IMG/VR virus record: IMGVR_UViG_3300023198_001009
Coordinates: 1-22,716 of that record
Source: a virus
Length of the DNA stretch: 22,716 bases
Direction: 5' to 3' (one strand)
The notes below the pieces were generated by a model. That model searched no databases and had not been told where the DNA came from. It worked only from the letters and a program-made list of their open reading frames with translations. The stretch's first letter is position 1, and the number at the start of each line of letters is the position of its first letter. A program made the position numbers and the translations under genes. Shown here piece by piece: positions 1-22,716 of this stretch.

Positions 1-10
1 TGGGTTGGGG

Positions 11-493
11 ATGATTGAGCAGCTAGAAAAATGGATCGCCCCCTTCAAACGCCGTGTTATGCTTATGATCGGGAAAGCTGTTTTAAATACTATTCGCGAT
101 GTATCCGGAGGCTTGCCGGTGGTTCAGGTTGATTTGGGAAATGGTGAAGTGATTGACGGCGTTGAATTGGTGCAAAATTTTGGTTTTGCTTCCATGCCTC
201 AAAAGGGCGGCCAGGCTGTTGTTGTTTTCGTTTCCGGGAACCGTGATCAGCCTTTGGTTGTTGCGTGTGATGATTCAAGCCAGCGCCCCCGTTTAAATTC
301 TGGCGAAGCCGCTCAATACAATGCTTTTGGTATGATAATAAAATTAAAAAATGGTGTAATCGAATTGAATGACGGATCAACATTGATTGCTTTGGATGGT
401 GTTCTTACAGGGAAAACCATTAATCCGGTTACTGGTGCACCTTTCGGATCGGTTCCTTCTGAAATGTCATCCAAAGTCAGGGCGGTGAAATAA
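11..493 (+). CDS. Mu gp45-like baseplate spike / baseplate assembly protein V
   Basis: This is the central membrane-piercing spike of a contractile tail, mounted under the baseplate hub. The N-terminal stretch FKRRVMLMIGKAVL, followed by a small OB-like domain with VQVDLGNGEVIDGVELVQNFG and then VVVFVSGNRDQPLVVACDD, matches the Mu gp45 family. The last 50 residues form short hydrophobic repeats ending in TGAPFGSVPSE, as expected for the needle tip; no HxH metal site is visible. It is about 160 residues, somewhat shorter than Mu gp45 (about 190 residues). I chose the ATG at 11 because the protein then begins as family members do. The frame is open to the left edge and the bases before ATG give no well-spaced ribosome binding site, so an upstream start is possible. 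The stop overlaps the next start (TAATG). Confidence 0.85.
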   Translation: MIEQLEKWIAPFKRRVMLMIGKAVLNTIRDVSGGLPVVQVDLGNGEVIDGVELVQNFGFASMPQKGGQAVVVFVSGNRDQPLVVACDDSSQRPRLNSGEAAQYNAFGMIIKLKNGVIELNDGSTLIALDGVLTGKTINPVTGAPFGSVPSEMSSKVRAVK

Positions 494-735
494 TGGCGTT
501 AAGTAGTACAGTATTGAAAGGCATTATCAACGCAAAAATAAAAGCCGTTTACCCTTTGGCTGATGACGGTGCATTGGGTCCAATTATCCAGGCAATAGCA
601 GAAGGTGTTGTGGAACACATACAGACAAGCGCTCAAGTAAATACAGCGGTTACAGTTGCTTCAGTTACCGGGGTTACTACTGGAGCCGGTGTTTCTGGTC
701 CAGGGGCGGGAACGGGGATTGGTACGATATTGTGA
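493..735 (+). CDS. Small Gly/Ala/Thr-rich tail-associated protein, unknown
   Basis: An 80-residue protein translationally coupled to the spike gene by a TAATG overlap. The first 50 residues are predicted helical (GIINAKIKAVYPLADDGALGP and onwards), followed by a Thr/Val-rich and Gly-rich tail ending GPGAGTGIGTIL. The position directly after the spike gene, and this helix plus Gly-rich tail design, are common among small virion or chaperone-like proteins of Mu-like baseplate clusters. I do not recognise a named family. It is a real gene by spacing and frame; the role in tail assembly is inferred from context only. Confidence 0.7.
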   Translation: MALSSTVLKGIINAKIKAVYPLADDGALGPIIQAIAEGVVEHIQTSAQVNTAVTVASVTGVTTGAGVSGPGAGTGIGTIL

Positions 736-762
736 ACAAAACGAAACGGGAGAAATATTAAA

Positions 763-1197
763 ATGCCATTAATAAAACCAAGTGAAGACGTTGAATCTTT
801 AGGGCGAAATAAGCTCATTCAGGATATTACTTTTTCTAATGAGGGAGCGGGAGCGGTTTCCGTTTTCACCGTGACAGGTGATGTCCTGATCCGGATCATC
901 CCAGTGGTAACAACAACTTTAACAAGCGCCGCAGCCGCCAATATAAAACTGGGGGCCATTGGAAGTACTGACGCAATGATAGTTGACAGTCTAGCCACTA
1001 ATTTGGTGGCCCGTGGAATATGGATTGATCAAACTCCTGACAATGAGATCGAAGCTGTAGATAGAATAAGATCATATATTAATGTAGATGGTAATGACAT
1101 AATTTTAACATTGGACGCTCAAATTGACACGGGAGTGATAAGATTTTACTGCTTCTGGTCTCCTTTAAGCTCTGATGGAAGTGTGGTGAACGCATGA
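763..1197 (+). CDS. Unknown structural protein, 144 aa, beta-rich
   Basis: Not recognised. The 144 residues alternate hydrophobic strands (VSVFTVTGDVLIRIIPVVTT, IILTLDAQ, GVIRFYCFWSPL) with small-residue loops, which suggests a compact beta sandwich such as a decoration, collar or baseplate accessory protein. There is no signal peptide or membrane helix. A GGGAG-type ribosome binding site lies 11-12 bases before ATG 763. The stop overlaps the next start (ATGA), and that neighbour has exactly the same length (144 aa) and a similar strand-ending C terminus, so the two could be a diverged pair. The late-operon position between spike and gp46 suggests a virion component. Confidence 0.7.
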   Translation: MPLIKPSEDVESLGRNKLIQDITFSNEGAGAVSVFTVTGDVLIRIIPVVTTTLTSAAAANIKLGAIGSTDAMIVDSLATNLVARGIWIDQTPDNEIEAVDRIRSYINVDGNDIILTLDAQIDTGVIRFYCFWSPLSSDGSVVNA

Positions 1198-1628
1198 CTG
1201 AACACATAGCCGGAAAGGCTAACAACGCTGATAAATTGCATGTTATTGAAGAACACCTTCACTCATCATCTTGTGTTTATCCCACTTTGGCCGCAGGAGT
1301 TTCCGTTTTGTCCGGGGCCATTTGGACACTTGGAAATTTTGTCGAGCTTATACCAATAAACACTATCGTCAAAGATTTCGATATTCATTTTTTAGTTGTT
1401 GAATCTGTAACTGATGACGAAGTTTTTGAGCTGGTGTTTTATAATGCCACTACTGAAATATCAAGAGTTAGGTGGGCTAGTGATGCCGCAGCGGGGGGAA
1501 CTGTTATTTCAGTCCCCGTTCAAACATTGATGCAAATTCAGCTTAAAAATTCACAAATACAATGTAAACTAGCAAGCTCCGGCGCCACGGAAACTGCCGT
1601 AATTTCAGTTATTTATCATGAATATTGA
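1194..1628 (+). CDS. Unknown structural protein, 144 aa
   Basis: Not recognised. It overlaps the preceding gene by four bases (ATGA), so it is translationally coupled. A short polar N terminus with several His (HVIEEHLHSSS) is followed by beta-rich sequence: FDIHFLVVESV, VFELVFYNA, ISVIYHEY at the end. The composition and size resemble small virion proteins that sit near baseplates or carry adhesin domains. A 23-base gap with GGAGAG precedes the next gene. Confidence 0.7.
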   Translation: MTEHIAGKANNADKLHVIEEHLHSSSCVYPTLAAGVSVLSGAIWTLGNFVELIPINTIVKDFDIHFLVVESVTDDEVFELVFYNATTEISRVRWASDAAAGGTVISVPVQTLMQIQLKNSQIQCKLASSGATETAVISVIYHEY

Positions 1629-1651
1629 TAATAATACAGGAGAGATTTTAA

Positions 1652-2785
1652 ATGTGTATAGGTAAAATTTATAAAAGGTCCACGGCTCTGGTTGTTGATT
1701 TTTCTGGCGTGAACTCTTCAGGCTCAGGGATAACTGGCTTAACTGTTAAGTTTTCAATATATGATGTTGCAACAAGCAAATATTGGGATAACGCCAGCGG
1801 TGCTTTTGATTCTGTTGCTGAAGTTTTAAACACCGCCGCTGAAATTGGTGACGGCTTATATAATTATGTTTTGACCGCGGGATATGCTTTGGGCGGAACT
1901 GAGTTTGTTGTTCATACTGAAGCAACGCAAACGGTTGCTGGGGATATATACGACACCGCTGAAACTTATCTGTTAACCGGCCTTGCTGATATAGTCATGG
2001 TAAATGGTTCGTTGACTGATGGATACAACGCAACATTAAAATTGAAAAAGCTTGATATTCAGAACAGCGCCGGGGATGCAATCAGCGCTGTTTCAACCGG
2101 CGCAAATGGATCCGGTTTCGTGACAACTGGGAACGGCTCCGGGCATGGTCACATAAGCACGGGCGGAGCTACTGGACACGGGAAATATAATAAGGGCGGA
2201 TCTAACTCAGGTCATGGGATGTATAGTGAGGCAATAGGGGTTGGAGATGGTACGAAACATGTTGGCCAAGGTGGCGGTGCAGGCCAAAGAAACACGGGCT
2301 CATCTGCAGCCGCAGGAGTGGAAAACCTCGGCGGCGGTGGCGGTGCCGGTGGACCGGGAACTTTAAACACCGGGCAATTGACTGCTCATGGAACAAAAAA
2401 CGTTGGTGGAGCAACGGGGCACGGTGTATATAATTTAGGCGGGGCAACTTCGGGGCATGGAACATATAGTTTTGCACCAACACTGGGGGCCGGTATAAGA
2501 TCAGAAGCTAACGGACTGAATATGAGCGGAGCGGTTTTTGTAAAGGGAACCGGCACTGGAAAAGATATTGAAGCGGATGAAATCGGAGACATAACAACAA
2601 TCGGCGGATCAGCAACCATTGATACTATTTCAATTACCACTCTTTTTGAATTGCTTTTGGCTCAGGCTTCCGGTAAAATTTTAAAGGGTACGCCATCCGC
2701 GGGTAAAATGACTGTTTACAAACAAAACGGTTCAACGGTTTTGAAAGTTTTTGATATCACTTCAACATTAAGAGATCCTGTTTAA
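1652..2785 (+). CDS. Putative tail fibre/adhesin with Gly-His-rich repeat region
   Basis: A 377-residue protein with three parts. Residues 1-110 look like a beta-sandwich attachment domain (VDFSGVNSSGSGITGLTVKF, then YDVATSKYWDNASGAF and GLYNYVLTAGYALGG), a pattern seen in phage baseplate or fibre proteins. Residues about 150-280 are very rich in Gly and carry imperfect repeats built on GHG followed by an aromatic: TGHGKYN (175-180), SGHGMYS (187-192), TGHGVYN (256-261), SGHGTYS (268-273). Residues 300-377 form a small C-terminal domain (LFELLLAQASGKILKG, then VYKQNGSTVLKVFDIT). Polyglycine receptor-binding tips are known in phage adhesins such as T-even gp38; similarity here is by composition only. 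It ends in a TAATG overlap with gp46 copy 1. An adhesin role is inferred. Confidence 0.65.
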   Translation: MCIGKIYKRSTALVVDFSGVNSSGSGITGLTVKFSIYDVATSKYWDNASGAFDSVAEVLNTAAEIGDGLYNYVLTAGYALGGTEFVVHTEATQTVAGDIYDTAETYLLTGLADIVMVNGSLTDGYNATLKLKKLDIQNSAGDAISAVSTGANGSGFVTTGNGSGHGHISTGGATGHGKYNKGGSNSGHGMYSEAIGVGDGTKHVGQGGGAGQRNTGSSAAAGVENLGGGGGAGGPGTLNTGQLTAHGTKNVGGATGHGVYNLGGATSGHGTYSFAPTLGAGIRSEANGLNMSGAVFVKGTGTGKDIEADEIGDITTIGGSATIDTISITTLFELLLAQASGKILKGTPSAGKMTVYKQNGSTVLKVFDITSTLRDPV

Positions 2786-3369
2786 TGTCTGATGTAGAAC
2801 AAATTGCCTTTACTGGTCAAAGGTCTGATTCAGATGCTTATGAGTTCGCCTCATGGGGTTGGTTGACGGGTGACGCCCCGGCACCTGGTTCAGGAATTTT
2901 TGATCCGGACGCGTTTACATCTGGCGATATATGGATCAATCTTTTTGAGCAAGCCGGAACCGTTCAAATAATCAATAATGATTTACGCCGGGATCCTACA
3001 TTGGAAAGTTCTATTTTAATTTCCCTTTTTACAGATTTTCGCGCTGATGAAATCGACGCACTTCCGGACCGCTCCGGGGATCTGCGGGGATGGTGGGCGC
3101 AAATTATCGGTTCTAAATTATGGCTTTTAAAACGCTCTAAAATCACACCGGACTTACCGGACAAAATAACCGCATACATAAAAGACTCTTTACAATGGTT
3201 AATAAATGATGGTGTTGCGGAAGATGTTTTGATTAATGTTAATATTATTGAACCTTCAACCATTGAAATGGAAATAATTGTTTTGCAACCCAACATAAAA
3301 GATAATCAGTTATTTAAATATTTCTTTAATTGGGAATCGCAGAGAATAAGCAAGGGGAGAATAATTTAA
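2785..3369 (+). CDS. Baseplate wedge protein, Mu gp46-like (copy 1)
   Basis: GP46 family proteins act with gp47 and gp48 in building the contractile-tail baseplate. The family core is clear from residue 40 on: GDIWINLFEQAG, RRDPTLESSILISLFTD, SGDLRGWWAQIIGSKLWLLK, RSKITPDL, then the terminal beta-rich part INVNIIEPSTIEMEI and FFNWESQRISKG. Residues 1-40 are an acidic/aromatic extension not needed for the core. The protein is 194 residues. A second, closely similar copy lies at 4957-5775; the core regions can be aligned end to end without gaps and are identical at about two thirds of positions by eye. It is coupled to the fibre-like gene upstream (TAATG) and lies 1 base from the next gene. Confidence 0.88.
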   Translation: MSDVEQIAFTGQRSDSDAYEFASWGWLTGDAPAPGSGIFDPDAFTSGDIWINLFEQAGTVQIINNDLRRDPTLESSILISLFTDFRADEIDALPDRSGDLRGWWAQIIGSKLWLLKRSKITPDLPDKITAYIKDSLQWLINDGVAEDVLINVNIIEPSTIEMEIIVLQPNIKDNQLFKYFFNWESQRISKGRII

Positions 3370-3370
3370 A

Positions 3371-4960
3371 ATGGTCGCTTTTAATTATGAACAAGATGTT
3401 TGTAACGGACGCGGATTTGTTACCGATTCCGCAAATGGATTTTTAAAGAACTTTAGAGATTGGGTGATCAGAGCTCCCGCAGCCACGCCGGTTTCCAAAT
3501 CCACGGGCGGACCTGGTTGGTTTATTATTGATGATCAATCAATTGTATCTGGTGGAAGCGAAAATAAATATGGTTCTTTGGAAACTCATGATACAGGTTT
3601 GGGATCGTCTTTTGATACAATCGCAGAAGTTCAGGCCGTTACAGATGGAGAATTTAAACTAACAATCAACGCTGTCGCTAAAGATGTTTCTGGCATTGAT
3701 TTTAGTGGCGATTCTACATGGGAAGATTTCGCAACAAATTTACAAACGGAAATCAGGGCGGTTAGTGCTGCAGCCAATGACGGGTTTGAGGATTGTATTG
3801 TGGAACATATTAAATATTTATCATCTCACAACCCTGGGAATCAGAATATAGATTTGAAACATGGATTTAGGATTGTGCCGGGCGAAGTAAACATGGCTGT
3901 TTTGGTTTTGGCCACGGTGACAACGCCAGCGGGAACCGACATTTCCGGAAGCTCATATTTAGATATGGCTTCGGGCCGGGGCCGCATAATTTCGCCAGCT
4001 GAGGATCCGTTTATAGTTGTTAGTGATAATACAAGCCCTACGGCTTACAGTGGACACAAATTTGTAGAATTATTTATGGACACAACGGAGAGCGGAGAAA
4101 TATTGATAAGAACATGGATGTTTTGGGACGCAACGTTACACCGTGGCTTTGGATTATATGGATTACATAAAATAAATACATATGATGACGCTGATTTTGT
4201 TTATGATTTTCGGGGCGGTCCTGAATGTTTAATTATTCAATCCAGGCTAGGCACATCATGGGATAGTTATGTATTGGATGAGTGGACAGATTTGTCTAAT
4301 CTTGTTGAGAGTGCAGCAAAAGAAGGGAACACCGCCGCCGCCGTTGCCGCCTCCGCAACCTCTTTTGATGTTGGAGCCGGGGAGGGTGTAAATTTTACGG
4401 CTGGAAAATATTATTTTCTCATGGACCTGGACAACTCGGAGGCTGTTGAATATGTAAAAGTAACGAATGTTTCAACGGACACATTGACTATTGAAACAGC
4501 TTTAACAAAAAGCTTTAAATCTGGTTCTTTATTGGCGGCTTATTATCAAAGATTTGTTGTTTGCGGAAACGAGAACTACAGCTCTAATTATCCGTATATG
4601 TGTATACCAACAAGATCCACCATAAATAAAGAATTTGGGGTTAGTTCTACATATCACTACTCAAAGGCGCGGGGTGATGTTACAGAGGAAGCATTAAATA
4701 CAATCAATCCAAATGATGAGGGTTTTTCCGCTGTTATGAAACCGATAATTGGAGAAGCGCCAAGTTATCAAGATAATGGAGATCGGTTTTATGGTACGTC
4801 TAAAAATATGTATTACACTGGTAAAGGCACAATGGCGAAAATGTTAGACGGGCGCACAATTTCAAGTTTAGAGTGGATTTATTTTCAAGTAATGAGCGCA
4901 ATACAATATATAGGGAACGGCAACATTGCGGCAATGGTCCCAAACTATAATCAAACATGA
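3371..4960 (+). CDS. Large structural protein between the two gp46 copies, unknown
   Basis: A 529-residue protein without a family name I can assign. The N terminus (YEQDVCNGRGFVTDSANGF, then FRDWVIRAP, GPGWFIIDDQS) and the many Thr/Ser-rich strand segments are typical of large virion proteins. Residues about 325-395 (SFDVGAGEGVNFTAGKYYF, MDLDNSEAVEYVKVTNVS, TDTLTIETALTKSFKSGSLL) resemble a compact beta-sandwich domain of the kind found in tail or capsid accessory proteins. Tyr and Gly are frequent near the C terminus. It starts 1 base after gp46 copy 1 and overlaps gp46 copy 2 by ATGA, so all three should be made together. A baseplate periphery or receptor-contact role is an inference from position. 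Confidence 0.7.
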   Translation: MVAFNYEQDVCNGRGFVTDSANGFLKNFRDWVIRAPAATPVSKSTGGPGWFIIDDQSIVSGGSENKYGSLETHDTGLGSSFDTIAEVQAVTDGEFKLTINAVAKDVSGIDFSGDSTWEDFATNLQTEIRAVSAAANDGFEDCIVEHIKYLSSHNPGNQNIDLKHGFRIVPGEVNMAVLVLATVTTPAGTDISGSSYLDMASGRGRIISPAEDPFIVVSDNTSPTAYSGHKFVELFMDTTESGEILIRTWMFWDATLHRGFGLYGLHKINTYDDADFVYDFRGGPECLIIQSRLGTSWDSYVLDEWTDLSNLVESAAKEGNTAAAVAASATSFDVGAGEGVNFTAGKYYFLMDLDNSEAVEYVKVTNVSTDTLTIETALTKSFKSGSLLAAYYQRFVVCGNENYSSNYPYMCIPTRSTINKEFGVSSTYHYSKARGDVTEEALNTINPNDEGFSAVMKPIIGEAPSYQDNGDRFYGTSKNMYYTGKGTMAKMLDGRTISSLEWIYFQVMSAIQYIGNGNIAAMVPNYNQT

Positions 4961-5775
4961 GTTTTAATCCTGCTATAGAATTATCACATACAATAGCGCT
5001 GTCGGATGGCGACGTTGTTGAATATGACTCCCCCGGTGTTTTTAACAATTCGGTTTCAATTAGTGAATATCCAGAAATGGCGGGCGCAAATATTGTTGTT
5101 ATAGGAGCCGGTGTTTTTAACAATTCGGTTTCAATTAGTGAATATCCAGAAATGGCGGGATTAAATTTTTCTCTTCCAAATCCTGAGCAAACCTTCACTT
5201 TAGGGGCCATTTTAAAAGTTTACGATTTGCCACCGGATCCCGGTGATGACGGTCAAATTTTATATATACAGCGCGAAGCTCCAATAATCCATACAGCTAA
5301 ATATTACGATCCGGACGCATTCCGGACCGGTGATATTTGGATCAATCTTTTGGATAACAGCGGTGAAGTTAACATGGTGAATAATGACATCCGCAGGGAT
5401 CCAACTTTAGAAAGTGCAATCATGATCGCACTGTTCACAGATAAACGGGCCAATGAAATTGATTTACTTCCGGACAAGTCCGGCGATCTTCGCGGTTGGT
5501 GGGCTGATGATATCGGATCAAAATTGTGGCTATTGAGGCGATCAAAAATTACCCCGGATTTACCTGGCCAGGTGGAACAATGGATAAAAGAAGCTTTACA
5601 GCCTTTGATTGATGACAAGGCCGTGAAAGATTTTATAATTGAGGTTAATATTATTGAACCGAATACATTGGGAATAAACATTGTTGCTGAACAGCCGAAT
5701 ATAAAACAAAATCAACTTTTCAAATATTTTTTCAATTGGGAAGCTCAGAAAATATCCAAAGGGAGATTAATATAA
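4957..5775 (+). CDS. Baseplate wedge protein, Mu gp46-like (copy 2) with N-terminal extension
   Basis: Residues about 120-272 repeat the complete GP46 core: GDIWINLLDNSG, RRDPTLESAIMIALFTD, SGDLRGWWADDIGSKLWLLR, RSKITPDLPG, VNIIEPNTLGINIV and FFNWEAQKISKGRLI. The copy at 2785-3369 matches it throughout. What differs is the N terminus: about 120 residues of beta-rich sequence that include two identical segments GVFNNSVSISEYPEMAG, 25 residues apart, created by a 75-bp in-frame tandem duplication. Length is 272 residues against 194 for copy 1. It overlaps the upstream gene (ATGA) and the gp47 gene (TAATG), which is the normal gp46-gp47 arrangement, so this copy is probably the canonical gp46. 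The N-terminal extension could carry or bind a peripheral protein; that is inference. Confidence 0.87.
   Translation: MSFNPAIELSHTIALSDGDVVEYDSPGVFNNSVSISEYPEMAGANIVVIGAGVFNNSVSISEYPEMAGLNFSLPNPEQTFTLGAILKVYDLPPDPGDDGQILYIQREAPIIHTAKYYDPDAFRTGDIWINLLDNSGEVNMVNNDIRRDPTLESAIMIALFTDKRANEIDLLPDKSGDLRGWWADDIGSKLWLLRRSKITPDLPGQVEQWIKEALQPLIDDKAVKDFIIEVNIIEPNTLGINIVAEQPNIKQNQLFKYFFNWEAQKISKGRLI
5033..5159 (+). repeat. 75-bp tandem duplication (two identical 52-bp units) inside gp46 copy 2
   Basis: Bases 5033-5084 and 5108-5159 are identical over 52 bases; the period is 75 bases, so 25 codons, and the reading frame is kept. Each unit encodes GVFNNSVSISEYPEMAG. The 23 bases between the units differ from the flanks. 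Perfect identity, including third codon positions, means the duplication is recent or is kept identical by recombination. Confidence 0.95.
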
Positions 5776-6872
5776 TGCCTTTTTCGCGTCCTTCACTCAC
5801 AACATTAATTGATCGCATTGAGGCGGATATTGTCTCCAGGCTGCTTGATGCCGTTGCACTTCTTAGGAATTCACTTTTAAAAATTATTGCCCGTGTACTT
5901 GCCGGTGCTATGCATACGGCCTATGGATATCTTGATTTCATTTCTAAAGGTGTTATTCTGGGCGAAGATACGGAGGAAGAGTGGGTAACAAAACACGCTT
6001 ATCAATGGGGCGTTAATCGAATTGCCTCTGAATTTGCAAGCGGTGACGTTATATTTACAGGAATAAACGGAACGGCGATCCCGGTGGGAACTCTTGTTGT
6101 CAGAGATGACGGCGTTGAATTTGCCACAACAATTGCGGGTTTAATTGCTTCCGGATCTGACACTGTGAACGTTGAAGCCGTTGAGCCCGGCGAAGATGGA
6201 AACACGGTTGCACTGATTGAAATGACAATATCAGTTCCCATTAATAATATTGACGATGTTTGCACGGTTTCCACTGGATTGGTTGGCGGTGTAGATTTAG
6301 AAACGGTTGCCAGCTGGATAACCCGGACACTTGCCAGAATACAAAACCCGCCGGCTGGAGGCGCCGCACACGATTATAGGGACGTTTCCAGATCGGTGGC
6401 CGGCGTTGCGGAAGCCTTTGTTTTTGGCAATCAAAATGGTTTAGTAACTCAACTTGGATATGTTACAGTTGTTATTTTGGGAGTGAGTCCGTTAATTCCA
6501 AGCGCCGGCATTTTGACGGCTGTTGAAAACGCGTTGACTGACACAGATACCGGGATCGTGCCTGTAACCGCAACCCTAGTTGTTGAGCCCGTTACAACCG
6601 CAACAATTAACTTTCTTATCTCAATAACCCCTAACACGTCCGATTATCAAACTTTGATTGAAGCCAATTTGGAAAGCCTTTTGGAACTTGAGGGGGAACC
6701 GGGAGGTATAATTTTACTTTCAAAAATCCGGGACGCTATTTCAACATCTGGGGTTGATGATTATGAAATAACAGATATTACGGTTGATGCAGTTTCCAAC
6801 GGCGTTGCCGATGTAGATTTAAATGATTTTGATTATCCTCTTTATGGAAATACAACCTTTGCAAGTTTATAA
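5775..6872 (+). CDS. Baseplate J-like protein, Mu gp47-like
   Basis: The main wedge protein of the contractile-tail baseplate, which joins hub and fibres. The family features are visible: an N-terminal helical part (LIDRIEADIVSRLLDAVALL, then HTAYGYLDFISKGVI), the domain with EWVTKHAYQWGVNR, GDVIFTGINGTAIPVGTLVV and VNVEAVEPGEDGN, then GGVDLETVASWITRTLARIQ and HDYRDVSRSVAGVAEAFVFG, and a C-terminal part with IPVTATLVVEPV-type strands. I chose ATG 5775 because it overlaps the gp46 stop as TAATG and gives 365 residues, the usual size; the longer frame would start inside gp46. Residue composition and order are unremarkable for the family. Confidence 0.9.
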   Translation: MPFSRPSLTTLIDRIEADIVSRLLDAVALLRNSLLKIIARVLAGAMHTAYGYLDFISKGVILGEDTEEEWVTKHAYQWGVNRIASEFASGDVIFTGINGTAIPVGTLVVRDDGVEFATTIAGLIASGSDTVNVEAVEPGEDGNTVALIEMTISVPINNIDDVCTVSTGLVGGVDLETVASWITRTLARIQNPPAGGAAHDYRDVSRSVAGVAEAFVFGNQNGLVTQLGYVTVVILGVSPLIPSAGILTAVENALTDTDTGIVPVTATLVVEPVTTATINFLISITPNTSDYQTLIEANLESLLELEGEPGGIILLSKIRDAISTSGVDDYEITDITVDAVSNGVADVDLNDFDYPLYGNTTFASL

Positions 6873-6874
6873 TT

Positions 6875-7441
6875 ATGGCTCTTGACCTAACTCCGATAAC
6901 ACCGAAAACCAACAGAAACTTAACCAGTTTTCAATTTTTATTAAAAAGGCTTTTACCTGTTGGACTGCTTTGGGATTTTATAAATGACACTTTCGATTCA
7001 TTTCTGCAAGCTTTGGCCGAAGAGTTTTTGAGATTATACACTCGATCAATCGATTTGCAACGCGAGGCGATCCCCGGTTTAAGTGATGAGTTGTTGTCAG
7101 ATTGGGAAGAAATGACACTTTTTCCGGACGAAAACACAGGGACCACAACAGCGGAACGACAAGCCATATTGCAGACTAAAATATTTAATTCAGGTCTTAA
7201 TCCAACTGAAGATTATTTTACAGCCTACGCGCTTTCATTGGGGATAACAATTAGCTCTTTTTCAACCCCGTCCGCCCCGATTTGCGGGATCGCCGTTTGT
7301 GGTGATAGTTTGAACGGATCGGATTTTGTCTGGCAAGTTAATTGGAGTGGTGGAACCGCAGCGGCACAAGCTAACATGAAAGCAGCTTTTGAACGGATAG
7401 CGCCGGCACATACAGAGGTAATTTTTAACCCCACAATTTAA
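6875..7441 (+). CDS. Mu gp48-like tail/baseplate protein (YmfQ/DUF2313 family)
   Basis: This is the fourth member of the Mu-type baseplate set, located as expected directly after gp47. The 188 residues show the family pattern: an N-terminal helical part with LLKRLLPVGLLWDF and LQALAEEFLRLYTRSIDLQREAIPG, the characteristic LLSDWEEMTLFPDENTGTTTAERQAILQ segment (DWE, then LP-like turn, ER.AI), and a C-terminal domain with CGIAVCGDSLNG and APAHTEVIF-like ending. It begins 2 bases after gp47. Cysteines at CGIAVCG are typical of this family. Role: baseplate assembly; the exact contact is not known from sequence. Confidence 0.88.
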   Translation: MALDLTPITPKTNRNLTSFQFLLKRLLPVGLLWDFINDTFDSFLQALAEEFLRLYTRSIDLQREAIPGLSDELLSDWEEMTLFPDENTGTTTAERQAILQTKIFNSGLNPTEDYFTAYALSLGITISSFSTPSAPICGIAVCGDSLNGSDFVWQVNWSGGTAAAQANMKAAFERIAPAHTEVIFNPTI

Positions 7442-7450
7442 GGAATTATT

Positions 7451-8977
7451 ATGCATAGAGTAGATAGTTTAAATTATGTAACCACGGGGGGAAAACGCAG
7501 GTTTAAAGAAAGTCCCGCCCCTGGAACCACGCTTGGAAAGGATTTTAAGAACGCCGTGCAAGAGGAAGTTTGTCAAGTTGTTGAAGCTGCACAATTAACT
7601 CTTGCGGTTTCCGGCGCTGCGGATGAAAGCGCCAATTGGGGGCAAATGCTTGCAGCCGTCCGGATCCTTTCTGTTTATAATGTTATGGGTTATGGCGCGG
7701 ATCTTACCGGCGCAACGTCAAGCGTGGCCGCTTTTAATGCAGCACTAGCCGCGAATGGTACGATATATGTACCACCTGGAACTTATAAAATTGATTCAGC
7801 GTTAACCATTCCTAGCGGAGCAATGATCGTTGGATCTGGTTTTAACACAATTTTAGCTTATTCAGGATCCGGAAACCGTATATCAATTACAAATCAAGAT
7901 TTTTCGATTACTGACATAGTTTTAGATGGTGCCGCGTCAACTTCAGCCTATGGAGTGAATATAAATTTCAGTGCTGATAAAAATGTTTTGTTGAACAATA
8001 TTAAAATAACCGGTATAGCTGGCGGGTTGAGAATATTGGCAACCACCGCAAATCAAGGCTATGTTTATGGGAACAATGTTATAATTGAGGACTCCGGAAC
8101 TAATGGGAATTTAGACATAGGGAACACCGGCGGAACCACATATGGCGCAAAAGAAATTAGGATAACCAACTTAAAATCAATACAATCAACAGCGGGAAAT
8201 TTTAATGTTTCTCTTAAAGGTGACGAGACAAACGGCGGCCAGATCGTTAACCTTTTAAACGCTTATATCTACGGCGGGAAACTCACTATGGAAGAGGATA
8301 CCGCGCAAATGTGGATCAAAGATTCTCTTATTGACTTAGATCTGTATACGTTCAACGAATCAACCGGGGGCGGCTTTAATAACTGTATAAAAGGATCAGA
8401 TAATACCGGAACTATTACCAACAACGCCGGCGGAAGTGATAGCCGGACATTCTGGAAGAGTATAACATTGCCAAACGGGGAATTGGACGCTCCCAGCGCT
8501 GTACAAGGCATATTGCAAAGGCGATATAGGGGATCCAGCGATCAGACAGTTTTAACAACCGCCTCTGATAACATTATTTTCAATAATGGCGCAAAACTTG
8601 AAATGGCCAATAACACATCATATACTAAAGATGATCCATGGGATAACGTAGGTTATTCATTCATAGGCGAAAACTTTGGAAATGGGACGTTTTTTATTAA
8701 CGGTCTGGCTACTATTGAGGGTGATACAAGTACTCTTGAAAAAATTTCTCAAATAAAAGTTGTGCTTGATGTTAACGGGGATTTGTTCCCCATAGCGCCA
8801 TATATAGAAACCGTTCACGCTTCCACCGGGCGGTTACAGTTTGCAATTAATGCCAACATAATAACGGGGATCGTTCCCCCCGGACAAATACAAATTGAGG
8901 TTACTAACAATCAATCGGGATCTGTTTTAATAGTCAACGGCGCAGCCGAGACATTTATAGAGGTGGAAGGACTTTGA
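7451..8977 (+). CDS. Tailspike with pectate-lyase-like right-handed beta-helix
   Basis: Probable receptor-binding or polysaccharide-degrading tailspike. Residues 1-75 form a short helical anchor (HRVDSLNYVTTGGKRRF, DFKNAVQEEVCQVVEAAQ) that probably joins it to the baseplate. From about residue 77 there is the pectate_lyase_3 start pattern: VMGYGADLTGATSSVAAFNAA, GTIYVPPGTYKIDSALTIPS, MIVGSGFNTIL. Successive coils of short strands with Asn/Gly turns run to about 350 (GNNVIIEDSG, ITNLKSI, NGGQIVNLLNAYIYGGKL). Residues about 370-508 form a separate C-terminal beta domain. No catalytic triad can be assigned with confidence. It follows gp48 by 9 bases with an AAGGAA ribosome binding site, the usual tail-fibre position. 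Confidence 0.8.
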   Translation: MHRVDSLNYVTTGGKRRFKESPAPGTTLGKDFKNAVQEEVCQVVEAAQLTLAVSGAADESANWGQMLAAVRILSVYNVMGYGADLTGATSSVAAFNAALAANGTIYVPPGTYKIDSALTIPSGAMIVGSGFNTILAYSGSGNRISITNQDFSITDIVLDGAASTSAYGVNINFSADKNVLLNNIKITGIAGGLRILATTANQGYVYGNNVIIEDSGTNGNLDIGNTGGTTYGAKEIRITNLKSIQSTAGNFNVSLKGDETNGGQIVNLLNAYIYGGKLTMEEDTAQMWIKDSLIDLDLYTFNESTGGGFNNCIKGSDNTGTITNNAGGSDSRTFWKSITLPNGELDAPSAVQGILQRRYRGSSDQTVLTTASDNIIFNNGAKLEMANNTSYTKDDPWDNVGYSFIGENFGNGTFFINGLATIEGDTSTLEKISQIKVVLDVNGDLFPIAPYIETVHASTGRLQFAINANIITGIVPPGQIQIEVTNNQSGSVLIVNGAAETFIEVEGL

Positions 8978-8980
8978 AAA

Positions 8981-9229
8981 ATGAATCATGAAATGAATCC
9001 GGAATGTATCAAGGCACACGAAAACCACCAGGTTAGAATTGGCGCAAACGAAAAAGATATAAACAAATTGGGAAAAAAAGTTGATTCAAAAATATTTGAA
9101 ATTTGGGAAAGGCTGGATTCTTTGGGGGATAAAATTAATGCGTCAATCTGGAAACAATTTGGATTTATTACAGTCCCGATCCTGGTTGCCTCAATAACCA
9201 CAATTGCAATAATTATAAACACAAAATGA
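8981..9229 (+). CDS. Holin-like small membrane protein (XhlA-type layout)
   Basis: The 82 residues consist of a charged, probably coiled-coil N-terminal part (ANEKDINKLGKKVDSKIFEI, WERLDSLGDKI) and a single C-terminal membrane segment (about 60-79, GFITVPILVASITTIAIIIN), ending NTK. This layout matches haemolysin XhlA/holin-accessory proteins. It sits directly before the endolysin gene and overlaps it by ATGA, which is the lysis-cassette arrangement. ATG codons at 8981 and 8993 are both possible starts; AGGA is 8-10 bases upstream of the first. Alternative: an i-spanin-like or other membrane-anchored accessory protein. Confidence 0.65.
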   Translation: MNHEMNPECIKAHENHQVRIGANEKDINKLGKKVDSKIFEIWERLDSLGDKINASIWKQFGFITVPILVASITTIAIIINTK

Positions 9230-9666
9230 ATTTATCTGATTTCATAAAATATCAAATAGTAGATTTTACCCCGGCGGAAGTCATGGACACGGGCGCCAGC
9301 CTGCATGATGTCCAATTGATTACTATGGTTTCCATGCAGGATTTCAGGACACACATAAGGCGAAGAGTCCATCTTTTATTTAACGGCATAACAACGGGCA
9401 CCCACAAGGCCCCTTGGCACAATGACGGCCTTGCCGTTGATGGTGCGCTATATACTGAAGATGGACCAACAAACATACACTATATTTTTAAGGCCGCATT
9501 ATCCGCCGGGTTCCATGGCATTGGGATTTATTACAACGGCGAACAGTACAGTTTTCACCTGGATCACCGGCCTATTTTTAAGTTTTGGGGAGGCTGGAAA
9601 GATAAAAAAAAAGGTATTAATGATTGGCAGTGGGTTTCACTGTTGAGTGATCCGGCTAAGAATTAA
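9226..9666 (+). CDS. Endolysin, M15-like zinc D,D/L,D-peptidase
   Basis: Peptidoglycan peptidase expected to cut wall peptides at lysis. The M15 zinc pattern is visible: H65-x6-D72 in HNDGLAVD, then GFHGIGIYYNGEQ and the second zinc/catalytic area FHLDHRP with H111 and D113, followed by WGGW in place of the usual Arg-Trp ending of phage M15_3/DUF882 peptidases. It has no signal peptide, so export would need the adjacent holin-like protein. It is 146 residues, normal for a single-domain enzyme without wall-binding domain. It is coupled to the upstream gene by ATGA. Its 3' end overlaps the convergent - strand gene by 11 bases. Confidence 0.72.
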   Translation: MNLSDFIKYQIVDFTPAEVMDTGASLHDVQLITMVSMQDFRTHIRRRVHLLFNGITTGTHKAPWHNDGLAVDGALYTEDGPTNIHYIFKAALSAGFHGIGIYYNGEQYSFHLDHRPIFKFWGGWKDKKKGINDWQWVSLLSDPAKN

Positions 9667-9949
9667 TCAATTTATCTTTTTCTTTGTTGGCCCATCTGTT
9701 TACATCAAAATACTTTATCCTACAAGCAACCAAATTTTGTTCTGCTTTTGTTAAAAATAATTTATGTTTTTTCACCCTGTCTTCGATAGCTTCAAGCGGT
9801 GTTTTAAAGATTTTAACTCCAATAGCATCCTTATAAATTCTACCTGAATAATCACAGTCCCTATCTAGAAAATAAAAGCATTTGGTTTCCTTGGTTACTT
9901 TGTGTTCAATCACGTAACCCTCTAAATGATCATAGCTGTATAATTTCAT
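9656..9949 (-). CDS. Unknown 97-aa protein, last gene of the early operon
   Basis: Not recognised. The 97 residues begin with beta-type sequence (YVIEHKVTKETKCFYFLDRD) and finish with Lys/Arg-rich helices (EAIEDRVKKHKLFLTKAEQN, VNRWANKEKDKLINS). It is coupled to the RusA-like gene by an ATGA overlap, so it belongs to the same transcript. Its stop codon lies inside the 3' end of the endolysin gene on the other strand (11-base tail-to-tail overlap). Confidence 0.65.
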   Translation of the reverse strand: MKLYSYDHLEGYVIEHKVTKETKCFYFLDRDCDYSGRIYKDAIGVKIFKTPLEAIEDRVKKHKLFLTKAEQNLVACRIKYFDVNRWANKEKDKLINS

Positions 9950-10335
9950 AACACCCCAATCTCAATAAAAGCCCCACCCTCATTTTTCTTATACTCCGGA
10001 ATCTGTGTTGTGGGTCCGGTAATCTGCCAGGTATCATCCAACAGTATCCCGGCATCCACTAAAAGATCATGAATGGATTCCGCTTTGTTTGTGCAATCTG
10101 ATTCCCGCCGGGTCCCAAAATAAAGATATACCTTTACATATGAACATTTTTCAATTGGGAAGTTTCCTACATAATTATATTTCTGCGCTATGATTTGCTT
10201 TAAGGCTTGCGGGTGCCATTTTTGATAAACCTTGCCGGGGAAAATATTAAATCCTCCGCCCTTCCTGGGAACTAAAGCTTTACTGTTTTTCTTTGACGGG
10301 ATTTCCCCGGATAGATTGAAAGTTATGGTTTTCAT
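9946..10335 (-). CDS. RusA-like Holliday junction resolvase
   Basis: Endonuclease that cuts branched DNA made during phage replication and recombination. The family pattern is clear in 129 residues: the N-terminal PSKKNS motif (13-18), the beta strand before YLYFGTRRESD, then NKAESIHDLLVDAGILLDD (83-101) with the acidic LDD end. Aligning with RusA, D80 and D100/D101 occupy two of the three essential aspartates (E. coli D70 and D91), but the position of D72 is Thr82 (sequence DCTN instead of DxDN). I recall DxTN variants from related phage proteins, so this is probably a subfamily feature and not a dead enzyme. It overlaps the genes on both sides by ATGA. Confidence 0.85.
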   Translation of the reverse strand: MKTITFNLSGEIPSKKNSKALVPRKGGGFNIFPGKVYQKWHPQALKQIIAQKYNYVGNFPIEKCSYVKVYLYFGTRRESDCTNKAESIHDLLVDAGILLDDTWQITGPTTQIPEYKKNEGGAFIEIGVL

Positions 10336-10679
10336 TTTGAAGCCTTCAATTTTTTTTCCAACGCATGATATTGCAAATAAATCGCTTGCATTTTATCCTC
10401 ATTTTTTGAATGAAATCCGGGTGGTTCAATTTCATCATATAAGCGCTGCATGATCAAAACAGATTTGCCGTTTTCGTCATGTATAAGGTTGCTTTCGCTA
10501 ATGGTTACAACAAGGTGCTTAACGGCCTTAAACACAATAAAAGAAAATGTGATCCATGCAGAGGAAACCAGCGCCGTTTTAGCTAACGGCAAAAGAAAGT
10601 AAATGATAGCGATCCATATTGCGCCATCTGTCACACCTTCAACCATCTGAAGGATTAATTTTAAGTGTTCTATATTCAT
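10332..10679 (-). CDS. Small membrane protein with two predicted spans
   Basis: Not recognised. The first 55 residues contain two adjacent hydrophobic stretches (about 20-36, AIWIAIIYFLLPLAKTA, and 38-54, SSAWITFSFIVFKAVKH); the remaining 60 residues are soluble, charged and helical (KSVLIMQRLYDEIE, IYLQYHALEKKLKA). It is coupled to RusA (ATGA) and preceded by a strong CAAGGAG site. Two closely spaced spans plus a cytoplasmic tail resemble some holins, antiholins and superinfection-exclusion proteins, but early-operon position argues against a simple lysis role. Function unknown. Confidence 0.65.
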   Translation of the reverse strand: MNIEHLKLILQMVEGVTDGAIWIAIIYFLLPLAKTALVSSAWITFSFIVFKAVKHLVVTISESNLIHDENGKSVLIMQRLYDEIEPPGFHSKNEDKMQAIYLQYHALEKKLKASK

Positions 10680-10698
10680 GGTAACTCCTTGTTAATTG

Positions 10699-10923
10699 TT
10701 AATTAAATAATTCATCCGGAATATTGAAAATCCCCTGTTGACCTTTCCATGGGATAGGTTTGAAAACTCTTACATCTTTCAAAAAAAACCCATATAAACC
10801 GAACCCAAAAAGAGAGGGAAGAACGCAACTTTCATTTGCATGGGATTCTGTCAAAGGTCTGAAGGCATAAACAAAAGCAGTGCATAAAATCACACCTTTC
10901 AATTGTTTGGTTTCTTCTGTCAT
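10699..10923 (-). CDS. N-terminally truncated ASCH-like RNA-binding protein
   Basis: The 74 residues look like the second half of a phage ASCH domain: KGVILCTAFVYAFRP, then GFGLYGFFLKDVRVFKPIPW, then KGQQGIFNIPDEL, parallel to the family order G-(I/V)-V-G-x-A-x-(I/V) ... YGWVL..VR.L..PIP.KG..G.(F/W). The first half of the family (the RPWA-x-LI ... G-K-x-(I/V)-E-x-R-x-W region) is missing, and the upstream DNA belongs to RtcB, so the loss is not a misplaced start. ASCH domains are PUA-related, often bind RNA or modified nucleosides, and some are amidohydrolases acting on N4-acetylcytidine. Starts 2 bases after the RtcB stop, using AAGGG upstream. A functional half-domain is uncertain; a remnant is possible. 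Confidence 0.55.
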   Translation of the reverse strand: MTEETKQLKGVILCTAFVYAFRPLTESHANESCVLPSLFGFGLYGFFLKDVRVFKPIPWKGQQGIFNIPDELFN

Positions 10924-10925
10924 AA

Positions 10926-12110
10926 TTAGCCCTTTATCACTGCCAATGGTGTCAATTCAACTTCAATAGATACTAGATCGCTTTGGTTTTCCATTACCGT
11001 TTGAATGTCCTTGTAAGCTCCGGGGGCTTCATCCAGATCCGATTTATGCCGGATTGAATGCACAATGTTTTGATCGTCTAAAAGCTTTTTTTCGCTTTCC
11101 AGGTTTAGGGTGTTTTGTGCTTTTTTCCGGCTCATCATTCTGCCGGCACCATGGGAACATGATTGAAATGAATCCGGGTTTCCCTTTCCTGTGACTATGT
11201 AACTTTTTGAACCTTGCGATCCTGGTATAATTCCGGTTTCGCCTTCCCTGGCAGATGTTGCGCCCTTCCGGTGAATCATCACATTTGAACCAAAATGATT
11301 CTCCATTTGTGCAAAATTATGATGAATGTTAATTATAGGATCAAAAGAACAGTCTAAAACATCTGTAAATGATTCCTCAATTCTAAGCATCATTAAAACC
11401 CGATTTGCAAAAGCAAACTGAAGGGCATAATTCATAGAAGCCAAATAAGCGTCTGCTGCAGGTTCTCCAAGAGGAAGAAACGCCAGGCCGTCTTCGCCCT
11501 TAAAAGGTGGTATATCTGAAAACCATTTGGAGCACAATTCCTGTGCAAGGTTGTTGTAAAATTTGGCAATCTTATAACCAAAATTCCTGGATCCAGAATG
11601 GACCATGATCCAAATATGGCCGTCCGATCCTTTTTGAATTTCAATAAAATGGTTTCCACCCCCCAGTGTTCCAAGTTGTTTTTTTGCTGAACTTAATTGC
11701 TCTTGGATAGTCTGGATTTCAGGCGCTCTTTCAAATCCTTCCCACTCTTGATCTTTTTTATGGTGATTAAATCCCAATGGAATTCTCCCACGTATACCCC
11801 GATTAAATTTTGCTGCACCACCCATAATACTTCTAATTTCTATTGCGTTGATTTCTGTCAGAGATGTCTTTACAGCGCACATTCCACAACCGATATCAAG
11901 GCCCACGGCATTTGGAATTACAACGCCCTTTGTTGCTAATACTCCGCCAATTGGCATTCCATAACCTTGATGAGAATCCGGCATTATTGCGACATGTTTA
12001 AACGTAAAAGGAAGGTTGGCAAGGTTTTTTGCTTGCTCAAGCGCTCCGCTTTCCATGTCATCCAACCATAATTTGATTGGCACTTTTTCGGTGTTAATTA
12101 CTTGTTTCAT
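10926..12110 (-). CDS. rtcB: RtcB-type RNA ligase (RNA repair)
   Basis: Joins RNA ends carrying 2',3'-cyclic or 3'-phosphate to 5'-OH ends, using GTP and Mn2+. In this 394-residue protein all recognisable RtcB motifs are present: HQGYGMPIGGV (47-57), LDIGCGM with D72 and C75 as metal ligands, LGGGNHFIE (149-157) with N153 and H154, HSGSRNFG with H171, NIHHN with H263/H264, IHRKGA (279-284), and SHGAGR with H320, the histidine that is guanylylated in the family. Length is normal (about 400). It starts right after an AAGGAG embedded in the end of the upstream gene, and overlaps it by ATGA. No archease gene is seen nearby. In phages RtcB-like ligases may repair tRNAs cut by host defence nucleases; that role is inferred here. 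Confidence 0.95.
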   Translation of the reverse strand: MKQVINTEKVPIKLWLDDMESGALEQAKNLANLPFTFKHVAIMPDSHQGYGMPIGGVLATKGVVIPNAVGLDIGCGMCAVKTSLTEINAIEIRSIMGGAAKFNRGIRGRIPLGFNHHKKDQEWEGFERAPEIQTIQEQLSSAKKQLGTLGGGNHFIEIQKGSDGHIWIMVHSGSRNFGYKIAKFYNNLAQELCSKWFSDIPPFKGEDGLAFLPLGEPAADAYLASMNYALQFAFANRVLMMLRIEESFTDVLDCSFDPIINIHHNFAQMENHFGSNVMIHRKGATSAREGETGIIPGSQGSKSYIVTGKGNPDSFQSCSHGAGRMMSRKKAQNTLNLESEKKLLDDQNIVHSIRHKSDLDEAPGAYKDIQTVMENQSDLVSIEVELTPLAVIKG

Positions 12111-12361
12111 TTCTGCTCCTTATTAATTTTTCTCTCCAAATAAATATGTTCTATTTTCCCATTGACCACATACAGGCCCCAGCCGTAAAATTCAAATAGT
12201 TCCTTAAGATACCAAGTGGCGTCAATGCTCACGTTGCAAGCATAAACCCGCTGGGAATTAAGGTTGTTAAACTCATTAAAATGGTTCCGATCAAACCTTC
12301 GCAGTATTGTTATTTTCAGGCCGTGGGAAGCACAAATTTTATGGAGGGTTCGATCTTTCAT
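12107..12361 (-). CDS. Unknown 84-aa protein upstream of rtcB
   Basis: Not recognised. It contains a helical first half (HKICASHGLKITILRRFDRN) and a more beta/aromatic second half (WYLKELFEFYGWGLYVVNGK, IEHIYLERK). It is linked to rtcB by a four-base ATGA overlap, and its last codons (AAG GAG CAG AAA TGA) contain the rtcB ribosome binding site. Overlap with the tiny basic gene upstream (ATGA at 12358-12361) shows it is part of the same coupled chain. Confidence 0.65.
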   Translation of the reverse strand: MKDRTLHKICASHGLKITILRRFDRNHFNEFNNLNSQRVYACNVSIDATWYLKELFEFYGWGLYVVNGKIEHIYLERKINKEQK

Positions 12362-12504
12362 TTTTTCTTTTTTCTTTGGGCCTTTCTGGTTTTGTTGGCC
12401 AGGGCTTTTTTGATGCGGGCTTTTTTAACTCTGTTCAAAAACTCTGCGGTCCCTTTGGATTTGATCCCTTCCGCGTGCTTCATTTTTTGGCCTGTTGTTT
12501 TCAC
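12358..12504 (-). CDS. Tiny Lys/Arg-rich protein (48 aa, GTG start)
   Basis: Not recognised, and too short for ordinary ORF cutoffs. A GTG at 12504 has AAGGAG five bases upstream, and the frame ends with TGA overlapping the next start (ATGA). The 48 residues are strongly basic, with KKARIKKALANKTRKAQRKK at the C terminus; about one third of all residues are Lys or Arg. Such a peptide would bind nucleic acid non-specifically. An internal ATG at codon 8 is a second possible start, but the ribosome binding site supports GTG. Confidence 0.65.
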   Translation of the reverse strand: MKTTGQKMKHAEGIKSKGTAEFLNRVKKARIKKALANKTRKAQRKKKK

Positions 12505-12527
12505 TGCAGCTCCTTGGTTTTGAAATT

Positions 12528-12547
12528 GCCCGGACCGGCATCCGGGC
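12528..12547. other. GC-rich hairpin between two early genes
   Basis: GCCCGG (12528-12533) and CCGGGC (12542-12547) form a perfect 6-bp stem with an 8-base loop, just after the stop of the gene at 12556-13011 and just before the ribosome binding site of the tiny basic gene. There is no T-run on the - strand after it, so it is not a canonical terminator; it could protect or process the transcript. Confidence 0.45.
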
Positions 12548-12555
12548 CCCTTCGA

Positions 12556-13011
12556 TTATTTTTTGTTCTTGTCCGGTTTCTTTTTCACAGTTCTTTTAAG
12601 GGACCGTTCCATGGTCCCCGGCTTAAAGTTTTTAATGTTGTCTTTAAGGTTTTTGTCCTTTTTCTCAAACTCCATGTGTTCCTGATATTCCAGATCCGTC
12701 AAGGTCGCGGTTTTTGCAACTTCATTTGTGTCCGTCCTGGTCCAGGTTTTCTTTTTCTTTTTCCAATCATACTCAATTTTGCAATCAATCGGGCGCTCTT
12801 CCCGCTGCGTTTCAATTTTGATTAGAAGAGCTTCAATTTCGGCGTCAATGACGGCGATCCCTTCCTTGACTTTTTTATTGTGCTCTCTAAGTTTCCCCTC
12901 AATCTCTGACTTTTTCCGGTGCCTGGCTACAAGATCGCTGCCGATCTTCAAAAGTTCCGGTTCTGTTAATTTGCATGGTAAATTCATTTCCATGCCGTTT
13001 GGTCTGTTCAT
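12556..13011 (-). CDS. Coiled-coil phage protein of unknown function
   Basis: The 151 residues are dominated by helix: DLVARHRKKSEIEGKLREHN and AVIDAEIEALLIKIETQREE suggest a coiled coil at about 25-75. This is followed by a short beta segment CKIEYDWKKKKKTWTRTDTN and a Lys-rich tail. The order coiled coil, then a Cys-x-(I/V)-x-x-(D/Y) strand, then R-x-DT is common in small early-region phage proteins of unknown role. I start it at ATG 13011, not at the longer frame, because AAGGAG lies 5-6 bases upstream of this ATG and because this removes an overlap with the upstream gene. Confidence 0.7.
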   Translation of the reverse strand: MNRPNGMEMNLPCKLTEPELLKIGSDLVARHRKKSEIEGKLREHNKKVKEGIAVIDAEIEALLIKIETQREERPIDCKIEYDWKKKKKTWTRTDTNEVAKTATLTDLEYQEHMEFEKKDKNLKDNIKNFKPGTMERSLKRTVKKKPDKNKK

Positions 13012-13036
13012 TTTTACTCCTTGGTTGGTTTTGGCT

Positions 13037-13315
13037 TTATTGCCTTTTCTCACAATGCTTTTCAAGTTCCCTCAAAAACTCTAAATCTGAATCAATATTT
13101 CCGGATCCTTCAGTTTTACAGATATGGACAAAGCCGATTTTTTCAATTTCAAACCGGGTACCGCCAGGAACGGCAAACATTTTGAATTTAAACGGTTTGT
13201 TATCAAAATATTTTTTGCCGATCTCTTCAGTTAAAACGGCTCTTATGCCAAATTTGATCGGATTAATTTTAAAATTCCTTATGGAATCAAGAGAAAGTTT
13301 TTTTGGGTTATTCAT
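13037..13315 (-). CDS. Unknown 92-aa protein
   Basis: Not recognised. It is a mixed alpha/beta sequence: IKFGIRAVLTEEIGKKYF, then FKFKMFAVPGGTRFEIEKIG, then an acidic helix DLEFLRELEKHCEKRQ. It overlaps the upstream membrane-protein gene by ATGA and has AAGGACC ahead of its ATG. A single-domain cytoplasmic protein of unknown role. Confidence 0.65.
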   Translation of the reverse strand: MNNPKKLSLDSIRNFKINPIKFGIRAVLTEEIGKKYFDNKPFKFKMFAVPGGTRFEIEKIGFVHICKTEGSGNIDSDLEFLRELEKHCEKRQ

Positions 13316-13521
13316 TTTTGGTCCTTCCGGTTGAAATCTTTTTCCGTGATATACAGGTTTAACAAAAGCAAAACACCGATAAAAACCGCATAAAGCACGG
13401 CGAGGCTGTTTAAAAGCCCGCAGAATTCGATTAATATGGCCAGAATGACAGAACAGGGCGCGAGCCTTACCATAAGGCGGGTAATATTTTTGGGGCTTAG
13501 AATGGCCTTAAAACGCTTCAT
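13312..13521 (-). CDS. Small two-span membrane protein
   Basis: The 69 residues have a basic N terminus (MKRFKAILSPKNITRLMVR), two hydrophobic stretches (about 20-36, PCSVILAILIEFCGLL, and 40-57, AVLYAVFIGVLLLLNLYI) and a charged tail (TEKDFNRKDQK). Both ends would be cytoplasmic under the positive-inside rule. It is coupled to the genes on both sides by ATGA overlaps. No family assigned; membrane-level superinfection exclusion or similar is only a guess. Confidence 0.65.
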   Translation of the reverse strand: MKRFKAILSPKNITRLMVRLAPCSVILAILIEFCGLLNSLAVLYAVFIGVLLLLNLYITEKDFNRKDQK

Positions 13522-13970
13522 TTAGATTCCATCCATTCTGAAAATTTTGATTCCACTTCCCGTGCAATCAAAACGAAATACATAAATACGTTCACACCTC
13601 CAGAGTCATTATTTTCAATTAATTTTCTTAATTGGAAAGTACTGCCATCAACTTGAACGCTAAAAAACACAGAAACACCGTTAAAATCCACATTTAATCT
13701 TACTATTGGGCGATATTTTGAATAAACACGGGAGGAAAAAGCGCCGAATAAGGCCGCCTGAAGATGGAAAACAGATGAAATTTTGAGTTCATTTTCTGAT
13801 TTTTTCATTTCCGCAATGCACCGATCCGCCCGTTCCATGGCTTCATAACAACCCGCTACAAACTTCCGGTTTTTCATTTGAAATTCAAATTCCTTTTCCG
13901 GAGTGGTTTTGGGCTGTTCTACTTTTGGCCCCTTATTTTGCCATCTAAGAAGCTGTGAAATGCTTTTCAT
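13518..13970 (-). CDS. Unknown 150-aa early protein
   Basis: Not recognised. Residues 1-60 are polar and helical (PEKEFEFQMKNRKFVAGCYE, ERADRCIAEMKKS); residues 65-150 look like a folded alpha/beta domain (HLQAALFGAFSSRVYSKYRP, IVRLNVDFNGVSVFFSVQVD, GGVNVFMYFVLIAREVESKF). No catalytic motif seen. It overlaps the small membrane-protein gene by ATGA. Confidence 0.65.
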   Translation of the reverse strand: MKSISQLLRWQNKGPKVEQPKTTPEKEFEFQMKNRKFVAGCYEAMERADRCIAEMKKSENELKISSVFHLQAALFGAFSSRVYSKYRPIVRLNVDFNGVSVFFSVQVDGSTFQLRKLIENNDSGGVNVFMYFVLIAREVESKFSEWMESK

Positions 13971-13983
13971 ATTCCCAGTCTTT

Positions 13984-14208
13984 TCACCAAACTGGCGATT
14001 TGTCGTTGATATTCCAATCCAGTGGCGGCGGTTCTGGCAATTTTTGCTTTTTCGGTTTCGTAAATTCCCATGGCGCCCAGCCGTGAGTTTCGCGAAATTG
14101 CAGAATTCTGTCTAAAATTCTTAAATCTTTGTCGTTCCATGGTTCAGCCTTTTTGTAAAGTTGATCTTCAGTTTTGTGAATTATTTCGAACTTTCCGTTT
14201 AGATTCAT
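13984..14208 (-). CDS. Unknown 74-aa protein downstream of the helicase
   Basis: Not recognised. It contains a helical centre (AEPWNDKDLRILDRILQFRE) and a Pro/Lys-rich C-terminal part (KPKKQKLPEPPPLDWN). It overlaps the helicase gene by ATGA and so is made with it. A helicase accessory factor is possible by position, but there is no sequence support. Confidence 0.6.
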   Translation of the reverse strand: MNLNGKFEIIHKTEDQLYKKAEPWNDKDLRILDRILQFRETHGWAPWEFTKPKKQKLPEPPPLDWNINDKSPVW

Positions 14209-15491
14209 TTGATTTGTTGGCTAATTGTTAAAAAATCTTCGCAATTCAAAAACCTATTTCTAGTCATATCAAAAGCCAGATCAAAGCGCCCTGTGTCCCC
14301 GGATCTGTTTTTGGGGATTATGACCTCAACTCTTCCCTTTTCCTGTTTTTTGTCAAAAAACCACGCATGATAAAGCAAAATAATTGCGTGCGCATCAAAT
14401 TCAATTTGGCCGGACTCCCTCAAATCGGACATAACCGGGCGCTTATCCTGGCGGTTTTCAATTCCGCGGTTTAAGGAAGAAAGGACCAAAACAGGAACGT
14501 TCAGAATTTTAGCCATGCTTTTCAATCCTTTGCTCAAAGCGGAAACCGCTTCAAATCTGGAAATGTTTTTACCGGAAGTTTTGATATATTGTAAATAATC
14601 GATCACAACTAAATCCAAACCAACTTCCAATTTTTGACGGCGGCATTTTGAAAAGATTTTGCTCAAACTCAAATCCGGATAATCTTCAAACCAAACGTTT
14701 TTTGTTGAAACCTGGGCCATGGTTTCGGCCAAATCATTCATTTTGATTTTGTCCAGCCCCTTTTTTTCCTTCAATAGATTTGCTTTGATCCCTCCCTGGG
14801 CGGCAATTAAACGATCTGAAAGTTCCTCTTTGTCCATTTCCAAACTAAAAAACATTGTTTTAACCATGGATTTCATGGCAATATTTAGCGCCAGGGTTGT
14901 TTTTCCTGATCCGGGTGATCCGGCAAGCACGTACATTTTGCGCTTTTGGAGTCCAAACAATAATTCATCCAAACTGGTAAACCCGGTTTTCAAGCCCATT
15001 TTAGCGCCGTTATTGATTTCTTCATATTTTTTGGATGCCGCCTGCATTAAATCATGGGTACTTTGGGGCTTTTCTGTGATAGTGTCCTGATTCAGATTGA
15101 TGGCAAAGCTTTCAATTTCGGCAATTATTTCCGGTATTTGGTTTTCAGGCTTTGAGGTTAAATTATTGATTTCAGCGCAATGTTTGACAATTTTCCGCCT
15201 TAAGTATGCGTTTTTGACAATCTTCACGTTGTCACTTAATCCAAAAGTGCTATAAAGGGAAGTTTTGCAATTGAGCAAATAATCAAGGTGGTTTTGGATC
15301 AATCCGCCTTCAGTGATGTCCAACATATCAACGGATCCTTTTTCATCAAAAACCCTCCGGATTTCTTTATAAATCATTTGGTGTTTTGTGGTAAGAAAAT
15401 ACTCTGGCTTCAATTGATCAAAAGCTTCTAAACTCTGTTTATCATCCAAAAGAATACAGCCTAAAACGTGGCGCTCTGCTTTTTCAATCAC
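14205..15491 (-). CDS. Replicative DNA helicase, DnaB-like
   Basis: Hexameric 5'-3' helicase for phage DNA replication. With the GTG start at 15491 it has 428 residues. The N-terminal DnaB domain occupies about 1-105 (ERHVLGCILLDD, FLTTKHQMIYKEIRRVF). The RecA-like C-terminal domain follows TGFTSLDELLFGLQ. It carries Walker A GSPGSGKT (191-198), a helix with FFSLEMDKEELSDRL, Walker B VVIDYLQ (295-301), LSSLNRGIENR (338-348) in place of the usual LSQLNR, and SDLRESGQIEFDAHAI. GTG is preferred over an upstream ATG because AGGGGG stands about eight bases ahead and because the longer frame would overlap most of the initiator C terminus. It overlaps the O-like gene by eight bases. Confidence 0.93.
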   Translation of the reverse strand: MIEKAERHVLGCILLDDKQSLEAFDQLKPEYFLTTKHQMIYKEIRRVFDEKGSVDMLDITEGGLIQNHLDYLLNCKTSLYSTFGLSDNVKIVKNAYLRRKIVKHCAEINNLTSKPENQIPEIIAEIESFAINLNQDTITEKPQSTHDLMQAASKKYEEINNGAKMGLKTGFTSLDELLFGLQKRKMYVLAGSPGSGKTTLALNIAMKSMVKTMFFSLEMDKEELSDRLIAAQGGIKANLLKEKKGLDKIKMNDLAETMAQVSTKNVWFEDYPDLSLSKIFSKCRRQKLEVGLDLVVIDYLQYIKTSGKNISRFEAVSALSKGLKSMAKILNVPVLVLSSLNRGIENRQDKRPVMSDLRESGQIEFDAHAIILLYHAWFFDKKQEKGRVEVIIPKNRSGDTGRFDLAFDMTRNRFLNCEDFLTISQQIK

Positions 15492-16197
15492 GTTGGAGCC
15501 CCCTGATTGGTACTTTTTGCGTAAAACTGGAGGATGAGTTGAAAGGATTATTTTCCATTGGGGTATCCCAATCTTTCCAAAAATCATTCCTTAAAAAACG
15601 CTCCGGATCTTTTGGGTATGCATTATTTAAACCGTAATTTTTAGCGTTTTTTATAACCCGATCAATGTTTGACAGAGTTATTTTTTTAAAGTTTTTTAAT
15701 GAGGCTTTTTTACCAACCTTTTTCCCTTTCCTTTTTGGGTAAACTTCCCAAAATAACTCAAATTTTTGATCATAAATGTTTTTTTCTCCTTCCGTTTCCG
15801 TTTCCGTTTCCGTTTCCGTTTCCAACATTTTGTTTTTTCCTGCCTGCAGATGACCGTCACTTGTCAGGCAATTTTTTGGGGGATCTGGAAATTTGCTTTT
15901 TTTAGCCCTTAAACGCTGGTTAAATTCTGGAATTAGCAAATAAGGCTTGTTATTTGATTCATACTTAATAAGTAATTCCATTTTTATACATTCAGTTAAT
16001 AACCTATTTATATTGTTTACCGTCATTTTTGGCTTAAGGGGATACATTCTAGATTTAAGCATTAGTTCCCGCCCGTCAAACCGCCCGTGGTCATCTGCGC
16101 ATAAAATCAAGCGCACAAAAAAACACTCCGCCTCCGGGCTTAGTGCGTTGATTTTTTCAGAATCTAAAAAGCCATCTCTTATCATTCTTGTGGGCAT
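15484..16197 (-). CDS. O-like replication initiator/helicase loader
   Basis: Phage replication protein placed directly before the helicase, as in lambda-type O/P modules. The 237 residues fall into an N-terminal winged-helix-like domain (MPTRMIRDGFLDSEKINALS, CADDHGRFDGRELMLKSRMY, LLTECIKMELLIKYESNNKP), a hinge at about 100-140 containing the ETETETETETE tract, and a C-terminal domain (KFELFWEVYPKRKGKKVGKK, FKKITLSNIDRVIKNAKNYG, ERFLRNDFWKDW), the arrangement of O-family proteins that bind iterons and recruit helicase. ATG 16197 was chosen because it overlaps the HNH stop as TAATG and has AAAGGA upstream. The longer frame would run into HNH coding sequence. No origin iterons are obvious within the gene apart from the hexamer tract. 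Confidence 0.8.
   Translation of the reverse strand: MPTRMIRDGFLDSEKINALSPEAECFFVRLILCADDHGRFDGRELMLKSRMYPLKPKMTVNNINRLLTECIKMELLIKYESNNKPYLLIPEFNQRLRAKKSKFPDPPKNCLTSDGHLQAGKNKMLETETETETETEGEKNIYDQKFELFWEVYPKRKGKKVGKKASLKNFKKITLSNIDRVIKNAKNYGLNNAYPKDPERFLRNDFWKDWDTPMENNPFNSSSSFTQKVPIRGLQRD
15791..15823. repeat. Hexanucleotide tandem repeat (5.5 units) in the replication gene
   Basis: The unit TCCGTT is repeated five and a half times without a mismatch, giving Glu-Thr repeats in the hinge of the O-like protein. Units of six keep the frame, so slippage would change only hinge length. Confidence 0.95.
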
Positions 16198-16511
16198 TAT
16201 GGTCCTTTCAGGTTGTTGCATTGACTGCAAAGAGTTTGAAGATTTTGTTTCATGTTGCAAAGTTCGGCTCCTTTGTTTGTTATGCAATAATGTACTGATT
16301 TTATATGGTCTATTTCTAAGTTCAAACTAGTTCCGCAACGGTTACATTTATAATTATCCCTTTGGAAAATTATCTGTCTGACCAAAGGATTTTTAATAAA
16401 TCCGCTGGATGAATTACGCAAAGCTTTTATTGCATCATCCGGATCGGTATTGTCAAAAATCCTTTCCAAGGTTCTCTTTTGCGGGCTCCATTTTGGAAAA
16501 ACTTTTTTCAT
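16197..16511 (-). CDS. HNH endonuclease
   Basis: The 104-residue protein ends in a compact HNH zinc nuclease: RDNYKCNRCG (51-60) with C56 and C59, LEIDHIKSV with D68 and H69, then LQTLCSQCNNLKG (91-103) with C95, C98 and N100. The first 45 residues are a basic helical region (PQKRTLERIFD, DDAIKALRNSSSGF). HNH proteins of this size occur in phages both as packaging or replication helpers and as free-standing homing nucleases. Here it lies first after the structured non-coding segment and overlaps the O-like gene by TAATG, so it is integrated into the replication operon. Only GAG close to ATG serves as a ribosome binding site, and it lies in a repeat that can pair with an upstream hairpin loop. 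Confidence 0.85.
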   Translation of the reverse strand: MKKVFPKWSPQKRTLERIFDNTDPDDAIKALRNSSSGFIKNPLVRQIIFQRDNYKCNRCGTSLNLEIDHIKSVHYCITNKGAELCNMKQNLQTLCSQCNNLKGP

Positions 16512-16512
16512 T

Positions 16513-16616
16513 TCTCAACTTTTCGGCGCGGGCTCTGATAGGAAAGTTGAGTAACCTATCAGACTCACCTTGCGGTTAACCCTGCGCATTTTGAATTTTT
16601 ACAAATCTCAACTTTT
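16513..16616 (-). promoter_or_regulatory. Hairpin with loop complementary to two flanking repeats; possible start-site pseudoknot
   Basis: TCTGATAGG (16534-16542) and CCTATCAGA (16555-16563) form a perfect 9-bp stem around a 12-base loop. In the - strand RNA the loop contains CUCAACUUU. Its exact complement AAAGUUGAG occurs inside an 11-base direct repeat present on both sides, at 16606-16616 (upstream in the RNA) and 16513-16523 (just before the HNH ATG at 16511). The loop can therefore pair with the start site, hiding the only GAG near the ATG, or with the upstream copy, leaving it free. The same three sites could instead be DNA-binding boxes (two direct, one inverted). The base pairing is read directly; the switch function is inference. 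Confidence 0.55.
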
Positions 16617-16629
16617 GATTCTATTAATC

Positions 16630-16670
16630 TAATTCATTCGATCCCAAAAAAGCAACCCCCAAATGAATTA
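16630..16670. repeat. 9-bp inverted repeat with 23-base spacer
   Basis: TAATTCATT (16630-16638) and AATGAATTA (16662-16670) are perfect inverted repeats. The spacer contains a run of six A and a run of five C. It is AT-rich and could be a DNA operator or a weak RNA hairpin; it lies between the terminator-like hairpin and the HNH leader. Confidence 0.5.
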
Positions 16671-16683
16671 TTTTGAAAATAAC

Positions 16684-16711
16684 AAGGGCGGATCCTGCAG
16701 AACCCGCCCTT
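16684..16711 (-). terminator. Terminator-like hairpin upstream of the HNH/replication genes
   Basis: AAGGGCGG (16684-16691) and CCGCCCTT (16704-16711) make a perfect 8-bp GC-rich stem with a 12-base loop. On the - strand it is followed by GTTATTTTC, and on the + strand by TTTCTCTTTT, so it could stop RNA polymerase in either direction. For - strand transcripts it lies just after the multi-stem element at 16723-16804, as expected for an attenuator or for the end of a small RNA. Confidence 0.6.
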
Positions 16712-16722
16712 TTCTCTTTTAC

Positions 16723-16804
16723 GGGACCAGGTACCAACTTTGCACTAATTACCCAGCGTTCAAGTTGGATAGTCCGGAGCAAACCTTTACCTTTTTGCGG
16801 TCCC
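16723..16804 (-). ncRNA. Candidate structured RNA with closing stem and two inner hairpins
   Basis: GGGACC (16723-16728) pairs with GGTCCC (16799-16804) to close an 82-base element. Inside are CCAACTT (16734-16740) with AAGTTGG (16762-16768), loop 21 bases, and GCAAA (16779-16783) with TTTGC (16794-16798). Together they form a three-way junction. In the - direction the element is followed 12 bases later by the terminator-like hairpin at 16684-16711, so it could be a riboswitch-like attenuator or a small RNA of about 120-140 bases. There is no open reading frame of note across it. The strand is inferred from the neighbouring genes and the terminator; no known RNA family was recognised. Confidence 0.4.
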
Positions 16805-16954
16805 TATTGGGTTATTCTCTCATAATATACCTCAGTTAAATTTCAAGTTTTTAATTTCAGTCTACAGTATTAAGACAAGCATCTGATCAAATTATAAACA
16901 ATTCCCCACAACCACACAACCGAAAACTTTAACCATGCACCACATGAACCCGGA

Positions 16955-16978
16955 TCCGGCCAGGAAGGAAAGGCCGGA
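16955..16978. repeat. GC-rich hairpin after the coiled-coil gene
   Basis: TCCGGCC (16955-16961) and GGCCGGA (16972-16978) form a perfect 7-bp stem around a purine-only (+ strand) 10-base loop. It lies about 40 bases after the stop of the gene at 17017. There is no T-run after it on either strand, so it is not a canonical terminator. The remaining bases of 16805-17016 show only AT-rich sequence with a possible weak promoter. Confidence 0.5.
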
Positions 16979-17016
16979 CATTGCCAGGATTGAAAAGTTG
17001 CATTCAGGGATTGAGA

Positions 17017-17211
17017 TCATAAACTTAACCGTTTTTTAGCCAACCGATCAATTTCGTCCAGTTCAGACTCGATTTGCTTTAATTCTAAAACTTCTTTTTC
17101 TCTGAGTTTGACATATTGTTGTTTTTCTCTGAGTTTGACATATTTTTTAGCCAGTTTTCCCCGCCTAACTGAAAGATCCCTGTTGGTTTTGAACAATTCC
17201 CAAAATTTCAT
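17017..17211 (-). CDS. Small coiled-coil protein with internal 9-residue duplication
   Basis: Not recognised. The 64 residues are almost wholly charged helix (VLELKQIESELDEIDRLAKK). YVKLREK appears twice, nine residues apart, because of a 27-base tandem duplication. It overlaps the upstream 58-aa gene by ATGA and has GGGGGTG just ahead of its ATG. It is the last gene before the non-coding segment 16512-17016. Probably a small dimerising protein; no function assigned. Confidence 0.6.
   Translation of the reverse strand: MKFWELFKTNRDLSVRRGKLAKKYVKLREKQQYVKLREKEVLELKQIESELDEIDRLAKKRLSL
17095..17144. repeat. 27-bp period direct repeat within the coiled-coil gene
   Basis: Bases 17095-17117 and 17122-17144 are identical over 23 positions; the period of 27 keeps the frame (nine codons). 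It is a recent in-frame duplication in a heptad-like helix. Confidence 0.93.
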
Positions 17212-17384
17212 TTCACCCCCACAAACAAAATAACATTAACAACCTTCGCGCTGGACATTTTCCGAGCTTCCCGGAACGCTTCAATTTCGGTTTCAAACAA
17301 AATGGCTTCCGGGAGTTCCCCAAACTCTTTTGTTTTCGTGTTGGTGAGAAAATTCTCTTTTTTTTGTACTGCGTATCTTTTCAT
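17208..17384 (-). CDS. Small unknown protein (58 aa)
   Basis: Found by reading the gap between larger genes. ATG 17384 has AAGGAG six bases upstream, and the TGA overlaps the next start (ATGA). The 58 residues contain MKRYAVQKKENFLTNTKTKE, an acidic middle LPEAILFETEIEAFREARKM, and a strand-like end VVNVILFVGVK. The layout (short N-terminal strand, then a TEAEA-like helix, then KVVxV) is seen in small phage proteins of unknown role. No function is assigned. Confidence 0.65.
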   Translation of the reverse strand: MKRYAVQKKENFLTNTKTKEFGELPEAILFETEIEAFREARKMSSAKVVNVILFVGVK

Positions 17385-17397
17385 GGTTGCTCCTTGA

Positions 17398-17547
17398 TTA
17401 AAGTTCTTTCCATATGTATGTGGTGAAATAAAAAATCCATATTGACCAGCCCTTAAGTGTCAATTTTTCAGTTGACGCGCTCCATTTGTTTGTGATCCGG
17501 TGTTTTTTAAATGGGTTTCCTATTATGATTTTTTTCTGTATTTTCAT
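17398..17547 (-). CDS. Tiny unknown protein (49 aa)
   Basis: Found by reading the gap. ATG 17547 is preceded by CCAGGATC, and the stop TAA lies three bases from the AAGGAG of the following gene, giving typical spacing. The 49 residues are basic at first (KIQKKIIIGNPFKKHRITNK) and aromatic at the end (GWSIWIFYFTTYIWKEL), so the C-terminal half could lie at a membrane. Function unknown. It is weaker than its neighbours because it lacks a start/stop overlap. Confidence 0.5.
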   Translation of the reverse strand: MKIQKKIIIGNPFKKHRITNKWSASTEKLTLKGWSIWIFYFTTYIWKEL

Positions 17548-17559
17548 TTTTGATCCTGG

Positions 17560-17772
17560 TTAAACAATTTTGATAAGATAAGGAAGAAAGCCCGCCTCGG
17601 CTTGGTCCGTTAATAAAATTTCTTGGATTTGGCTTTCAAAGTGAGCAAGATCACCAACGGATCCCCAGTCACTTTCAGCTTTCAGATCTTCTTTTACGCT
17701 GGTAATCAATTCCTTTGCAGCTAGTAATTTTTTTGAGGCTTTAATCAGTTTTTTTAAATCGGCTTTTTTCAT
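17560..17772 (-). CDS. Small helical protein (70 aa), unknown
   Basis: Not recognised. The first half is a Lys/Leu-rich amphipathic helix (KKLIKASKKLLAAKELITSV), followed by an acidic helix (DLAHFESQIQEILLTDQAE) and a short hydrophobic end. It has a well-placed AAGGAGCTGAA upstream of ATG, identical to the leader of the gene at 18014-18193. Single-copy accessory protein of unknown role. Confidence 0.6.
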   Translation of the reverse strand: MKKADLKKLIKASKKLLAAKELITSVKEDLKAESDWGSVGDLAHFESQIQEILLTDQAEAGFLPYLIKIV

Positions 17773-17781
17773 TTCAGCTCC

Positions 17782-17979
17782 TTAATTGTTATGAATTAAT
17801 TGGAATATCATCTGTTTGTTTGAATGGGTACGATTAAAAATTACCATGAATGGGTTTATTTTGGAATTTGGATCTTTTAACAAAGCCTTTTTTTTAAGGT
17901 TATCCCATTCCACACTTAAATCATTTTTTTTGTTAATTGTGATTTGGGAAGAACCAGTAATTCTTATTATTTTTTCCAT
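17782..17979 (-). CDS. Small unknown protein (65 aa)
   Basis: Not recognised. The sequence mixes strand and helix (EKIIRITGSSQITINKKND, VEWDNLKKKALLK, NPFMVIFNRTHSN). GGGATC lies before ATG 17979 at normal spacing. It is nine bases upstream of the next gene and probably on the same transcript. Confidence 0.55.
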   Translation of the reverse strand: MEKIIRITGSSQITINKKNDLSVEWDNLKKKALLKDPNSKINPFMVIFNRTHSNKQMIFQLIHNN

Positions 17980-18013
17980 TTTTGATCCCTTGGGGCTTTC
18001 GCCCCGGTTTGGT

Positions 18014-18193
18014 TTATATCGCTGTTACCGCATCGCAAGGAAGCCAGAGTTCTCCGCGTGATGTTTCGCCGAAATTGTCCGGGTTTACGCTTTTAAGTTG
18101 ATAACCCTCGGTTCCGTCTATTGTGCGATTACCCAAAATTAAAAATGTTCCTGCTTTATTTCCTTTGCAATATCCGCTTGTTTCGTTTGTCAT
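18014..18193 (-). CDS. Small unknown protein (59 aa)
   Basis: Not recognised by name; the order YCKGNKAGTFLILGNRTIDG, then EGYQLKSVNPDNFGETS, then GELWLPCDAV looks like a compact beta domain of about 60 residues that I associate with small phage or plasmid proteins. I start at ATG 18193, not at the longer frame, because CCAAGGAGCTGAA stands directly before it and because a possible promoter overlaps the extra upstream codons. It is the first gene after the terminator at 18402-18457. Confidence 0.6.
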   Translation of the reverse strand: MTNETSGYCKGNKAGTFLILGNRTIDGTEGYQLKSVNPDNFGETSRGELWLPCDAVTAI

Positions 18194-18262
18194 TTCAGCT
18201 CCTTGGTTTGTTGTGTTGTTCATGTACCAAAGATACCGCCTTTCAAACCAGATCTCCAATTG

Positions 18263-18290
18263 TTTATATCTATCAAAAACCCACATACAA
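18263..18290 (-). promoter_or_regulatory. Possible sigma70-type promoter for the small-gene cluster
   Basis: On the - strand TTGTAT (18290-18285) is followed after 16 bases by TATAAA (18268-18263), with a start expected near 18255, about 60 bases before ATG 18193. It lies immediately after the terminator 18402-18457, where a new promoter would be needed. The rest of the stretch 18194-18461 has no gene I can support. The boxes match by eye only. Confidence 0.35.
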
Positions 18291-18401
18291 GCGCTTTTAA
18301 TATCGTTTACCTATCACCAAAAATTAAACCGGCGAAAACAGAATAAAAAAGGAAGTGAATTTATTTATTTATCAAAACTCAGGGTGAAAAATAAATTGAA
18401 A

Positions 18402-18457
18402 GGCGCTGATCCTGGTTGTTAATTGGGTATTTGAGTATGATGGGCAGGACCAGCGCC
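18402..18457 (-). terminator. Bidirectional terminator-like hairpin
   Basis: GGCGCTG (18402-18408) pairs with CAGCGCC (18451-18457), and after a 2x2 internal loop CCTG (18411-18414) pairs with CAGG (18445-18448). That is 11 base pairs with a 30-base loop. On the - strand it follows the stop at 18462 by four bases and is succeeded by a T-rich stretch (TTTCAATTTATTTTTC). On the + strand TTATTTTTT follows. It would end the upstream early transcript and separate it from the small-gene cluster. Confidence 0.6.
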
Positions 18458-18461
18458 GGGG

Positions 18462-19106
18462 TTATTTTTTAATGTCTTTTTCCGCAACCCTCCAAATCCT
18501 GAAACCCTCATCAACCTTCCGGCAAAGCAATTTGATTTTTAAGCGTTCCGCAGATTTGCGCATACTCCACATTGGACTTGTTTTGGCTTTGATTAAAACC
18601 GAATCTCCGATCTCCATAGCTCCAACAATCTGGGACCATTTTCCCCAGTGATTGGAAGGAATGGGGATCCCCCTTTCAATTTTTACGCCGGCAATTTCTT
18701 TGACAACTTTTGGGGCTCCAATAAACTCCATTCCCTGATCCTCTTGTTTTTTTAAAACTTTCTTTTCATAGCTTTTTTTGGCCGCCCCGGAAGGTTTCCC
18801 GCCTTGGCTTAATGGCCGGTTTTGTGGCGGCTTGTATCTCAATTCAGTAAAAATATATTTCAAACGCCCGTCATTAAATTCTAAGGCAAAATGGGACATT
18901 TTCCCCAGCTGGGCAATGAGATCCGCCCGTTCTCCGCTGCTGAAACCTGGATGATAAATAATATCATAAAGCCATGTGGCGTTTTTATGGTTTTCAGCAT
19001 TGAACAATTTCCGGGAATGATCCGTGGTGACTTTTGCTTGAACTCGGTATTTTCCAAACAGAGCTTTAAGTTTGGTGATTGCTTCCTGGGGTGGGTTGTT
19101 TGCCAT
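18462..19106 (-). CDS. Unknown 214-aa early protein with C-terminal conserved-looking domain
   Basis: Not recognised by name. Residues 1-75 are helical (AITKLKALFGKYRVQAKVTT, GERADLIAQLGKMSHFALEF), about 90-125 is a Pro/Lys-rich linker, and 140-214 form a small beta domain: GIPIPSNHWGKWSQIVGAME, IGDSVLIKAKTSPMWSMRKS, LLCRKVDEGFRIWRV. The last domain, with GDS near a strand and a final R-(I/V)-WR, resembles a small module found repeatedly in phage early proteins and often joined to DNA-binding parts, so nucleic-acid binding is plausible. AAAGGA stands before ATG 19106. It is the last gene before the terminator 18402-18457 and has a hairpin-rich leader. Confidence 0.65.
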   Translation of the reverse strand: MANNPPQEAITKLKALFGKYRVQAKVTTDHSRKLFNAENHKNATWLYDIIYHPGFSSGERADLIAQLGKMSHFALEFNDGRLKYIFTELRYKPPQNRPLSQGGKPSGAAKKSYEKKVLKKQEDQGMEFIGAPKVVKEIAGVKIERGIPIPSNHWGKWSQIVGAMEIGDSVLIKAKTSPMWSMRKSAERLKIKLLCRKVDEGFRIWRVAEKDIKK

Positions 19107-19129
19107 TGTTATTCCTTTGTTTAAATCGG

Positions 19130-19189
19130 CCCCGCAGCGTTATTGCCACGGGGTCGATCCGGGGCGCAAACGTAGCGCACGAACGCCCC
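19130..19189 (-). promoter_or_regulatory. Two GC-rich hairpins in the leader of the 18462-19106 gene
   Basis: In - strand order, CGCCCC/GGGGCG (19184-19189 with 19161-19166, inner CGT/ACG) is followed by CGGGG/CCCCG (19149-19153 with 19130-19134, inner GC/GC and a 2x2 CA/CA internal loop). No T-run follows either, so these are not standard terminators. They lie between the methyltransferase stop and the next ribosome binding site and may influence mRNA stability or translation. The GC content stands out from the surroundings. Confidence 0.45.
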
Positions 19190-20187
19190 TAAAATAATGA
19201 TATCTGCTTTGTTTCTTCTTTAATCCTGTTAAGCGCTGTGGTGTAATAATCCAGATCCAGTTCGCTGGCCGTAACATTCAACCCATAATTGAAGCCTTCC
19301 ACAACTTCAACCCCGGATCCCATAAATGGAATAAATAAATTTTGTCCTTTCCTGGAACATGTGTGAATTATTGCCCTGCACAATTTCGGGGGCTTTTGTG
19401 TAGGGTGTTTATGTTGTGCGGTTTCGTGTGACTCCTGGCTAAATTCCAAAACATCTTCATATTTCATAACATTGTTAAAATAGCGCCTCTGGTCTTCGTA
19501 TTCAGTCCGGAGGTCTTCGTATTCGGTCCGGAGGTATTCGTATTCGGTCCGGAGGTATTTGCCATTTAAATGATCCCTAATTTTCAAATACTGTTCTTTT
19601 GTTGGGGTGTTATCACCATTCAGCCAATTAGAAACGCAGCCGGTTAAACCGCCAGTTTTGGAAGGAAATAATTTTGCAATTTCCCGGTTGCTTACCCCAG
19701 CTTTTTTAAATTCACTTTTTATATAAATAGCGAACGGGTGGTTTGGTTTTATTTTTTCCTCAAAAAACCTCTCAGTTCCGGTTTTGTTCCAATCGCTAGG
19801 CTCATAATCATTGGAATACATCAAAAGTCTTTCATTGTGAGTGTTGAAGGTCCTGGCTAAATCCGGGCTATAATATTGGATTTGCATTGAATCTATTTTG
19901 CGCCAAATTATTGAATTTTCCAAATGAAAACATTTATCCAGAATGATTTGAGAATAAGCGATCTTTTTAGAATTACCCCACCAAAACAAAGTGCCGTTAT
20001 CCGCTAATATCCTTTTAATTTCAATAACCCATTTTTCCACATCTTTTAAATAATCTTCAAAAGATTTCCATTTAAAATCAAACTCCCCTTTGACCTCAAA
20101 ATAAGGGGGATCGACAATTATTAAATGCTGACTTTTAGGATCTAATTCCTTCATCAAATCCATACAATCACAGTTTCTTAAATCCAT
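19189..20187 (-). CDS. N4/N6 DNA methyltransferase (beta-class order)
   Basis: Transfers methyl from S-adenosylmethionine to the exocyclic amino group of adenine or cytosine in DNA. In 332 residues the catalytic DPPY (26-29) precedes the SAM-binding FMGSG (288-292), which is the beta-class order; HPTQKP (261-266) is also typical. The middle (about 140-240) is the target-recognition area. It includes a helix-turn-helix-like piece (GVSNREIAKLFPSKTGG, VSNWLNGDNTPTKEQYLKI) and a threefold LRTEYE repeat ending DQRRYF, a segment I have seen in related enzymes. Recognition sequence cannot be read. No partner restriction gene is adjacent, so it is probably an orphan, used to protect phage DNA. It begins directly after the Dam-type gene. 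Confidence 0.88.
   Translation of the reverse strand: MDLRNCDCMDLMKELDPKSQHLIIVDPPYFEVKGEFDFKWKSFEDYLKDVEKWVIEIKRILADNGTLFWWGNSKKIAYSQIILDKCFHLENSIIWRKIDSMQIQYYSPDLARTFNTHNERLLMYSNDYEPSDWNKTGTERFFEEKIKPNHPFAIYIKSEFKKAGVSNREIAKLFPSKTGGLTGCVSNWLNGDNTPTKEQYLKIRDHLNGKYLRTEYEYLRTEYEDLRTEYEDQRRYFNNVMKYEDVLEFSQESHETAQHKHPTQKPPKLCRAIIHTCSRKGQNLFIPFMGSGVEVVEGFNYGLNVTASELDLDYYTTALNRIKEETKQISLF
19491..19553. repeat. 21-bp tandem repeat (three units) in the methyltransferase gene
   Basis: Three 21-base units at 19491-19511, 19512-19532 and 19533-19553 differ by one or two bases and encode a seven-residue period (LRTEYED-like). Such repeats change protein length in steps of seven residues without breaking the frame. 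Confidence 0.93.
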
Positions 20188-20194
20188 AACGCCC

Positions 20195-20770
20195 CTAAAA
20201 ATTAACCAATCTACGATACACTACAACCATAGAGGGAAACGGGGCGCAATTCTTTTTCCCGTACTTCTGATACATAGGATTTGGAATGAGCTTCCCGGCC
20301 TTATCCCTCAATTGCTCCCCGGTTTCCGTATCAACCCGGTACGGCTGATCCCATAACCACTTCCAATAAGCGTCCGATCCAAACGTCAAGCGCCCTTTTA
20401 TCAGGCGCAATTCAACGCCCGGACGGGTCCGGTTTTTTCCCCGGTCCCAAATATGATCATGAAAAACAACCGTGTCTGTTCTGGCCGGAATCAGTTGCAC
20501 AATTACATCACAGTTTTTTGATTGCTCCGCGCAACATGGAACCCATAATTTATTTTGATCATAGGGATTGTTAACAAACACACGCCCGGACCATTCCAAT
20601 TTAAGGCCGTCCATTCCACGATCAAAATAAAAGCCGTCCGGACATTTGCAATCAAAAGTAGTGCAGCAAGGATCCAGGGTGAAATCAAACTCATCGTTTA
20701 ATTTTTCGAAAAAATCCTGCGGGGTTGCCCATGCCTGGTTTATACTTGTGAATAGTTGATTTTGTTTCAT
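20195..20770 (-). CDS. Phage Dam-type N6-adenine DNA methyltransferase
   Basis: Matches the phage DNA N-6-adenine methyltransferase family: AWATPQDFFEKLNDEFDFTL (13-32), DPC, the catalytic motif region VFVNNPYDQN (64-73), LIPARTDTVVFHDHIWD (93-109), ELRLIKGRLTFG (120-131), and APFPSMVVVY (176-185). The catalytic motif reads NNPY where the family usually has NPPY, one proline changed to Asn. About 40 residues are inserted between GRLTFG and APFPS (a W-rich and then basic segment). The likely target is GATC, but that is a family-level guess. It overlaps the DUF1937-like gene by ATGA and is followed by the other methyltransferase. Confidence 0.85.
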   Translation of the reverse strand: MKQNQLFTSINQAWATPQDFFEKLNDEFDFTLDPCCTTFDCKCPDGFYFDRGMDGLKLEWSGRVFVNNPYDQNKLWVPCCAEQSKNCDVIVQLIPARTDTVVFHDHIWDRGKNRTRPGVELRLIKGRLTFGSDAYWKWLWDQPYRVDTETGEQLRDKAGKLIPNPMYQKYGKKNCAPFPSMVVVYRRLVNF

Positions 20771-21114
20771 GGTGCAATACCCCCAATAGTTTTTAAAATG
20801 GGGCTCATGTATGCAACTGGGATATTGTTTTTTTTGGAAAATTCAATTTCTTTTAGAACGCCTTTTGATTTTCTCCAACCTGGCAGGCATAAAACAATTA
20901 TGTGATCACAAACCGCCAAAAAAGCTAAATCCATTTTTTCCCAAAACTTCCAATTTGTTGGTAATTCATGATTGATTGCTATGGTGTGGCCTTGACTAAT
21001 CGGACTGAACACCGCAAAACCGTCATTCATTAATTTGGCGGCGGCTTTGTTCACTTCTTTAAAGCTTTCTTTTTCCATTCCGGTATATGGAACGGCTAAA
21101 TATATTTTTTTCAT
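20767..21114 (-). CDS. DUF1937-like / nucleoside deoxyribosyltransferase-fold protein
   Basis: The 115 residues show the pattern of DUF1937/DUF4406 proteins, which have the fold of nucleoside 2-deoxyribosyltransferases: IYLAVPYTG (4-12), then NKAAAKLMNDGFAVFSPISQ, GHTIAIN, WKFWEKMDLAFLAVCDHIIV, LPGWRKSKGVLKEIEFSKKN and IPVAYMSP. The GWRxSxGVxxEI motif near the end carries the conserved Glu that is catalytic in the true transferases. It may act on nucleotides or on modified nucleotides; function in phages is not established. It overlaps the Dam-type gene (ATGA) and begins one base after the tiny Cys-rich gene. Confidence 0.72.
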   Translation of the reverse strand: MKKIYLAVPYTGMEKESFKEVNKAAAKLMNDGFAVFSPISQGHTIAINHELPTNWKFWEKMDLAFLAVCDHIIVLCLPGWRKSKGVLKEIEFSKKNNIPVAYMSPILKTIGGIAP

Positions 21115-21264
21115 TCAACCCCTTTCAAAATGTTTAAACGGATTACAGCAATACGCCTGATCCGCCGAAACGTTTTTAAATGTTTTGCATTCTTCATAAT
21201 GTTTGCATTTATCACATCGGCTATTATGTTGAGGCGGATGTTTTTGTGCCCAATAGCATTTCAT
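21115..21264 (-). CDS. Tiny Cys-rich protein (49 aa), likely zinc-binding
   Basis: Found by reading the gap. ATG 21264 and stop TGA at 21115-21117 lie directly against the next ATG (TGAATG). The 49 residues have six Cys: C3, C17, C20, C26, C39, C40 (RCDKCKHYEECKTF, then AYCCNPF). This is a treble-clef or ribbon-like spacing that suggests one or two bound zinc ions. There is no strong ribosome binding site; coupling to the upstream gene (2-base gap) probably drives translation. Function unknown. Confidence 0.6.
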   Translation of the reverse strand: MKCYWAQKHPPQHNSRCDKCKHYEECKTFKNVSADQAYCCNPFKHFERG

Positions 21265-21266
21265 TA

Positions 21267-21419
21267 CTAGGTGAACTTTTTAGATACAGTTTTAGTTTTC
21301 AATTCACTTTGAACTATGCGCCGTAAATAATCGGCCTCTGACAATTTCGCCTTCCCGGCAAGCTTTTTAAATGCCTTGTGATCATCCTGATCCAATCCGG
21401 TTTGAATAGGTTTTTTCAT
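21267..21419 (-). CDS. Ribbon-helix-helix-like small DNA-binding protein (50 aa)
   Basis: Found by reading the gap. CAAGGAG stands before ATG 21419, which overlaps the upstream stop by ATGA. The sequence TGLDQDDHKAFKKLAGKAKL, SEADYLRRIVQSEL fits a CopG/Arc-type unit: a short N-terminal strand, helix one with LA, a Ser-x-(A/S) turn, and helix two with YLRxIV. Such proteins bind DNA as dimers and repress nearby promoters, or act as antitoxins; no toxin is adjacent. Assignment is by motif only. Confidence 0.6.
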   Translation of the reverse strand: MKKPIQTGLDQDDHKAFKKLAGKAKLSEADYLRRIVQSELKTKTVSKKFT

Positions 21420-21631
21420 GTATTCTCCTTGTTGATTCTGTTAGCTTCTTGAGACTCTTTTATAATTCTATCGGCTAATATGCTGAGGTTTGGATCCGTT
21501 TCGCGGGCGGCTTTGTCCTGGCTGGCACCCTTGACTAATGTATGGAAAGTTGGACACAGCGCCGGGGTATCTTCCAGCCGGCACGTTCTCCAGCTTTGGC
21601 AACTGGCATTGTTCCAGAACTTACATTTCAT
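21416..21631 (-). CDS. Small Cys-containing protein (71 aa), unknown
   Basis: Not recognised. The first 27 residues hold four Cys (C3, C11, C17, C26: KCKFWNNASCQSWRTC, ALCPTFH) in a spacing typical of a single zinc site. The rest is a charged helix (SILADRIIKESQEANRIN). It overlaps genes on both sides by ATGA. A protein or nucleic-acid binding mini zinc ribbon is plausible. Confidence 0.6.
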   Translation of the reverse strand: MKCKFWNNASCQSWRTCRLEDTPALCPTFHTLVKGASQDKAARETDPNLSILADRIIKESQEANRINKENT

Positions 21632-21846
21632 GATCTATCCCAATAGACTGATAACATTGATTTTTTGTTTGTGAAAATTACCGGATATCCCAAAACTTCA
21701 GGCTTTTCGTTTCCTCTTGGGCAATTATGATAAAAAACTTTTTGAAGTTCAATTTTTTCATCTAATCCAATAATAAACCCTTTAGGCTTCATTCCGGATA
21801 ATTCAAAATCATATAAAAGCCGATATATTTTATCTATTATATTCAT
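21628..21846 (-). CDS. Unknown phage protein (72 aa)
   Basis: Not recognised by name. The 72 residues begin NIIDKIYRLLYDFELSGMKP and continue GFIIGLDEKIELQKVFY, then GYPVIFTNKKSMLSVYW. This short alpha/beta pattern occurs in small phage proteins. I use ATG 21846, not a longer frame starting at 21882, because it overlaps the upstream stop as ATGA and has GGGAG six bases before it. Confidence 0.62.
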   Translation of the reverse strand: MNIIDKIYRLLYDFELSGMKPKGFIIGLDEKIELQKVFYHNCPRGNEKPEVLGYPVIFTNKKSMLSVYWDRS

Positions 21847-21998
21847 AATTTCTCCGGGATGCAATGCGGACATTTTTTCCAAATAGTCCGTTTTTGTTTT
21901 TCAGTTAATTCCAAAATGAATTGTGTGTGGCAACCTTCGGGCTTATCGATCTGATTTATGATAGATAGCACCTGATCGGGCGTTAGTTTAATTCTCAT
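21843..21998 (-). CDS. Tiny protein with CxxC near the C terminus (51 aa)
   Basis: Found by reading the gap. ATG 21998 has GGGAGATC upstream and the TGA overlaps the next ATG. The 51 residues are MRIKLTPDQVLSIINQIDKP, then a short strand, then TEKQKRTIWKKCPHCIPEKL with a CPHC pair. Coding is supported by the exact four-base overlap. Function unknown; a small metal- or redox-active end is possible. Confidence 0.58.
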   Translation of the reverse strand: MRIKLTPDQVLSIINQIDKPEGCHTQFILELTEKQKRTIWKKCPHCIPEKL

Positions 21999-22022
21999 GA
22001 TGTCAGGATCTCCCGTGCTGCT

Positions 22023-22397
22023 TTAACCACTGATAGCTCTTTTTATAAACTGACAGTTCATGCATAATATTTGATAATCCTCTGGTAAATATTGGTTGGT
22101 TGCACGGAGATATACACCACGTTCACCAAGTTGCTTTCTTTCTTCAGAACCATTATTTTTAATGTGGTCAAGAGTTAATGCCCTGGCATCTTCAAACCCA
22201 CAATCAACGCATTTTCGGCCATAGATTTCATAAATTTTTTCTCTCAATCTGGCTTTTGCGTCCCTAGATTGCTTCCGATATTTTTCTGGATTCTCTGCAC
22301 GATATTTCCGCATTAACTCAGTTTTTCTTTTCCGAGTTTTCTTCTTATTCCGGTTATACCAATCACGATAATTTTTTCTGTCTTTTTCTGTTCTCAT
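22023..22397 (-). CDS. HNH-type protein with basic N terminus
   Basis: The first 60 residues are a strongly basic helix (RKNYRDWYNRNKKKTRKRKT, KYRKQSRDAKARLREKI) of the type used for DNA binding by free-standing phage homing nucleases. Residues 61-120 form an HNH-like zinc domain: CVDCG with C63/C66, RALTLDHIKNNG with D77/H78, and YQILCMNCQFIKR with C112/C115. The final catalytic-side residue is Gln116 where related proteins often have Asn or His, so activity is uncertain. It begins 15 bases after the methyltransferase-like stop, without a clear ribosome binding site, and stands alone between coupled genes, as expected for an inserted element. Confidence 0.72.
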   Translation of the reverse strand: MRTEKDRKNYRDWYNRNKKKTRKRKTELMRKYRAENPEKYRKQSRDAKARLREKIYEIYGRKCVDCGFEDARALTLDHIKNNGSEERKQLGERGVYLRATNQYLPEDYQILCMNCQFIKRAISG

Positions 22398-22411
22398 TGG
22401 AAACGATATAA

Positions 22412-22716
22412 TTAAAAACTTTCCAACATTCTACTATTAATTTCATACCATTCTTGAAAGGATTTTCCAGGCGACTGCTGCGCACAAAGGGACTTGTCCA
22501 TTCCCAATGGCTTTAAGTCTGTCCAGGACACTGGCCACATCATCATCCATTCCACAAATACCGGATTTAACCGTTTTGATATAAGGAACGGAGTTATCTG
22601 TTTTTCCCATTTCAAGGAAGAACCTATCTTTGCACCGCTTTTTCTTGTCTTTCCCCTTTTCACAAGTTCCGCAGTCTTTTCGCAATATTCCCCAATCAGA
22701 CCACTGAGACCAAGTG
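22412..22716 (-). CDS. 3' part of a phage cytosine DNA methyltransferase-like gene (runs off the window)
   Basis: The frame is open to the right edge and ends at 22412. Its visible 101 residues include KSGAKIGSSLKWEK and RLNPVFVEWMMMWPVSWTDLKP. The latter corresponds to the C-terminal (motif IX-like) region RLNPxFVEWLMGxPxGWTDL, widespread in phage C5-methyltransferases. The catalytic PC motif and SAM site would lie outside the window, so the enzyme class is inferred from the tail alone. Just downstream on this strand the HNH gene begins. A second frame over the same bases also carries a methyltransferase-type motif (see 22443-22716), so a frameshift is possible. Confidence 0.6.
   Translation of the reverse strand, partial: LGLSGLIGEYCEKTAELVKRGKTRKSGAKIGSSLKWEKQITPFLISKRLNPVFVEWMMMWPVSWTDLKPLGMDKSLCAQQSPGKSFQEWYEINSRMLESF
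22443..22716 (-). other. Alternative frame over the same bases with a C5-methyltransferase motif X-like end
   Basis: This frame is also open to the edge. It contains GMDDDVASVLDRLKAIGNGQ followed by VPLCAAVAWKIL, which closely matches the motif X ending (DRLKAIGNGQVP, then AA.AW) of cytosine methyltransferases. It overlaps the motif IX-like segment of the other frame base for base, so either one frame is the true gene and the other an overprint, or a frameshift joins them. Upstream it carries several Cys (CGTCEKGKDKKKRC). It ends 31 bases before the end of the other frame. Listed so that both readings are on record. Confidence 0.4.

Follow-up and report, generated by a model that had tools for sequence, protein, structure and literature searches.

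RNA-based phage immunity has already been documented in P4, where an antisense RNA keeps the phage dormant, in P1/P7, and in those C4 relatives that one Rfam model can detect. In P4, the CI RNA pairs with a site upstream of it (seqA) and with another one downstream (seqC), and halts transcription of the replication genes (PMC4825925). C4, the antisense RNA of P1/P7 with its a1b1/a2b2 targets (RF01695, RF03163), is a junction RNA built from the stems P1 to P3 whose loop occludes a ribosome-binding site (PMC5320573). We took the phage P4 genome as a positive control, where Rfam C4 (RF01695) identifies the CI RNA at 74.9 bits, with isrK and its terminator lying upstream. Besides P1, the P4 CI RNA has a P2 whose loop measures 4 nt and a P3 whose loop measures 12 nt. 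This P3 loop finds its best complements at -190, ahead of the terminator, and at +78, where the next gene has its ribosome-binding site.

Here we describe a predicted junction RNA on the minus strand of a viral DNA of 22,716 nucleotides (IMG/VR record IMGVR_UViG_3300023198_001009; this whole stretch is hereafter called the window). By analogy with the systems above, it is probably a diverged antisense RNA of the P4 CI / P1 C4 type that controls an HNH-initiator-DnaB replication operon.

The replication operon and its leader

The operon opens with a gene for an HNH endonuclease, followed by those for a replication initiator and a DnaB-type helicase (Table 1), and the stop codon of the HNH gene overlaps the start of the initiator gene (TAATG). 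No integrase or repressor, and thus no sign of a temperate lifestyle, was recognised among the proteins scanned. Elsewhere, the window holds a second HNH endonuclease gene (22023-22397, minus strand; PHROG 4e-11), a gene for an RtcB-type RNA ligase in the early region (10926-12110, minus strand), whose product shares about 42% identity with the RtcB proteins of phages of Stenotrophomonas and Caulobacter, and two paralogous genes of the tail/baseplate region (4957-5775 and 2785-3369, both plus strand), the latter carrying the tandem peptide repeat GVFNNSVSISEYPEMAG.

A noncoding gap of 500 bp lies ahead of the HNH gene and holds the junction RNA, a second folded segment termed RNA A, and a terminator-like hairpin. 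The leader could start from a promoter read by eye, with a perfect -10 and a weak -35 box, which falls below the threshold of the promoter scan. RNA A together with the terminator-like hairpin (16830-16680) folds at -49.5 kcal/mol (z -2.75), and a weaker 7-nt complement of the P3 loop, AAAGTTG (16741-16735), is located inside one of its predicted stems. The number of terminator-like matches in the leader region is not above chance.

Table 1. Features of the leader and of the replication operon in the window.
Feature	Position	Strand	Description
Possible leader promoter	16891..16919	-	TTGTGT - 17 nt - TATAAT; start expected near 16884
Second structured RNA (RNA A)	16723..16804	-	GGGACC...GGTCCC closing stem, CCAACTT/AAGTTGG stem
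Intrinsic-terminator-like hairpin after RNA A	16684..16711	-	12 pairs, 7 GC, T-rich tail
seqA	16606..16616	-	upstream repeat AAAAGTTGAGA, complements P3 loop; core 16615-16607
C4/CI-like three-way-junction RNA	16526..16587	-	predicted fold: P1 + P2 + P3
P1	16587-16579/16533-16526	-	GCGCaGGGU/GCCCGCGC
P2	16576-16567	-	ACC-GCAA-GGU, GCAA tetraloop
P3	16563-16555/16542-16534	-	UCUGAUAGG/CCUAUCAGA, loop UUACUCAACUUU
seqB	16543..16551	-	CUCAACUUU within 12-nt P3 loop
seqC	16513..16523	-	downstream repeat AAAAGTTGAGA over HNH ribosome-binding region; core 16522-16514
HNH endonuclease gene	16197..16511	-	104 aa; Pfam HNH 9.2e-6; PHROG HNH 1.3e-9
Replication initiator gene	15484..16197	-	237 aa, from ATG 16197; PHROG replication initiation protein 2.6e-14
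DnaB-type helicase gene	14205..15587	-	Pfam DnaB_C 6.3e-75

The predicted three-way junction and its complementary sites

The first-pass annotation had pointed out a 9-bp hairpin, an 11-base direct repeat on its two sides, and a loop complementary to both copies of this repeat. All three are real and, on rechecking, agree in coordinates and sequence. The perfect stem (TCTGATAGG/CCTATCAGA) encloses a 12-nt loop, TTACTCAACTTT, in which the 9-mer CTCAACTTT is exactly complementary to the cores of seqA and seqC, and 2 nt separate the seqC core from the HNH ATG, with a weak Shine-Dalgarno match in seqC (-2.7 kcal/mol). What had been overlooked is that the hairpin forms one arm, P3, of what is predicted to be a three-way junction, where P1 encloses the hairpins P2 and P3 in both the minimum-energy and the centroid structures. 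The junction fold of 91 nt reaches -26.4 kcal/mol with a significant z of -3.1 (z -2.6 for another fold), and P1, P2 and P3 together amount to -26.1 kcal/mol vs. -12.0 kcal/mol for P3 alone.

The sequence AAAGTTGAG occurs three times in the 22.7 kb, all within 104 bases (16513-16616). Perfect inverted repeats with at least 9 bp and a loop of 4-20 nt number just two in the window, one being the P3 stem and the other the seqB:seqC pair that overlaps it. In a duplex scan, seqA and seqC are level as the best sites for seqB at -10.4 kcal/mol each, followed by the AAAGTTG of RNA A at -8.0 kcal/mol. Each single pairing falls inside the range of the best sites in shuffled leaders; the unusual feature is the pair of exact sites, not either pairing taken singly. 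We searched 300 dinucleotide-shuffled windows on both strands for a loop that is closed by at least 5 bp and has exact 9-nt complements on its upstream and its downstream side, and none contained this geometry. The arrangement is thus unlikely to be due to chance, because the complementary 9-mers are confined to the element and the geometry is absent from the shuffled windows. One could still think of a remnant, where a recent duplication of the 20-bp start region came to lie beside a fortuitous hairpin, and the repeats can indeed be extended to 21 nt at 86% identity. Set against the shuffled windows and against a related phage that shares the anatomy with a different sequence (see below), such an origin is highly improbable.

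The first-pass annotation read the locus as a translational switch heading the HNH-initiator-helicase transcript, where the loop would alternate between seqA and seqC in one molecule and so open or close the HNH start. In the repZ leader of IncB/IncI plasmids, a loop pairs near the start site and the resulting cis pseudoknot activates translation, with a separate antisense RNA acting as the inhibitor. The window resembles this leader in having a replication-gene leader loop that pairs near a start site, but differs in that the fold predicts no strong stem sequestering the HNH start region. An RNA device does appear to lie at the head of this transcript, and one of the complementary copies covers the start site. 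Both the exact complementarity to seqA and seqC at equal energy and the overlap of seqC with the HNH start region would suit a switch in cis. The pseudoknot itself is however doubtful, since only a 3-nt linker separates P1 from seqC, which by geometric estimate is too short to reach the P3 loop past about 17 stacked base pairs and makes P1 and the seqB:seqC pairing incompatible in cis, and about 14 kcal/mol of the total -26.1 would be lost on opening P1 and P2. The related phage, moreover, retains the upstream pairing only, and the upstream/loop/downstream geometry fits the trans-acting CI antisense RNA of P4 better, so we consider a cis switch rather unlikely. The seqA:seqB pairing, with a linker of 19 nt, is compatible with the junction in cis.

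Comparison with P4 CI RNA, C4 and a related phage

The antisense reading draws on a detailed likeness to P4. Both RNAs form a P1-P2-P3 junction with a 4-nt P2 loop and a 12-nt P3 loop, both sit in the leader of a replication operon, and in both the loop complements one site upstream and, downstream, the next ribosome-binding site, in the window by exact 9-nt matches on either side. A terminator-bearing structured RNA is located further upstream in each case, isrK in P4 and RNA A with its terminator-like hairpin (16804-16684) in the window. The dimensions differ, with 8 bp in P1 vs. 17 in P4 and 9 bp in P3 vs. 5, and the spacings are shorter, the best complements of the window loop being found at -65 (seqA) and at +28 (seqC, over the HNH start). 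The strong seqA comes after the terminator in the window, whereas it precedes the terminator in P4; a weaker third complement of the window loop lies before the terminator, at -190. Like C4 of P1/P7, the element is a junction RNA whose loop would cover a ribosome-binding site, but C4 uses two loops (a′ and b′) and controls an antirepressor gene, whereas the window has one loop for both sites and a replicative operon.

The Rfam C4 covariance model gave no match at E ≤ 10 in 15900-17100 of the window, in the whole record, or in the record of the related phage, and for this reason we do not file the element as C4; by analogy it appears to work like C4/CI, its membership of C4 being not demonstrated. 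A self-cleaving ribozyme or riboswitch was likewise rejected, with no Rfam family at E ≤ 10 over the element. When 445 kb of phage DNA was scanned blind on both strands with a descriptor of the junction and a loop complementary both up- and downstream, exactly two loci came back, the P4 CI RNA and the window element; random sequence contained 2 in 3 Mb. The scan demonstrates specificity rather than independent discovery because P4 was the positive control and the window locus was known beforehand.

In the viral collection the initiator has a single close relative (L006), with 55% identity over the C-terminal part. A three-way junction immediately precedes the L006 initiator gene, and no HNH gene intervenes. 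This junction is formed by P1 CCTTACCCGGTT/AACTGGGTAAGG (12 bp), P2 CCCG/CGGG and P3 CCTG/CAGG, and the P3 loop CATAGCTGTTT matches the upstream AAACAGCTATG over 11 nt; the sequence is unrelated to that of the window but is arranged in the same way. Random sequence matched in composition contained five equally good matches of the L006 type in 4 Mb, corresponding to about 3e-4 expected per 230-nt leader. A strong downstream copy of the loop complement was not found in L006, where the best site, near the start codon at about -9.8 kcal/mol, is inside the shuffled range; in this single relative the loop/upstream pairing is kept with unrelated sequence. The gap before the L006 initiator also holds a DnaA-box-like TATCCACA upstream of the C4-like element (L006:4350-4375), a possible origin.

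No HNH relative was found in the viral contigs, and the one similar protein, a 42%-identical partial match, comes from a Pseudomonas phage. L006, moreover, carries the element without an HNH gene. The HNH gene was thus rejected as the conserved partner of the element, and the initiator looks like the constant one.

The first-pass annotation held a DNA-level reading to be equally good, namely three boxes (two direct, one inverted) bound by a repressor or replication initiator; such boxes could also mark an origin. The repeats are exact, the noncoding gap precedes the initiator gene, and an inverted pair precedes the initiator in L006 as well. Boxes would nevertheless leave unexplained P1, the GCAA-loop P2 and the significant RNA fold, the counterpart of different sequence in L006, and why the inverted box sits in a hairpin loop in both phages; there are also three boxes only and no iteron array. 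We regard DNA boxes as quite improbable.

Further searches covered DNA similarity to cultured phages, with nothing relevant, the 18-base junction piece TTAACCGCAAGGTGAGTC, with no match in 2.9 million viral contigs, and the genome collection, with no initiator relatives. The initiator relatives of gut phages (L007-L010) have neither leader gap nor element, and no element with both sites was found beside the helicase relatives L002-L005 (about 30% identical) or at 29 other loci with related initiator C-termini. Two of these loci led to a different, strongly conserved leader RNA of about 100 nt, present in 22 IMG/VR contigs and mostly located ahead of replication-initiator-like genes (L020:2380-2545, L036:2395-2515, and L046-L067, e.g., L051:4060-4165). 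Its elements are the helix TTGRCGG/CCGYCAA, the hairpin CTGG..CCAG, and a long stem, AAGCCTTAGTCAACACTCT/AGAGTGTTGTCTAGGGCTT, that continues into a T7 terminator tail; it is a candidate pseudoknotted attenuator. Its 28 pairs are 100% paired in 13 distinct sequences, and three of the pairs show two-sided (compensatory) changes; the members tested have no Rfam match, and neither an exact match in the genome collection nor a blastn match in cultured phages was found.

Probable antisense control of the replication operon

Returning to the antisense reading, the most likely role of the RNA is to repress expression of HNH-initiator-DnaB, mainly in trans. RNA control of the P4 CI / C4 type involves processing by RNase P to a stable species of ~70-80 nt. 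What the sequences show are the three complementary 9-mers, the predicted junction, the position before the operon, the same geometry in P4, and in L006 the loop/upstream pairing with a different sequence; transcription, processing, trans action, repression and immunity are inferred. The leader transcript would fold into the compact junction with the P3 loop (seqB) staying exposed, and the released or nascent RNA would pair with seqA and seqC in the same or another copy of the transcript. Pairing with seqC at the ribosome-binding site may block HNH translation and, because the two genes overlap at TAATG, initiator translation as well, leaving an untranslated transcript prone to premature termination as in P4. 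The seqA:seqB pairing in cis could shield the loop. As an outcome, a phage copy, be it resident or superinfecting, would have its replication operon kept off.

More tentatively, the element may belong to a separate, unrecognised family of P4-CI-like immunity RNAs in ordinary tailed phages, unrelated to C4 in sequence and possibly of independent origin, where a single loop targets both a site upstream and the ribosome-binding site at which the replication operon begins. As this search by geometry only indicates, such an arrangement can be present even if sequence models find nothing. Antisense RNA control of phage replication may thus be commoner than catalogued and could be searched for by complementarity, and in the phage described here it predicts a superinfection barrier that would rest on nine bases.
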